DNA of 64,000 nt from Candidatus Nitrosoglobus terrae (GTDB lineage Bacteria; Pseudomonadota; Gammaproteobacteria; Nitrosococcales; Nitrosococcaceae). Positions 1 through 64,000 of this stretch are shown in pieces. The stretch covers positions 744,001 through 808,000 of the forward strand of contig NZ_AP014836.1 of NCBI RefSeq assembly GCF_002356115.1. The letters are read 5' to 3'. How positions within the stretch are numbered: position 1 is the stretch's first letter; every line of letters begins with the position of its first letter. The translations under genes were made by a program, and so were the position numbers. The notes beneath the pieces are model-generated. The model saw only the letters and a list, made by a program, of their open reading frames with translations. It searched no databases and had not been told where the DNA came from.

Positions 1-343
1 CAACAAAGAACATTTTGCTAGTATCCCCATGGTAGCCATCTTTAATTACTGTGATATCAATATTAATAATATCACCTTTTTTGAGCTGTTTATTGCTAGG
101 AATCCCATGGCAAACTACGTGATTTACAGAGGTGCAAATAGATTTAGGGAAGCCCCGATAGTTAAGGGGAGCGGGGATAGCTTTTTGGACATTAGTAATG
201 TAATCGTGGCAAAGAGTATTTAGTTCTTCAGTTGTCACTCCAGGTTTTACATAGGGTCGGATCATATCTAGCACGTCGGCAGCAAGACGGCCCGCAATCC
301 TCATTTTCTCAATTTCCTCTGGGGTTTTGATAGTCACCGGCAT
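1..343 (-). CDS. map: Methionine aminopeptidase, type I (N-terminal part, runs off the window)
   Basis: Removes the N-terminal methionine from new proteins in the cytoplasm, using a dinuclear metal site. Reading the minus strand from the ATG at 343 gives MPVTIKTPEEIEKMRIAGRL, then NYRGFPKSICTSVNHVVCHG and a KKGDIINIDITV stretch. These are the typical N-terminal landmarks of MapA, including the conserved histidine of CHGIP. About 114 codons are visible and the metal ligands lie beyond the window edge. It is divergent from rpsB, the classic map/rpsB arrangement in Gammaproteobacteria. Identification is firm; completeness cannot be judged. Confidence 0.93.
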   Translation of the reverse strand, partial: MPVTIKTPEEIEKMRIAGRLAADVLDMIRPYVKPGVTTEELNTLCHDYITNVQKAIPAPLNYRGFPKSICTSVNHVVCHGIPSNKQLKKGDIINIDITVIKDGYHGDTSKMFFV

Positions 344-405
344 GAGCTGTGATATATTATAGTCATTCTGAAAAATTTAAATTTTTACCCTGTAAGTAAA
401 GATTA

Positions 406-433
406 AGTACTACAATTTAACTATTGTAGTACT
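406..433. promoter_or_regulatory. Perfect 11-bp inverted repeat in the map/rpsB intergenic region
   Basis: AGTACTACAAT (406-416) and ATTGTAGTACT (423-433) are exact reverse complements separated by 6 bases. No T-run follows on either strand, so it does not look like a terminator. It overlaps the candidate -35 element of the rpsB promoter, which suggests an operator. The binding protein is unknown. Confidence 0.5.
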
Positions 434-462
434 ATGGAGCTTTATGGTATAAAGCCCGCGCT
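424..462 (+). promoter_or_regulatory. Candidate rpsB-tsf promoter with GC-rich discriminator
   Basis: TTGTAG (424-429), 18 bases, then TATAAA (448-453), followed at once by GCCCGCGC. A GC-rich discriminator after the -10 box is the hallmark of stringently controlled ribosomal promoters. This is a sequence match only; no start site has been mapped. Confidence 0.5.
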
Positions 463-483
463 TTAAAAGCAAATAAAATCACA

Positions 484-573
484 CGTACATCGGCACATAT
501 ACTAGGGTGCCTTTAGTAAGGTTAGTATCTGGGATGTACGGAGGAAGAACCCTAACATGAGGTAAAATGTACC
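484..573 (+). ncRNA. rpsB (ribosomal protein S2) leader RNA, autoregulatory structure
   Basis: The 5' leader can fold into an outer stem CGTACATC (484-491) with GATGTACG (533-540) and an inner stem GGCAC (492-496) with GTGCC (507-511). The loop segment TAGGGT (503-508) can pair with ACCCTA (549-554) just before the start codon, giving a pseudoknot. Alternatively GTTAG (521-525) can pair with CTAAC (552-556). Gammaproteobacterial rpsB leaders are known to carry a pseudoknotted structure through which S2 represses its own translation. The assignment rests on position and pairing; no covariance search was run. Confidence 0.65.
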
Positions 574-1395
574 ATGGCAAATGTTACTATGCGTCAAATG
601 CTAGAGGCTGGAGTTCATTTTGGCCACCAAGCCCGCTACTGGAATCCAAGAATGGCTCCTTATATTTTTGGTAAGCGTAATAATATCCATATTATTAATT
701 TAGAAGAAACGCTTCCATTATATATTGAAGCCACAAATTTTTTAGGAAAATTAGCTGCAAATAGAGGTACAGTTTTATTTGTAGGCACTAAACGAGCTGC
801 TCAAGAAGCTATTCATGAGGAGGCGCAGCGGTGCGGTATGCCTTATGTCAATCGGCGCTGGCTAGGAGGTATGCTAACTAATTTTCAAACAGTTAGACAG
901 TCAGTTAAACGTTTACACGATGTAGAAGCTATGCTTCAGGATGGTAGCCTAGATCGGCTGAAAAAAAGAGAATCATTGATGATAAGACGTGATCGAGATA
1001 AGCTTGAGCGTAGTCTTGGGGGTATTAAGAATATGGCTCATCTTCCTGATGCTTTGTTTATTATCGATGTGGAGCATGAGCGTATTGCAGTGGATGAGGC
1101 GGAGAAATTAGGTATCCCAGTGGTAGCAGTAGTAGATACTAATAGTAATCCTAAAAAAATAGATTATATTATTCCAGGCAATGACGATGCTATTCGCGCT
1201 ATTCGTCTTTATGCTTGTGGGGTTGCTGATGCAATTATTGATGGCCGTACGACAGCAATCGCTAATAGTGCTAGCAAGGCTAATAGGGATGAGTTCGTAG
1301 AGATGGATGAAACTAACGAAAGGGAGATACCACTACCTGAACTATCAGCCGATGGATCTGTGGCAGTAGATAATAGTAATTCTGCACGGCAATAA
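574..1395 (+). CDS. rpsB: 30S ribosomal protein S2
   Basis: Structural protein of the small ribosomal subunit, 273 residues. The start [19 protein letters not shown] and the internal [30 protein letters not shown] and [12 protein letters not shown] segments are diagnostic of S2. The tail after about residue 230 is acidic and serine/asparagine-rich, as in many proteobacterial S2 proteins. It follows its leader RNA and is followed by tsf, the standard rpsB-tsf operon. The ATG at 574 is fixed by the conserved N-terminus. Confidence 0.98.
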
Positions 1396-1480
1396 CTAAG
1401 TGGTTTAGAACTGCAAGGCTCTGGCTTTGAAAGCTATCCTTGCATTTAACTTTGCCTCAGCTATCAAAAGGAACAGAATA

Positions 1481-2365
1481 ATGACGGTTACAGCAGCCCA
1501 AGTCAAAGAATTACGTGAGCGTACTGGCTCTGGAATGATGGAATGTAAGAAAGCTTTGATAGAAACAGGGGGCGATATTGAGTCTGCTATAGAATGGATG
1601 CGCAAGCAGGGATTAGCTAAAGCAGATAGGAAGGCAGGTCGAGTAGCTGCCGAAGGTATTATCACTACTGCTATGAGCGATGATGGCTCTAGAGCAGCAA
1701 TGGTAGAGATTAATTCTGAGACCGACTTTGTCTCTAAGAATGATGATTTTCGTCGATTTGCTATAGCTATAGCGGAAAAAATATTAGCTGCCCATCCTAC
1801 GACTTTGGATGAACTTCTTTCTATGCCATTAGATCCGGATAAGAAGAGTATTAATGAGGTACGTCAAATACTAATTGCTAAAATTGGTGAAAATATTAAT
1901 GTGCGTCGTTTTACATGTGTTGAAGCGAAAAATGGTCGTATTGGTTGTTATATTCACGGCGATAGGATAGGAGTGTTGGTAGCAATAGAAGGCGGAAGCG
2001 ATGAATTGGCCAAAGACTTAGCAATGCATATTACTGCTAGTAAACCGCAGGCGATCACATCAGAGGGTATTTCAACAGAAGTATTGGATAAGGAGCGAGA
2101 GATTTTAATTGCCCAAGCTAAAGATAGTGGTAAGTCTGCTGAGATTATAGAAAAGATGGTTGAAGGACGATTACAAAAATTTTTAAGCGAAGTGACTCTA
2201 TTGGGTCAATCCTTTGTTAAGGATCCTGATACTAAAGTAAGTGAATTACTTAAAATTGCAGGTGCTAACGTTAGTCGTTTTGAACGTTTTGAAGTAGGTG
2301 AAGGGGTTGAGAAAAAAATAGGTAATTTTGCTGAAGAGGTAAGATTACAGCTCCAAGGAGGCTGA
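1481..2365 (+). CDS. tsf: Translation elongation factor Ts
   Basis: Guanine-nucleotide exchange factor that regenerates EF-Tu-GTP, 294 residues. The UBA-like N-terminal domain ([20 protein letters not shown]) is followed by the EF-Tu-contacting [14 protein letters not shown] motif near residue 80 and two core repeats. The ATG at 1481 is chosen because an AAAGGA ribosome site precedes it and the homologous N-terminus begins there; an in-frame start at 1427 would add 18 non-conserved residues. Co-transcribed with rpsB; pyrH follows after 4 bases. Confidence 0.98.
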
Positions 2366-2369
2366 TCAA

Positions 2370-3077
2370 ATGCCTAAATACCGGCGTATCTTACTGAAAT
2401 TTAGTGGTGAGGCGCTAATGGGGAAAGTAAGCTATGGTATTGATCCTGAAATGGCGCAACAAATTGCCCAAGAACTACAAGAATTAAATAGTATGGGCAT
2501 TGAAATCGGTTTAGTGATTGGTGGGGGTAATATTTTTCGTGGCGCTGGACTAGCTGCTGCAGGCATGGATCGAGTAACTGCCGATCATATGGGTATGTTG
2601 GCAACAGTAATGAATGCTTTGGCACTACAAGATGCCTTAGAAAGATTTAATGTATTCTGTCGAGTAATGTCAGCTATTCGTATTAATGAGGTCTGTGAGG
2701 ATTATATCCGTCGTCGTGCTATCCGTCACTTAGAAAAAGGACGCCTAGTCATTTTTGCTGCAGGTACTGGCAATCCTTTTTTTACCACTGATACAGCTGC
2801 CAGTCTTCGCGCAATCGAGATTGGAGCAGAATTACTTATTAAAGCAACTAAAGTAGATGGTATTTACTCAGCTGATCCACTGATAAATCCTAACGCGCAG
2901 TTTTTCCCTAAATTAAATTATGATCAAGTTATAGAGCATAAACTTGCAGTTATGGATGCAACTGCAATTATAATGTGTAGAGATCATTCTCTACCATTGC
3001 GTATCTTTGATATGTATAAGGCTGGAGCCTTAACTCGTATTATTAAAGGTGAGGATGTAGGAACATTAGTTGCTTAG
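2370..3077 (+). CDS. pyrH: Uridylate kinase
   Basis: Phosphorylates UMP to UDP with ATP, 235 residues, amino-acid-kinase fold. Visible motifs are [11 protein letters not shown] at the N-terminus, [10 protein letters not shown] for phosphate binding, and [20 protein letters not shown] with [11 protein letters not shown] strong CCAAGGAGG site lies 9 bases before the ATG, inside the end of tsf. It lies in the usual tsf-pyrH-frr order; bacterial enzymes are hexameric and allosterically controlled by GTP and UTP. Confidence 0.98.
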
Positions 3078-3089
3078 AGAGTAATCATA

Positions 3090-3647
3090 ATGATTAATGA
3101 GATCTGTGAAGATACAGCCGATCGAATGCGCAAGAGTATTGATGCGCTTAAACAAGCTTTTGCCAAGTTACGAGCTAATCGAGCACATACCAGCCTCCTT
3201 GATCACATTACCGTCCTATACTATGGTGTTAACACACCATTGAGTCAAGTTGCTAGCGTCTCTGTAGAGGATGCTCGAACTTTAGTGGTATCTCCTTGGG
3301 AAAAGCAAATTGTCCCTGTGATTGAAAAGGCTATCATGGCATCTGAGCTAGGGCTTAATCCAGTTACGGCTGGGACAGTTATTCGAGTACCTTTACCGCC
3401 CTTAACAGAAGAGCGACGTAAGGAGATGGTTCGTATTGTCAGGCAAGAAGCGGAAGGGGCTCGGGTTGCTATGCGAAATATTCGGCGTGATAGTAATCAT
3501 ATCGTAAAAGAACTGGTTAAGGAAAAAGAGATTAGTGAAGATGATCAACGGCATGCTGAAGAGACTATACAGGGAATCACAGATAACTATATTGCTCAGG
3601 TTGATAACCTTTTAGCAGCAAAAGAGCAGGATTTAATGGAAATTTGA
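3090..3647 (+). CDS. frr: Ribosome recycling factor
   Basis: With EF-G it splits the post-termination ribosome. It has 185 residues, the usual family length. Landmarks are [21 protein letters not shown] at the start of the helical domain, then [25 protein letters not shown], and a C-terminal helical stretch rich in charged residues. It follows pyrH by 12 bases in the conserved translation operon. Confidence 0.98.
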
Positions 3648-3683
3648 TATATCCTACTATATTTAGAATATAAATAGGATCTA

Positions 3684-4442
3684 ATGAATAGCGGACAGGC
3701 TAGTAGCTTACCATTAAAAATACCTCGCCATGTTGCCATTATCATGGATGGTAATGGTCGTTGGGCAAAGCAGCGAAAAAAACCGCGTTTTTATGGGCAT
3801 AGAGCTGGAGTTGAATCCGTAGAGGTAGTTTTAAAAGCCTGCGCAAAGGTAGGTATAGAAGTGCTCACTTTGTTTGCTTTTAGCAGCGAGAATTGGCATC
3901 GCCCAGCCCAAGAGGTTCAGATTTTGATGAACTTGTTTAAGGCTGCTCTTTCGAGCCGATTGAATCAATTTCAGAGTCAAAATATCCGCTTCCGTGTTAT
4001 TGGTGATCGGAGCGGATTTTCTAAATCACTGCAGATAGAAATAGCAAAAGCTGAGGTACTAACAGCAAAGAATGAGGGGATTACGCTGATTATAGCAGCT
4101 AATTATGGAGGGCGATGGGATATTGCCCAAGCTGCAAGGAAAATTGCTGTTGAAGCAAAAAATGGCCAGCTAACAGTAGATTCTATTACCACTGAAGTTT
4201 TTGCAGATCATCTGTCTTTAGCTGATTTACCAGAACCTGATTTGTTTATCCGCACTGGCGGTGAGCAACGGATCAGTAATTTTCTACTGTGGCAGCTAGC
4301 TTATACTGAATTTTATTTTACTGATACATTGTGGCCAGATTTTGATGAGGCTGCTTTTATCTTAGCAATTAATAGCTTCTCCCAACGAGAACGCCGTTTT
4401 GGAAGGACATCAGAGCAAATGAAGTCTTTATATCGTGCTTAA
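3684..4442 (+). CDS. uppS: Undecaprenyl diphosphate synthase (cis-prenyltransferase)
   Basis: Adds eight isopentenyl units in cis to farnesyl diphosphate, making the C55 carrier lipid precursor for peptidoglycan and LPS. The 252 residues include IIMDGNGRWA (pyrophosphate-binding Asp), GHRAG, FAFSSENW and the C-terminal RTGGEQRISNFLLWQLAYTE signature. It overlaps the next gene, cdsA, by 8 bases, suggesting translational coupling. The substrate farnesyl diphosphate would come from ispA at 17.2-18.1 kb. Confidence 0.97.
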   Translation: MNSGQASSLPLKIPRHVAIIMDGNGRWAKQRKKPRFYGHRAGVESVEVVLKACAKVGIEVLTLFAFSSENWHRPAQEVQILMNLFKAALSSRLNQFQSQNIRFRVIGDRSGFSKSLQIEIAKAEVLTAKNEGITLIIAANYGGRWDIAQAARKIAVEAKNGQLTVDSITTEVFADHLSLADLPEPDLFIRTGGEQRISNFLLWQLAYTEFYFTDTLWPDFDEAAFILAINSFSQRERRFGRTSEQMKSLYRA

Positions 4443-5253
4443 GCAGAGGTTAATTACCGCTGCTATTTTAATACCCTCGATAATATCAGCTGTGCTTTTT
4501 CTCCCTACAAAGGTATTCTCTTGGCTATTAGTATTTGTAATTGCTATAGGGGCTTGGGAATGGGCAGGTTTAATCCGAATCCAGACGATAAGAGGACGAT
4601 TATTCTATGCTATAGCAGTCTTATTGTTACTATGGGTAAGCTGTTTTTTACCTTTAGTATTCATACTTGTAACAAGTGTAATTTGGTGGAGTATCTGTGC
4701 GTTGTTGTTAATGAGATGGTCAAAGAAAAGACCTTATCATCCAATAATAGCAACGTTTACAATCGGGATTATCGCGGGAGTTTTAGTTCTTATACCTACA
4801 TGGCAAGCTATTATAAGCCTGCATTCATTACCTGTAATTGGCCCAAAATGGGTGTTGTTCCTTTTTATTTTAGTATGGCTAGCGGATAGTGCTGCCTATA
4901 TAGTGGGGCGTAAGTTTGGACATACCCGTCTGGCTCCGGCGCTCAGCCCCGGAAAAACTTGGGAGGGAGTCTATGGGGCTATTATAGCGAGCTTACTGTT
5001 TTCATTTATAGGATCAGAAGTTTTTGAGCTTTCTGGGGACATATGGTGGGTTTTTTGGGGATTGGGATTGTTAACAATTTTATTTTCTATAATAGGCGAT
5101 CTACTGGAAAGTTTGTTCAAACGTATAAGTGCTGTTAAGGATAGTGGTTATCTACTACCAGGGCATGGCGGGGTGTTAGATCGGGTAGATAGTCTAACTG
5201 CGGCATCGCCAGTGTTTGCGCTAGGCATTTGGGTGTTGGAGCGGTTGCAATGA
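4435..5253 (+). CDS. cdsA: Phosphatidate cytidylyltransferase (CDP-diglyceride synthase)
   Basis: Integral inner-membrane enzyme making CDP-diacylglycerol for all phospholipids. The 272 residues contain about seven or eight hydrophobic segments and the complete CDP-DAG synthase signature near the C-terminus, from SLFKRISAVKDSGYLLPGHG through GGVLDRVDS. The start is a GTG at 4435 inside uppS, giving MLKQRLITAAILIP. The stop overlaps the dxr start as ATGA. Confidence 0.96.
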   Translation: MLKQRLITAAILIPSIISAVLFLPTKVFSWLLVFVIAIGAWEWAGLIRIQTIRGRLFYAIAVLLLLWVSCFLPLVFILVTSVIWWSICALLLMRWSKKRPYHPIIATFTIGIIAGVLVLIPTWQAIISLHSLPVIGPKWVLFLFILVWLADSAAYIVGRKFGHTRLAPALSPGKTWEGVYGAIIASLLFSFIGSEVFELSGDIWWVFWGLGLLTILFSIIGDLLESLFKRISAVKDSGYLLPGHGGVLDRVDSLTAASPVFALGIWVLERLQ

Positions 5254-6446
5254 TAGGGGTTAGCATACTAGGCTCAACGGGCTCTATTGGGGTGAGTACC
5301 CTTGATGTGTTATCGCGTTACCCAGAACGCTATCGAGTCGAGGCTTTATCGGCAAATAATTCAGTAGAAAAGCTATATCAGCAATGTCTTAAATTTCGAC
5401 CGATCCATGCGGTTATGGTTGACCCTAATGCAGCCGAACTACTGTACCAACGATTACAACCTATTGCTCCTGGAATTAAAGTAAGTAGCGGTAGTAGCGC
5501 TTTAGAAGCTATAGCTTCATCTTCTAATACTGATTACGTTATGGCTGCTATTGTAGGTGCCGCTGGTTTATTGCCCACATTAGCTGCAGCAAAAGCAGGT
5601 AAGCGAATTTTGCTAGCCAATAAAGAAGCGCTTGTTATGAGCGGCCAGCTATTTATGGATGCAGTTTTTGAGAGAGGTGCTGAGTTGCTTCCAATTGATA
5701 GTGAACATAATGCTCTTTGGCAGTGTATGCCTACAGGGAAGCATAATATCCCTTTAGATAATAAAGGAGTGCGACGTATTCTATTAACTGCATCAGGTGG
5801 TCCTTTTAGAGATAAAGAGTTTCATGAGCTGGAAAATGTGACTCCGGATGAAGCTTGTGCTCACCCTAACTGGGATATGGGGCGTAAAATATCGGTGGAC
5901 TCGGCCTCTATGATGAATAAGGGGCTAGAAGTCATTGAAGCATATTGGCTATTTGGAGCTACTATTCAGCAAATTGAAGTGGTATTACATCCTCAAAGCA
6001 TTATTCACTCAATGATAGAGTATATTGATGGCTCTGTTTTAGCGCAATTGGGTAATCCAGATATGCGAATACCTATCGCTTACGGATTGGCTTGGCCAGA
6101 TCGTTTAGAATCGGGGGTAGCTTCTTTAGATCTGTTTACAGTAGGCCAATTAACTTTTCGTCAACCTGATCAGCAGCGCTTTCCTTGCTTAAAGCTTGCC
6201 TATGCAGCATTAGAGCGTGGGGGTACCTGTAGCACTATTCTAAATGCAGCTAATGAGGTTGCAGTACAAGCATTTCTTGAGCAGCGTATTCGATTTACTC
6301 AAATCCCAGCTCTTATCGAATGGGTGCTGGGTATGGTAACACCTACTGCAGCTGATTCTCTTGTTGCTGTCTTACAAAGCGATGCAGTAGCTCGGTATGT
6401 AGCTGAAGAACAAGTACAGCGGTGGGAATCATGTTTATTGCATTAA
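5250..6446 (+). CDS. dxr: 1-deoxy-D-xylulose 5-phosphate reductoisomerase
   Basis: Second step of the MEP isoprenoid pathway: NADPH-dependent conversion of DXP to methylerythritol phosphate. 398 residues from the ATG at 5250, which overlaps the cdsA stop; a TTG 21 bases upstream is not needed. It shows GSTGSIG for NADPH binding, the metal and substrate residues in LLPIDSEHNALWQ, and the NWDMGRKISVDSASMMNKGL loop. It overlaps rseP by 16 bases. It supplies isoprenyl units used by uppS, two genes upstream. Confidence 0.98.
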   Translation: MIGVSILGSTGSIGVSTLDVLSRYPERYRVEALSANNSVEKLYQQCLKFRPIHAVMVDPNAAELLYQRLQPIAPGIKVSSGSSALEAIASSSNTDYVMAAIVGAAGLLPTLAAAKAGKRILLANKEALVMSGQLFMDAVFERGAELLPIDSEHNALWQCMPTGKHNIPLDNKGVRRILLTASGGPFRDKEFHELENVTPDEACAHPNWDMGRKISVDSASMMNKGLEVIEAYWLFGATIQQIEVVLHPQSIIHSMIEYIDGSVLAQLGNPDMRIPIAYGLAWPDRLESGVASLDLFTVGQLTFRQPDQQRFPCLKLAYAALERGGTCSTILNAANEVAVQAFLEQRIRFTQIPALIEWVLGMVTPTAADSLVAVLQSDAVARYVAEEQVQRWESCLLH

Positions 6447-7795
6447 GTATACTTGCTTTTACTATAGCTATTGGGTTACTGGTTGCTGTACACGAATATG
6501 GACATTTTTGGGTGGCGAGGCGATCAGGGATTAAAGTTCTTCGCTTTGCAATAGGTTTTGGTTGGCCTTTGTGGCGCTGGCATGGCAAAGATCAGGTTGA
6601 ATATGTAATTGGATCGATTCCGCTTGGAGGCTATGTAAAAATGCTTGACGAGCGTGAAGGAGACGTAGCTAAAGAGGATCTTGCTCGCGCTTTTAATCGA
6701 CAATCTTTGAAGATTAGAAGTACTGTTGCTGCTGCTGGGCCGGCAGCAAATATTTTATTTGCCATTGTTGCCTATTGGCTGGTATTTGTTTTTGGTATTT
6801 CCGGAATTAAACCTATTATTGGTGAAATAATTACTAATACTCCTGCAGATAAAGCTGGATTCCGATCTGGTGAGGAGATTATTGCTGTAGGGGAAGAATC
6901 TACCCCTACATGGGCATCGGTGGGTAATGCAATATTTATAGCCTCCCAGCGCAGATCTCAGGTTTTGGTAACTGCCTCTGGTGTTGATGGGAATCGAGTC
7001 TTAAATTTAAGCTTATATCAGGTAGATAACGATCCTGAAAAAGCTAAGGATATGCTACGACAGTTAGGAATACAGCCGAAGCAGCCATTACTTCCTGCTG
7101 TGATTGGAAAAATTTTACCTGGAGAGCCGGCAAGCCAAGCAGGCTTTCAGCCTGGAGATCGAATTTTATTAGCCGAAGGCCAGCCTATTCATACTTGGGA
7201 TGAATGGGTGAAATTTGTACGAGATCACCCTAATATATCTTTTAATGTAGAAGTTGAGCGTGGATCGGAACGTTTAATCTTGATCTTGCAGCCGGCAGCG
7301 GTAAAAGGAGAGAATGGGGATTCTGTGGGTCGTATTGGGGCAGCGCCAAGTTCTTTAGGCGAACTACCAGAGGAGCTACGAGCTACTTTGAGGTATTCTC
7401 CTTTAGCGGCAGTACCTCAGGCTATTAAGAAGGTTTGGGAAATTGGATCCTTAACCGTTATGATGATCGGGAAGATGCTGTTGGGGGAAACATCGACTAA
7501 ATCTATTAGTGGTCCCATTACAATAGCGGAGTATGCTGGGTATAGTGCTCAGATTGGTTTTACTTCCTTTCTTAATTTTCTTGCTGTGGTAAGTATCAGC
7601 TTAGGGGTGCTCAATTTACTGCCTGTGCCCGTATTGGATGGTGGGCATTTATTATATAATTTTATTGAGCTGCTGCGGGGTAAACCGCTTTCAGAGAGAT
7701 CTCAAATATTAGGCCATCAAATGGGTGTTGTAATATTAATTGGTTTAATGTGTGTAGCTTTCTACAATGATTTAGCTCGTTTATTTGCTCAGTAA
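6431..7795 (+). CDS. rseP: Site-2 zinc metalloprotease RseP
   Basis: Intramembrane protease of the sigma-E envelope stress pathway; in E. coli it cleaves RseA within the membrane. The 454-residue protein has HEYGH (residues 21-25) in its first membrane helix, two central PDZ domains (about residues 110-300, with TPADKAGFRSGEEI and EPASQAGFQPGDRI), and the second metal motif LLPVPVLDGGHLL near residue 400. The ATG at 6431 is preferred to the upstream GTG at 6422 because the hydrophobic helix starts directly after it. It sits in the conserved dxr-rseP-bamA order. Confidence 0.97.
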   Translation: MFIALSILAFTIAIGLLVAVHEYGHFWVARRSGIKVLRFAIGFGWPLWRWHGKDQVEYVIGSIPLGGYVKMLDEREGDVAKEDLARAFNRQSLKIRSTVAAAGPAANILFAIVAYWLVFVFGISGIKPIIGEIITNTPADKAGFRSGEEIIAVGEESTPTWASVGNAIFIASQRRSQVLVTASGVDGNRVLNLSLYQVDNDPEKAKDMLRQLGIQPKQPLLPAVIGKILPGEPASQAGFQPGDRILLAEGQPIHTWDEWVKFVRDHPNISFNVEVERGSERLILILQPAAVKGENGDSVGRIGAAPSSLGELPEELRATLRYSPLAAVPQAIKKVWEIGSLTVMMIGKMLLGETSTKSISGPITIAEYAGYSAQIGFTSFLNFLAVVSISLGVLNLLPVPVLDGGHLLYNFIELLRGKPLSERSQILGHQMGVVILIGLMCVAFYNDLARLFAQ

Positions 7796-7833
7796 AAAAA
7801 TGCTACATAGTAGAGCTATTAAAGAACAGTTAA

Positions 7834-10152
7834 ATGGGGGGGATTTTTGGGCTTTATTATAAGAAGCGAATTGTCATTGCTGCTGTTGTAGGATTAACGT
7901 TAATTAATAAAGTGTTAGCGGCAGAGTTTCAGCCATTTGTGGTTAAGGATATACGAATTGAAGGATTGCAGCGTATATCAGCAGGTACAGTTTTCAATTA
8001 TCTCCCAATTAAAATAGGCGATACAGTTGATAGCCAGCGAGTTAGGGATATTATTCATGAATTATTTAAGACTCGGTTTTTTAAAGATATTCAGGTAGGG
8101 CATGATGGTAATATCTTAACTATAATAGCTGTTGAACGACCAACAATTACGAGTATCAAATTTATAGGTAATAAGGAGATAAAAGGTGATCAGCTAGCAA
8201 AGGCACTTAAACAAGTGGGGTTTACAGAAGGCCGAGTGTTTGATCGATCGTTACTGGAAAAAGTAGAGTTAGAACTACAACGACAATACTTTAGTCGAGG
8301 TAAATATGGAGTTAAGATTAATACTACAGTTACCCCCTTAACGCGTAATCGAGTTGCTATTACGGTAGATGTTAAAGAAGGTGCCATAGCTAAAATTGGT
8401 AGGATTAATATTGTTGGTAATCATGCTTTTAAAGAAAAAGACATTTTAAGCGTATTTCAGTTACATACTCCCAATTTATTGTCTTTTTTTACCCACGCTG
8501 ATCAATATTCTCGGCAAAAATTGGCAGCTGATCTTGAATCTTTACGATCTTATTATTTAGATCGAGGCTATATCAATCTTAGCATTGACTCTACCCAAGT
8601 TTCAATTACTCCTGATAAAAAGCGAGTATTTATTACAATCAATATTACGGAAGGTGATCGTTATTGGATTGGTGAGGTTAAGCTAGCAGGAGATCTCATT
8701 CTACCGTTAGAGAAACTATTTAGCGCGTTAACTGTAAACTCAGGGGATATTTTCTCACGTAAAGCGGTATCAGAAAGTACAGCGCATATCACTGATCTGT
8801 TAGGGAATAAAGGGTATGCATTTGCCAATGTGAATGCAATGCCAGAGATAAGTGAGAGTGAGAAGAAAGTAAATTTAACTTTTTTTATTGATCCGGGTAA
8901 ACGGGCTTATGTTCGACGAGTAAATATCTCTGGAAATACTAAAACCCGAGATGAAGTGATTCGTCGAGAAATGCGCCAACAAGAAGGAGGTTGGGTATCT
9001 ACTGAGCTTATTAATCGCTCGAAATTGCGCATCCAGCGCCTAGGTTACTTTAAGGATGTTAATATAGAGACACAACCGGTTCCCGGGTCGCCTGATCAAG
9101 TTGATGTAAACCTTAGTGTGGTAGAGCACCCATCTGGATCTATTTCGGCAGGGTTAGGTTTCTCTCAAGCTCAAGGTTTTATCTTCAATACGAGTATTTC
9201 TCAGCAAAATTTTCTTGGAAGCGGTAAGCACGTTAATCTTAGCTTCAATAATAGTCAGATTTATACTATTTATAGCCTTGGTTACACTGATCCTTACTTT
9301 ACTATTGATGGTGTAAGTCGCGGATTTAATTTTTACTACCGCAAAACTAATCCAGTTTTTGGTAATATTGCTAGTTATACAACCAATGTCTATGGTGGAG
9401 ATATGACTTTTGGTATCCCAATTACTGAAACTGATATGTTAAACCTTGGGGTAGGCTATCAAAATATACAAGTTGGTCTAAGCGATATCTCTCCGGTAGA
9501 GTTTGAAAATTTTGTAAATAGTGAAGGAAACCGTTTTAATATTTTTAATGTTAATTTTGGTTGGGCGCATGATGGACGGGATAGTGCTCTTTTTCCAACA
9601 AGAGGTAGCTACCAAAATGTTTTTGGTAAGATTACTGCGCCGATAGGCGGTCGTAGCTTAGAATTTTATGAGGTTGGGTATCAACAAAGTTGGTATCATC
9701 CCCTGAGTAAATCCTTAATTTTTATGCTCCATGGTGATATGGCTTATGGGGGGGTTTATGGTAGTACGAGCGTATTTCCATTCTTTGAAAACTTTTATGC
9801 CGGCGGTATAAATAGTGTACGTGGATTCCGGCCTAATACGCTTGGCCCAAAGACAGCAGAGGGGGCCGCATTAGGAGGAAATCTCAAAATTATAGGTAAT
9901 GCTGAGGTATTTTTCCCAGTTCCCTTTGTGGAAAAATTTAAGTCTGTACGTTTAAGCACTTTTATTGATGCGGGTAATGTCTATGGTGAATATCAAAGCA
10001 TTAATCTTGGAGATCTACGTTATTCGGCTGGAGTCTCAGCTATTTGGCTTTCACCATTCGGAACGCTGCGATTTAGCATGGCAAAAGCACTTAATGTTCA
10101 GCCAGGTGACCAGCCGCAAATATTTCAGTTCTCTATGGGCACCCAATTTTAG
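7834..10152 (+). CDS. bamA: Outer membrane protein assembly factor BamA
   Basis: Central subunit of the BAM complex, which folds beta-barrel proteins into the outer membrane. 772 residues: a short basic N-terminus and signal peptide ending around VLAAEFQP, five POTRA domains (about residues 30-420), and a C-terminal 16-strand barrel. The VRGFRP motif of barrel loop 6 is present and the protein ends in an aromatic residue (MGTQF), as outer-membrane barrels do. Its partner bamB is at 13.2 kb. Confidence 0.98.
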   Translation: MGGIFGLYYKKRIVIAAVVGLTLINKVLAAEFQPFVVKDIRIEGLQRISAGTVFNYLPIKIGDTVDSQRVRDIIHELFKTRFFKDIQVGHDGNILTIIAVERPTITSIKFIGNKEIKGDQLAKALKQVGFTEGRVFDRSLLEKVELELQRQYFSRGKYGVKINTTVTPLTRNRVAITVDVKEGAIAKIGRINIVGNHAFKEKDILSVFQLHTPNLLSFFTHADQYSRQKLAADLESLRSYYLDRGYINLSIDSTQVSITPDKKRVFITINITEGDRYWIGEVKLAGDLILPLEKLFSALTVNSGDIFSRKAVSESTAHITDLLGNKGYAFANVNAMPEISESEKKVNLTFFIDPGKRAYVRRVNISGNTKTRDEVIRREMRQQEGGWVSTELINRSKLRIQRLGYFKDVNIETQPVPGSPDQVDVNLSVVEHPSGSISAGLGFSQAQGFIFNTSISQQNFLGSGKHVNLSFNNSQIYTIYSLGYTDPYFTIDGVSRGFNFYYRKTNPVFGNIASYTTNVYGGDMTFGIPITETDMLNLGVGYQNIQVGLSDISPVEFENFVNSEGNRFNIFNVNFGWAHDGRDSALFPTRGSYQNVFGKITAPIGGRSLEFYEVGYQQSWYHPLSKSLIFMLHGDMAYGGVYGSTSVFPFFENFYAGGINSVRGFRPNTLGPKTAEGAALGGNLKIIGNAEVFFPVPFVEKFKSVRLSTFIDAGNVYGEYQSINLGDLRYSAGVSAIWLSPFGTLRFSMAKALNVQPGDQPQIFQFSMGTQF

Positions 10153-10189
10153 TTTATCTTAAAAGGATTACGGATGTAGTTCGTAAAAC

Positions 10190-10530
10190 AAGGGTGCATG
10201 ATATTCCTTAGCGATGTTGCGTAGTGGAACACGGAGATTGAGGGCTGATAATATTCTGTATAATCTATAATCTATAATCTTTATCGGGCTAGAGTGTGGT
10301 CACAATAAGGCGACCTTAAGGGTATGATTAAGATACCAGCGATGCGATGGATGGGGTTAAACCTGACCGATGCCTCCATTTTGGCTACCGCGAGGTGAAG
10401 CTTGCAGAGGCGGCCACTTAACGATAGCTTGATAACTTGGTAAGTCTAAGCAACCATAGAGGCTCCGATGAAGCAGGAAAAACGCAGTGAGCAGCTTGGT
10501 AAAAATCAAGCCGATGAATGTACATAAGCT
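10190..10530 (+). mobile_element. Degenerate IS200/IS605-type tnpB 3' remnant (gene-free stretch between bamA and skp)
   Basis: The 440 bases between bamA and skp hold no intact gene. Broken-frame peptides such as MGLNLTDASILATAR, REVKLAEAAT and SDEAGKTQ resemble tnpB C-terminal tails. The 21 bases at 10467-10487 (GATGAAGCAGGAAAAACGCAG) match 38185-38205, in the other tnpB remnant, at 20 of 21 positions. A short TATAATC repeat (three copies, 10259-10279) is also present. No element ends can be fixed, so the boundaries are approximate. The link to tnpB rests mainly on the shared 21-mer. Confidence 0.45.
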
Positions 10531-10592
10531 GATAATTGCAATACGTAACTTGTAACTGTAACAAATATTTTTTAAGTGTTAGAGGTAGCCTT

Positions 10593-11126
10593 ATGGTAAG
10601 GGTAGGCAAATTATTTAAATTAATAACATTAGTGAGTGTTTTGTCGCTGAACTGGGGGATGATTGCCACTGCAGAGTCGCTTGATCTGAAAATTGGCGCG
10701 GTGAACGCTGTTAAATTATTGGATGAAGCCCCTCAGAAAGATGTAGCATTGGAGAGATTAAAAAAGGAATTTGAAGGGCGTAATAGAGAACTAATTGCGC
10801 AACAAAAAGAAGCCCAGGCTTTAGAAGATAAGCTTAATCGCGATGGGGCTATTATGCGTGAGTCTGATCGTGAAGAGCTAAAACGAAAGGTTATGGGTAA
10901 AAACCGTGATCTTAAGCGGCTCCAAGATACATTCCAAGAAGACTATAATATACGTCGTAATGAAGAGTTTAGAAAACTACAAGAAGATATTGCTAAGGCA
11001 ATTATTAGTTTAGCTGAAAAAAGAAAATACGATCTTGTAGTTTATGAAGGGGTTATCTACGCTAGTAATAGAGTAGATATCACTGCTGATGTGCTTAAAT
11101 TGCTAAAAGCTCAGCACAGCCGCTAG
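10593..11126 (+). CDS. skp: Periplasmic chaperone Skp (OmpH family)
   Basis: Holds unfolded outer-membrane proteins in the periplasm on their way to BamA. The 177 residues from the ATG at 10593 begin with a signal peptide (core LFKLITLVSVLSLNWGMIATA), followed by IGAVNAVKLLDEAPQ and a long charged coiled-coil with many Lys, Glu and Arg (about residues 55-130), as expected of the Skp tentacles. AGAGG lies 8 bases before the start. It follows bamA as in most Gammaproteobacteria, but lpxD, normally next, is absent. Confidence 0.93.
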   Translation: MVRVGKLFKLITLVSVLSLNWGMIATAESLDLKIGAVNAVKLLDEAPQKDVALERLKKEFEGRNRELIAQQKEAQALEDKLNRDGAIMRESDREELKRKVMGKNRDLKRLQDTFQEDYNIRRNEEFRKLQEDIAKAIISLAEKRKYDLVVYEGVIYASNRVDITADVLKLLKAQHSR

Positions 11127-11253
11127 TTTAATATTTTATTAGCATTATTAGCATGATGTTTCTTAGCTAATTTTAAAATTTGCCCCTATAAAGCCTACAG
11201 GAAGACTTTATTATTTTCCCATAAATTTTAATTTTTAATATAAGGTTTTTTCA

Positions 11254-11694
11254 TTGGATATACGCGAAATACTTAAACATCTCCCTCATCGCTATCCCTT
11301 TCTACTAGTGGATAGGGTAATAGAATATATACCTGGGAAGTTCCTTATAGCGGTTAAAAACGTAAGCTATAATGAGCCTTACTTTCAAGGTCATTTTCCG
11401 GATTTACCTATTATGCCAGGAGTACTAATTCTTGAGTCTCTAGCTCAAGCTACAGGGATACTAGCTTTTAAAACAACAGAAGCTCTACCTTCTACTAATG
11501 AAGCGATCTACTATTTTGCCGGTATAGATAAAGCTCGATTTAAACGTCCCGTTGTTCCAGGGGATCAAATGCGCTTAGAAGTAGAGTTTGTACGCAGTTT
11601 ACGTCATTTATGGAAATTTACTGGTAAGGTAACAGTAGAAGGGAACTTGGTCGCATCAGCCGATATAATGTGTTCCTATAAGGAAACTAATTAG
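11254..11694 (+). CDS. fabZ: (3R)-hydroxyacyl-ACP dehydratase FabZ
   Basis: Dehydrates 3-hydroxyacyl-ACP in fatty acid elongation and competes with lipid A synthesis for the same substrate. 146 residues, hot-dog fold: [13 protein letters not shown] at the N-terminus, then the catalytic His and Glu of [20 protein letters not shown]. The start is a TTG at 11254 preceded by TAAGG at a good distance; no in-frame ATG gives the conserved N-terminus. The stop overlaps the lpxA start by one base. Confidence 0.97.
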
Positions 11695-12464
11695 TGATCG
11701 ATCCTAGAGCGATTATCGATCCAAGCGCGCAGATTCATGAGACTGTTACTATAGGACCCTACTCGATTATTGGAGCAAATGTGCAGATTGGTGCTCAGAC
11801 GTGGATTGGCCCTCATGTAGTGATTAAAGGCCCCACTCGTATTGGGGAGAGAAATAAAATATATCAATTTGCCTCTATTGGAGATATTCCTCAAGACAAA
11901 AAATATGATGGTGAAGATACACTGCTTGAAATTGGAATTGAAAATGTTATAAGAGAATACACAACGATTAACCGAGGTACTGTTCAAGGGGGTGGTGTTA
12001 CAAGAATTGGGGATAATAATTGGATAATGGCGTATGTCCATATTGCCCATGATTGTATTGTAGGGAATCATACAACATTTGCTAACAATGCTTCTTTAGC
12101 GGGGCATGTGACTATTGAGGATTACGCAACTTTGGGAGGATATGTACTAGTTGCTCAATTTTGTAATATAGGTGCCTATAGCTTTTGTTCTATTGCTAGT
12201 GTGGTTCATAAAGATGTGCCTCCTTATGTATTAGTTGCTGGGCATATGGCAAAGCCTGTGAGTATCAATCTTATAGGTTTAAGGCGCGCTAATTTTAGTG
12301 AGGAGACAATACGTAATTTACGTAACGCTTATAAGTTACTTTATCGTTATGGATTACGTTTTGAGGATTCAATTAAGGAGCTAAAAAAAATTGCAGAGAT
12401 AAATCCTGATGTTCAGGTATTTCTAAGTTTTCTTGAAAGGTCTAATCGAGGAATTATTCGGTAG
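11694..12464 (+). CDS. lpxA: UDP-N-acetylglucosamine acyltransferase
   Basis: First step of lipid A synthesis: transfers 3-hydroxyacyl from ACP to UDP-GlcNAc. 256 residues with the left-handed beta-helix hexapeptide pattern (IDPSAQIHETVTIGPYSIIG and onward), the catalytic region WIMAYVHIAHDCIVGNH and the helical C-terminal domain with LRNAYKLLYRYG. It starts at a GTG overlapping the fabZ stop. lpxB, often next, is not here; a yfgM-like gene follows after 29 bases. Confidence 0.97.
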   Translation: MIDPRAIIDPSAQIHETVTIGPYSIIGANVQIGAQTWIGPHVVIKGPTRIGERNKIYQFASIGDIPQDKKYDGEDTLLEIGIENVIREYTTINRGTVQGGGVTRIGDNNWIMAYVHIAHDCIVGNHTTFANNASLAGHVTIEDYATLGGYVLVAQFCNIGAYSFCSIASVVHKDVPPYVLVAGHMAKPVSINLIGLRRANFSEETIRNLRNAYKLLYRYGLRFEDSIKELKKIAEINPDVQVFLSFLERSNRGIIR

Positions 12465-12493
12465 GTAAATGTTTAAGCACTTAGGGTTATAAA

Positions 12494-13126
12494 ATGACAT
12501 TAGATATTTACGCATCAGATCAAGAAAAAGGCGAGGCTATAAAGCAGTGGTGGCGAGAAAGCGCTCGATGGATATTGTTAGGAATTATCATTGGATTATT
12601 AGCGCTTTTTGCTATCCGTAGCTGGACAAAATATAAGCATAACCGTGTTGTAGAGGCTTCGTCTCTCTATCAGCTTGTGCTGACTCAAAAGGATAATAAC
12701 GAGATTTATAACAGTGCGAAACGAGTTATTGAAGCTTATAGTGATACGCCTTATGGATTATTTAGCATATTGGCACTAGCCAAGGAAGAGCAGTCTCGAG
12801 GTGATCTTAAAGCTGCTAGTTCCCATTTAGAGCAAGCATTAGAGCGTACGAAAAACCTAGAGCTTCAGCAAATTATATCTCTACGTGCTGCTCGTCTACT
12901 ATTAGCAGAAGGTAACCCAGAGAAGTCCATAGCTACATTAGATAGGATTGATTCAGGGAATTTTGCTGCAGCTTACGCTGAGGTGCGCGGGGATTCTTAT
13001 ACAAAGCTTGGACGGCTACCAAAAGCAAGAATAGCTTACCAAGAGGCATTAGAGGGTTTTAAATTGCCAGATGAAAGATATCGGCAAATACTACAAATGA
13101 AGCTTGATAATATTGGCCAACCTTAA
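12494..13126 (+). CDS. yfgM: YfgM-like ancillary SecYEG/periplasmic chaperone protein
   Basis: 210 residues: a short cytoplasmic N-terminus, one membrane anchor (ILLGIIIGLLALFAIRSW, about residues 28-45) and a periplasmic tetratricopeptide region with AALEQA-type helices and a clear TPR-like unit near residues 165-195 (YAEVRGDSYTKLGRLPKA). YfgM of E. coli sits at the Sec translocon and works with periplasmic chaperones. The following bamB and der are its standard neighbours; hisS, usually upstream, is replaced here by lpxA. Confidence 0.88.
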   Translation: MTLDIYASDQEKGEAIKQWWRESARWILLGIIIGLLALFAIRSWTKYKHNRVVEASSLYQLVLTQKDNNEIYNSAKRVIEAYSDTPYGLFSILALAKEEQSRGDLKAASSHLEQALERTKNLELQQIISLRAARLLLAEGNPEKSIATLDRIDSGNFAAAYAEVRGDSYTKLGRLPKARIAYQEALEGFKLPDERYRQILQMKLDNIGQP

Positions 13127-13178
13127 TAAGGATATACTTCCTTAAAATTCTAAGCATAATTGTGATCATACGGATTTG

Positions 13179-14390
13179 ATGTGGAAATACCCTCAAGTAA
13201 GTGGTACATGGATTAGACAGCTTTTTTTTACCCTACCTCTATTTTTAGGCTTAGGTGGGATTGGGTGCGATATGCTGCGCGAATATCTACCAGAATCTGA
13301 TACTAGTGAGCCACCAATGGAGTTGGTGAAATTCTCTCCTGAGATTGCCGTTGAAGTTTTATGGTCTGCCAAGGTAGGAAAGGGGGGTAAGGATCACTAT
13401 TTACAGCTCTCTCCTTTTGTTATTGATGATCGAATCATCATTGCTGATTATAGTGGCCAAGTAAGCGCTTTTAATGCTTCTACTGGAGAGCAGTTTTGGA
13501 AGCTCAAGCTAGATTTGGCTATTACGAGCGCTGGGGGTGGCGATGGTCTTATCATTCTAGGAACAGAAAATGGATTGGTTGAGGCACTAAATGGTGAGGA
13601 GGGATCAAAAGTTTGGCAGACTGATTTATCCAGCGAAATATTATCAACCCCTAGTGTTGATGATGGGGTTGTAGTTATTCGTTCTGTGGATGGTCTGGTT
13701 TATGGATTAGACGCCAGTAATGGCTCTCGATTATGGGTTTATCAATATAGTATTCCTACATTAACGCTTCGAGGAACCGCTGATCCTACAATTGCGGATG
13801 ATAAGGTGATTGTTGGATTACCCGGTGGTAAGTTGGTTGCTCTATCTTTGAAAGACGGCCAACTGTTATGGGAACGAACGATTGTCGCTCCTCGCGGTAG
13901 AACTGAACTGGATCGGCTAGTGGATATTGATTCTAAGCCAATAGTAGATGGAGGGTATATTTATACCGTTACCTATAATGGCCGGATTGCCGCAGTATGG
14001 TTAGCAGACGGTGATATTTTCTGGACGAGAGAAATGTCATCCTATGCAGGCCTTAATGTAGAGGGAAATACTATTTATGTAACAGACACAGAAGATTATG
14101 TATGGGCATTAGAGAGTCGTACTGGTGCATCTCTTTGGCGCCAGTCTAAGCTGCTTAGGAGACGACTCACGGCTCCCATTCCCTATCAAAATTATATAGT
14201 TGTCGGTGATCTTGCGGGTTATCTTCATTGGCTGGCTAAAGATGATGGTCGTTTTGTAGCTCGCCTGCAAATAGGGAAGGCAGGAATTATTAATACTCCT
14301 TTAGTAGTAAATGATGTTTTATACGCTAATAGTGAAGAGGGTGTGTTGAAAGCTATTAAGATAGCCTCTGGATCAAAGGTGGACTCATAG
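13179..14390 (+). CDS. bamB: Outer membrane protein assembly lipoprotein BamB
   Basis: Beta-propeller lipoprotein of the BAM complex. 403 residues from the ATG at 13179, directly after a TTG. The signal peptide ends in a lipobox, LGGIGC, so the mature protein would be lipidated on that Cys (about residue 28). Eight-bladed PQQ-like repeats follow, with recurring units such as ALNGEEGSKVWQTDLSSEI and GLDASNGSRLWVYQYS. It lies between yfgM and der as in E. coli and partners BamA at 7.8-10.2 kb. Confidence 0.95.
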   Translation: MWKYPQVSGTWIRQLFFTLPLFLGLGGIGCDMLREYLPESDTSEPPMELVKFSPEIAVEVLWSAKVGKGGKDHYLQLSPFVIDDRIIIADYSGQVSAFNASTGEQFWKLKLDLAITSAGGGDGLIILGTENGLVEALNGEEGSKVWQTDLSSEILSTPSVDDGVVVIRSVDGLVYGLDASNGSRLWVYQYSIPTLTLRGTADPTIADDKVIVGLPGGKLVALSLKDGQLLWERTIVAPRGRTELDRLVDIDSKPIVDGGYIYTVTYNGRIAAVWLADGDIFWTREMSSYAGLNVEGNTIYVTDTEDYVWALESRTGASLWRQSKLLRRRLTAPIPYQNYIVVGDLAGYLHWLAKDDGRFVARLQIGKAGIINTPLVVNDVLYANSEEGVLKAIKIASGSKVDS

Positions 14391-14431
14391 ACTCTTAATC
14401 CTCTTAAGGTAGGGAAGCCATCCTTAGTTTC

Positions 14432-14459
14432 TTGACATTACTCAGTCGATTTATAGGTT
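14432..14459 (+). promoter_or_regulatory. Candidate promoter upstream of der
   Basis: A perfect -35 hexamer TTGACA (14432-14437) is followed after 16 bases by TAGGTT, a weak -10 match. It lies in the 105-base gap between bamB and der, so der may also be transcribed on its own. Confidence 0.35.
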
Positions 14460-14495
14460 ACGGTGTTTCTTTTAGATTCTATGTGACATATCCAT

Positions 14496-15896
14496 ATGAA
14501 AGCTGTTATTGCCTTAATTGGGCGCCCAAATGTTGGTAAATCCACTCTTTTTAACCGTCTTACCCGAAGTCGTGATGCTCTTGTTGCCGATCAACCTGGT
14601 GTGACTCGTGATCGGAAATATGGCATTGCCCATTGCGGAGAGCAAACATTTTTTGTAGTTGATACTGGAGGTATTACCGATCAAGGCTCCGAGATTGCGG
14701 GATTAATGTATGCGCAGACGCAGTTAGCGATAGAGGAAGCAGATATTATTTTATTTTTAGTGGATGGTCGTGAGGGGTTATCTGCATTAGATGAGACTAT
14801 TGCCGATGAGCTACGCCATAGCCATAATAAATTACTGAAGCTAGTGGTCAACAAAGCTGAAAGGCAAGACAGAGAACTTATAGCCTCTGAATTTTATCGT
14901 TTAGGGCTAGGAGAACCCGCCATTATCTCAGCGCAGCAAGGCCAAGGGGTTGAGAGGATGGTACAAGATTTGTTAACCGCTTTACCTGCAATGGGAGGAA
15001 AAACAGATGAAATCCCCGCTAAAGGACTCCAATTTGCTGTTATTGGCCGCCCTAATGTAGGGAAATCAACGCTTGTTAATCGTCTTCTTGGTGAGGAGCG
15101 AGTTATTGCTTCTGAAGTGCCTGGTACTACAAGAGATAGCATCGCTATTCCTTTTTGCCGCCATGATAAGCCCTATACGTTAGTGGATACAGCTGGAATA
15201 CGCCGTCGGTCAAAGGTCTTGGATGTACTAGAAAAATTCAGTATTGTTAAGGCTTTACAGGCCATAGCTGCGGCCCAAGTTGTGATCCTAGTGATTGATG
15301 CACGAGATAGCCTAGTAGATCAGGATTTGCATTTGGCTAGCTTAGCATTGGAAAGCGGGAAAGCAATAATTATTACCGTTAATAAATGGGATGGTTTATC
15401 ACCCAATCAACGACAAGTGGTCACTTCAGATTTAGATAGACGGCTATCTTTTCTTGATTTTGCAAAAATACATTTTATTTCTGCTCTTCATGGCAGTGGT
15501 GTAGGCAATCTTTTCTCATCTATTGATGAAGCCTATCAATCAGCTAGCCGGCATCTTTCAACAGGTGAGCTTAATCAGGTTTTATCTGCTGCAATAGAGA
15601 GGCATCCTCTACCTGCAGTAAGAGGGAGACGGATTAAGCTTCGCTATGCTCATCAGGGAGGGCAGAATCCGCCTAAGATTATCATTCATGGTAATCAAAC
15701 AGAATCAGTGCCTATCAGCTATAAGCGTTATCTTATTAGTTATTTTCGATCTGCTTTTTCACTAATAGGTACGCCGATAGCACTAGAATTTAGAACGGTA
15801 GAAAATCCTTTTAAAGGGCAAGCCAATCCCCTGACTCAACGCCAGCTACAAAAACGTAGGCGGCTTGTTCGTTTCCGTAAACATAAGGATAAATAG
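14496..15896 (+). CDS. der: Ribosome-associated GTPase Der (EngA)
   Basis: Essential double-GTPase for 50S subunit assembly, 466 residues. Two G domains in tandem: the first with GRPNVGKSTLFNRLT and DTGG, the second (from about residue 178) with GRPNVGKSTLVNRLL, DTAGIRRRSK and NKWD. A C-terminal KH-like domain ends in a basic tail (KRRRLVRFRKHKDK). The first domain has NKAE in place of NKxD for the base-recognition motif. Usual neighbour of bamB. Confidence 0.97.
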   Translation: MKAVIALIGRPNVGKSTLFNRLTRSRDALVADQPGVTRDRKYGIAHCGEQTFFVVDTGGITDQGSEIAGLMYAQTQLAIEEADIILFLVDGREGLSALDETIADELRHSHNKLLKLVVNKAERQDRELIASEFYRLGLGEPAIISAQQGQGVERMVQDLLTALPAMGGKTDEIPAKGLQFAVIGRPNVGKSTLVNRLLGEERVIASEVPGTTRDSIAIPFCRHDKPYTLVDTAGIRRRSKVLDVLEKFSIVKALQAIAAAQVVILVIDARDSLVDQDLHLASLALESGKAIIITVNKWDGLSPNQRQVVTSDLDRRLSFLDFAKIHFISALHGSGVGNLFSSIDEAYQSASRHLSTGELNQVLSAAIERHPLPAVRGRRIKLRYAHQGGQNPPKIIIHGNQTESVPISYKRYLISYFRSAFSLIGTPIALEFRTVENPFKGQANPLTQRQLQKRRRLVRFRKHKDK

Positions 15897-15932
15897 CGTA
15901 GCGGTGTATATAGGTGCTAAGATTTTCAAGAT

Positions 15933-16718
15933 TTAATTGACGTGGAGTTGCTTATCTTGCTCAATTATGGCGTAGGCAGAGTGATTATGTATGGATTCAA
16001 AGTTCTCTGACTCTACTCTATACGCTAAGATCCGATCATCCGGATTTAAGCGCGCAGCGATATCACGTACCATATCCTCCACAAATTTTGGATTATCGTA
16101 AGCTTGTTCAGTGACGTATTTTTCATCTGGACGCTTAAGTAAGCTGTAGATCTCACAAGAAGCTTCTTCTTCCACTAGATCAATAATGTCCTCAATCCAG
16201 ATAAAACCTTTTACTCGGGCTGTAACGGTGATATGAGATCTTTGATTGTGCGCTCCATAATCTGAGATTTTTTTTGAGCAGGGACAGAGACTGGTCACAG
16301 GGACTATAATTTTAATAACTACTTGCTGCTTATTTTGATTAGCTTCACCAATAAACGTGACTTGATAGTCCATTAAACTTTTAATTTTAGAAACAGGCGC
16401 TTGTTTGGCAATAAAGTAGGGAAAATCCATCTCTATATAGCCAGAATCAGCTTGAAGATAATAAGTCATTTCTTGAAGCATTTTTTTAAAAGATTGTATT
16501 GTAATCTCCCATTCTTGCTGGTTTAAAATTTCTATAAAACGAGACATATGCGTACCTTTTAAGTGATGAGGTAAGCCGACATACATATTAAAGTTAGCTA
16601 CTGTATGCTGCCTCTCTCCACTACGGTCGCTAATACGTACTGGATGACGAATACCCTTAATCCCCACTTTATTAATAGCGATTTTTCGTTTATCAGCCTT
16701 TGCTTGCACATCTTCCAT
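15933..16718 (-). CDS. folE2: GTP cyclohydrolase FolE2 (type IB)
   Basis: Converts GTP to dihydroneopterin triphosphate, the first step toward folate and queuosine. 261 residues from the ATG at 16718, which has AGGAG seven bases upstream; longer in-frame readings run back into queD. The catalytic-cysteine region [20 protein letters not shown] and an early [17 protein letters not shown] identify the FolE2 rather than the FolE1 family. It lies 32 bases downstream of queD, whose product uses its reaction product, so the two probably act together. Confidence 0.95.
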
Positions 16719-16750
16719 GGGCTGATCTCCTACTGCGACAATTTGACTTA

Positions 16751-17140
16751 TCAAGGTTGATTCTCTTCTGTATAGCGTACACAAGCCCGTTCTGTTTCCC
16801 ATAAGGTAATGGCACTTACCCGTACTTGCCCATTATTAATTTTTTTACTAAGGCTATGATAAAAAAAAGCGGCTAAATTTTCGGCAGTAGGATTAATTCG
16901 ATCAAAGGGTGGAATCTCATTAAGATAGCGATGATCCAGCTGGGCACATAACGCTCGCGCGTGTCCCTTGACCGTCTTGAAATCCATCGCCATCCCTTGC
17001 TGATCTAGCACTTGGGCGGTAACCTCTACTTCTAGCTTCCAATTATGCCCATGCATACGTTGGCATTCTCCTGGATAGTTTCTTAAAGAATGGGCTGAAG
17101 CAAAATCAGTAAGGATTTTAAGTGTGTAAATTGCTGCCAT
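16751..17140 (-). CDS. queD: 6-carboxy-5,6,7,8-tetrahydropterin synthase QueD
   Basis: Converts dihydroneopterin triphosphate to 6-carboxytetrahydropterin in queuosine/preQ0 synthesis. 129 residues, the usual family size. Visible are the zinc-binding histidines and catalytic Cys in [20 protein letters not shown], a further active-site segment [20 protein letters not shown] and the late [10 protein letters not shown] with the conserved Glu. It is paired with folE2 downstream. The wider PTPS family includes non-QueD enzymes, but the C-x(3)-HGH spacing fits QueD. Confidence 0.9.
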
Positions 17141-17162
17141 TTTAATGCTGGAAGGTTAAGGA

Positions 17163-18077
17163 TTAATAGTTGCGTGCCACGATAAAGTTAGCTAACCAGG
17201 CTAAACGTTCTGTCGGAGCCTCTATAGCTTGTAAGATCTGGTGCGCTTCTTCGAGTAAACCTTTGGCTCTTATTTTAGCCTGATCTAAGCCAAGTAAAGA
17301 TGGATAAGTGGGTTTATCTCGGGCTAAATCAGATCCTTGAGGCTTGCCTAAAATAGCCGTATTACTTTCTACATCTAGAACATCATCCTGAATCTGAAAA
17401 GCTAGGCCAATGCATTGGGCAAATCGATCAAGATTTTCTAAGATACTTTGGCTGGCATTTGGACAGCATAAGGCTCCAAGTAAAACGCTAGCGCGGATCA
17501 ACGCCCCTGTTTTAAGTTTATGCATGGCCTCCAATTCAGGGAGATTTAAGTATTTTCCCACCGACTCCAAATCAATAGCTTGGCCACCCGCCATTCCCCT
17601 AGATCCTGCGGCTTCTGCTAACAGGGCAAGCATTCTAATTTGGTTTTTTTCAGGAATGCCTAGAGCAGGATCTGAAAGTATCTGAAAAGCCAGCGATTGA
17701 AGTGCATCTCCTGTAAGAAGCGCAGTCGTCTCCCCAAATACTTTGTGACAGGTGGGATGTCCGCGTCGTAAATCGTCGTTATCCATGCTAGGTAGATCAT
17801 CATGAACCAAAGAGTAAGCATGGATTAGTTCCACTGCAATAGCGGGTTTATCTAGGATTATTTCAGCCGCGCCTAAGGTAGCTCCAGTACTATAAACTAA
17901 TAACGGACGCACCCGTTTGCCTTTACCTAAAACCGCATAGCGCATAGCTTCATGTAAATGCTTTGGTGGCAGAGTTGCTGAGGGAAGCGCCCGCTCTAGG
18001 GCTTGTTCAATACGATTTTGTAAATTCTTGAGCCAATTATCAGTGGATGATACGCTACTGTTCTTTGGGAAAGTCAT
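17163..18077 (-). CDS. ispA: Farnesyl diphosphate synthase (trans-prenyltransferase)
   Basis: Condenses isopentenyl diphosphate with DMAPP and GPP to give farnesyl diphosphate. 304 residues. The first Asp-rich motif is LVHDDLPSMDNDDLRRG and the second is IQDDVLDVE; GKRVRPLLVY near residue 50 binds diphosphate. The ATG at 18077 is chosen (MTFPKNSSV) and overlaps the end of xseB by 23 bases. xseB-ispA is a common pair; dxs, often third, is absent. The product feeds uppS. Confidence 0.95.
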   Translation of the reverse strand: MTFPKNSSVSSTDNWLKNLQNRIEQALERALPSATLPPKHLHEAMRYAVLGKGKRVRPLLVYSTGATLGAAEIILDKPAIAVELIHAYSLVHDDLPSMDNDDLRRGHPTCHKVFGETTALLTGDALQSLAFQILSDPALGIPEKNQIRMLALLAEAAGSRGMAGGQAIDLESVGKYLNLPELEAMHKLKTGALIRASVLLGALCCPNASQSILENLDRFAQCIGLAFQIQDDVLDVESNTAILGKPQGSDLARDKPTYPSLLGLDQAKIRAKGLLEEAHQILQAIEAPTERLAWLANFIVARNY

Positions 18078-18291
18078 TGATTTGGTCTTTTCCTTGCTTT
18101 TCCTGCAATATCTGGATTTTCTGCTCTGCATTACTAAGTGCTTCTTGGCAGAGACTCGCGAGTTTAATTCCCCGTTCGTATAATCGAAGAGATTCTTCTA
18201 GGTTGATACCCCCTTGCTCCATCTGTGAAACCAGTGTTTCTAATTCAGCAAGAGCAGCTTCAAAGTCAAGTTTATTGCGCTTAGTTACCAT
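18055..18291 (-). CDS. xseB: Exodeoxyribonuclease VII small subunit
   Basis: 78-residue helical small subunit that assembles with XseA into the single-strand exonuclease VII. The FEAALAELETLVSQMEQGGI and LEESLRLYERGIKLASLCQ segments are typical of the family, followed by a short charged tail. It overlaps ispA by 23 bases, implying coupled translation. xseA is not in the window. Confidence 0.94.
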   Translation of the reverse strand: MVTKRNKLDFEAALAELETLVSQMEQGGINLEESLRLYERGIKLASLCQEALSNAEQKIQILQEKQGKDQINDFPKEQ

Positions 18292-18431
18292 CTCACTTTA
18301 ATCTTAAACCGATCGGGTAAACTAATTTAGGCCCTATTATTATCGTTAAGTGGTAAATTCTATGTTATATCACTAGAGCTGATCCTAGGCAAAGGCTAGG
18401 CTATACATATTTTGAAAATAAAAATTGTGTT

Positions 18432-19364
18432 ATGGGTAAACTTATTAGAGGTTTATATAATCTGCGATCAGAGCATTTAGGTAGCGTGGCAACCATTGGT
18501 AATTTTGATGGGGTTCATTTAGGTCATGAAGCTGTGCTCAAGCAATTAGTTACTAAAGCAGCAGAGCTTCAAAGTCCATCGCTATTGATTACTTTTGAGC
18601 CTACACCTGATGAGTTTTTTATCTCAGAAGAAGCTCCTGCAAGATTAACTCGATTTCGAGAAAAGATTCAAAACCTCTGCCTATATTCAGTAAATTGGAT
18701 CCTTTGTCTTCAGTTTAATCGCTCCTTAGCCGCAATGGAAGCTAAGGATTTTATTCGATCCGTATTAGTAGATCGATTGAGAATTCGTTACTTAGTTGCA
18801 GGAGATGATTTTCGTTTTGGCCGTGGCCGTCAAGGTAATTTTGCTTTACTGCAAGAGGCAGGGAGATATTATGGCTTTGAAGTGGCATATATGAATACTT
18901 TTTATCTAGAGAGTGAGCGAGTAAGCAGCACCCGTATTCGTAGCGTTTTAGCTCGTGGTGATTTTGCTGGAGCAGAAAAGCTTCTTGGGCGGCCTTATAG
19001 TATAAGTGGGCGTATTATTCAAGGAGATAAACGAGGACGAACACTGGGGTTTCCTACTGCTAATATAAGTTTACGTCGGCTTAAAATACCTTTTTACGGA
19101 GTTTTTGCTGTCGAAGTCTATGGGTTAGGAAAATTACCTTTACCTGGGGTTGCTAATCTAGGTATGCGGCCTACAGTTGAGGGGCGACGGCCTTTATTAG
19201 AAGTTCATCTCTTAAACTTTAAGGGAAATATCTACTATCATTATGTCCAAGTAGTTTTCCTTTATCAATTACGGCAAGAAGAGCGTTTTAATTCTTTATC
19301 TGCCTTATGTCAGCAAATTGAGAAGGATTGCGTAGCAGCAAAAAATTTCTTTGCTACCCGTTGA
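18432..19364 (+). CDS. ribF: Bifunctional riboflavin kinase / FAD synthetase
   Basis: Makes FMN from riboflavin and then FAD. 310 residues. The N-terminal adenylyltransferase half has IGNFDGVHLGHEAVL (nucleotide-binding HxGH) and SSTRIRSVL. The C-terminal kinase half (from about residue 185) has GDKRGRTLGFPTANI and a late VFLYQLRQEERF. It usually precedes ileS-lspA in Gammaproteobacteria but here stands alone. Riboflavin itself would come from the cluster at 25-28 kb. Confidence 0.96.
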   Translation: MGKLIRGLYNLRSEHLGSVATIGNFDGVHLGHEAVLKQLVTKAAELQSPSLLITFEPTPDEFFISEEAPARLTRFREKIQNLCLYSVNWILCLQFNRSLAAMEAKDFIRSVLVDRLRIRYLVAGDDFRFGRGRQGNFALLQEAGRYYGFEVAYMNTFYLESERVSSTRIRSVLARGDFAGAEKLLGRPYSISGRIIQGDKRGRTLGFPTANISLRRLKIPFYGVFAVEVYGLGKLPLPGVANLGMRPTVEGRRPLLEVHLLNFKGNIYYHYVQVVFLYQLRQEERFNSLSALCQQIEKDCVAAKNFFATR

Positions 19365-19427
19365 AACCTAATCTTAAGAGACATGAGTAAAATTGAGATC
19401 GTTTCATAGCGCTAAGATTTAATCGGG

Positions 19428-20384
19428 CTAGATCACTAAGTTACAGGGCTTGCTTGCAAGAAAACTATGGATGTTTTTAGCCACTTGTAGGACAAGATAT
19501 TGGCGTGCCTCGTGGCTGCTCCAAGCGACATGAGGGGTAAGGATTAGGTTAGGGATATTGGGTGCAAATAAAGGATTACCTTGGTGAGGCGGTTCTTGGC
19601 TTAAAACATCTATTCCAGCGCCGCCAAGCTGACCTGCACATAAGGCATCAGCCAATGCCTGCTCATCTACAATTCCGCCTCTTGCGGTGTTGATAAGCAG
19701 CGCATTTGGGCGCATTAGCGCAAGTTCTTCACGGCCAATTAATCCAGTCGTCTCTTGTGTTAGCGGGCAGTGCACACTGAGTACATCCACCAGTGAGAGA
19801 AGATCTTTAAGCGGAATCCGCCCTGGTCTGCTGGGTGTATTTGCGCGCTGAGACACCAATATAGTCATACCGAAAGCAGTAGCAATTCGGGCTACTGCTC
19901 GACCTAGATCCCCATAACCGATAATACCGATCGTTTTCCCAGAAAGCTCTCGGCAAGGAAAATCAGGTACTGTAAAATAAGGACTGCGTTGCCAAATACC
20001 AGTGGTTATTGCTTGAGTAGTGGCGGTAAGATTTCGAGTTAGGCTCAGGATTAATGCAAACACATGTTCCACCACGGAAGCAGTACAGTAGCCTCGAACA
20101 TTACATACGGCAATGCCGAGGCGATGTGCAGTTTCCAGATCTACATTATTGGTTCCAGTTGCAGCAATACAGATTAACTGTAGCTGAGAGGCTTGTTGTA
20201 TAACTGATCCCGTCAGAATAGCTTTGTTAGTGACAACGACAGTAGCGTTCTGGATTCTATCAAGTATCTCACTGTCAGAGGAGCTATTTCCATAGTAAAC
20301 CCATGGATGGATAGCCGCCTCTAGTGGTAAAAAATCTATATCATTTGGATGTAAAGTATCACGATCAAGGAATACAGCTAGCAT
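19428..20384 (-). CDS. D-2-hydroxyacid dehydrogenase (glycerate dehydrogenase / hydroxypyruvate reductase-like)
   Basis: NAD(P)-dependent reduction of a 2-oxoacid, most likely hydroxypyruvate/glycerate or a near relative. 318 residues. The Rossmann motif GIIGYGDLGRAVARIA lies near residue 150, and the catalytic Arg, Glu and His are in INTARGGIVDE, DVLSQEPP and TPHVAWSS. The exact substrate cannot be read from sequence. Closest by pattern to HprA-type glycerate dehydrogenases. It faces ribF tail to tail and stands alone on its strand. Confidence 0.85.
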   Translation of the reverse strand: MLAVFLDRDTLHPNDIDFLPLEAAIHPWVYYGNSSSDSEILDRIQNATVVVTNKAILTGSVIQQASQLQLICIAATGTNNVDLETAHRLGIAVCNVRGYCTASVVEHVFALILSLTRNLTATTQAITTGIWQRSPYFTVPDFPCRELSGKTIGIIGYGDLGRAVARIATAFGMTILVSQRANTPSRPGRIPLKDLLSLVDVLSVHCPLTQETTGLIGREELALMRPNALLINTARGGIVDEQALADALCAGQLGGAGIDVLSQEPPHQGNPLFAPNIPNLILTPHVAWSSHEARQYLVLQVAKNIHSFLASKPCNLVI

Positions 20385-20653
20385 ACGTTTTTAATATTTG
20401 CTTTATATGATGGAATTATAGTTGTTATATTGACTTTTTAACTAAAAATTTAAAGGGCTAATTTAATTAATTATGCGCAATTACGCTTGTTTTGAGTATA
20501 AATCTTGCTTATATAGCAGTAGCGTTAGCTTATAATTTTCGATAGTGATAATAATATTGCGCTGTATGATTTATCTATGTTCTATAATAGGATGAAATAG
20601 GTACGGATAATAAGGCGATAGGATTAAGTTTGTTTATAAGGATACTAAGGTAA

Positions 20654-20992
20654 GTGACTAAAAAGCGGGTTTATAGGATTAAATTTATTAGCCAAGGAAA
20701 ACTTTATGAGCTTTTTGCTCGGGAAGTAGGACAAAGTACTATGTATGGGTTTGTTGAGCTTGGAGAGATTATTTTTGGAGAAAAATCAGCAATGGTAGTT
20801 GATCCCTCTGAGGAGCACTTGAAAGCAGAGTTTGCAGGGGTAAAGCGAACTTATATTCCCATGCATTCAATCTTACGTATTGATGAAGTTAATAAGGAAG
20901 GGATCAACAAAATCACGGAGGTTACCAACACTGAAGGCAATATAGCCGTATTTCCTTCACCTTTGTATACCCCAGGAAAAGATAAAAAATAG
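20654..20992 (+). CDS. DUF1820 family protein, function unknown
   Basis: 112-residue soluble protein starting at a GTG (MTKKRVYRIKFISQGKLYEL) with AAGG a few bases upstream. The YRIKFISQGKLYELFAREV, GFVELGEIIFGE and YIPMHSILRIDEV segments match the small proteobacterial DUF1820 family, which has no established role. No signal peptide or membrane segment is seen. The 269 bases upstream are AT-rich and contain nothing recognisable. Confidence 0.8.
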   Translation: MTKKRVYRIKFISQGKLYELFAREVGQSTMYGFVELGEIIFGEKSAMVVDPSEEHLKAEFAGVKRTYIPMHSILRIDEVNKEGINKITEVTNTEGNIAVFPSPLYTPGKDKK

Positions 20993-21152
20993 AGAATAAA
21001 AAGTATAGTTAAACTTAGCCAGCGTTATAGAGAATTACGTTTCTCTTTCCTATGTTAGGCTGTGAGTAAATTCAATTTCATATAAGCTATGATTAAAGTT
21101 TATAGAACCTTAGAATTGTAGTCCTATCTCTGTTATTTTAACGGGAATAAGT

Positions 21153-21203
21153 CGATTATTTTTGCGACCATAGTGTGCTATAGGTTACACTGTTAAATAA
21201 TCG
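21153..21203 (+). promoter_or_regulatory. Nested inverted repeat upstream of egtB
   Basis: CGATTATTT (21153-21161) is the exact reverse complement of AAATAATCG (21195-21203). Inside it AGTGT (21172-21176) mirrors ACACT (21187-21191). The pair ends 26 bases before the egtB start, so it could be an operator or a 5'-UTR structure. No known family is recognised. Confidence 0.3.
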
Positions 21204-21229
21204 TAACTGAATAGATCAGGGGGAACGAT

Positions 21230-22549
21230 ATGCTGGGTTTAGATACAGCTGATCTAAAAAAAGCAGAAAAAGGGATTAATAAAAACTATTTACCCTTGAT
21301 GCTTCGTTATCAACAGGTACGTCAATTGAGCGAAAGACTGTGCCAACCCTTAGCTAGCGAAGATTATGTCATTCAGACTGTACCAGATGTTAGCCCGCCT
21401 AAATGGCATTTAGCCCATACCAGCTGGTTTTTTGAACAATTTATTTTAATCCCGAACCTAAAAGGTTACTCACCTTTCCACCCAATGTACGGCTATCTAT
21501 TTAATTCTTATTATGAATCTGCTGGTCAATTTTGGCCTCGCTTCCAGCGAGGCCTTTTATCTCGGCCAACAGTGGCTGAGATTTATGAATATCGTCAGCA
21601 TATAGATGAGAACATGGCCTCTTTAGCAATACAAATGGAGGCAAAGGAAGAATGGGAAACGCTAATAACTCCTTTGATTGAATTGGGAGTTAATCATGAG
21701 CAACAGCACCAAGAGTTACTACTGGCTGATCTTAAACATATTTTTGCTACTAACCCTTTACGCCCAGCCTACCAAAAGTTAGCTCGATCTGATCTAAAAG
21801 AAGGAGCGGAGATTAAAGGGCTAGATTGGTGTAAATTTAAAGGTGGCTTATTCTTTATAGGTCATGTTGGCAAGGATTTTGCTTACGATAATGAAGGACC
21901 CAGCCATCAAGTTTATCTACAACCTTTTCGTTTAGCTAGGCGGCTAATTACTAATGGTGAGTATTTAGCATTTATGGAAGCAGGCGGATATCAAGAACCT
22001 CGCTATTGGCTCTCTGATGGCTGGAGTTTTGCGCGTCAGCAGAACTGGCAAGCACCATTGTATTGGGAGCAACAGCATGAAAATTGGTGGTATATGACTT
22101 TAAATGGAATGCGGCCAGTGTGGAAAGAGGCTCCGGTATGCCATTTAAGCTATTATGAAGCTGATGCCTATGCGCGTTGGGTAGGTTATCGGCTGCCTAC
22201 AGAAGCTGAGTGGGAGATGGCAGCTCAGACTCTGCCCTGTCAAGGAAATTTTTTGGATTCAGGGATGCTACAGCCATTGCCCGCGTCTATAATAGCAGGA
22301 GATACCTTGGATCAAGTTTTTGGAGATGTTTGGGAATGGACTGGAAGTCCTTACATACCTTATCCGGGTTATCAGCCACTATCAGGGGCTATGAGTGAGT
22401 ATAATGGTAAGTTTATGTGTAACCAAATGATCTTGCGAGGGGGATCCTGTCTAAGTACTCGTGATCATTTACGCGCTTCTTATCGTAATTTCTTCCCTCC
22501 TCATAGCCGTTGGCAGTTTACAGGTCTTCGATTGGCGACAGATGCGTGA
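21230..22549 (+). CDS. egtB: Ergothioneine biosynthesis sulfoxide synthase EgtB
   Basis: Iron-dependent enzyme that joins hercynine (trimethyl-histidine) to a cysteine thiol donor, using oxygen. 439 residues. The N-terminal DinB-like domain carries the iron ligands: His of KWHLAHTSWFFEQF (near residue 65) and the HX3HXE motif NHEQQHQELLLADL (near residue 155). The C-terminal half is a formylglycine-enzyme-like domain with RLPTEAEWEMA, GDVWEWTGSPY and ILRGGSCLS. CAGGGGGA precedes the ATG. The stop overlaps egtD (GTGA), the typical two-gene arrangement. Confidence 0.93.
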   Translation: MLGLDTADLKKAEKGINKNYLPLMLRYQQVRQLSERLCQPLASEDYVIQTVPDVSPPKWHLAHTSWFFEQFILIPNLKGYSPFHPMYGYLFNSYYESAGQFWPRFQRGLLSRPTVAEIYEYRQHIDENMASLAIQMEAKEEWETLITPLIELGVNHEQQHQELLLADLKHIFATNPLRPAYQKLARSDLKEGAEIKGLDWCKFKGGLFFIGHVGKDFAYDNEGPSHQVYLQPFRLARRLITNGEYLAFMEAGGYQEPRYWLSDGWSFARQQNWQAPLYWEQQHENWWYMTLNGMRPVWKEAPVCHLSYYEADAYARWVGYRLPTEAEWEMAAQTLPCQGNFLDSGMLQPLPASIIAGDTLDQVFGDVWEWTGSPYIPYPGYQPLSGAMSEYNGKFMCNQMILRGGSCLSTRDHLRASYRNFFPPHSRWQFTGLRLATDA

Positions 22550-23523
22550 GCTTTACCCTTGCTAAGCGGCGGCGGAATGAACCCGCTTTCTATGATTACC
22601 ACCCAGAACCTAGTCGATTTCGAGAAGATGTGCTATCAGGGCTGACAGGAAAGCAGCGACAGATCCCGCCTAAGTATTTTTATGATGAGCGAGGCTCTCG
22701 CCTATTTGATGCGATTTGCCAGTTACCTGAATATTATCCTACTCGTACTGAAATCAAGCTGTTGGAACGTTACGGGGCGGAAATGGCTCAGTGCATGGGT
22801 GAAGGTAGCATATTGGTAGAGTTTGGTAGTGGGAGTAGCCTGAAAATTCGTCTGCTTTTAGATGCATTACAGCCAGCTGCTTACTTGCCTATTGATATTT
22901 CAAGAAAACATTTATTGAATGCTGCTAGACGTTTGTCCCATGATTATCCAATGGTAGCTGTTCATGCTATTTGCGCTGATTATACGTGTCCTTTAGCTCT
23001 GCCTACATGCTTTATTAGCGGAGCTAAAACAGGTTTTTTTCCTGGATCGAGCATCGGTAATTTTGAGCCCTTGGAAGCGCTTCAGTTTCTTAAGCAAGTA
23101 GCCGCTTTACTAGGAAGGGGTAGTGGTTTACTTATAGGCGTAGATTTAAAAAAAGAGATAGCATTGCTTAATGCTGCTTATAATGATAGCCAAGGTATTA
23201 CGGCTGCCTTTAGTTTAAATCTGTTGCAACGGATTAATCGAGAGTTAGAGGCTGATTTTGATCTGAGTGCCTTTGAACATCGTGCTTTTTACAATACGAT
23301 TAAAGGGCGGGTGGAAATGCACCTCGTGAGCTGTAGAAGACAGATAGTAACGGTAAGTAATCAGCGCTTTGAATTTCAAGCAGAAGAAACCCTTCACATT
23401 GAAAATTCCTATAAATATAGTATCGAGGAATTTCAGCAACTGGCAAAAGTGGCAGGGTTTAAGCCTCAGCGAGTTTGGATAGATAAGGAATCTTTATTTA
23501 GCGTCCATTACTTATACCTTTAG
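22546..23523 (+). CDS. egtD: L-histidine N-alpha-methyltransferase EgtD
   Basis: Trimethylates histidine with SAM to give hercynine, the substrate of EgtB. 325 residues from a GTG at 22546 that overlaps the egtB stop by four bases; an earlier in-frame start would lie inside egtB. SAM-binding segment LVEFGSGSSLKIRLLLDAL, YLPIDISRKHLL, and FFPGSSIGNFEPLEALQFL identify the family. The C-terminal part includes the substrate-binding region RVEMHLVS and NSYKYSIEEF. Confidence 0.95.
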   Translation: MSFTLAKRRRNEPAFYDYHPEPSRFREDVLSGLTGKQRQIPPKYFYDERGSRLFDAICQLPEYYPTRTEIKLLERYGAEMAQCMGEGSILVEFGSGSSLKIRLLLDALQPAAYLPIDISRKHLLNAARRLSHDYPMVAVHAICADYTCPLALPTCFISGAKTGFFPGSSIGNFEPLEALQFLKQVAALLGRGSGLLIGVDLKKEIALLNAAYNDSQGITAAFSLNLLQRINRELEADFDLSAFEHRAFYNTIKGRVEMHLVSCRRQIVTVSNQRFEFQAEETLHIENSYKYSIEEFQQLAKVAGFKPQRVWIDKESLFSVHYLYL

Positions 23524-23594
23524 CGCTGCTCTCTATTTCCTTTAAAAAATAAGCTAGAATAAACGCTTTTAACATTATCTTACTAGGACAGGCC

Positions 23595-24848
23595 ATGTAT
23601 AGCAAAGAAATGCGTATTGCCAATTATGATGAAGAGCTTGGGACTGCGTTGGCTGGCGAATTACGGCGACAGGAGGAGCATATTGAACTGATTGCTTCAG
23701 AGAACTACGTAAGCCCTCGGGTTTTAGAGGCTCAAGGTTCTGTGCTTACTAATAAATACGCTGAAGGTTACCCCAGAAAGCGGTATTACGGGGGGTGCGG
23801 ATTCGTTGATATAGTAGAGCAATTAGCGATTGACCGAGCTAAAGCTTTGTTTGGAGCTGATTATGCTAATGTTCAGCCTCATTCTGGATCTCAAGCTAAT
23901 GCTGCCGCTATGCTTGCGCTCTTGGATCCACATGATACGCTCATGGGAATGAGTCTTGCCCATGGTGGGCATTTAACTCATGGGGCTAAGGTTAATTTTT
24001 CTGGCAAGGTATTTAATGCTATTCAGTTTGGTATTAACCCAAATACGGGGTTTATTGATTATGATGAAGTAGAGCAGCTTGCAAAAGCCCATCGGCCTAA
24101 AATGATTATCGCTGGATTTACTGCTTATTCCCGGGTAGTCAATTGGCAACGGTTTCGAGAAATTGCCGATCAGGTAGGAGCTTATTTGTTAGCTGATATT
24201 GCGCATACGGCGGGGATGATCGCCGCTGGAATTTATCCCAGCCCGGTTCAGATTGCCGATATTACTACCAGTACTACCCATAAGACTTTGCGTGGCCCTC
24301 GATCTGGGTTGATTTTAGCCAAGGCAAACCCTGAAATTGAGAAAAAACTGAGCTCTATGGTGTTTCCAGGGATTCAGGGTGGGCCTTTAATGCATATTAT
24401 TGCCGCTAAAGCAGTTGCATTTAAGGAGGCTATGGATCCGGTATTTAAAGATTATCAACAGCAGATAATACGTAATGCTCGTACTATGGCTGAGACTATT
24501 CAATCTCGTGGCTACAAGATTGTCTCTGGTGGAACAGACAGTCATTTGTTTTTAGTAGACCTTATTGATAAGGGTTTAACGGGTAAGGCCGCAGATGCAG
24601 CGCTAGGTCGAGCAAATATTACCGTGAATAAAAATGCAGTGCCTAATGATCCTCAGTCTCCCTTTGTAACAAGTGGAATTCGTATTGGAAGTCCCGCTAT
24701 TACTACTCGCGGTTTTAAAGAACCCGAGGCTCGGGAGTTAGCGGGGTGGATCTGTAATGTGCTGGATAATATTGAAAATGAGGCTGTGATTGTGAGCACT
24801 AAGGAAAAAGTACTGGCGCTTTGCGCCCGTTTTCCGGTTTATAGTTAA
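23595..24848 (+). CDS. glyA: Serine hydroxymethyltransferase
   Basis: PLP enzyme interconverting serine and glycine and loading one-carbon units on tetrahydrofolate. 417 residues, the usual length. N-terminal [20 protein letters not shown], the mobile-loop [18 protein letters not shown], the PLP-lysine motif [17 protein letters not shown] near residue 230 and the C-terminal [16 protein letters not shown] are all present. ribD lies 160 bases downstream; nrdR, often between glyA and ribD, is absent. Confidence 0.98.
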
Positions 24849-25008
24849 AGAAGAGAAGTCCTGTAAAGCTGGAAATGCCAGCGTATAAGTATAAATTGTT
24901 GCAGGAGGAAAAGTTCCGAAGCAATATTTTTGCTTCTATGAAGGATAAACGATCCTCGAAGTAGGGCGCGATTGCTAGTCTATAAGTTAGGTCGATTGGC
25001 ACTAATTT

Positions 25009-26112
25009 GTGAACGATAGTGTATATATGGCTCGGGCGCTCAAATTAGCTCGGCAGGGTTTATATACCACAGATCCTAATCCAAGGGTGGGCTGCGTGTT
25101 GGTGCGATCTGGCCAATGTGTAGGGGAAGGGTGGCATCAACAGACGGGTAATGCCCATGCGGAAATCAATGCCCTGCATCAAGCAGGCGCTCAGGCTCAA
25201 GGGGCTACTTGTTATGTCACTTTAGAGCCTTGTTGTCATCAGGGACGAACCCCCCCATGTACGGAGGCGCTGCTTAAAGCAGGTGTCAAACGTGTAGTGG
25301 CTGCTATGGAGGATCCTAATCCAAAAGTAGCCGGCCAAGGATTAGCACAGCTTAAGGCAGCTGGGATTCAAGTGGAGTGCGGGTTGCTACAGGAGGAAGC
25401 TCAGGCGCTTAATCGTGGCTTTATACAGCGGTTGCTTCAAGGTCGCCCTTGGGTTCGTTGTAAGTTAGCGATGAGCTTAGATGGGGCTACAGCGCTAGCT
25501 TCTGGTGAAAGCCAGTGGATTACTTCTCCGCCTGCTCGTCGTGATGTTCAGCGTTGGCGCGCTCAAAGTTCCGCTATTTTAACTGGAATTGGCACGGTAC
25601 TTCGAGATAATCCCGCGCTTAATGTACGTTATGAAGAGTTGCCGAATGAGCTACTATCAGCCCCTGATCGCCAACCTTTGCGCATTATTTTAGATCGTAA
25701 GTTAGCTATTCCGGAAAGCGCTCGATTATTCTCGCTACCAGGGAAGATATTAATTGTTTGTGCTGATTCCTCTTTAGTAAAAGCAGAGCGATTGCGTCGT
25801 ATGGGAGTAGAAGTGATAGCAATTCCAGCCACCCAGCAAGGCTTAGATCTTAAGGCTCTGATGGGAGTCCTAGCCCATCGAGAAATTAATGAGCTTCAAA
25901 TAGAATGCGGTGCTCGATTGGCAGGGTCATTCCTTCAAGCTGGATTAATCGATGAATTGCTACTCTATATAGCCCCTAAAATTATGGGAGATGCTGCTTT
26001 GGGTTTATTCCGGTTACCTGGTATTCAGACTATGGATAATTGTATTGAGGTAGAAATAAAAGAAATCCGGGCAGTGGGGCGGGATTTGCGGCTATTAGCT
26101 AAAGTTAAATAA
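25009..26112 (+). CDS. ribD: Riboflavin biosynthesis bifunctional deaminase/reductase RibD
   Basis: Deaminates and then reduces the pyrimidine intermediate of riboflavin synthesis. 367 residues. The N-terminal zinc deaminase has HAEINAL and PCCHQGRTPPCTEALL; the C-terminal reductase domain (from about residue 145) begins WVRCKLAMSLDGATALASG. The start is a GTG at 25009, giving MNDSVYMARALKLA as in homologues; the ATG at 25027 would cut six conserved-looking residues. First gene of ribD-ribE-ribBX. No FMN riboswitch is visible upstream. Confidence 0.96.
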   Translation: MNDSVYMARALKLARQGLYTTDPNPRVGCVLVRSGQCVGEGWHQQTGNAHAEINALHQAGAQAQGATCYVTLEPCCHQGRTPPCTEALLKAGVKRVVAAMEDPNPKVAGQGLAQLKAAGIQVECGLLQEEAQALNRGFIQRLLQGRPWVRCKLAMSLDGATALASGESQWITSPPARRDVQRWRAQSSAILTGIGTVLRDNPALNVRYEELPNELLSAPDRQPLRIILDRKLAIPESARLFSLPGKILIVCADSSLVKAERLRRMGVEVIAIPATQQGLDLKALMGVLAHREINELQIECGARLAGSFLQAGLIDELLLYIAPKIMGDAALGLFRLPGIQTMDNCIEVEIKEIRAVGRDLRLLAKVK

Positions 26113-26121
26113 AACATAAAC

Positions 26122-26778
26122 ATGTTTACCGGAATTATAAAAGCTATCGGAGCCATGTTGGCGCTTCAAACCCAAGATAATGGGGTTAAGCTTCGAATTA
26201 GCAGTGGTAAATTAGATTTAGAAAAAATGGCTATCGGGGATAGTGTTGCTGTGAGCGGAGTTTGCTTAACAGTGGTTTATTTAACAGAAAATGCTTTTGA
26301 GTGTGATCTTTCTCAAGAAACCTTATCCCGCACTACTTTAGGAGATCTACAATTATGTAGCCAAGTTAACCTAGAGCCCGCCTTGACTCTAAAAGATCCT
26401 CTTGGTGGGCATTTGATCAGTGGGCACTGTGATGGTGTGGGTACGGTGCTTGAGCGCGTACCTGAGGGAGAGAGCGTACGTTTTTCTATCGCTGCTCCCG
26501 TAGCGCTTGCCCGATATATTGCTGAGAAAGGATCTATTGCTGTGGATGGGGTAAGCCTTACTGTAAATGCAGTACAGGATAATATATTTGAGGTCAATAT
26601 TATTCCTCATACCTTACGGGCAACTACCTTAAATGAATACCAGCCAGGCCGAAAGATAAATCTAGAAGCCGATCTTTTAGCCCGTTATTTGGAGCGACTG
26701 CTACTTCATGATTCAATAGCGTCATCGCGGCGAAACATTGGGAAAATCCTCTTTGATCATCACAGTTCTGATTGCTAG
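26122..26778 (+). CDS. ribE: Riboflavin synthase alpha subunit
   Basis: Dismutates two 6,7-dimethyl-8-ribityllumazine molecules to riboflavin. 218 residues built of two similar lumazine-binding domains. The first starts MFTGIIKAIGAML with SVAVSGVCLTVV; the second (from about residue 98) has GHLISGHCDGVG and SIAVDGVSLTVN. It follows ribD by 9 bases and precedes ribBX by 6. The lumazine synthase gene ribH, which makes its substrate, is not in this cluster. Confidence 0.97.
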   Translation: MFTGIIKAIGAMLALQTQDNGVKLRISSGKLDLEKMAIGDSVAVSGVCLTVVYLTENAFECDLSQETLSRTTLGDLQLCSQVNLEPALTLKDPLGGHLISGHCDGVGTVLERVPEGESVRFSIAAPVALARYIAEKGSIAVDGVSLTVNAVQDNIFEVNIIPHTLRATTLNEYQPGRKINLEADLLARYLERLLLHDSIASSRRNIGKILFDHHSSDC

Positions 26779-26784
26779 CTTATT

Positions 26785-27891
26785 ATGCCTTTAAGCAAGA
26801 TAAAAGCTATTATCCAAGATATCCGCCAAGGAAAAATGGTGATTTTAATGGACGATGAAGGTCGAGAAAATGAAGGCGACCTGATGATGGCAGCCTCCAA
26901 GGTAACGGCCCAGGATATTAATTTTATGGCTCGTTATGGGCGCGGTCTTATTTGCCTTACCTTGACTGAGGAACGCTGTCGCCAGCTTCGGTTACCCTTG
27001 ATGGTAGTAGATAATAATACTAAGCATAATACTAACTTTACCGTATCTATCGAAGCGGCAACAGGTATAACTACTGGAATTTCAGCCGTAGATCGAGCCC
27101 GTACTGTGCAGGCGGCAGTAGCGCCCGGGGCTAGGCCGGAAGATCTGGTTCAACCTGGGCATATTTTCCCTCTGATGGCGCGGCCGGGTGGAGTGCTAAC
27201 TCGAACGGGTCATACTGAAGCTGGTTGTGATTTAGCACGGCTAGCGGGTCTGGAATCGGCAGCGGTTATTGTAGAAATCCTCAATGAAGATGGGACGATG
27301 GCTCGCCGGCCAGATTTAGAGGTTTTTGCTGAGCGTCACGGCCTGAAACTAGGCACGATAGCGGATCTGATTCATTATCGCTTGGAGCATGAACAATCAA
27401 TAGCTAAAATAACAGAATGCAGCCTTCCTACAGCACAAGGAATATTTCGCCTTTTGGCTTACCAAGATCTAGTAGATCAGCAACTCCATTTTGCCTTGAT
27501 CAGAGGGGAAATCGATCCTGAAGAGGCCATTTTAGTGCGAGTGCATATGGCTGATACTTTAGGTGATATCCTTCAGGTGCAGCGTAGTGATTGTGGTTGG
27601 CCGTTGCGAGATACCATGACTCGTATTGCTCAGGCTGGTACGGGGGTAGTGGTGATTTTGCGTAGACAGGAACCTGCTCATGAACTCATTGAGCGAATCC
27701 AAAACTATCGGCTAGAAGATCAGGGGGTTTCTTTGCCCCAGCAAGCCCCGGCGAATGATTTACGCACCTATGGTGTAGGTGCTCAGATCTTAAGGGATCT
27801 GGGTATACGCAGGATGCGGATTATGGGAGCACCAAAACGGATGCACGGGCTACCCGGATTTGATCTGGAAGTCGTGGAGTATGTTAGCTAG
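26785..27891 (+). CDS. ribB: 3,4-dihydroxy-2-butanone-4-phosphate synthase fused to a degenerate GTP cyclohydrolase II domain (RibBX type)
   Basis: The N-terminal RibB domain makes the four-carbon riboflavin precursor from ribulose 5-phosphate. Of 368 residues, the first 200 or so have [13 protein letters not shown], the phosphate-binding [16 protein letters not shown] and a late [14 protein letters not shown]. The C-terminal third resembles GTP cyclohydrolase II, but the three-Cys zinc site is not intact: the region reads [20 protein letters not shown], with only one of the Cys kept. RibA activity is therefore unlikely. Many proteobacteria carry such hybrids (RibBX); an active RibA should lie elsewhere. 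The stop overlaps rnhB. Confidence 0.93.
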
Positions 27892-28489
27892 TTCTTCTAC
27901 GGAAGCTACAGATCAAGCATTGAAGCAACGGCAATGGATTGCGGGAGTGGATGAAGTAGGACGAGGTCCGTTAGCTGGGCCTGTAGTTGCCGGAGCGGTT
28001 ATTCTTGATCCAGAAAAACCCATCCTAGGGGTGCGAGATTCCAAGCAGCTCACCGCATCTGCTCGGGAACGTTTAGCGCCTATGATCCAAGAACAGGCGA
28101 TTGCTTGGGCATTAGGTCGAGCTGAAGTTGAAGAAATTGATATCCTAAATATTTTTCAAGCCAGTCTCTTAGCCATGGCACGCGCTATTGCAGGTCTTGC
28201 CATTGTGCCTTCCCTCGTATTAGTGGATGGTAAACACTGCCCGCCTACGCCTTATCCTGTTCGTGCCATTATTAAAGGAGATCAAAAAATTATAGCTATT
28301 AGTGCGGCTGCTATCGTGGCCAAAGTGGCTCGCGATGAAGAAATGATTGCTTTGGATCAACACTACCCCGGCTATGGCTTTAAAGCCCATAAAGGCTATC
28401 CCACCCGCGCCCATTTAGCTGCTTTGGAACGGTTAGGGCCTTGCCCGCTCCATCGGCGATCTTTTCGCCCCATAAAACAATATCTTTAA
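27881..28489 (+). CDS. rnhB: Ribonuclease HII
   Basis: Cleaves RNA in RNA/DNA hybrids and at single ribonucleotides. 202 residues from the ATG at 27881, which overlaps the end of ribBX. It has the catalytic [19 protein letters not shown] (two acidic residues), LVDGKHCPP, and the late [20 protein letters not shown] with its conserved HRRSF tail. Normally linked to lpxB-dnaE; the position after the riboflavin genes is unusual. Confidence 0.96.
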
Positions 28490-28498
28490 TCAAATACC

Positions 28499-29443
28499 AT
28501 GAGTCGCCTCTCTCAGGTGCAAAGGATTGCTCAATGGCTTATGGCTCATCCACAAGAACGGTTTACGGCGCGGCAGCTGGCAGAAAATATTGTTTCCCGC
28601 TATCCAGAGGATTATGAAGATAAACGGATAAATTCTAGGTTTATTAACAATAATGCTTTTATTAGCCAAATCGTAGCCGAGATCGGTAGTCAAAAGAATG
28701 GAATTGCCCGTTGTCATCAAGGTATCCGTTGGCAAGATAAACCTAGGCCCCGAGTGTATTGGTTTGATCCTGATCCAAATTTATCCCCGATGTCCATTAC
28801 TGAGATTGAAGATGAGGACAGCGGGGAAGATGCACCGATTATTCGAGAGAGTGCAAGTTTAACCGAACGGGATTTATATCCGTTGCTTATGCAATATCTT
28901 AAAGCTCAACAGCTCTATTGTATGCGTATTGATGAAAAGCGCTCTAAAAATCAACGAGGTAACGGAGGTAATCATTGGCTTCATCCTGATATGGTAGCGA
29001 TGCAGCCGGTAGCTAAAAATTGGCATGAGCTGGTGCGTACCTGCGTATTGAAGGGGGGAGGGCAAAGCGTGCGCTTATGGGCATTTGAGGTAAAAAAAGA
29101 GTTGAATCGAAGTACGGTGCGCCAATATTTCTTCCAAGCAGTGAGTAATTCTAGCTGGGCGAATGAAGGTTATCTGGTAGGTACGGAAATAAGTGGCGAC
29201 GGTACGGAGGAGGAGCTGCGGATTCTGTCTGCGTTACACGGTATTGGGGTAATGATTCTTGATACAAAAAATCCTACTGAAAGTGAAATTATGCTTCCAG
29301 CAAGGGCTAAGCTTGAAATTGATTGGCATTCCGTAAATCGCTTAGTAGCAGAAAATGAAGATATGAAAGAGTTCGTTGACTTGGTATCTACTTATTATGA
29401 AACTGGGCGGCTTAGATCTAAGGATTGGAACAGAATTAACTAA
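28499..29443 (+). CDS. COG2958/HrgA-like protein, putative PD-(D/E)XK nuclease with HARE-HTH
   Basis: 314 residues, nine bases after rnhB. The N-terminus (about residues 1-60) looks like a winged-helix HARE-HTH domain: VQRIAQWLMAHPQERFTARQ. The C-terminal half has HPDMVAM followed about 30 residues later by LWAFEVKKELN, a D...ExK pattern like that of PD-(D/E)XK nucleases and the HrgA proteins found near restriction systems in Helicobacter. Enzyme activity is an inference. It could serve defence or DNA repair; no methylase is adjacent. Confidence 0.65.
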   Translation: MSRLSQVQRIAQWLMAHPQERFTARQLAENIVSRYPEDYEDKRINSRFINNNAFISQIVAEIGSQKNGIARCHQGIRWQDKPRPRVYWFDPDPNLSPMSITEIEDEDSGEDAPIIRESASLTERDLYPLLMQYLKAQQLYCMRIDEKRSKNQRGNGGNHWLHPDMVAMQPVAKNWHELVRTCVLKGGGQSVRLWAFEVKKELNRSTVRQYFFQAVSNSSWANEGYLVGTEISGDGTEEELRILSALHGIGVMILDTKNPTESEIMLPARAKLEIDWHSVNRLVAENEDMKEFVDLVSTYYETGRLRSKDWNRIN

Positions 29444-29515
29444 AGTGTTTATCCATCGCCTTTCTGGCGTTTTGTATGCTTATCCTTATTTTTATTATTT
29501 GTGAAGATTTAACCC

Positions 29516-31150
29516 ATGTCATTAGCAGAATTTACCCGAGAGATTGAGAAAAGAAGAACTTTCGCTATTATTTCCCACCCGGATGCGGGTAAAACCACTT
29601 TAACCGAAAAGTTACTGCTGTTTGGCGGCGCTATTCAGCTTGCCGGTACAGTAAAGGCCCGTAAGTCAGCTCGCCATGCGACTTCTGACTGGATGGAGCT
29701 GGAAAAGCAGCGAGGAATTTCGGTGACTTCATCGGTGATGCAGTTTCCTTATCAGCACTGCATTATCAATTTACTGGATACCCCGGGCCATGCTGATTTT
29801 TCAGAGGATACCTATCGGACGTTAACGGCGGTAGATTCAGCGTTAATGGTCATTGATAGCGCTAAAGGGGTGGAGGAGCGGACCATTAAGCTGATGGAAG
29901 TTTGTCGCCTGCGTAATACGCCTATTTTAACGTTTATTAACAAACTCGATCGAGAGGGACGAGATCCTATTGATCTCTTAGATGAAATTGAGCAAGTGTT
30001 AGATATCCAGTGCGCCCCCGTGACTTGGCCGATTGGTATGGGAAAGCGTTTTAAGGGGATTTTTCATTTAATTCATAATCACATTCATCTATTTAGCCCG
30101 ACTCATAGTGGCAAGATTAAAACCGGAGAGCAGATCCAAGGGTTAGTTAATCCCCGTCTTGACGAGCTATTAGGCAGCCAGGCGGAAGAGCTGCGGGAAG
30201 AAATTGGACTGGTACAAGGGGCTAGCCATACGTTTAATCAAGAATCCTTTCTGGCAGGTGAGCTTACGCCTGTATTTTTTGGCTCCGCTATGAATAATTT
30301 TGGAGTTGAAGAGTTACTGAATGCTTACGTGGAGTATGCGCCAGCGCCGCAAGATCGGAAAACAACAACACGTAAAGTTGCTCCTAATGAGTCAAAATTT
30401 AGTGGCTTCGTCTTTAAAATTCAGGCCAATATGGATCCTCAGCACCGAGATCGGATTGCTTTTCTGCGGGTTTGCTCTGGTAGTTATCAGAAAGGAATGC
30501 GATTGCGCCATGTACGCTTGGAGCGAGAAATACAGATAGCTAACGCCTTAACGTTTATGGCAGGAGAGCGAGAGCAGGCAGAGGAGGCTTACCCTGGGGA
30601 TATTATTGGCCTTCATAACCATGGAACAATTCAAATCGGCGATACTTTTAGCCAAGGGGAGGCGTTGCAATTTACCGGAATTCCTCATTTTGCGCCAGAG
30701 CTTTTTCGTCGAGTGCGACTGAAAGATCCTTTGCGAATGAAAGCGTTGCTTAAAGGGCTACAGCAACTTAGTGAGGAGGGGGCAACTCAATTATTTCGGC
30801 CCCTCATGGGTAATGATCTGATTTTAGGTGCAGTGGGCGTACTACAGTTTGATGTGGTCGCTCATCGGCTCAAGCATGAATACAATGTGGATTGTGGTTA
30901 TGAGAATGTAAATGTCATTACTGCCCGTTGGATCAGTAGTAATGATTCAAAGCGGCTTGGTGAATTTCGTACTAAAGCGGCTATTAATTTAGCTTTAGAT
31001 GGTGCTGGAGATCTGACTTACCTAGCTCCTACGCGGGTTAATTTAGATCTCACCATGGAACGTTGGCCGGAGATTACTTTTCATGCTATTCGTGAGCATA
31101 GCCATGGAGTTGAAGGAGCAGATATAGCCGCTGTTGGCGTAGGTTTTTGA
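29516..31150 (+). CDS. prfC: Peptide chain release factor 3
   Basis: Translational GTPase that removes RF1/RF2 from the ribosome after termination. 544 residues. G motifs [29 protein letters not shown] and [10 protein letters not shown] are intact; the following domains have [20 protein letters not shown] and the C-terminal [14 protein letters not shown]. It is a single-gene unit with a short gap before it. Identification is firm because RF3 differs from EF-G in the [20 protein letters not shown] segment after the P-loop. Confidence 0.97.
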
Positions 31151-31214
31151 TACGTTAATCTTCCCCAAATTTCAACGTTTTATGGCATTGCGATCTCACT
31201 AGGCTGAATTCATC

Positions 31215-34200
31215 ATGATAAAGCAGAAGGCAGTTTTTTTTATTTTAGGGCTGGTATTTTTGGGAATACCCCCCCTCTGGGCTGAAGAAATTCACCATCA
31301 ATTACAGGTTCATCTTGATCCAGAAACCCATTACCTAAAAGTGACAGATACCATTACTTTACCAAAGAGCTACACTTCTCCGGTGGCTTTTCGGCTTCAC
31401 GCCCATCTTAATCCGCGTATTACAAGTTCTGGAATACGGCTTCAACTGTTGAAGCAAAGTGAATTTATAGAGGATTATACTCTTGAATTCCCAGCCCAAA
31501 CTCATCAGCTTACTTTAGCGTATGAAGGGGAAATCTTTCATCCTATTGCCCCAATTAGTGAGGAGTACGCCCATAGCTTCAGCGCCTCACCGGGGCTGAT
31601 AAGCCCAGAAGGGGTTTTTCTTGCGGGAGGAAGTTTCTGGTATCCCCACTTTGCGACGGATGATCTGATAGATTTTTCTTTAACGGTTCAGTTACCCTCA
31701 GAATGGCGCTCGGTAAGTCAAGGAATGCGAGCTAAACGGGCGACAGATGGAGAGGGTACTGAGGAAATATGGAAAATAGATCACCCTCAGGAGGAAATTT
31801 ATCTGTTAGCAGGGCGCTTTACGGAATATCAGGATAAAACCGGTCAAGTGGAGGCTATGGTATTTCTACGCCAACCGGATTCTGCCCTCGCTCATAAATA
31901 TTTAGCCGCTACCGGTCAATATATTGATATGTATCGCCAGCTGATCGGCCCTTACCCCTATGGTAAATTTGCCTTAGTAGAAAATTTCTGGGAAACCGGC
32001 TATGGCATGCCTTCTTTTACCTTGCTGGGGCCACAGGTTATTCGCTTTCCTTTTATCCTCCAATCTTCCTACCCTCATGAGATTCTTCATAATTGGTGGG
32101 GAAATGGAGTCTATGTGGATTATGCCCATGGCAATTGGTCTGAGGGGCTTACCAGTTATTTAGCGGATCATTTGCTCAAAGAACAGCAGCATCAGGGCAT
32201 AGAGTATCGACGGGAAACCCTGCAAAAATATACCGACTATGTACAGGGCGAGCGGGATTTCCCTTTAACTGAATTTCGCGGCCGGCATAGTGCCGTTACC
32301 CAGGCCGTGGGTTATGGTAAAACCTTGATGCTGTTCCATATGCTTCGCCAGCAGTTAGGTGACTCAGCTTTTATTAAAGGACTACAGCAGCTGTATCGCC
32401 AAAACCTATTCCAAGTCACTAGCTTTGATGGGGTGGAGCAAGTCTTTAATCAAGTGAGTAACCAATCATTAGCGCCTTTTTTTAAGCAATGGGTAGATCG
32501 TACCGGAGCGCCTTTTTTACAGGTGCATGAGGCGCAAGTTAAGCCAGTGGAGGGAAAATATCTTTTAACTGCTACGATTGAGCAGCTCCAATCGGGTGAA
32601 GCTTATCAATTGGAATTGCCTCTAGTGATTTATCTGGAAGGGGTCAGTGAAGCTTACCAAACCTGGGTGTCTATGACGGAGAAAACCTATTCGCTTAAAC
32701 TAACCTTACCCGCCCGCCCGTTACGCTTAGAGGTAGACCCTCAATTTGATTTATTTCGGCGATTACATCGTAATGAAATTCCTCCAGCCCTGAGTCAGGC
32801 TTTTGGAGCCGATCGGGCTTTGGCGATATTGCCTTCCCAAGCGCCTGCTCCAATTCAGGAAGGCTATGGAAAACTCATTCGCCAATGGCAGCGTGAGGGA
32901 AGGAATATTAAGATCATGAAGGATGATTCTTTGGCTAAATTACCCACTGAGCAGACGGTATGGCTATTTGGATGGGAGAATCGATTTCGTTCAGTATTTA
33001 ACGAATCTCTTGCAGGTTATAGTTATAAAGCCGCTGAAGATAGCATAGATATTGAAGGAAATACGCTTCGTCGGGATGAGCACTCAGTAGTAGTGACTAC
33101 CCGTCATCGAGATAATCCCGATCATGCCTTTGCTTGGGTGGCTACGGATAAGGTAGCAGCCATGCCTGGGTTAGCCCGTAAGCTTCCTCACTATGGTAAG
33201 TACAGCTATTTGGGCTTTACGGGTACCGATCCTGAAAATGTGATAAAAGGCCAATGGCCAGTGATTAACTCACCGATGTCAATAGAGCTGATTAAGGATC
33301 ATGCGCCTATAAAAGCTAAGCTTCCTGTAAGCAAACCTTTGATAGCACTTCCACCGCTTTTTAACGCCCAGCGGATGGTACAGGATATTGCTTATCTCTC
33401 TGATCCCAAATTAGCAGGTCGCGGGCTGGGTACACCAGAACTAGAGCAAGCGGCTGATTATATTGCAAGAGAGTTTCAAGCTGCAGGACTGAAGCCAGCT
33501 GTAGGTGGAAATTATGCTCAGATTTGGACGCAAAAAATTAACGGACTAGCACAACCCGTTGCGATTCGTAATGTGGTGGGCGTGTTTCTTGGCACCGATT
33601 TTACTTTGCCTGCAGTAGTAATAGGCGCGCATTACGATCATTTGGGCCGAGGATGGCCAGATGTTCATCAAGAAGATGAAGGTAAGATTCATCCTGGCGC
33701 GGATGATAATGCCAGTGGTATTGGGGTCATGCTTGAATTAGCGCGAATTATGGGACCTCATTGGCAATCTAAACGCAGTGTCATCTTTGTTGCTTTTACC
33801 GCCGAAGAGGCTGGAAGATTGGGATCTATTCATTATGTACAAGAATTAGGCGATCATCCTGAAAAATCTATTATGACTATGATTAATTTGGATACGGTAG
33901 GCCGTCTGGGATCAGGTCATTTGCTGGTGCTTGCTGCTAACTCTGCTCGGGAATGGGGGGCTATCTTTCAAGGAGCAGGTTTTGTTACAGGCATTCCGGT
34001 CGATATTGCTGTTAATAACATTGCCTCAACAAGCGATCAGGCCAGTTTTCTCGAGGTAGGAATTCCAGCGGTACAACTTTTTACCGGTGCCCATGAAGAT
34101 TACCATCGCCCTACCGATACGGTGGATAAGATTGATTCTACAGGGTTGATTAAAGTAGCTTCCGTATTAAAAGAGGCGGTGGAGTATCTGACTACTCGTG

Positions 34201-34535
34201 TTGAGCCATTAACTTCTAAAAAAATTTTAGCGCAGCAGGAAGACTTAAATAATAAACCGCAATTATTAGGACGAAAGATAACGCTAGGCACAATACCCGA
34301 TTTTACTTGGGCTAGAAAAGGGGTTCGTCTTTCGGGGGTGACTCCAGGTACGCCGGCAGATAAAGCGGGATTACAGAAGAACGATATTATTGTTGGGATT
34401 AATAATAAGGCCATTAATACTTTAACAGATCTGGCTAATGTGCTTCGTACCTTAAAGGAAGGGGATTCTGTAGTTATTAGCTTTTTGCGCGGCCCGCAAG
34501 AGCAGATGGTCGCGACCCATGTGATTGCACGATAA
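31215..34535 (+). CDS. Secreted multidomain metallopeptidase: M1-like, M28 and PDZ domains fused
   Basis: 1106 residues, probably exported: signal peptide in the first 24 residues (VFFILGLVFLGIPPLWA). Residues about 25-500 resemble an M1 (gluzincin) peptidase, with HEILH at 288-292 and a Glu at 310; the usual GxMEN substrate motif is replaced by WETGYGMPSF. Residues about 720-1000 form an M28 aminopeptidase with its ligands in GAHYDHLG, GADDNASG, TAEEAG, NLDTVG and EDYHRPTDT. A PDZ domain (GTPADKAGLQKNDIIV) closes the protein. Substrate unknown; periplasmic peptide degradation is the plain guess. A TolB-like gene follows 16 bases on. Confidence 0.85.
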   Translation: MIKQKAVFFILGLVFLGIPPLWAEEIHHQLQVHLDPETHYLKVTDTITLPKSYTSPVAFRLHAHLNPRITSSGIRLQLLKQSEFIEDYTLEFPAQTHQLTLAYEGEIFHPIAPISEEYAHSFSASPGLISPEGVFLAGGSFWYPHFATDDLIDFSLTVQLPSEWRSVSQGMRAKRATDGEGTEEIWKIDHPQEEIYLLAGRFTEYQDKTGQVEAMVFLRQPDSALAHKYLAATGQYIDMYRQLIGPYPYGKFALVENFWETGYGMPSFTLLGPQVIRFPFILQSSYPHEILHNWWGNGVYVDYAHGNWSEGLTSYLADHLLKEQQHQGIEYRRETLQKYTDYVQGERDFPLTEFRGRHSAVTQAVGYGKTLMLFHMLRQQLGDSAFIKGLQQLYRQNLFQVTSFDGVEQVFNQVSNQSLAPFFKQWVDRTGAPFLQVHEAQVKPVEGKYLLTATIEQLQSGEAYQLELPLVIYLEGVSEAYQTWVSMTEKTYSLKLTLPARPLRLEVDPQFDLFRRLHRNEIPPALSQAFGADRALAILPSQAPAPIQEGYGKLIRQWQREGRNIKIMKDDSLAKLPTEQTVWLFGWENRFRSVFNESLAGYSYKAAEDSIDIEGNTLRRDEHSVVVTTRHRDNPDHAFAWVATDKVAAMPGLARKLPHYGKYSYLGFTGTDPENVIKGQWPVINSPMSIELIKDHAPIKAKLPVSKPLIALPPLFNAQRMVQDIAYLSDPKLAGRGLGTPELEQAADYIAREFQAAGLKPAVGGNYAQIWTQKINGLAQPVAIRNVVGVFLGTDFTLPAVVIGAHYDHLGRGWPDVHQEDEGKIHPGADDNASGIGVMLELARIMGPHWQSKRSVIFVAFTAEEAGRLGSIHYVQELGDHPEKSIMTMINLDTVGRLGSGHLLVLAANSAREWGAIFQGAGFVTGIPVDIAVNNIASTSDQASFLEVGIPAVQLFTGAHEDYHRPTDTVDKIDSTGLIKVASVLKEAVEYLTTRVEPLTSKKILAQQEDLNNKPQLLGRKITLGTIPDFTWARKGVRLSGVTPGTPADKAGLQKNDIIVGINNKAINTLTDLANVLRTLKEGDSVVISFLRGPQEQMVATHVIAR

Positions 34536-34551
34536 TTTTGGAGATAAAGTA

Positions 34552-35619
34552 ATGGAGAAAATAAAAGGTATCGCCCTAGGATTTTTGGTAATAACCCTAG
34601 GAATAAATGCTGGGACTACCTTAGCAGACTCTATGGATAGCCAAAGTAAGGATCTACGTTATTCGGGGGAAAACCATCTCACCCATCTTCGTCAGCTCAC
34701 TTTCGGGGGTGAAAATGCGGAGGCTTATTTTTCTTTTGATGGTAGTGAGCTGATTTTTCAATCAACCCGTGATGATTTAAAATGCGATGCCATTTTTCGT
34801 ATGAATACTGATGGTAGCCATGTACGTATGGTTTCTTCAGGCAAGGGAACGACGACCTGCTCATTTATTGCTCCAGATAATAAATCCATTATTTACGCTT
34901 CTACCCATCTGGCGAGTGATCAGTGCCCTCCTAAACCAGATTATTCGCAGGGTTATGTGTGGCCGGTACATAAAGGTTATGATATTTTTCGAGCCGATCC
35001 TGATGGCAGCCATCTAGTACGCTTAACCAATACCCTAGGATATGATGCTGAGGATGTTTATTCACCTTTAGGGGATAAGATTGTTTTTACCTCAGTACGC
35101 TCAGGCGATTTAGAGCTTTTTATGATGAACCCAGATGGCGGTGATGTAGAACAGCTTACCCATGAGCTTGGCTATGATGGCGGTGCTTTCTTCTCTTATG
35201 ATGGACAATGGATTGTTTGGCGGGCTTCTCGTCCTAAGGGCGAGGCGCTGAAAGATTACCAAAAACTACTTAGCCAAGGATTGGTTCGCCCCGGTAATTT
35301 AGAAATTTATATTATGAACTTAAAGGATCGTAAGCCCATTCAACTGACGAATAATGGCGCTGCTAATTTTGGCCCGTATTGGCATCCAGATGGTAAGCAT
35401 ATTATTTTTTCCTCTAATTTACGGGATCCCACAGGTCGTAATTTTGATTTATTTCTGATCAATGTGGATACTAAGAAAGTTGAACAGGTGACTCATTACC
35501 TTGGGTTTGATGGTTTTCCCATGTTCTCCCATGACGGGAAAAAACTTGTATTCTCTTCAAATCGTAACGGTAAAGTACAAGGGGAAACCAACGTGTTTAT
35601 AGCCGATTGGCAGCCGTAA
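34552..35619 (+). CDS. Periplasmic TolB-like beta-propeller (PD40 repeat) protein
   Basis: 355 residues from the ATG at 34552, chosen for TTGGAG upstream and because it starts a normal signal peptide (IALGFLVITLGINAGTTLA). The mature part is a series of PD40/WD40-like blades with recurring units: YSPLGDKIVFTSVRSGDLEL, HPDGKHIIFSSN, SHDGKKLVFSSNRNG. Such propellers often accompany secreted peptidases, and this one is probably co-transcribed with the M1/M28 gene. It is not TolB of the Tol-Pal system; the context is wrong and the length short. Confidence 0.75.
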   Translation: MEKIKGIALGFLVITLGINAGTTLADSMDSQSKDLRYSGENHLTHLRQLTFGGENAEAYFSFDGSELIFQSTRDDLKCDAIFRMNTDGSHVRMVSSGKGTTTCSFIAPDNKSIIYASTHLASDQCPPKPDYSQGYVWPVHKGYDIFRADPDGSHLVRLTNTLGYDAEDVYSPLGDKIVFTSVRSGDLELFMMNPDGGDVEQLTHELGYDGGAFFSYDGQWIVWRASRPKGEALKDYQKLLSQGLVRPGNLEIYIMNLKDRKPIQLTNNGAANFGPYWHPDGKHIIFSSNLRDPTGRNFDLFLINVDTKKVEQVTHYLGFDGFPMFSHDGKKLVFSSNRNGKVQGETNVFIADWQP

Positions 35620-35645
35620 TTGTAGATAGAAGATATTTAATGTAT

Positions 35646-35674
35646 AAAAAAAACCCCCGCAAATACCGGGGGTT
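35646..35674 (-). terminator. Rho-independent terminator (minus strand)
   Basis: AACCCCCG (35652-35659) pairs perfectly with CGGGGGTT (35667-35674) across a 7-base loop. On the minus strand the hairpin is followed by a run of eight T (A-run at 35646-35653). It suits the end of the minus-strand transcript from the DsbA-like gene, about 290 bases away, and may also stop the plus-strand TolB-like gene. Confidence 0.8.
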
Positions 35675-35781
35675 ATAAAAGAAAGGAGAGGCATATAACT
35701 AAAACTGTAACGATCTTCTAAGGGGTACACTTGGGGAAGTTGATGATCTTAGAAGTTATCGTATTAAGGCTAGAATATCAT

Positions 35782-35834
35782 TTTTATGGACTCAATAAAG
35801 AGCCACAATAACTATTTTGTATGAGTCCATAAAA
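35782..35834. repeat. 13-bp perfect inverted repeat
   Basis: TTTTATGGACTCA (35782-35794) and TGAGTCCATAAAA (35822-35834) are exact reverse complements 27 bases apart. There is no T-run. They could be ends of a tiny insertion relic or an operator. The rest of the 345-base gap between the TolB-like and DsbA-like genes is AT-rich and otherwise empty apart from the terminator. Confidence 0.5.
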
Positions 35835-35964
35835 TTCTATATCTAAAAAACCCTTAATATAAAAACCTTTTAAAAGAGCATGATAGTAACTAAAAGAACT
35901 ATTAATAGGTTAGCCTTGATTCTTAAATCGGCATCTATAGCGTATTCTTTAGCAAATAGTTTAT

Positions 35965-36582
35965 TTAGGAGAGCGCTTTAATTTGCTTAATAGTCTCTAA
36001 AGGGCTGTTATAGTCGATATGAAGCGGGTAACAATGTTGTAATTGCTTTAAAATTAAGCTTGGAAATCCAGTCGCGCCTAGTGTTTGACTAAGCTGAATT
36101 TCCCAAGTAAGCGCTGCGTGTGTTTCAGGGGAATTTAAATCATTTATGAACTGTATTCTGTCCAGCCCTAAATCAACTGCTAGAGAGATAAGAGTAGCAT
36201 CATCAGAAGGATTACGAGCCTGAAGATAATAAGCCCGTTGGATCTGCAGAATCATGGCCTCTTCAAATACTTTTCCTTGTTTGATAGCAGCAATTACAGC
36301 TCGACAAGCGGGATAAGTAGAGCGGCGAGGGTGGCATTTATCCCAGAAATCAAAATTAAATTCAGTGCGAGGGACTTCTTTTTGGATTTTCTTCCAAATA
36401 CCTTGAATTTTTTGCTGTAAAGTAAGCGGCATAGGTTCTTCTGTATCAGGCGCAAGACCTCCTAGCACATACTGAATGGAGATATTAGCAGGAAGCCTTA
36501 TTTTGATCCCCTGCCAGGTTGGGCGAAACGCCCAACACCAGCTACACATGGGATCATGGATGTAATAAAGGATGCTATCCAT
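35965..36582 (-). CDS. DsbA-family thioredoxin-fold protein (putative protein-disulfide isomerase)
   Basis: 205 residues with a thioredoxin-like CSWC at positions 13-16 (DPMCSWCWAFRPTWQ), a long helical insert, and the cis-proline segment GATGFPSLIL near residue 170. No signal peptide is seen, so it is likely cytoplasmic, closest to the COG3531/FrnE-like group of DsbA relatives. Its partner is unknown. It lies 42 bases downstream of the propeller gene on the same strand and is probably in the same transcript. Confidence 0.75.
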   Translation of the reverse strand: MDSILYYIHDPMCSWCWAFRPTWQGIKIRLPANISIQYVLGGLAPDTEEPMPLTLQQKIQGIWKKIQKEVPRTEFNFDFWDKCHPRRSTYPACRAVIAAIKQGKVFEEAMILQIQRAYYLQARNPSDDATLISLAVDLGLDRIQFINDLNSPETHAALTWEIQLSQTLGATGFPSLILKQLQHCYPLHIDYNSPLETIKQIKALS

Positions 36583-36624
36583 AGCTAATAAATACTCTGC
36601 TAGGTTACTTCCTATTACTCTTTT

Positions 36625-37794
36625 TTAATGGGTAATCCATTCGGGTAGTAATACGATACAGTTAGGGTTAAAACCTTGGTTTTTTAGGGTATTAATTTGC
36701 TTAATAGCTTTACCTTCTTTTAAGTCAATCACGGTAATTGAACCATCACGCATCTGGGGTAAATTAATAAAACTATTTTGTACAAAAGCATAATGTCCAT
36801 CTGGAGAAAAACCTACATGATGGGCACCCGCCGCAGTAGGAATAGCTTTTATTAATTTAGGTGCTTGGGGATCTTTAATATCAAAAATATTGAAATAACC
36901 TGGGTTTGCAGTAGTAATAACTAACTGGTTTTCCTTAGGATTAGGATATATTTCTAAAGGTACTTTTTGCTTTAAAGGAGCAAAATCTATGACCTGCTGG
37001 AAATTAAACTCTTTTTTACTAGGTTCCCAAACCGCTGACCATGTTGTTCCCTCTAACCAGTTGTTTATATAAGCAAGGGGTGGGTTACTGTTGGGAACAA
37101 AAATAGCTTCTACGGGTGCAGCTCCTGCTGGAGAAGGTTTATGAGAGACCTTATGGGTAGAGAGTATTTTGCCTGTACTGGCTTCAATGACAGTCACTAC
37201 TTCTCCTGGCTCTTTTCCATCTGGACGGATCGTATTTGTCGCTAAGATACGATCAATTTTCTCATTTAAATCTAATCCGTGGGGATAACGGAGATAAGGT
37301 GTTCCAGAAGCAGGGGTTTCAATGGTTTTAATAGATTTATCTGTTGTAGCATCTCCAACTACAATCGTGCTAGAACCCATACAACTTAAATACCAAGTTT
37401 TATTATCTTCCGTAAAAACCATATCTTCCTGTACTTGACAGGTGGGTGTTTCCACCGTTTTCATCCGATAGGGAAATTGAGCCATATCTAGAATATGCAG
37501 CGTACTTTTTCCAAGGGCAGTAATATAGGCTTTACTTAAGTCTTGGTTATAGAAAATATGGTGTGCAACCAGATCATGGGGTAAAGGAATATCCATAATC
37601 ATCTTACCGAAATTGGCAGATTGGGGATCTACATCGATAATTGCTAATCCTTCTTTACGCACTGGATTATCTGGTTTTGATTCATAGTTAAGCATCGCTA
37701 AAATTTCCCCATGGGCGAGAGGAATTAGAGAAATTAAAGCCACTAAGCTACAAGCCAGCATATGAAAAGAGAGAAAGGAATGTCTTTTCTGCAT
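36625..37794 (-). CDS. Exported YncE/YVTN-type beta-propeller protein
   Basis: 389 residues with a signal peptide (MLACSLVALISLIPLAHG) and then a seven-bladed-type propeller with units such as FYNQDLSKAYITALGKSTLH, VGFSPDGHYAFVQNSFINLP and GSITVIDLKEGKAI. AAGGAG lies upstream of the start. YncE-like proteins are periplasmic and mostly of unknown function; no metal site can be named from sequence. It is followed by the DsbA-like gene. Confidence 0.75.
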   Translation of the reverse strand: MQKRHSFLSFHMLACSLVALISLIPLAHGEILAMLNYESKPDNPVRKEGLAIIDVDPQSANFGKMIMDIPLPHDLVAHHIFYNQDLSKAYITALGKSTLHILDMAQFPYRMKTVETPTCQVQEDMVFTEDNKTWYLSCMGSSTIVVGDATTDKSIKTIETPASGTPYLRYPHGLDLNEKIDRILATNTIRPDGKEPGEVVTVIEASTGKILSTHKVSHKPSPAGAAPVEAIFVPNSNPPLAYINNWLEGTTWSAVWEPSKKEFNFQQVIDFAPLKQKVPLEIYPNPKENQLVITTANPGYFNIFDIKDPQAPKLIKAIPTAAGAHHVGFSPDGHYAFVQNSFINLPQMRDGSITVIDLKEGKAIKQINTLKNQGFNPNCIVLLPEWITH

Positions 37795-37955
37795 AGGAAA
37801 TCTCCTTAGGTTTTACTCAATATACATTTTTACTAGCTAAAATTAAATTGTTCCTATATTTTTAAAAATATATAGGGTTGTAAAGGGTCGTTTTTAATTA
37901 TAAATAGACTAAATTATTCGTTTTAGCATAGTTTTCGTTTTCGTGAGTTCAAACT

Positions 37956-38300
37956 ATGAAAGCCTATCAACTCAGATTTTATCCGACATCTCGCCAAAGA
38001 AAACAGCTGGCTAAAGAGTTTAATGCCTGCTGGTATGTGTGGAACTGGGCATTAAGAACTCGTAGCGATGCTTACAAAGCGTGTAAAGAGTCCTTAACCG
38101 TGAGGCGCATGGGAATTAAAGCTTGTGGACTAGCAGACAAACCGGAAGCTTGTTTAGTATAAGCTAAATGAGAATACGGGCTAGGATGAAGCAAGAAAAA
38201 CGCAGCAAGGGAAGTAGCAGGGAGGCTGTTAGCAGGGCGCATCTAGCCCTTGTGATCGTGAAGCGTCAGCCGTCGGCTTCGAAGAATTTATGGTTAAATT
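37956..38300 (+). mobile_element. Internally deleted IS200/IS605-type tnpB (orfB) with right-end-like sequence
   Basis: A 68-codon frame (37956-38162) begins like a TnpB protein: MKAYQLRFYPTSRQRKQLAK and CWYVWNWALRTRSDAYKACKE. After about 49 residues it jumps to GIKACGLADKPEACLV, which looks like the C-terminal tail, so roughly 300 codons including the RuvC core seem to be deleted. Downstream, 38185-38205 shares a 21-mer with the remnant at 10467. AGGGC/GCCCT and GAAGC/GCTTC hairpins near 38235-38282, ending GAAGAATTTATGG, resemble an IS605-type right end. No tnpA is present. Confidence 0.7.
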
Positions 38301-38367
38301 TTAAAGACATATGCTCTATTTAGTGAATTTAAGCTGTATTATTTAATATGTATTATAAATACATCTA

Positions 38368-38694
38368 ATGAAAAAATTTACTTTAAACCGGATCCGAAAT
38401 GAAATTATTATTGCACTGCATGAGGTTGTTGAGCCTGTCGTTGGGGTTAATATTGTTGATTTAGGTCTTATTTACAATGTGCAAATACGAGAATGCTGCA
38501 TTATTGTTAGGATGACGATGACAAAATCTGCCTGTGCTTTACAGACTTCTATTAGCACTGAAGTTAAAGCAGTGATTCAGCGCCGTTTGCCTGAGATTAC
38601 AGAGGTATGTGTAGAATTAGTATGGGATCCTCCTTGGCATCCAGAAAAGATGTCTGAACGAGCTAAACGCCAGCTAGGTTGGTTTGGTCGATAG
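38368..38694 (+). CDS. DUF59/MIP18-family metal-sulfur cluster assembly factor
   Basis: 108 residues, one DUF59 domain: ALHEVVEPVVGVNIVDLGLI, the MTMTKSACALQTSI segment with the conserved Cys, and a tail typical of the group (VWDPPWHPEKMSERAKRQLG). Relatives include SufT, PaaD and the archaeal/bacterial cluster-assembly factors. It lies directly before nnrS; the pair recurs in denitrifying and nitrifying proteobacteria to my recollection, which hints at repair of NO-damaged iron-sulfur clusters. That role is an inference. Confidence 0.8.
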   Translation: MKKFTLNRIRNEIIIALHEVVEPVVGVNIVDLGLIYNVQIRECCIIVRMTMTKSACALQTSISTEVKAVIQRRLPEITEVCVELVWDPPWHPEKMSERAKRQLGWFGR

Positions 38695-38747
38695 TAATCA
38701 TTGATTTTGTGCTTAATTACGCATCATTAAGATCTGTGATTTACCGG

Positions 38748-39893
38748 ATGCTAGAACCGCGAAAAGATAAAACCGTATCTGCGGATGTGCTGTTCTTTCC
38801 TGTTGCTGCGGCCTTTTCGGCAGTTATCGTGCCGCTGTGGATGATGACTTTGCAAGGTTGGATTCCTATTCCTAGTCCGTATTGGCATGGTCATGAGATG
38901 TTATTTGGTTATGGATTTGCCGTAGTGTCTGGATACCTTATCACTCGGGTATCTCTTGTAATGCTAAGCGGGCTTTTTCTGAGCTGGTTTGCAGCTCGTT
39001 TAGCAGCGCTAGGTTTAATAGGAGATAATTTGGTTGCGTCTTTGCCAGGATTAATTTTTGTTGGATTAGTGGTTTATTTAATTGCGCCCCCCTTCCTGCG
39101 GGCGGCTAAGAAAGCTGAAAACCGAGTTTTTGGGCCTTTGTTTATGGCTATGGGGGCGTGTGAGCTGATTTATCAGTTAGGGGCAATCGAAATATTCTCA
39201 GGAGTAAGGTTTTATGCCCTGTTAATTACGGTAGATTTATTTAGCTTATTATTATTGTTAATGGGGGGACGTATGATTGCCTCTGCTATGGCGGGTCATT
39301 TTTATCGAACTGGGCAATTTCTCATTGCTAGGGTGCAGCCCCGCTTGGAGCGGATAGCCATTATATTGATGATCTCCATGATCCTATTGGATTTCATCCC
39401 AAAAGCAGCGCCACTGGCCGGTGTATTTGCTCTTGGGGCAGCGGTGATTACTATCGTTCGTATTGGGCGCTGGCAGGTCTGGCGTATCATTAATTACCCC
39501 CATCTATGGGGACTTATTCTTGGCTACACTTGGTTGGCTTTAGGTCTTGCCCTTAAGGGATTCATGCAAATATTTGGGAACTCATTGAGCTTAGTTGAAG
39601 CATTGCACGGCATTACGATTGGGGCCATTGGGACGCTCACCTTGGTTGTAATGGCTCGCACCCGTTTACAGCGAAACCGTCAAGGGCTAGAGCATTTTGA
39701 AGATATTGGTATGGCGGCGCTGCTGGTGAGCTTGGCTGCCTTGCTGCGCCTGAGTGCGTCACTTGCTGGAAGCGACTATACACTATCACTCTTATGGGCC
39801 TCAGCTATTGCTTGGTTTTTTGCCTTTAGTCAATTACTGTATTGCCTCATTATCAATTATCCTAAAAAACCTAGCACGATGGATAGTGTCTAG
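38748..39893 (+). CDS. nnrS: NnrS family membrane protein (nitric oxide stress)
   Basis: 381-residue polytopic protein with about eleven or twelve hydrophobic segments. The HGHEMLFGYGFAVVSGYLIT motif near residue 45 and a later EALHGITIGAIGTLTLVVMA are the NnrS hallmarks; the conserved His and Glu are thought to bind haem and copper. NnrS eases nitrosative stress in other bacteria. The start is uncertain: the ATG at 38748 is chosen for length before the first helix, but GTG at 38709 or TTG at 38679 (overlapping the DUF59 gene) remain possible. Confidence 0.8.
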   Translation: MLEPRKDKTVSADVLFFPVAAAFSAVIVPLWMMTLQGWIPIPSPYWHGHEMLFGYGFAVVSGYLITRVSLVMLSGLFLSWFAARLAALGLIGDNLVASLPGLIFVGLVVYLIAPPFLRAAKKAENRVFGPLFMAMGACELIYQLGAIEIFSGVRFYALLITVDLFSLLLLLMGGRMIASAMAGHFYRTGQFLIARVQPRLERIAIILMISMILLDFIPKAAPLAGVFALGAAVITIVRIGRWQVWRIINYPHLWGLILGYTWLALGLALKGFMQIFGNSLSLVEALHGITIGAIGTLTLVVMARTRLQRNRQGLEHFEDIGMAALLVSLAALLRLSASLAGSDYTLSLLWASAIAWFFAFSQLLYCLIINYPKKPSTMDSV

Positions 39894-39941
39894 CAACTTT
39901 AATTTTACTGCGTCTGTTTTAGTGGATTGTTGCTCAATAAA

Positions 39942-40904
39942 ATGCGGATAAGTAGCGTTTGGGTCATGACAGATGGTAATGCAGGTATGGAAAATCAGGC
40001 CTGCGGTTTTGCAGAGGCCATGGGAGTTCCGTACACCATAAAACGAGTGCAAATGAAATTTCCATGGAAATATGTCAGTCCATTTATTCGGCTTGGAAAA
40101 AATTTTTGTTTAAATAAAAAGCAGATGAAACTTATTCCTCCTTGGCCTGATCTGATTATTGCCTCTGGGAGAAAATCGATTTTGCCTGCCTTAATGGTGA
40201 GAGATAAAAACAAATCTAAAACGAAAATTGCTTACCTACAAACCCCAGTGATAGCCCCTAAGCACTTTGATGTTGTGATTTCACCTGCTCATGATGGTTG
40301 CTCTGGGGAGAATGTACTTCAAAGTATGGGCGCGCCTCATCAAGTGACTCAGGAAAGACTGAATCAAGCCTATACTGATTTTTCTTATTTATTTTCTAGC
40401 TATAGACAACCGCGCCTTGGGGTTTTACTAGGGGGGAGCAATAAAACTTATACTTTCGATGAAACTATAGCGAGGGATTTAGCGCAGCAGCTAAAAGTAC
40501 TGATAAGACAAGGATTATCGATCATGATAACCCCTTCACGGCGTACTGATGGGGCTGTCATAGAGATATTACGTGAGTCACTTGGGCGCGATGAGGTTTA
40601 TATTTGGGAGGGTAGGGGTGAAAATCCTTATTTTGGAATTCTTGCTTGGTCTGATGTGATTCTTGTGAGCTGTGATAGCGTATCTATGATCAGTGAGGCT
40701 TGTGCAACCGATAGGCCAGTTTATTTGCTTAAGCTTCCGGGAAAGGGCAGGAAGTTTCAAACGTTTTATCAATATCTTACGGATCTAGGTCGGATACAGT
40801 GGTGGAATGGCAACATAAATGGCTCTGAAATTCCCAAGATTGAGGCGTTTAATGAAACGAAAGATCTTGCCGTTAAAGCGCTAATGTATTTACAACAGGG
40901 GTGA
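39942..40904 (+). CDS. ELM1-like (DUF1022/COG3660) protein
   Basis: 320 residues with WVMTDGNAGMENQACGFAEA at the N-terminus, PDLIIASGRKSILPALMVRD, then LGVLLGGSNKTYTF and the late SVSMISEACATDRPVYLLKL. The fold looks glycosyltransferase-B-like (GT-B), as in the bacterial relatives of the plant mitochondrial fission factor ELM1, whose biochemical role in bacteria is not settled; glycosyl transfer to an envelope polymer is one proposal. A TTG 15 bases upstream is ignored. The oxygenase gene starts 7 bases after its end. Confidence 0.75.
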   Translation: MRISSVWVMTDGNAGMENQACGFAEAMGVPYTIKRVQMKFPWKYVSPFIRLGKNFCLNKKQMKLIPPWPDLIIASGRKSILPALMVRDKNKSKTKIAYLQTPVIAPKHFDVVISPAHDGCSGENVLQSMGAPHQVTQERLNQAYTDFSYLFSSYRQPRLGVLLGGSNKTYTFDETIARDLAQQLKVLIRQGLSIMITPSRRTDGAVIEILRESLGRDEVYIWEGRGENPYFGILAWSDVILVSCDSVSMISEACATDRPVYLLKLPGKGRKFQTFYQYLTDLGRIQWWNGNINGSEIPKIEAFNETKDLAVKALMYLQQG

Positions 40905-40911
40905 GAAAGGT

Positions 40912-41550
40912 ATGTTTAATTATCATAAATTAGCGGAAGTGACTATCCATGATACTCCGTTCCCTTACTTTATTCTTCCCCATGTCATTCATAAGGAGCA
41001 ATTAGCAGAAATACATCAGGATTATCCCCGCATTGATTATAGCGGCAGTTTTCCAGTGCAAGAACTTAAGTACGGTAAACAATTTGATGTGTTAGTACAG
41101 GCGCTTAATAGCCCAGCATTTCAGCAGGTTATCGAGGAGAAGTTTCATCTTACTTTAAAGGGGCTTCCCACGATGACTACAGTACGAGGAAAGTGTTCTT
41201 TGAAGGATGGCTCGATTCATACCGATAGCGTCACTAAGATCATTACTATCCTACTCTATATGAATCCCACTTGGGAAAACCCCGGCGGGCAGCTACGGTT
41301 ACTGAGAAATGGATCAGATATAGAAAATTATTTTGCTGAAATTCCGCCTGAAGAAGGGACAATGTTAGCGTTTAAGGTGACTGAAAACTCATGGCATGGC
41401 CACCTTCCTTTTGCGGGCCAGCGACGAGTTGTTCAGTTTAATTGGTTAACCAGTCAATTCGTGGCTAAAAAAGAACTGATAAGACATAGAATTTCAGCCA
41501 AGATTAAAAAAATCAAGCATATAGGCAGAGTAAAATCCATTGGCCTATAG
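40912..41550 (+). CDS. 2-oxoglutarate/Fe(II)-dependent oxygenase
   Basis: 212 residues, double-stranded beta-helix type. Iron ligands are the His and Asp of GSIHTDSVTKIITILLYMN and the second His in ENSWHGHLPFAGQRRVVQFN, whose Arg would bind 2-oxoglutarate. This layout fits prolyl-4-hydroxylase-like enzymes that act on proteins or small molecules. Substrate unknown. GAAAGG precedes the ATG and it is tightly linked to the ELM1-like gene, so it may modify the same product. Confidence 0.78.
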   Translation: MFNYHKLAEVTIHDTPFPYFILPHVIHKEQLAEIHQDYPRIDYSGSFPVQELKYGKQFDVLVQALNSPAFQQVIEEKFHLTLKGLPTMTTVRGKCSLKDGSIHTDSVTKIITILLYMNPTWENPGGQLRLLRNGSDIENYFAEIPPEEGTMLAFKVTENSWHGHLPFAGQRRVVQFNWLTSQFVAKKELIRHRISAKIKKIKHIGRVKSIGL

Positions 41551-41599
41551 GTTTCTCCTGCCCTTAGGGCAGATTAATATTTTTACGAGGAGGTTACGC

Positions 41600-42661
41600 A
41601 TGACCCATACTGCTGCTGCATACGCTACCCACGCTGCTGATAAACCTTTAGAGCTATATGCCATTAAGCGACGAGAGCTGGGCGATCAAGATATAGCCAT
41701 TGATATTCTTTACTGCGGTGTATGCCACTCTGACTTGCACACGGCGCGTAATGAATGGGGCAATACGTTATATCCCTGTATCCCTGGGCATGAAATTATT
41801 GGCACTGTCACCGCTGTTGGCAGGGATGTGAAAAGTTTCAAAGTAGGGGATACCGTGGGTGTTGGCTGTATGGTGGATAGCTGTGGGCATTGTAGTGCCT
41901 GTAAAACTGGAGAGGAAAATTATTGTGAGCACGGCTTTATTATGACCTATAACAGCGCCCTGTCTGAGAATACTCATACTTTTGGCGGGTATTCCACGAA
42001 GATTGTGGTCGCTGAGAAATTTGTCTTTCATATTCCCCATCAGACTAACCTTGCTGCAGTTGCCCCCCTATTGTGCGCTGGTATCACCATGTATTCCCCT
42101 TTACGCCATTGGAAGATTGATTCAGGCAAAAAAGTTGGCATTGTGGGGTTAGGCGGACTTGGGCACATGGGCGTTAAACTTGCCCATGCCATGGGTGCTT
42201 ATGTAGTGTTATTCACCACTTCCGCTAGTAAAATCGCAGATGGAAAAAGTCTTGGGGCTGATGAGGTAGTGATTTCAAAAGATCCAGATCAAATGGCAAC
42301 ACAGGTGAATAGCCTTGATTTTATCCTCAATACCGTTGCCGTACCCCATAATCTTGATACTTACCTTAATCTTTTAAAGCGTGACGGCACTATGTGTTTA
42401 GTAGGCGCTCCAGCCACGCCACATCCATCCCCTGAAGCATTTAACCTGATTGCTAAACGTCGTTCATTGGCCGGTTCATTGATTGGGGGTCTCCGTGAGA
42501 CTCAGGAGATGCTGAATTTCTGTGCTGATCATGATATCACCTGCGATATTGAGATGATCGCTATGGAGGATATCAATCAAGCTTATGAGCGGATGCTTAA
42601 GAACGATGTTAAATATCGTTTTGTGATTGATATGCAGACTCTAAGGGACAAGGAAAAATAA
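41600..42661 (+). CDS. Zinc-dependent alcohol dehydrogenase (cinnamyl-alcohol dehydrogenase family, YahK-like)
   Basis: 353 residues. Catalytic zinc site CGVCHSDLHTARNEWG, PCIPGHEIIGTV; structural zinc cluster GHCSACKTGEENYCEHG; Rossmann motif VGIVGLGGLGHMGVKLAHAM near residue 178. The family is mostly NADPH-dependent aldehyde reductases, for example E. coli YahK. GAGGAGG just before the ATG at 41600 fixes the start and rules out the reading from 41540. It overlaps no other gene and is probably the last gene of the 38.4-42.7 kb run. Confidence 0.92.
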   Translation: MTHTAAAYATHAADKPLELYAIKRRELGDQDIAIDILYCGVCHSDLHTARNEWGNTLYPCIPGHEIIGTVTAVGRDVKSFKVGDTVGVGCMVDSCGHCSACKTGEENYCEHGFIMTYNSALSENTHTFGGYSTKIVVAEKFVFHIPHQTNLAAVAPLLCAGITMYSPLRHWKIDSGKKVGIVGLGGLGHMGVKLAHAMGAYVVLFTTSASKIADGKSLGADEVVISKDPDQMATQVNSLDFILNTVAVPHNLDTYLNLLKRDGTMCLVGAPATPHPSPEAFNLIAKRRSLAGSLIGGLRETQEMLNFCADHDITCDIEMIAMEDINQAYERMLKNDVKYRFVIDMQTLRDKEK

Positions 42662-42832
42662 AGTAAAGCCCATTGCAGCCAGAGGGTTACGGATAAGCAA
42701 TCTCTAGCGTTTCTAATTTTTCTCTCAAGGTTTTAAAAACTTATCCGAAGTTAAGTAGGATAGTTTAAAAGCCTGTTTTTATTGTAAATGACTATAACTA
42801 AATTGATATTGACAAATCCCACATATACGTAA

Positions 42833-45595
42833 GTGGATCTATCAGAACGACACGCCCGCACGCATATTGATCAGGCGCTTATGGCTGCCGGTTGGGTGGT
42901 GCAAGATCGCGTCACCTTTAACCGTAATGCTGCACTTGGCGTGGCCGTGCGTGAGTTCTCCTTACCAGAAGGGATTTGCGATTACTTGCTGTTTATCGAC
43001 GGTAAAGCTGCCGGTGTCATTGAGGCCAAAAGGGTGGGTATCACCTTGAGCGGCATCGCTGAGCAGTCCGCCAAATACGTGACCCGCCTGCCAGATCATC
43101 TAGCCCGCTGGGATGATCCGTTACCCTATAGCTACGAGAGCACCGGCGAGGAAACATTTTTCACCCATCAGCGGGACCCCAAACCGCGCCAGCGCCGTGT
43201 ATTTGCCTTTCATCGTCCAGAAACTCTGCACGACTGGCTCAAACAGCCCAACACCTTGCGCCATCGTCTGCAACAACTGCCACCGCGGGACTCTAACGGT
43301 CTGCGAGATTGCCAGATCGACGCTCTCCGTGGGCTAGAGTACTCCTTGGCTGCTGATAAACCTCGCGCGCTGATTCAATTAGCTACCGGCGCAGGTAAGA
43401 CGTTTACTGCTTGTTCATTCAGCTATCGCCTCATTAAATATGCCAGTGCTAAGCGCATCCTGTTTCTAGTAGATCGCAATAACTTAGGGGATCAAACCCT
43501 AAAAGAATTCCAGAACTTCCATCCGCCAGGCGCTGCCAACCGGTTTACCGATACCTACATTGTTCAGCACCTCCACAGCCACCGCATCGATCCAGATGCC
43601 AAGGTCGTCATTACCACTATCCAACGGTTGTACTCGCTGTTGCAGGGCAAAGAGATTGACCCCATGGACGAGGAAGGCTCTGCCTTTGAAACTTGGGCAG
43701 GTAGGCACAAGGAAATTCCTACCCTCACTTATAATCCCGCTATCCCCATCGAAACCTTTGATTTTATTGTCACTGATGAATGTCATCGCTCTATCTATGG
43801 GTTGTGGCGACAAGTGCTGGAGTATTTTGATGCCTATCTCATTGGCCTTACTGCCACGCCTTCCAAGCACACGCTGGGCTTTTTCAATCAAAACTTAGTC
43901 GCTGAATATCCCTACGAGCGCTCCGTGACTGATGGCGTGAACGTCGGCTATGAGATTTACCGCATTCGTACCCGTGTGACGGAAGAGGGTGGCAAAGTCG
44001 AAACCGATGCCGCCGGTTTTCAGGTGCCAGTGCGGGACAAACGCACTCGCAAGGTGCGCTATGAAAACCTCGATGGAGATCTAGAATACAGCGGGCAAGA
44101 GCTGGATCGCTCAGTAGTGAATCCAAATCAGATCCGCACCGTGCTACAAACCTACAAAGATCGGGTATTTACCGAACTGTTTCCCGAGCGCAGCGGCCAA
44201 TGGCTGCCTAAAACTTTGATCTTTGCCAAAGACGATAACCACGCCGAGGAAATTGTCCACGCGGTGCGGGAAGTGTTTGGCGAAGGCAATGACTTTGCTA
44301 AAAAAATCACCTACCAGACGGGCAGCGAAGATCCCAAGGCGCTCATTAAAGCCTTTCGTGTTGATCCCTTTCCCCGCATAGCCGTCACCGTGGATATGAT
44401 TGCCACTGGCACCGATATTAAACCGGTAGAAGTGCTGATCTTCATGCGGGATGTGAAATCTGAGGGTTATTACGAACAAATGAAAGGCCGGGGCGTGCGT
44501 ACCATTCCCGATGCCGATTTACGCCAAGTCACCCCTGATGCCCACACCAAAACCCGCTTTGTATTGATTGATGCCGTAGGGGTAACAGAGACCAAAAAAA
44601 ATACGAGCCAGCCCCTGGAGCGTAAAAGAAACCTTAGCTTTGAAAAATTGCTAGATCAAATCGCCATGGGACGACGGGATGAAGACGCGCTTTCATCCCT
44701 TGCCGCTCGCTTTGCAGCGCTGGATCGTAAGCTAAATGACGATGACCGCCAACGCATCACCCAAGCTAGCGGCGGCCACACCCTACGCCAGCTCGCCAAT
44801 ACATTGCTCGATGCTATCGATCCCGACGGGCAACAAGCCGCTATTCACACCCAATTGGGCACCATAGCCACGCCCGAACAAGCACAACAAATCATCTCTG
44901 CCCTGATGGATACCGCTTGTGCGCCGTTCAATGACCCCATCCTGCGCCAAACACTGCGGGATCTTAAGCAGAAAACCGACATTATCATTGACGAAACTAC
45001 GCCTGATGAAGTGATTCACACCGGATTCGACCTGAAAAAAGCCGAAGCAACCATCACCAATTTTAAAGCCTTCATCGCCCAGCACCGCGACCAACTCACG
45101 GCGCTACAAATCCTCTACAACCAGCCCTACGGCCAGCAAAAACTCACCTACGTCGCCATTCGTGAACTGGTGCAGGCGCTCACCGAACGCCCGCCCCATC
45201 TCTCACCGGCCACCGTTTGGCAAGCTTATAAACGATTGGATAACGCTAAGGTGCGTGGCGTGCCGGTGGATGAACAACTCACTGAAGTGGTGAGCCTCGT
45301 ACGCTTTGCCCTAGGGCAAGTTGAAACCCTAGAACCCTTTGGCACTGTGGTACAACAGCGTTTTAATCTCTGGCTCGGGCGAGAAAAGAAAGCGGGGCGG
45401 GAATACAGCGAAGCGCAGCAAGATTGGCTGCACGCGATTGCCAAATGTATTGCTGCTAATGCTGAAATCACGCCCCGCGATTTTAGGGAAGCGCCAATTT
45501 TGGCAGATAAGGGCGGTATTCTGGAGGCGCGGCAGGTGTTAGGGGAGGGGTTAAACGGATTATTAAGTGAAATGCAAATAGCATTGGTGGCGTGA
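42833..45595 (+). CDS. hsdR: Type I restriction enzyme R subunit
   Basis: DNA translocase and nuclease of a type I restriction system. 920 residues from a GTG. The N-terminal nuclease has GICDYLLFIDGKAAGVIEAK (PD-ExK). The helicase core has LIQLATGAGKTFTACSFSYR (Walker A), VTDECHRSIYG (DECH box), GLTATPSK, and a second RecA domain with MIATGTDIKPVEVLIFMRDV. A C-terminal helical region binds the M/S complex. GC is far above the neighbours: a hand count of 43141-43200 gives 63%. hsdS starts within its stop codon. Confidence 0.96.
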   Translation: MDLSERHARTHIDQALMAAGWVVQDRVTFNRNAALGVAVREFSLPEGICDYLLFIDGKAAGVIEAKRVGITLSGIAEQSAKYVTRLPDHLARWDDPLPYSYESTGEETFFTHQRDPKPRQRRVFAFHRPETLHDWLKQPNTLRHRLQQLPPRDSNGLRDCQIDALRGLEYSLAADKPRALIQLATGAGKTFTACSFSYRLIKYASAKRILFLVDRNNLGDQTLKEFQNFHPPGAANRFTDTYIVQHLHSHRIDPDAKVVITTIQRLYSLLQGKEIDPMDEEGSAFETWAGRHKEIPTLTYNPAIPIETFDFIVTDECHRSIYGLWRQVLEYFDAYLIGLTATPSKHTLGFFNQNLVAEYPYERSVTDGVNVGYEIYRIRTRVTEEGGKVETDAAGFQVPVRDKRTRKVRYENLDGDLEYSGQELDRSVVNPNQIRTVLQTYKDRVFTELFPERSGQWLPKTLIFAKDDNHAEEIVHAVREVFGEGNDFAKKITYQTGSEDPKALIKAFRVDPFPRIAVTVDMIATGTDIKPVEVLIFMRDVKSEGYYEQMKGRGVRTIPDADLRQVTPDAHTKTRFVLIDAVGVTETKKNTSQPLERKRNLSFEKLLDQIAMGRRDEDALSSLAARFAALDRKLNDDDRQRITQASGGHTLRQLANTLLDAIDPDGQQAAIHTQLGTIATPEQAQQIISALMDTACAPFNDPILRQTLRDLKQKTDIIIDETTPDEVIHTGFDLKKAEATITNFKAFIAQHRDQLTALQILYNQPYGQQKLTYVAIRELVQALTERPPHLSPATVWQAYKRLDNAKVRGVPVDEQLTEVVSLVRFALGQVETLEPFGTVVQQRFNLWLGREKKAGREYSEAQQDWLHAIAKCIAANAEITPRDFREAPILADKGGILEARQVLGEGLNGLLSEMQIALVA

Positions 45596-47082
45596 TGAGT
45601 TGGAGCTTTGTCAAACTGAGAGATGTAGTTGCACATTTTGAAAGCGGAAAGCGACCTAAAGGAGGAGTTTCTAAGTATACAGATGGTATTCTTAGCCTTG
45701 GTGGTGAACACCTAGATTACAATGGAGGGTTTTTTCTAGAAAATCCAAAATTTGTCCCTGAGAAATTTGCTGAGAGTCTTCATAAAGTTCAAATAGAAGA
45801 AGGAGATATTCTCATAGTTAAAGATGGAGCAACAACAGGGAAAATAAGCTTTGCTACGGCTGAAGTAAAAAACTCTGTCATCAATGAGCATCTATTTCAA
45901 CTTAGGCCAACAGAGGCGGTTAATTCCAAGTTTCTTTTCTATTTCTTGTGGTCTTCATCTGGAAACAAAGAAATATTGAAAGATTTTCGAGGATCAGCTC
46001 AAGGTGGAATCACAAAATCAGTTCTTAATGTTTGTGAGGTGCCAGTTGCATCCCTCAATGAACAACGCCGCATTGTCGAGAAAATCGAAACGTTGTTTGC
46101 ACGGTTGGATGCAGGCGAGGCGGCGCTGAAAAAGGTGCAAACCCTACTGGCGCGCTATCGCCAATCAGTGCTCAAGGCCGCCGTTACTGGCGATCTTACC
46201 CAAGATTGGCAGGTGCAAAACGCTGGATGCGTTGAATCCGGCCACGATTTGCTGCAACGTATTCTTAAAACCCGCCGCGATAATTGGCAAGGTCGGGGCA
46301 AATATAAAGAACCTATCGCGCCGGATACCACGAGTTTGCCCAAATTGCCGGAAGGGTGGGTGTGGGCTTCGCTTGATGCGTTAATAGTTGATGGCCCAAC
46401 AAATGGGTTATCACCGAAAGTGTCTACTGACGGTACAGGTGTGCCATCTTTCAAGCTCACCGCAACTACATCAGGCACGTTCGTGATTAATGGTGAGACG
46501 GTCAAGTATGTTAATGCTCATATTGAAGCTGATTCCAAATATTGGCTCCAAAAAGACGATGTACTGATTCAACGAGGAAATACTATTGAATATGTCGGCA
46601 CTGCAGCAATTTTTCCGGGGCCAAATAATGCTTTCATTTACCCTGACTTGATGATGCGTATCAGGTTTGAGGATGAACTACTAGCGCGATGGGTCGTGAC
46701 TTGGATTAATTTTGAGTACGCGAAAAAGTATTTTCGTCGACTGGCCACAGGCACAGCAGGCAACATGCCTAAGATAAATAGCACAACTTTGAATACGCTG
46801 CCGGTTCCGATGCCATCGTTTGAAGAGATGCAACAAACACTTGAAATTACTGAGAGTATTGAACATCGATGTAGAGGTTTAGAGGATGCAGCGCGTGCCG
46901 AACTTGCCCGATCCAAAGCACTACGCCAATCTATTCTGAAACAAGCCTTTGCTGGTCGCTTGGTGCCCCAAGATCCTAATGACGAACCGGCCAGCGAGCT
47001 GCTGGCCCGTATTCGTGCTGAGTGCCAAAGCATCTCTAACAGCAAACGCCGTCGATCCACAATGTTAAAGAAACAAGCATGA
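45595..47082 (+). CDS. hsdS: Type I restriction enzyme specificity subunit S
   Basis: Chooses the target sequence for methylation and cleavage. 495 residues, two target-recognition domains each followed by a long helix: LNEQRRIVEKIETLFARLDA after the first, and the RSKALRQSILKQAFAGRLVP helix at the end. The first recognition domain (45600-46060) is AT-rich (35% GC by hand count at 45721-45780) next to a conserved helix at 60% (46141-46200), a pattern that fits domain swapping. The start ATG overlaps the hsdR stop; the gene overlaps hsdM by four bases. Confidence 0.94.
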   Translation: MSWSFVKLRDVVAHFESGKRPKGGVSKYTDGILSLGGEHLDYNGGFFLENPKFVPEKFAESLHKVQIEEGDILIVKDGATTGKISFATAEVKNSVINEHLFQLRPTEAVNSKFLFYFLWSSSGNKEILKDFRGSAQGGITKSVLNVCEVPVASLNEQRRIVEKIETLFARLDAGEAALKKVQTLLARYRQSVLKAAVTGDLTQDWQVQNAGCVESGHDLLQRILKTRRDNWQGRGKYKEPIAPDTTSLPKLPEGWVWASLDALIVDGPTNGLSPKVSTDGTGVPSFKLTATTSGTFVINGETVKYVNAHIEADSKYWLQKDDVLIQRGNTIEYVGTAAIFPGPNNAFIYPDLMMRIRFEDELLARWVVTWINFEYAKKYFRRLATGTAGNMPKINSTTLNTLPVPMPSFEEMQQTLEITESIEHRCRGLEDAARAELARSKALRQSILKQAFAGRLVPQDPNDEPASELLARIRAECQSISNSKRRRSTMLKKQA

Positions 47083-48515
47083 GTAACGAACAACTGGTCT
47101 CGAAGGTCTGGAACTATGCCCATGTATTGCGTGATCAGGGCATTTCTTACGGCGATTACGTCGAGCAAATTACCTATCTGCTGTTTTTGAAGATGGATCA
47201 GGAGCGAGTGGAATTATTGGGTGAGGAATCCAGCATTCCGCCCCAGTGGAATTGGCAGCAGTTGATCAGCAAGGAAGGGGATGATCTAGAGTTGCAATAT
47301 CGCCACACGCTAGAGGCGCTGGCACGGGAATCGGGACTGATAGGCACCATTTTTCGTAAATCACAAAATAAGCTCTCTGATCCCGCTAAGCTTAAGCGGG
47401 TGGTGAGTTTGATTGATACCGAAGGGCCGTGGATAGGTCTTAAAGTGGATATAAAGGGGGAGATTTACGAAGGACTGCTGGAGCGCAACGCTAGCGAGGT
47501 GAAATCGGGGGCGGGGCAGTATTTCACGCCGCGGCCAGTCATTGAGGCGATTGTGGCCTGTATTCAGCCGAAAATTCATGAAACGGTCTGCGATCCGGCG
47601 TGTGGTACCGGTGGATTTTTATTGGCTGCTTTTGAGTATATGAAAACCCAAAGCCAAGATCGGGAAACGCTACGCCGCTTGCGTACCGAAGGACTGCACG
47701 GCACTGATATTGTGGATGAAGTAGTGCGGTTGTGCGCGATGAATTTGTATTTACATGGTATTGGCAACGGGGATAGCTCCGTCGTACAGGCTGATGCGCT
47801 GGCAGTGGCACCGGCGCAGCGTTATGGCGTGGTGCTCACCAATCCGCCTTTTGGCAAAAAATCCAGCTATAAGGTAGTGGGGGAGGATGGCAGAGGCACC
47901 AGCGAGCGGGAACACTATGAACGGGAAGATTTTAAATTCACAACCTCCAATAAGCAGTTTAATTTTTTACAGCATATTATGACTATCTTGGATACCTATG
48001 GCCGTGGGGGGGTGGTGTTGCCGGATAACATACTGTTTGAAGCCGGGCGCGCGGGTGAGGGTATTCGCAAGCGGCTGCTGGAGGGTTTCAACTTCCATAC
48101 CCTGCTACGCCTGCCCACGGGTATTTGGTACCGCCCCGGTGTCAAGGCCAATGTGCTGTTTTTTGATAAGCGCCCCGCCTCCCGGGAGGCTCAGACTCAA
48201 GGGCTATGGGTTTACGATTACCGTACTAATATACATAAGACGCTGAAAACTAAACGGCTGGTGCGCAGTGATTTTGATGATTTTGTGCATTGTTATCATG
48301 AACGGAAGGAAACCGAACGCTTTCGCTATTTCAGTTATCAAGCGCTGATGGCGCGCGATAAGCTGAATCTGGATATTTTCTGGCTCAAGGATAATAGCTT
48401 AGAGGATATAGACAGCCTGCCAGAGCCGGAGGTGTTGGCAGCTGAGATCGTGGAGAATTTAGAAGCTGCCCTAGAGCAGTTTCGCAGTGTGAGCGCCGAG
48501 CTGGCAACCGAATAA
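47079..48515 (+). CDS. hsdM: Type I restriction-modification methyltransferase subunit M
   Basis: Adds methyl groups to adenine in the recognition site, 478 residues. An N-terminal helical domain (VWNYAHVLRDQGISYGDYVE) precedes the catalytic domain with GQYFTPRPVIEAIV, the SAM motif DPACGTGGFLLAAFEYMK and the catalytic LTNPPFGKKSS. The ATG overlaps the hsdS stop (ATGA). The order R-S-M, with M last, differs from the common R-M-S or M-S-R. All three subunits appear intact, so the system is probably active. Confidence 0.96.
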   Translation: MSNEQLVSKVWNYAHVLRDQGISYGDYVEQITYLLFLKMDQERVELLGEESSIPPQWNWQQLISKEGDDLELQYRHTLEALARESGLIGTIFRKSQNKLSDPAKLKRVVSLIDTEGPWIGLKVDIKGEIYEGLLERNASEVKSGAGQYFTPRPVIEAIVACIQPKIHETVCDPACGTGGFLLAAFEYMKTQSQDRETLRRLRTEGLHGTDIVDEVVRLCAMNLYLHGIGNGDSSVVQADALAVAPAQRYGVVLTNPPFGKKSSYKVVGEDGRGTSEREHYEREDFKFTTSNKQFNFLQHIMTILDTYGRGGVVLPDNILFEAGRAGEGIRKRLLEGFNFHTLLRLPTGIWYRPGVKANVLFFDKRPASREAQTQGLWVYDYRTNIHKTLKTKRLVRSDFDDFVHCYHERKETERFRYFSYQALMARDKLNLDIFWLKDNSLEDIDSLPEPEVLAAEIVENLEAALEQFRSVSAELATE

Positions 48516-48586
48516 AGCCTATAACTCACGGTTTTTATGAGATAATTTATAAATCTACTATTAAATTAAATGATGGGGAAGAGTAA

Positions 48587-50389
48587 ATGAGCAAACGGAT
48601 TGAGGATTATGGCCTGATTGGCAATATGGTTTCCTGTGCCTTGGTTGGCCGTGATGGTTCCATGGATTGGCTCTGCTTGCCCCATTTTGACTCCGATGCC
48701 TGTTTTGCCGCGTTGCTCGGCACCCCAGAGCATGGCCGTTGGCTGATTGCCCCGAAAACTGCAGTTAAAAGCATAACACGGCGTTATCTGCCGAATACGG
48801 TTGTTTTAGAAACTACTTTTGAGACTGAGAGCGGAGTCGCTCAAATCATAGATTTTATGCCCCTGAGTAAAAACGAGACCATGGTGGAGGTGGTGCGAAT
48901 CGTTCGGGGTATAAAAGGTCAGGTTGACATGCGGATGGAGCTTGTGCTGCGTTTTGGTTATGGGAAAACGGTTCCTTGGGTGCATCGGTGTGATTATGGC
49001 ATTAATGCTGTTGCCGGGCCGGATGCTGTAGAGTTACTGACTCCAGTGCGTTTATATGGTGAAAACCTCACAACATGCGCTAATTTTACCATCGAGGCAG
49101 GGCAAAACATACCGTTTACACTGGTTTATCATCCCTCTCAGACTGAGCCTAGTTTTATTGGTGATCGTCAGGTAGCCCTTTCCCAGACCGTGGATTGGTG
49201 GGGTGAATGGTCTAGTTACTTTCGTTTTGATCCTTCAGCGCCCATCGCATGGAAAGAGGCGGTGATTCGGTCGTTAATTACCCTTAAAGCCTTGACTTTT
49301 CAGCCCAGCGGTGGCCTTGTGGCGGCCCCTACGACTTCATTACCCGAACAGATTGGCGGGATTCGCAACTGGGATTATCGTTTTTGTTGGATTCGCGATG
49401 CCACCATGACCCTCTATACATTCCTGAACTCTGGATATCTTGAAGAGGCCAAAGCTTTCCGTGAATGGCTATTGCGGGCTGCGGCTGGGAATCCAGAGCA
49501 GATGCAAATTATGTATGGGCTGAGAGGTGAGCGGCGGCTGACGGAAGTGGAACTGCCTTGGTTGCTTGGCTATGAACATAGCCTCCCCGTACGTATTGGG
49601 AATGGCGCTTATGGGCAAACCCAGCTTGATGCCTATGGCAATCTCATGGATATGGCCCATGCCGCCCGACATTCTAATCTAGGGCCTTCCCATTCTGCAT
49701 GGCGGCTTCAATGGGCATTATTGAAAAATCTGGAACGTATTTGGTGTGAGCCGGATGAAGGAATCTGGGAAATACGCGGTGAGCCCCGCCATTTTACTTA
49801 CTCAAAGATCATGAGCTGGGTAGCGTTTGATCGGGCGGTAAAAGGGGTAGAGGAGTTTAACTTAGACGGCCCCGTTGATAAGTGGCGGCAAATACGAGAT
49901 CAAATCCGAGCCGATATTCTTGCCAATGGCTATGATCAAAAGCGTAATACTTTTGTTCAGGCCTATGGCTATAGCAATCTCGATGCCTCGTTATTATTGA
50001 TAGGTAAGACTGGATTTTTGGAACGAGGCGATCCCCGTTTTCAGGGTACCGTGGAGGCCATTGAGCGGGAATTAATGGAAGAAGGGTTTGTACTACGCTA
50101 CCGATCTGAGCAAACGGATGATGGATTAATAGGAGAGGAGGGGACTTTTCTTATCTGCAGCTTCTGGCTCGTTGATGCCTATATGCTATTAAATCGCTAT
50201 GATGATGCAGCTGCTCTATTTGAGCGACTGTTATCGGTGCGGAATGATTTAGGGCTTTTGGCTGAGGAATATGATCCACAAGCACGCCGGCAGCTTGGAA
50301 ATTTCCCGCAAGCCTTCTCCCATCTTGGTTTGATTAATGCCGCCCGTAGCTTATTGGGAATTTCTACTTTGAGTGCGCCTAAAAAATAA
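48587..50389 (+). CDS. Glycoside hydrolase family 15 protein (glucoamylase/trehalase-like)
   Basis: Releases glucose from alpha-glucans or trehalose. 600 residues, no signal peptide, so cytoplasmic. N-terminal beta-sandwich with IEDYGLIGNMVSCALVGRDG and DWLCLPHFDSDACFAALLG; the (alpha/alpha)6 barrel holds RNWDYRFCWIRDATMTLY near residue 265 and the region with the second catalytic acid (ILANGYDQKRNTFVQAYG and LLAEEYDP). This bacterial subgroup includes trehalases, and trehalose would fit the TreS and GlgE genes nearby. Substrate not decided by sequence. Confidence 0.88.
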   Translation: MSKRIEDYGLIGNMVSCALVGRDGSMDWLCLPHFDSDACFAALLGTPEHGRWLIAPKTAVKSITRRYLPNTVVLETTFETESGVAQIIDFMPLSKNETMVEVVRIVRGIKGQVDMRMELVLRFGYGKTVPWVHRCDYGINAVAGPDAVELLTPVRLYGENLTTCANFTIEAGQNIPFTLVYHPSQTEPSFIGDRQVALSQTVDWWGEWSSYFRFDPSAPIAWKEAVIRSLITLKALTFQPSGGLVAAPTTSLPEQIGGIRNWDYRFCWIRDATMTLYTFLNSGYLEEAKAFREWLLRAAAGNPEQMQIMYGLRGERRLTEVELPWLLGYEHSLPVRIGNGAYGQTQLDAYGNLMDMAHAARHSNLGPSHSAWRLQWALLKNLERIWCEPDEGIWEIRGEPRHFTYSKIMSWVAFDRAVKGVEEFNLDGPVDKWRQIRDQIRADILANGYDQKRNTFVQAYGYSNLDASLLLIGKTGFLERGDPRFQGTVEAIERELMEEGFVLRYRSEQTDDGLIGEEGTFLICSFWLVDAYMLLNRYDDAAALFERLLSVRNDLGLLAEEYDPQARRQLGNFPQAFSHLGLINAARSLLGISTLSAPKK

Positions 50390-50490
50390 GCTTTGTTTTA
50401 TGTATGGTATGGTCTATAGGGCTACTCGTCGTGATTGAAGTAGTAGCTAGTGAAGTGATACGACTGCTTATTTTATCCCTGTATTATTAC

Positions 50491-51948
50491 TTAAGTGTGA
50501 GGAGGGCTAATTTGGGCATCATCGATCATCCCAAGCGCGTCCGGTACCAATACTGCCACCGAGAAGTAGGTACTCACCAAGTACGAGAGGATCGCCTTTT
50601 CATTGATATCCATGAAACGCACGCTGAGTCCGGGTTGATATTCATTAGGAATGCCGGTCTGGTGTAACCCGACAACACCTTCGTGTTCCTCGCCCGTACG
50701 CAGCACAAGAATGGGGCTGGTTTGCTCGCGGGTGATTGGAAGCTTGTTACAGGGCAAAATAGGCACACCTCGCCAAGCCATTACTGGCGTTCCTTCGATT
50801 TCAGTGGTCGCGGGGTAGATACCGCGGTGAGTACACTCCCTTCCGAAGGCAGCGATGATTCGAGGGTGTGTGAGGAAGAAACGGGAGCGCCTACGGCGAC
50901 TAAGTACCTCGTCGAGATCTTCTGGTGTCGGTGGACCGTTGCGGGTGTGTACGCGCTGGTTTGGTGCTACATTGTGCAGCAGGCCAAAATCGTTGTTATT
51001 GATCATCTCGTGCTCTTGGCGTTCCCGCAAAGCCTCAATAGTCAATCGCAGCTGCTGTTCGGTCTGATTCATGGGGTTGTTAAATAGGTCAGCGACACGG
51101 GTATGTACCCGCAGTATGGTTTGCGCGACCTCGAGTTGATATTCACGGGGCTTTTGCTCATAGTCAACGAATGTGCTGGTAAGCAACTGTTCCCCGTGGT
51201 GACCGGAGGAGATCTCGATTGAGGCCTCGCCATGTTCATTCTGTGCTTTACGGAGCTGCGCCTTAAACTGATTTACTCGGGTTCGCAGAGCATCCGATCG
51301 TTGCGCCATATTTTCGAGGGTGCTTTGCTCTAGCGTCAGCACGGTGCAGCGGGTAACGGTTTTTACGGTGAACTGCCAGGTGTCCGAATCTTCGACAAGC
51401 GTACGATCGCCAAAATAGTCGCCGTCTGTGAGCATGCCGAGTGTGGTTGAGGTGTCGTATTTACCCTGACCGATCTTCTTAACTTTGCCGTGCACGATGA
51501 GCACAAGCTGATCGGCAGGTTGTCCGGCCTCTACTAACACCTCGCCCGAAGAGATTTCTTGCTGCACAAACTGATCAGCGATCTCGCTGAGCACTTCATC
51601 ATCGGTCAGTCCCCGAAAAAGTGGAATTTCGCGCAACTCTTGCTCGAGTATTGGTTCCGACACTGGTAAATGTTAGCCTACCATCGCCGACTGTATAGTT
51701 GAGTCGCCGGTTGACGCGGTAGGTTCCACCGACTACCTCCACCCCACCCAAGGAAGCACGCGTAGCAACCACCGTGAGGTGATGCCCTGCATCTGTGGAA
51801 CAGTTTTAGTTGTGGTTGCCAGATTTTGGGCGGCTTTCGTTCCTAAGCTCTGGGGCACTTGGCTGTTTTGAGCGTTATCGCCGCCCTTTGGATCGATTGG
51901 TTGGTTCAATGATGCTAAATAAATTACTAGTGATTGAGGTAATTTCAA
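50491..51948 (-). pseudogene. Family 2B encapsulin shell protein gene (cyclic-nucleotide-binding domain insert), broken by two frameshifts
   Basis: The major piece (51663-50491, 390 codons) has a cNMP-binding-like domain ([52 protein letters not shown]), followed by the shell body ([60 protein letters not shown]). Upstream, 51948-51733 encodes the N-terminal arm ([20 protein letters not shown], then WLLRVLPWV) and stops. Between them (about 51740-51650) a second frame reads GGTYRVNRRLNYTVGDGR, the missing link. The shifts are at about 51740 (GTGGG followed by GTGGAG, looks like a 5-base duplication) and about 51650. They cancel, giving 486 codons overall, close to my recollection of the family length. 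The start is a TTG at 51948 or 51909; no clear ribosome site. Shells of this family enclose enzymes; no known cargo type is adjacent. Confidence 0.82.
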
Positions 51949-52133
51949 CAGTAGACAGATTTTTTTAAAGGGATCTTTGGGTGCCAGCTATATTATTTAT
52001 AAGGAGTAAGGCATTAGAGGCTTGAACAAGGTTGGTTGGCGAGAATTTAATTAAGATCCCGTGATATAAGGATTAATCATTAAAAGATGAGTCTAAAAGG
52101 GATAGAAATAGCAGTAGGTTATAAAGTGGAGAT

Positions 52134-53087
52134 TTACAGCCATCCTTTACGTTTAAAATAAAGATAAGGTGCAAAACTGGAGATAACCATAATAATCAGC
52201 GCCATGGGATAGCCTAAGTGCCAATGTAGCTCGGGCATGATATCGAAATTCATTCCATAGATGCTCGCAATCAGGGTGGGGGGCAAAAAAACGACTGCTA
52301 CGACTGAAAAAATCTTAATTGTTCGATTTTGTTCAATATTGATAAAGCTTAGGGCGGCATCCATAAGAAAATTGATTTTATCAAATAAAAAGGCGCTATG
52401 AGGTAGGAGGGAGTCCACGTCGCGTAAAATTTCTCGTACTTTTTTAATTTGCTCATCCTCTAAGTGCCCTCGGCGTAACAGAAAGGTTAAGGCCCGCTGA
52501 GTGTCCATTAAGCATAGACGCACCTTTCCATTGTGATTTTCTTGGCGGGCTAATTCATCTAATGCATCTTCAAATGCCCCATTACCTTCCTCATTTTCTT
52601 CTAAAATAAGTTTACCGACCTGATCTAACCCTTTATGGGTTTCTTCTAACAGATCGGCCAGCTCTTCGAGCTTAGTTTCAAATAATGCGAGTAGGATCGA
52701 AGTTGCATCGGTAATTAAACTTGGTTCCCGTCGTATCCGTAACCGTAGCATCCGAAAAGCCGGCAGATCATGGTCGTGTAAGGTAAAGAGGCGAGTACCG
52801 CTCAGGGTAAAGACTACAGTTGAGTAATCAATTCGTCCTTCTTCACGGTGAGAGAAATAGGAGTGTAAATGAATGCCAACTTCATCTTCGTAAAAGCGGG
52901 CAGTGGCTTCAATTTCCTCAATTTCATTTGGGTCAGGTAAATTTTGGCGATAAATCAATTCAACTCGCCGGCGTTCTTCCTCAGTAGGACGCAATAGATC
53001 AATCCAGATGGCTTGAGCTAAGCCATCGTTTTCTTCTAAAGGAAGCTGCTTAAAACGATGATCATGTAGGGAAAATCCATATAACAT
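52134..53087 (-). CDS. corA: CorA-type magnesium/cobalt transporter
   Basis: Divalent-cation channel of the inner membrane. 317 residues: a mainly acidic cytoplasmic N-terminal domain, a long helix, and two C-terminal membrane helices (IFSVVAVVFLPPTLIASIYG and MALIIMVISSFAPYLYF) flanking the YGMNFDIMPEL selectivity motif. It ends in KRKGWL, a basic CorA-type tail. It lies 186 bases upstream of the encapsulin gene on the same strand, with no sign of joint function. Confidence 0.95.
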   Translation of the reverse strand: MLYGFSLHDHRFKQLPLEENDGLAQAIWIDLLRPTEEERRRVELIYRQNLPDPNEIEEIEATARFYEDEVGIHLHSYFSHREEGRIDYSTVVFTLSGTRLFTLHDHDLPAFRMLRLRIRREPSLITDATSILLALFETKLEELADLLEETHKGLDQVGKLILEENEEGNGAFEDALDELARQENHNGKVRLCLMDTQRALTFLLRRGHLEDEQIKKVREILRDVDSLLPHSAFLFDKINFLMDAALSFINIEQNRTIKIFSVVAVVFLPPTLIASIYGMNFDIMPELHWHLGYPMALIIMVISSFAPYLYFKRKGWL

Positions 53088-53202
53088 AACGTTAATATGA
53101 AATAAATTGAAAATTTTAAGAAAATCATTAATAGCATAGCTTTTTAGGGAGGGCTATACTGAAATTTAGAACCTATTTTATGATAAACAGCCCAAATTAA
53201 TA

Positions 53203-53631
53203 AAACCCTTAAGAGTACGCGTTAGAGATAAATACCTAAGCGTTCTTAAGCAATAGGGCTTTGAGGTTAGTCAGGTCTGGAGTCATGCTAATGCCATTAC
53301 GGCTAATCTAAGTTAGTTTTTTCAAAAAATTACTGCTTATGCTTTAGCTAAAGCACAAGCAAGATACGTTAAATTACGCGAATTTAATTTACATTCACAA
53401 AAATTCACAATTCAAGAAGTCACTGAGGCACATGCTAAGGTAAGAAAGCAGTTTAAGAAAGATAAACTAAGAGGGCGTATCTTTAGCGGTTCTCATAAGT
53501 CTCTTGGTTGGATTCCGTTTAAAACGGGAACAGTTATTAAATACAAAAATGGTGCAATTTATTTTAACAAGCACTACCTCAAGATAGGGGGAGGATTCTT
53601 TTTGGCATTTTATGCCATTTTTCTACAGTAA
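53203..53631 (+). pseudogene. Fragment of an IS200/IS605-type tnpB (orfB) transposase
   Basis: One frame reads LRVRVRDKYLSVLKQ, a TAG stop (53254-53256), GFEVSQVWSHANAITANLS, a second TAG (53314-53316), then a continuous stretch to RKQFKKDKLRGR and SLGWIPFKTGTVIKYKNG. These match the N-terminal third of TnpB-like orfB proteins, with their LGWIPFK box. The catalytic part is gone and the frame ends in unrelated sequence at about 53600-53631. It fills the 570-base gap between corA and glgE, whose first 110 bases hold nothing recognisable. Confidence 0.7.
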
Positions 53632-53657
53632 TTTGATCAGGTAATGGGATTTTTAAT

Positions 53658-55646
53658 ATGCAATATAAAGCGGGTAGAAAACGCGTAGTTATTGAAGGGG
53701 TAACCCCTGAAATTGACGGTGGTGATTTCGCAATTAAACGAACTGTGAATGAAACTGTGATAGTAGAGGCCGATGTGTTTACGGATGGCCACGATGCGGT
53801 GAGTGCTGTTTTACAGTATCGTAAAGCAGGGGCAACCACTTGGGATGAGGTGCCAATGCAGCCTTTAGGTAACGATAGATGGCAAGGTTGCTTTAAGGTC
53901 ACTGAAATAGGACGCTATCAGTATACCCTTGCGACTTGGGTGGATCATTTTAAATCTTGGCGTCAAGCGTTAGCTAAGCGGACTCAGTTAACGGATATTG
54001 TGCTTCAGCTTCAAGTGGGAGCTCAGCTGATAGAGGCAGTGGCTGAGCGCGCCGATGAAGAGGACGCTAAACGGCTTAGGGAGCAGGCTAAGATTCTAGC
54101 CGATAAAGGAGATCTTCATAAAAGATTGACGATTGCCCTTGAAGATGAGATAGCCCTATTAATGGATCGTTATCCAGATCAACAGTTGGTAACCCGCTAT
54201 GATAAAAATTTATCCGTCATTGTAGAGAGGGTACGGGGTCGGTTTAGTACTTGGTATGAAATGTTTCCCCGTTCTTGTACCTTAGTATCCGGCCAGCCGG
54301 GTAATTTTAATACCTGTGAGGATCGTCTGCCTTATATTGCAGCTATGGGGTTTGATGTACTTTACTTACCTCCTATCCATCCCATTGGTCATATCCATCG
54401 TAAAGGTAAAAATAATACCTTGGTTGCTGGTGCTGAAGATCCAGGGAGTCCTTGGGCCATTGGGGCGGAGGAAGGCGGGCATAAGAAAATTCACCCCCAA
54501 TTAGGTACCTTTAAAGATTTTCAGCGTTTTATAGCCAAAGCACGGGAATATGGAATTGAGGTGGCGTTAGATATTGCTTTTCAGTGCGCTCCTGATCACC
54601 CTTATGTTAAAGCGCACCCAGAATGGTTTCGTTGGCGACCTGATAATACGGTGCAATATGCTGAGAATCCTCCCAAGAAATATGAAGATATCTATCCATT
54701 TTATTTTGAAACTGATCAATGGGAGCCTTTGTGGGATGAGCTGAAAAGTATATTTTTATTCTGGATTGAGCAGGGGATACATATTTTTCGGGTAGATAAC
54801 CCTCATACTAAACCTTTTCCCCTATGGGAGTGGCTGATTGCTGAGGTGAAGAAAGTCGCCCCTGATACCCTGTTTTTAGCGGAGGCGTTTACCCGCCCTA
54901 AGGTGATGCACCGCTTGGCTAAGCTAGGGTTTAGTCAGTCCTATAATTATTTTCCTTGGCGAAATACTAAGCAAGAACTCATCGCCTATTTTACTGAGCT
55001 TACCCAGTCAGAATCTAGAGAATACTTTCGCCCTAATCTTTGGCCAAATACCCCGGATATTTTACCGGAATACCTCCAGTTTGGCGGGCGACCTGCTTTT
55101 ATGATCCGGTTGTTGCTTGCGGCCACTTTAGGGGCTAGCTATGGTATTTATGGCCCGGCCTATGAATTGATGGAAAATACACCCCGAGATTTAGGGGGCG
55201 AAGAATATCTTGATTCGGAGAAATATCAACTACGTCACTGGAATATTACCCGTACCGATAGCCTTAAGGATTTCATTGCTCAGGTAAATCAAATTCGTAA
55301 AGATAACCTTGCCCTCCAATCAGATTGGAGTTTGCGTTTTTACCCCATAGATAACGATCAGATGATTTGCTATAGCAAGTGGACGGAAGATCTGAGCAAC
55401 ATTATTTTAGTTGTTATTAATTTAGATGCTCATCATACCCAGTCTGGGTGGGTTGAATTACCCTTAGAGCGTTTAGGGCTTAAGGAAAATCTTCCTTATC
55501 AGGTACATGATTTGCTCAGCGGTACTCGCTACTTATGGCAGGGGTATCGTAATTACGTAGAGCTTAATCCTCAGATCGCTCCAGCCTATATTTTCTCAGT
55601 GAGGCGCCGAGTACGGACTGAGCACGATTTTGATTATTATTTGTAA
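53658..55646 (+). CDS. glgE: Alpha-1,4-glucan:maltose-1-phosphate maltosyltransferase GlgE
   Basis: Extends alpha-glucan with maltose from maltose 1-phosphate. 662 residues, GH13 subfamily 3 type: N-terminal domains with RVVIEGVTPEIDGGDFAIKR, then STWYEMFPRSCT, the GKNNTLVAGAEDPGSPWAIG loop, and the catalytic Asp of IFRVDNPHTKPFPLWEWLI and Glu of FLAEAFTRPKVMHRLAKLGF. It is followed 6 bases later by treS-maltokinase, which would supply its substrate. A branching enzyme (glgB), frequently next, is missing from the window. Confidence 0.95.
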   Translation: MQYKAGRKRVVIEGVTPEIDGGDFAIKRTVNETVIVEADVFTDGHDAVSAVLQYRKAGATTWDEVPMQPLGNDRWQGCFKVTEIGRYQYTLATWVDHFKSWRQALAKRTQLTDIVLQLQVGAQLIEAVAERADEEDAKRLREQAKILADKGDLHKRLTIALEDEIALLMDRYPDQQLVTRYDKNLSVIVERVRGRFSTWYEMFPRSCTLVSGQPGNFNTCEDRLPYIAAMGFDVLYLPPIHPIGHIHRKGKNNTLVAGAEDPGSPWAIGAEEGGHKKIHPQLGTFKDFQRFIAKAREYGIEVALDIAFQCAPDHPYVKAHPEWFRWRPDNTVQYAENPPKKYEDIYPFYFETDQWEPLWDELKSIFLFWIEQGIHIFRVDNPHTKPFPLWEWLIAEVKKVAPDTLFLAEAFTRPKVMHRLAKLGFSQSYNYFPWRNTKQELIAYFTELTQSESREYFRPNLWPNTPDILPEYLQFGGRPAFMIRLLLAATLGASYGIYGPAYELMENTPRDLGGEEYLDSEKYQLRHWNITRTDSLKDFIAQVNQIRKDNLALQSDWSLRFYPIDNDQMICYSKWTEDLSNIILVVINLDAHHTQSGWVELPLERLGLKENLPYQVHDLLSGTRYLWQGYRNYVELNPQIAPAYIFSVRRRVRTEHDFDYYL

Positions 55647-55652
55647 CAGCTT

Positions 55653-58600
55653 ATGAATCAACTAGAAGAAACCTTTGTTTGGCCAGATGATCCCCTCTGG
55701 TATAAAGACGCTATTATCTATCAGCTTCATGTTAGAGCCTTTTTTGATAGTAATAATGATGGTACGGGAGATTTTCGGGGTCTGACCCAGAAGCTGGATT
55801 ATATCCAGAATTTAGGGGTTAATACGATTTGGTTGCTGCCATTTTATCCTTCTCCTTTGCGGGATGATGGGTATGATATTGCGGATTATCATAATATTTA
55901 TGCAGAGTATGGTACTCGTCGAGATTTTAGGAATTTTGTGCGTGAGGCCCATAGCCGCGGGCTAAAAGTGATTATTGAGCTAGTTATTAACCATACTTCA
56001 GATCAGCATCCTTGGTTCCAAGCCGCCCGTAAAGCCCCTTCAGGATCGGCCAAACGAAATTTTTACGTTTGGAGCGATACTGATCACAAGTTTCCTGAAA
56101 CTCGAATTATTTTTACGGACACGGAAACCTCTAATTGGGCTTGGGATCCGGTAGCTAAGGCTTATTATTGGCATCGGTTTTTCTCTCATCAACCTGATCT
56201 CAATCATAATAATCCGGCGGTGGTTAAGGCGGTCACTCAGGTGATGCGTTTTTGGCTAGACATGGGCGTAGATGGTCTGCGTTTAGATGCTATCCCTTAT
56301 CTTTGCGTGCGGGAAGGAACCAATAATGAGAATCTACCTGAAACCCATGCCGTGATTAAACAGATGCGATCGGTGGTAGATACCTATTACCAAAACCGAG
56401 TATTTTTAGCCGAAGCCAATCAATGGCCGGAAGATGTCAGCGAGTACTTTGGGGAGGGAGATGAATGCCATATGGCCTACCATTTTCCATTAATGCCCCG
56501 TATCTATATGGCGGTTGCTCAGGAAGATCGGCATCCTATCACCGAAATTATGAATCAGACGCCCGATATCCCTGAGAATTGTCAATGGGCTGTTTTTCTA
56601 CGTAATCATGATGAGCTTACTTTGGAGATGGTCACCGATAAGGAGCGTGATTACATGTACCAGACCTATGCGGCTAATGCTCGGATGCGGGTTAATGTGG
56701 GCATACGGAGACGTTTGGCACCATTGATGGATAACGATCCAGCCAAGATCCAGCTTATGAATAGTCTACTGCTTTCTATGCCTGGATCTCCGGTAATTTA
56801 CTATGGCGATGAAATTGGCATGGGGGATAATATTTACTTGGGGGATCGTAATGGTGTACGCACCCCGATGCAGTGGAGCCCAGATCGTAATGCGGGGTTT
56901 TCTAAAGCTGATCCCCAGCGTTTGTATTTACCACCGATCATGGACCCCGTTTACGGTTATGAAGCCGTCAATATAGAAGCCCAGAATCGGGATCTTTTTT
57001 CTTTTCTAAACTGGATGAAACGTCTACTTGCAGTACGTAAGAGCGTTAAAGCATTTGGTCGGGGTACGCTGAAGTTTCTTCGTCCTGGAAATCGTAAAAT
57101 TTTAGCCTATGTGCGGGAATATGGGGATGAGATTGTTTTATGCGTGGCTAATTTGTCTCGCCATGCCCAGCCGGTAGAGCTGGATCTCTCTCGCTTTCAG
57201 GGGAAGATGCCTATAGAGATGATGGGGCAGACTACGTTTCCGCTTATCGGCGAGTTGCCCTACTTATTAACGCTCCCTAGCTATGGTTTCTACTGGTTTA
57301 AGCTAACAACAAGTGAGGATTCTTATTGGAGCGAAAGGCAGCAACCCTTATTGGAATCACCCGTATTAGTATTCTTTGATGGCTGGAGCAGCTTATTTCC
57401 TGATCGAGTCAACCCTTCTCGTAAACGCATGGCTGAGACTCTCCGCAAACAGCTAGAGCAGGCATTGAGAGATTTCTTGGCTTCACGTCGTTGGTTTGGG
57501 GCTAAGGGAGAAATCATAGAGCGAGTGGTTTTACAGCAGGCGCAAGAGTGGAAGGCGGAGGGTAGCTGGCTGCTTGCTTGGGTAAGGGTAGATAGTCATT
57601 CTAAATCCCAGCGCTATTTTGTACCTTTAGCGATTGCTTGGGGAGAGGGTGATGAAGAGCCTATACGCCGATTACTGCCCTTTACTGTTGCTAAAATTCG
57701 ACGACGATCCCGTCTGGGTATTTTGTATGATGCCTTAGAGGATATTGTTTTTGTTCGATCGCTGGTGATGGCAATAAAACAGCGTCAGGAGATTCCTTTT
57801 GGGGCTGGAAAATTAAAATGTTTTCCTACTGCTGCCTTTGAGAAACTGACAAGTGAAGTATCGGTACAGCAGCTAGAGCGCCCTGGCACGGAAGGCACAA
57901 ACAGTGCCTTGATTTTGGATGAGCAATTATTTTTTAAAGTTTACCGTCGCTTACAAGAAGGGATAAATCCTGAGCTGGAAATGGGACGTTTTTTAACTGA
58001 ATCGTCTCCATTTTCTAATATTGTGCCTTTAGCTGGTGCTTTAGAATACTCAGGATCTGAGGGAGAATCCGTTACTCTAGCCTTGTTACAAGGCTTTGCC
58101 GTTAATCAGGGAGATTGCTGGAATTACACCATTGATTATTTAAAACGTTTCTTAGCCTATGGAGTGGCTAGACCCTCAGATGAGGCGGTCATTGAGATTG
58201 AAGAATCTGCGGCCAATTACATGAGGATCATAAAGATCCTTGGGCAACGTACTGGAGAGATGCATCAAGCCTTAGCTAAGGTTACGGGAGATCCAGATTT
58301 TGATCCAGAGCCTATTACTGCTTCTGATTTATCCGCTTGGCGCAAAGATATTGAACAAGAGATCTTACAGACGCTGCAGAAAATAGCGCAGGGTAGTGGG
58401 GGTTTTTCTGAGTCGCTGCAAATTGATTTGGATCGTTTATTAGCTTCTAAAGAGGATTTGCTACAGCGGCTTGATGGTTTGATACTTACTCAAGTGCAAG
58501 CGGTTAAAACTCGGCATCATGGGGATTATCATTTGGGCCAAGTTTTAGTAGCAGAAGATGATTTTATCATTATCGATTTTGAAGGCGAGCCGATCCGTCC

Positions 58601-58985
58601 GCTGGCTGAGCGTCGCATAAAGCATTCACCCTTACGGGATGTAGCAGGTATATTACGATCCTTTAGTTACGCTGCTGCTGTTGCCTTACATCATTGTACG
58701 GTAGATCGTCCCGAGGATCAGAGCTTACTTGATCCCTTGGTTTCTGCTTGGGAAAAAGAGGTCATAGAGAGTTTCTTAGCAGGGTACAGTGAGGCAGTCG
58801 AAAGTTGTCCCGCTTATCCTCAAGACTCTAGGCATTTTTGGCAGCTTATTGAGTTGTTTGTTTTAGAAAAGGTACTTTATGAGCTGCGTTATGAGCTTGA
58901 TAATCGGCCAGAATGGGTGGGTGTACCTTTAGGGGGGTTATTGCGATTTTTGGCGGAAGGGGGTATGAGGGGACAGCCCGTCTAA
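55653..58985 (+). CDS. treS: Trehalose synthase fused to maltokinase (TreS-Pep2)
   Basis: Interconverts trehalose and maltose, then phosphorylates maltose for GlgE. 1110 residues in two parts. Residues about 1-555: GH13 domain with YKDAIIYQLHVRAFFDSNND, catalytic Asp of GVDGLRLDAIPYLCVREGTN, Glu of FLAEANQWPEDV and Asp of FLRNHDELTLEMV. Residues about 580-1110: maltokinase/aminoglycoside-phosphotransferase-like, with the catalytic HHGDYHLGQVLV and metal-binding IIDFEGEP. Fused TreS-maltokinase proteins are known in other bacteria. The gene set points to trehalose-to-glucan conversion. Confidence 0.95.
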   Translation: MNQLEETFVWPDDPLWYKDAIIYQLHVRAFFDSNNDGTGDFRGLTQKLDYIQNLGVNTIWLLPFYPSPLRDDGYDIADYHNIYAEYGTRRDFRNFVREAHSRGLKVIIELVINHTSDQHPWFQAARKAPSGSAKRNFYVWSDTDHKFPETRIIFTDTETSNWAWDPVAKAYYWHRFFSHQPDLNHNNPAVVKAVTQVMRFWLDMGVDGLRLDAIPYLCVREGTNNENLPETHAVIKQMRSVVDTYYQNRVFLAEANQWPEDVSEYFGEGDECHMAYHFPLMPRIYMAVAQEDRHPITEIMNQTPDIPENCQWAVFLRNHDELTLEMVTDKERDYMYQTYAANARMRVNVGIRRRLAPLMDNDPAKIQLMNSLLLSMPGSPVIYYGDEIGMGDNIYLGDRNGVRTPMQWSPDRNAGFSKADPQRLYLPPIMDPVYGYEAVNIEAQNRDLFSFLNWMKRLLAVRKSVKAFGRGTLKFLRPGNRKILAYVREYGDEIVLCVANLSRHAQPVELDLSRFQGKMPIEMMGQTTFPLIGELPYLLTLPSYGFYWFKLTTSEDSYWSERQQPLLESPVLVFFDGWSSLFPDRVNPSRKRMAETLRKQLEQALRDFLASRRWFGAKGEIIERVVLQQAQEWKAEGSWLLAWVRVDSHSKSQRYFVPLAIAWGEGDEEPIRRLLPFTVAKIRRRSRLGILYDALEDIVFVRSLVMAIKQRQEIPFGAGKLKCFPTAAFEKLTSEVSVQQLERPGTEGTNSALILDEQLFFKVYRRLQEGINPELEMGRFLTESSPFSNIVPLAGALEYSGSEGESVTLALLQGFAVNQGDCWNYTIDYLKRFLAYGVARPSDEAVIEIEESAANYMRIIKILGQRTGEMHQALAKVTGDPDFDPEPITASDLSAWRKDIEQEILQTLQKIAQGSGGFSESLQIDLDRLLASKEDLLQRLDGLILTQVQAVKTRHHGDYHLGQVLVAEDDFIIIDFEGEPIRPLAERRIKHSPLRDVAGILRSFSYAAAVALHHCTVDRPEDQSLLDPLVSAWEKEVIESFLAGYSEAVESCPAYPQDSRHFWQLIELFVLEKVLYELRYELDNRPEWVGVPLGGLLRFLAEGGMRGQPV

Positions 58986-59083
58986 AAGTGGTTTATTAGA
59001 AAGATATAGTGGCTAAAATCACCGTTATCTTTTTTAGATTCATTTTTCAGATGCAAGGAAGGTTCAGAGGCGAGCGAATCACG

Positions 59084-59116
59084 TTTCAGGTTCTGTAAAA
59101 TTTACAGAACCTGAAA
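59084..59116. terminator. 33-base perfect palindrome between convergent genes, probable bidirectional terminator
   Basis: TTTCAGGTTCTGTAAA (59084-59099) and TTTACAGAACCTGAAA (59101-59116) are exact reverse complements around a single A. Such a hairpin at the junction of the plus-strand treS and the minus-strand gene at 59154 suits a two-way terminator, although T-runs are short. An operator cannot be excluded. Confidence 0.5.
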
Positions 59117-59153
59117 TTATTGGAATGTATTATTTATTACTAAAGATTTAATA

Positions 59154-60249
59154 TTAAATACGATTTGTAAAACAAAGTTGAGCGCCTTTAATAATTAACT
59201 CTTTAAGTACCTGTAAAGGTTTATCTCCGGTGTAACTAAATTTAAATGTATTATTACCCAAGGTTCCTTGAACACTAAATGCAACCCCACCAAGGGCAAG
59301 GAAGGCAAAGCTCGCCGCAAGCGCGGTTTTAACAGTTATCGTTCCAGAAAGATAAGTTAGCGAAGTATCGCCGAAGATACTGCTCTGTTGAGTGTCATAG
59401 GTAACACTCACGAGTTCATCCATAGTACAATTATCACCTGTTATATCTGTTATTGTGAGGGTCGAGCTAACCGTCTCTATGAGCTTTCCATGCGCATTGC
59501 AAAGTAATAAATGGCTCTGGATCAAGCTTGAATATAGGTTTGTACTAGTTTCAAGCAAGGTTGATTCGGGTTTACCCTTTTTGACTTCAAAACCACCAGT
59601 TGGCGTATAGGTCACAGTGCAGTTATTATCAGCATCAAAGCTGTCTGGAACAAAAATTGTTGCCGCATTCCTACCCACGTCAGTCCATTTCGCTAAATTG
59701 TTACTTCCGAAGCTTCCAGTGTTCACAAAAAAGGTTGATTTTGGTTGCAGTTTCCTAATATCTCCAAGATCCGGAGACCAAGTCATACCCGTGAAACCTG
59801 ATTCGGTTTTAATTCCAAAACTTTGGTTACTAAACTATCCCTTAGCCTCGCTGCTGTCTCTAGCAAATTCGAGGGTGTCTATGGAAATAAGGGTCTTTCC
59901 TGCTTTGTCGCCTGTTTTTTCAAAACCAAGACCTTGCCGGGGGGGCATTGTGATAGACTGCTTGCCATTCATCGCCTAAATTAGCGTCTTCTAGAATACT
60001 CGATTCAATCTTGGTATTTAGACCAACTACCTTAGTGCTTGCTCCAGCTCCTACAACGTATTGCAGGGGAACCGTAAATTTACTTTCACCTCTATAATTG
60101 CCCGTGATGTGAAGCTATACGCTGGAATTGGCGAAAACCTTCTCATCTGCTGCCAACTCTTCAGGTCGTTCTAAGAATAACCAGAAGTTTTTACCCGAAC
60201 TATTTTTGTTAACGAGGTAAATAGTGTACTCAGTAAGACTATTAGCCAT
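59154..60249 (-). pseudogene. Broken gene of unknown function (about 365 codons)
   Basis: From an ATG at 60249 the minus strand reads MANSLTEYTIYLVNKNSSGK, meets TAG at codon 45 (60117-60115), continues through LHITGNYRGESKFTVPLQYV, shifts frame at a run of seven C (59945-59939 as G on the plus strand), continues as QGLGFEKTGDKAGKTLISID, meets a second TAG (59837-59835), and goes on to 59154. The last 210 codons are open from an ATG at 59786. The protein would be rich in Thr and Ser with a hydrophobic stretch (ALAASFAFLALGGVAFSV). I do not recognise the family. The CAG-to-TAG look of both stops suggests simple decay. Confidence 0.65.
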
Positions 60250-60443
60250 CTTTGCTGATTCCTTAAATTGAATGAATTTAAGAACGACTAGCACTAGATT
60301 ATATTATCTAGCTAATAAAATATAATTTATTATTTAACATAAATCTATAAGAAATAACTAATATTTAAGTTAGCTACCCTTGGGAGGATGGGCTTAAGCG
60401 GAAGTGATGTGTGAGGAGGAGTACACTTATTAGAAGTAAGTTA

Positions 60444-60510
60444 CGCTTGCCCCTAAGTCTGGTTGATTTGCGAACTGCAACTAATCAAGTAAGTTTGTTA
60501 GGAGCAAGCG
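60444..60510. repeat. Long imperfect hairpin in the gene-free stretch 60250-60605
   Basis: CGCTTGCCCCTAA (60444-60456) pairs with TTAGGAGCAAGCG (60498-60510) at 12 of 13 positions. Inside, TTGATT (60463-60468) pairs with AATCAA (60483-60488) and TGC (60469-60471) with GCA (60477-60479). The 67-base structure could be a small RNA, a transposon end or a processed leader. The rest of this 356-base gap is AT-rich and shows no gene. Confidence 0.45.
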
Positions 60511-60605
60511 AGTGAGATTACTAATGTATGACTAAAATTGTAAAAGAGAAAAACAAATACTAGCCATTTTGGCCACCATTAAAGCTAAACAGACTTTGTT
60601 ATGAA

Positions 60606-60884
60606 TTAATCATCGCGATTTGCTGCTATACCGTCGATAAATTCACTATCCTGCACTTCACCGTTATCATCAAGAGTTAAGCGCAGCTTGCCATAGCAGG
60701 GAACCCTGCCAGCGACGCACCCTGAGCCTTCCATGAGTACCTCATCGAAGGTAACATTAACTACCGCTTGGTGATGACCTTGCTCTATAAGCTCATAGCT
60801 TAAAGTCTCGTTATCTATCCATCCATTTTGACTACACAGATGTGTGAGTTCGCGGCTGCTTTTTAAGTATTGATCAATGTTCAT
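60606..60884 (-). CDS. Small protein of unknown function
   Basis: 92 residues: MNIDQYLKSSRELTHLCSQN, then EQGHHQAVVNVTFDEVLMEG and a short Cys-containing segment, GSGCVAGRVPCYGKLRLTLD. AGGAG lies 8 bases before the ATG, which supports real translation. It is acidic, with no signal peptide or membrane segment. The two Cys (one in GCVAG, one in PCYG) could bind a metal or form a bridge, but no family is recognised. It stands alone between two gene-poor gaps. Confidence 0.6.
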   Translation of the reverse strand: MNIDQYLKSSRELTHLCSQNGWIDNETLSYELIEQGHHQAVVNVTFDEVLMEGSGCVAGRVPCYGKLRLTLDDNGEVQDSEFIDGIAANRDD

Positions 60885-61284
60885 GAGACATCTCCTATAA
60901 TCTTTGAGCTTTTAGGGTTTCATTATGGCTGATTTTGATGTTGCGCTAGCAATACCTCATCAGCCCACTAAATTAATGGGCCCCCGTGTTTTAATTTATT
61001 CCCCCTCGATGTAGGTTCAGTAGTAAAGTAAGTTTAGCGCTAATTTAACATTGAAACAACAATAGCCGTTTACAGTAAGCACTAAGCTTAGATATTAATT
61101 AAGATGTTGGTTTTTTCTCCGCTTAGAGGGAGAAAGCGCAAAAAGATGGCAGATATTGATTATGGTAGGTAGTGGCTACTAAAAAAACGTCTATTACTTA
61201 AAAAATTCCCTATTTTTCACCTGAACTTATTAGAAGGATAACTAATCGAAATATAGAGCAGGCGCTAAATAAAAGGAGAAAGCA
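60885..61284. other. Gene-free 400-base stretch
   Basis: No open frame of note. It holds the divergent control regions of the small minus-strand gene and of the secreted-protein gene at 61285, whose ribosome site is AAAGGAG. A short hairpin CCCACTAAATTAATGGG lies near 60964. Nothing else is recognised. Confidence 0.5.
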
Positions 61285-62859
61285 ATGAAAAAAATGGTAA
61301 TTATCTCCCTAGCGCTTATGGGCATCGGAGCGCTGAATGTAGGGCAAGCTGTAAATTTAGATTCTAACGGCTTAGGGGAGGTATTGATCTATCCTTACTA
61401 TACCGTCAGGAATGGAAGCGATACTTTGTTATCCATAGGCAATACAACAAATAATGTTAAGGCAATAAAAATACGGTTTTTAGAGGCTGAAAATAGCCGT
61501 GAAGTTCTCGATTTTAATCTATATTTGCCTGCTTATAGTGTCTGGGTATCTTCTCTTACAAGCTCAGAAACAGGCACTGTGCTGACTACCTCTAGTGCTC
61601 TTTGTACGGTTCCAGCGATTCCATCCACAGGCGTAGCGTTTAGTAACACTGCCTATTCAGAGCAACAGGCAGATGGAGGAGATACCTCGCTAGATCGTAC
61701 CCGTGAAGGATATATTGAAATTATCGAAATGGGAGTAGTTACTGATTCAGGTAGCTTTACGCCAGCAACGGCAGCCACTCCGGTAAATAGTATGCCGCAA
61801 GATTGCGCTACCCTGACGGCGGCATGGTCTGCGGGGGGGCAATGGGCGAGTAACCCCAATGATGGGATCACTTTTAGCCCTGGGGGGTTAAAAGGCAATG
61901 GAGTTTTAATTAACCTTAATAAAAATAGTAATTACAATTATGTTGCTGCAGCTATTGTTAATTTTGCTTCTGCTGCTAACCATACACCTCCCGGTGCTCT
62001 AAGCCCAAGCTTAGCAGATAATAGCGGTACCAGTGACGTGCTTACCCCTACCGGGGAGATAGTGACTTCCACTTGGAGCAATAAGATTGATGCAGTCAGC
62101 GCGGTGCTGATGAGTAAGTCCATAGTCAATGAATATAATACGGATGCTAGCTTAAATGCTGCAACTAATTGGGTAGTGACCTTCCCTACTAAGCATTTCT
62201 ATGTGCAGTCAGGATCCCCTAATGCTAATGGGGTAGTCTCAACAACGCCCATACCGGCTACCGCACCCTTTACGAGTTTTTTTACTCAGGGCGGCGCTTG
62301 TGAAGAGGTAAAGCTAGCTATTTCAACTTCCCCGAAAAATAAGAGTAGCCTGTGTTGGGAGACCAATGTAATTACATTTAATAATGCCGTTGTACTTGAA
62401 TCATTACTATTACTTAACGTGGATGCCCCGACAGATCAGGAAAGTGGCATAGCCCATTTATTTTTCCCAAGCGTAAATGGCGATCATAGTATTACTGATA
62501 GTAGTGGCGTTATTTACCAAGGATTGCCTGTAGTTGGGTTTTCTGCAGAGGAATTTGTGAACGGTACGTTAATTTATGGCATTACGCTTAACCATGGCTT
62601 TGCTCGTAAGATTAAAGCACCTACGGATAATGATCCTACTCTTAGTTCTACAGGTCTCTTAACTAATCTGCTGAGTGGCAATCTACCTGTAGAGGGATCG
62701 GGAGTAGGTGTTGTAGGTGCGGGTAGACTTGGGAATGTAGGCAATCCAATTACTGGAAACGGAAGATTAGGCAGCAAGCTAGGCGATGTAGGCGATCCAT
62801 TAGGCGGCCTAGGAGGCGATGGGATTATTGGTGGAGGTGGGTTTGGATTTATATTCTAA
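61285..62859 (+). CDS. Secreted protein of unknown function with glycine-rich C-terminus
   Basis: 524 residues with a signal peptide (MKKMVIISLALMGIGALNVG, cleavage near GQA). The mature start GLGEVLIYPYYTVRNGSDTL and the following KAIKIRFLEAENSREVLDFN and NLYLPAYSVWVSSL resemble a widespread family of exported proteobacterial proteins of unknown role. Cysteines come in a few places (LCTVP, QDCAT, GGACEE, LCWET), possibly disulfide pairs. The last 60 residues are Gly-rich with repeats such as GRLGNVGNP and GRLGSKLGDVGDPLGG, and end in GFGFIF. A cell-surface location is inferred. Its stop overlaps the phoH stop. Confidence 0.65.
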   Translation: MKKMVIISLALMGIGALNVGQAVNLDSNGLGEVLIYPYYTVRNGSDTLLSIGNTTNNVKAIKIRFLEAENSREVLDFNLYLPAYSVWVSSLTSSETGTVLTTSSALCTVPAIPSTGVAFSNTAYSEQQADGGDTSLDRTREGYIEIIEMGVVTDSGSFTPATAATPVNSMPQDCATLTAAWSAGGQWASNPNDGITFSPGGLKGNGVLINLNKNSNYNYVAAAIVNFASAANHTPPGALSPSLADNSGTSDVLTPTGEIVTSTWSNKIDAVSAVLMSKSIVNEYNTDASLNAATNWVVTFPTKHFYVQSGSPNANGVVSTTPIPATAPFTSFFTQGGACEEVKLAISTSPKNKSSLCWETNVITFNNAVVLESLLLLNVDAPTDQESGIAHLFFPSVNGDHSITDSSGVIYQGLPVVGFSAEEFVNGTLIYGITLNHGFARKIKAPTDNDPTLSSTGLLTNLLSGNLPVEGSGVGVVGAGRLGNVGNPITGNGRLGSKLGDVGDPLGGLGGDGIIGGGGFGFIF

Positions 62860-64000
62860 ATCCCTGAGGCAAAATCTGCGAGCCGAGATCGCTCTCCTCG
62901 CAATAACGTAATATGGCCACTGTGATCCCAGGTTTTAAAGTGATCCACCACGTAGGTTAAACCTGAGGTAGTTTCCGTTAAGTAGGGGGTATCAATTTGG
63001 GCAATATTTCCAAGACAGACGATTTTAGTGCCTGGGCCGGCACGGGTAATGAGCGTTTTCATTTGCTTGGAGGTTAAATTTTGTGCCTCATCAATAATAA
63101 TGAAGCGGTTAAGAAAAGTACGCCCACGCATGAAGTTCAAGGATCGAATCTTAATACGGTGTTGAAGCAGATCGTTGGTTGCAGCCCGAGCCCATTCACC
63201 GCCGTTCTCAGGATTTGCCAATACTTCCAGATTATCCATAAGTGCGCCCATCCATGGGGTCATTTTTTCCTCTTCAGTACCCGGTAGAAAGCCAATATCC
63301 TCACCCACAGGAATAGTTACGCGGGTCATGATAATTTCTCGATAGAGCTTAGTCTCTAAAGTGAGAGTAAGACCCGCGGCAAGGGCAAGTAAAGTTTTCC
63401 CCGTACCCGCAGCCCCCAGCAAGGTGACAAAATCTACTTCTGGGTCTAAAAGAAGATTAAGGGCAAAGTTTTGCTCCCGATTACGGGCGGAGATTCCCCA
63501 GACAGTGTGGCTAGATGTGCGATAATTTTGGACTAACTCGATGATTGCTGTCTCATTTTCTCGGTTACGAACTATAGCCTCAAAATTATTTTCTCCTTCA
63601 ATATAAAGACATTGATTAGGGTACCAGTCCCTTACTAAAGCGCTGGTAATTCGATAAAAAGTACGCCCTGACTCACTCCAAGAATCCATGGTTTTTCCCT
63701 GAGTCACCCAGAAATCGCAGGGCAGCGCTGAATGACCGGTATAGAGTAGATCAACGTCATCTAAAACTTTATCGTTATAATAATCTTCAGCCAGAATCCC
63801 AAGTACAGTGGCCTTGATACGAAGATTAATATCTTTAGATACTAAGATAACCGTGCATTCTGGATGGATTTCCTGTAACGCAATGGTGGTTCTCAGAATA
63901 TTATTATCTGGCTTTTGACTTGGCAAGGTAGTTGGTAAAGCAGAATCGAGTTCATGAGTCTGGAAAAAAAGTCGTCCATAAGTATTCTCCATTTCTAAAT
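62856..64000 (-). CDS. phoH: PhoH family ATPase with N-terminal PIN domain (C-terminal part; start beyond the window)
   Basis: PhoH2-type toxin-like RNA helicase/nuclease: an N-terminal PIN domain and a C-terminal ATPase. About 381 codons are visible and the frame stays open to the window end; an ATG at 63992 lies in the middle of the PIN domain, so it is not the true start. The PIN part ends with TVILVSKDINLRIKATVLGI. The ATPase has LLGAAGTGKTLLALAAGLTL (Walker A) and RFIIIDEAQNLTSKQMKTLI (Walker B). The ends of phoH and the secreted-protein gene overlap by four bases (convergent stops). Confidence 0.92.
   Translation of the reverse strand, partial: LEMENTYGRLFFQTHELDSALPTTLPSQKPDNNILRTTIALQEIHPECTVILVSKDINLRIKATVLGILAEDYYNDKVLDDVDLLYTGHSALPCDFWVTQGKTMDSWSESGRTFYRITSALVRDWYPNQCLYIEGENNFEAIVRNRENETAIIELVQNYRTSSHTVWGISARNREQNFALNLLLDPEVDFVTLLGAAGTGKTLLALAAGLTLTLETKLYREIIMTRVTIPVGEDIGFLPGTEEEKMTPWMGALMDNLEVLANPENGGEWARAATNDLLQHRIKIRSLNFMRGRTFLNRFIIIDEAQNLTSKQMKTLITRAGPGTKIVCLGNIAQIDTPYLTETTSGLTYVVDHFKTWDHSGHITLLRGERSRLADFASGI

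Follow-up and report, generated by a model that had tools for sequence, protein, structure and literature searches.

A family 2B encapsulin gene broken by two indels in the ammonia oxidizer Candidatus Nitrosoglobus terrae, very probably a recent pseudogene of a horizontally acquired, cargo-less shell gene

Introduction

Family 2B encapsulin shell proteins (NCBIfam model NF041163, encap_f2b, with a curated cut-off of 400 bits; PF19307 with a PF00027 insert; PDB 9bix, 9bhu and 9bje) are built in a common order, with the N-arm first, then an E-loop into which a cNMP-binding-like domain is inserted, then the HK97 body, and their genes have cargo genes nearby that encode a terpene cyclase, polyprenyl transferase, cysteine desulfurase or xylulose kinase (PMC8346489). 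The Enc2-type shell protein of Streptomyces lydicus, one of this family, forms shells alone (PMC12407261). The related family 2A encapsulin (SrpI; NF041162) has a similar HK97 body and N-arm and does not contain the cNMP-binding-like insert.

In this article, I will discuss a 2B locus in the 64,000 nucleotides of contig NZ_AP014836.1 that were analysed (positions 744,001 to 808,000, hereafter the window, numbered from its first letter). It is very probably a horizontally acquired family 2B shell gene of the Enc2 type that lies, cargo-less, with a GH15 gene on one side and corA on the other, and that two genuine mutations have recently turned into a pseudogene. A search of the literature for a frameshifted encapsulin found no paper.

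The broken shell gene

The minus strand from 51948 to 50491 holds one complete family 2B encapsulin gene spread over three frames (Table 1), the pieces following one another on the same strand and in the right order in the first, the second and again the first frame. Compared with the family, all three match NF041163 independently (N-terminal E 4.6e-15; middle 3.4e-9; body 1e-187 over model positions 68-449), the body alone reaching 624.7 bits, above the cut-off, and a six-frame search of the organism's own genome joins them into a single match (model 1-449, 685.7 bits) interrupted by one TAG and one TAA. The body frame is open for 390 codons and stops at 50491; its residues 35-122 are the cNMP-binding-like domain (PF00027, E 5.3e-15), placed after the E-loop strand and ahead of the HK97 body, and its residues 135-386 match the SrpI-like HK97 shell body (PF19307, E 5.1e-133, profile positions 2-253 of 254). 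These results uphold the original prediction, made from the letters alone, on the arrangement of the pieces, on the 2B identity and on the nucleotide-binding-like domain inside the shell protein. The best solved relatives of the body are the three 2B shells named above (9bix at 3.6e-153, 9bhu and 9bje), and an SRRRR motif of the Enc2 type places the putative shell protein with the Enc2 types. The N-terminal piece has no in-frame ATG and offers TTG codons only (at 51948, and another in CATTGAACCAACC). Since no single frame encodes the whole shell protein, two indels interrupting it with a TAG and a TAA between them, the locus is very probably a pseudogene of the family rather than a working member.

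Table 1. Features of the shell gene and its two flanking genes (window coordinates)
Feature	Coordinates	Strand	Basis or remark
GH15 gene, intact, syntenic anchor	48587..50389	+	PF00723; 70% identical to the G002 gene, L117:6530-8323
Body: rest of E-loop, cNMP-binding-like insert, HK97 shell body	50491..51663	-	Coordinates include the stop
Lesion 2: net loss of 8 bases (GTCGGAACC...), return to the first frame	51649..51661	-	Homologue spacing
Middle piece, shifted frame	51655..51741	-	NF041163 32-68
N-terminal piece (N-extension, N-arm)	51733..51948	-	NF041163 1-35; closed by in-frame TAG 51735-51733
Lesion 1: GGTGG GGTGG perfect tandem, +5 bases	51739..51748	-	Homologue spacing
CorA gene, intact, syntenic anchor	52134..53087	-	PF01544; 82-83% identical to the G002 gene

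The lesions were sized by aligning the pieces with 81 full-length homologues, drawn from the genome collection and one gammaproteobacterium. Seven residues separate the W of LPW from the Y of YRVN in 81/81 homologues, and the window is 5 bases longer at this point, after the N-arm codons, where the 5-base duplication suspected earlier is plain to see. GDGR and the E that opens E(L/I)xLLRG, in the E-loop's first strand region, are 18 residues apart in the homologues (again 81/81), and the window has 46 bases there, which is 8 short; the second shift, read earlier as a net single base, is one only modulo 3, and a single-base change is rejected in favor of -8. Summed, the lesions give +5 - 8 = -3, which returns the last piece to the first frame, and the original frame between them meets the TAG and a TAA at 51675-51673. 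They lie about 80 bases apart and neither sits in a homopolymer; the gene, at 53% GC, deserves its earlier description as GC-rich only relative to the window (43%).

How recently did the gene break? The body runs through its 390 codons without a stop. A stop would result from 3.6% of all possible single changes, so that its absence caps the neutral substitutions at about 83 (7% of sites). The two cut-off pieces still keep 32/32 of the columns conserved at >=95% and the body 120/136, so that the whole gene keeps 152/168, below every single homologue (minimum 93.5%), the changes at strongly conserved columns being mostly conservative. This lowered conservation is compatible with a deep lineage that has decayed mildly at most, and the fewer conserved columns may reflect that depth rather than decay. 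Because the body is stop-free and the conserved columns of the cut-off pieces are intact, the break is probably recent, in agreement with the earlier judgement that each half is otherwise well kept and the break therefore recent or artificial.

Genomic setting, origin and cargo

The genome of 2.02 Mb (two contigs, 99.98% completeness) carries an ammonia/methane monooxygenase subunit A gene (PF02461, E 9.7e-118) and one encapsulin copy only. Comparison with relatives, as proposed in the original prediction, detected no encapsulin in five same-family genomes (genome sizes in the family run from 1.8 to 4.1 Mb), and in G002, the nearest relative by corA identity, GH15 and corA are only 575 bases apart, with an unrelated ORF of 121 aa in that space; a search of the window for an orthologue of this ORF was negative. 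The encapsulin body also has the highest GC3 (0.579) of the 44 long ORFs in the window. Because none of the five same-family genomes carries the gene, the G002 site is empty of it and its GC3 is the highest, horizontal gain would be the most economical explanation; the relatives could instead all have lost it, at the price of more events. The best identity, 63%, is to a gene of the gammaproteobacterium G230, and the tree, in which the window gene forms a long branch with unsure placement beside another long branch, points to no particular donor.

The other open neighbouring genes are hsdR, hsdS, hsdM, glgE and a TreS-maltokinase fusion. The type I restriction-modification operon (hsdR, hsdS and hsdM; 42833-48515) and a zinc-type alcohol dehydrogenase are missing between the syntenic neighbours in G002; hsdR and hsdM, at GC3 0.56, are close to the encapsulin body and also foreign-looking, and the operon region looks like a second insertion adjoining GH15. 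On the other side, glgE is followed by the trehalose synthase-maltokinase fusion (53658-58985), an alpha-glucan (GlgE) pathway pair that G002 does not have here, and a 524-aa, secreted-looking ORF with a glycine-rich tail at its end (61285-62859) has no Pfam match at 1e-5.

No cargo gene lies beside the shell gene, whose flanks are GH15 and CorA. The genome-wide cargo search covered terpene synthase, cysteine desulfurase and polyprenyl synthase. No PF19086 terpene synthase was found in the genome, although, as a positive control, the same search succeeded in each of the three homologue-bearing genomes. Nor was there an extended cysteine desulfurase of the SufS type (the largest strongly matching frame has the ordinary length of 428 aa) or an extended polyprenyl synthase, the two polyprenyl synthases present both being of ordinary length. 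Six-frame segments of the intergenic stretches, compared with all loci gathered for the analysis in search of cargo remnants, matched only encapsulin copies, or the shadows of these in antisense or in another frame, apart from a few weak hits. As no cargo was found and the motif is of the Enc2 type, whose S. lydicus representative makes shells unaided, the shell gene was probably already an orphan when it broke.

Competing explanations

The course of events that I favor would begin with a single 2B shell gene gained horizontally and sitting without cargo between the GH15 gene and corA, in which replication slippage would have duplicated 5 bases after the N-arm codons and a net 8 bases would have been deleted in the E-loop's first strand region. 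Translation from the original start would then end at the TAG with a short peptide, and a product started at the internal GTG 51663 would be without the N-arm, the N-helix and the first E-loop strand, so that shell assembly would most likely fail. A tandem duplication of 5 bases and a net deletion of 8 are typical of replication slippage, and sequencing errors are mostly single bases in homopolymers; since neither lesion has that size or that setting, slippage fits better than error. The leading option of the original prediction, a recent pseudogenisation, is thus strengthened, and the sequencing or assembly fault that it also entertained becomes less likely than it had allowed. Such a fault would mean that the gene is intact in the living organism and that its shells are empty or hold an unknown cargo, and it would account for the well-kept sequence outside both lesions, in which even the cut-off pieces retain every strongly conserved column, in an isolated gene that has no close relative for comparison. 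However, two errors of this unusual kind so close together in one gene, with intact neighbours, in a genome of that contiguity and completeness, would be odd, and neither the missing in-frame ATG nor the missing terpene-synthase cargo speaks for a working gene, so this explanation is rather unlikely.

The body might instead have been kept for a new role, as a protein of about 390 residues from GTG 51663 with the cNMP-like domain and a partial HK97 body and no shell, and its uninterrupted 390-codon frame with both domains recognisable is what one would expect of it. However, no Shine-Dalgarno-like stretch precedes this GTG, the parts needed for a shell's N-terminus and E-loop are absent, and selection on the body alone should have let the N-terminal pieces decay more, when in fact the untranslatable pieces are the fully conserved ones and the body is not; this speaks against a shortened protein, which I consider very improbable, and it is just as improbable that this ammonia oxidizer still makes the body from an internal start as a freestanding HK97/cNMP-domain protein with a sensor-like role. 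Programmed recoding, with two frameshifts yielding a full shell protein, could draw on the net change being a multiple of three, with the last piece in the first frame again, but neither overlap holds a canonical slippery X XXY YYZ heptamer (the two heptamers found are both upstream and out of phase), a shift at lesion 1 adds residues and one at lesion 2 leaves residues missing from a spacing invariant in the 81 homologues, and 0/81 of these need any recoding. In view of the lack of a phased slippery heptamer and the altered invariant spacing, what the original prediction had ranked as its least likely option is effectively rejected.

Discussion

A recent pseudogene of a known family is an ordinary finding, with no new way of reading genes and no new system. 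It does indicate that a family 2B shell gene reached the lineage of a gammaproteobacterial ammonia oxidizer and was then lost, apparently without cargo, and such gain and loss would fit the dispensability of cargo-less shell genes; the two-lesion break also explains the partial encapsulin that automatic annotation would report here.

Among described loci, the terpene-cyclase encapsulin operon of G230 (L003) is closest to the window pieces. Its encapsulin is intact. Directly upstream lies a terpene cyclase that resembles geosmin synthase and bears the motifs GPTGLGT and GLGTSAAR, and on the other side lies an ORF that, judged by eye, resembles isopentenyl-diphosphate isomerase; neither the cyclase, the motifs nor the isomerase-like ORF occurs in the window. 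In the draft genome of G230 this cyclase (contig C403, 2181-2649, upstream of L003 1-1441) is itself in two frames, with pieces at 2181-2495 and 2500-2649, which is perhaps an assembly fault. In Kitasatospora, the homologous shell gene adjoins a SufS-family cysteine desulfurase. The window gene resembles the SrpI type of family 2A in its HK97 body and N-arm (E 1.1e-99 against NF041162), but its 333 bits stay under the 380-bit cut-off of that model and it has the insert that 2A does not. It shares with the family 2B shells their domain order, about 60% identity and the Enc2-type RRR motif and, unlike them, it is broken by two indels, single, and accompanied by no recognised cargo gene.
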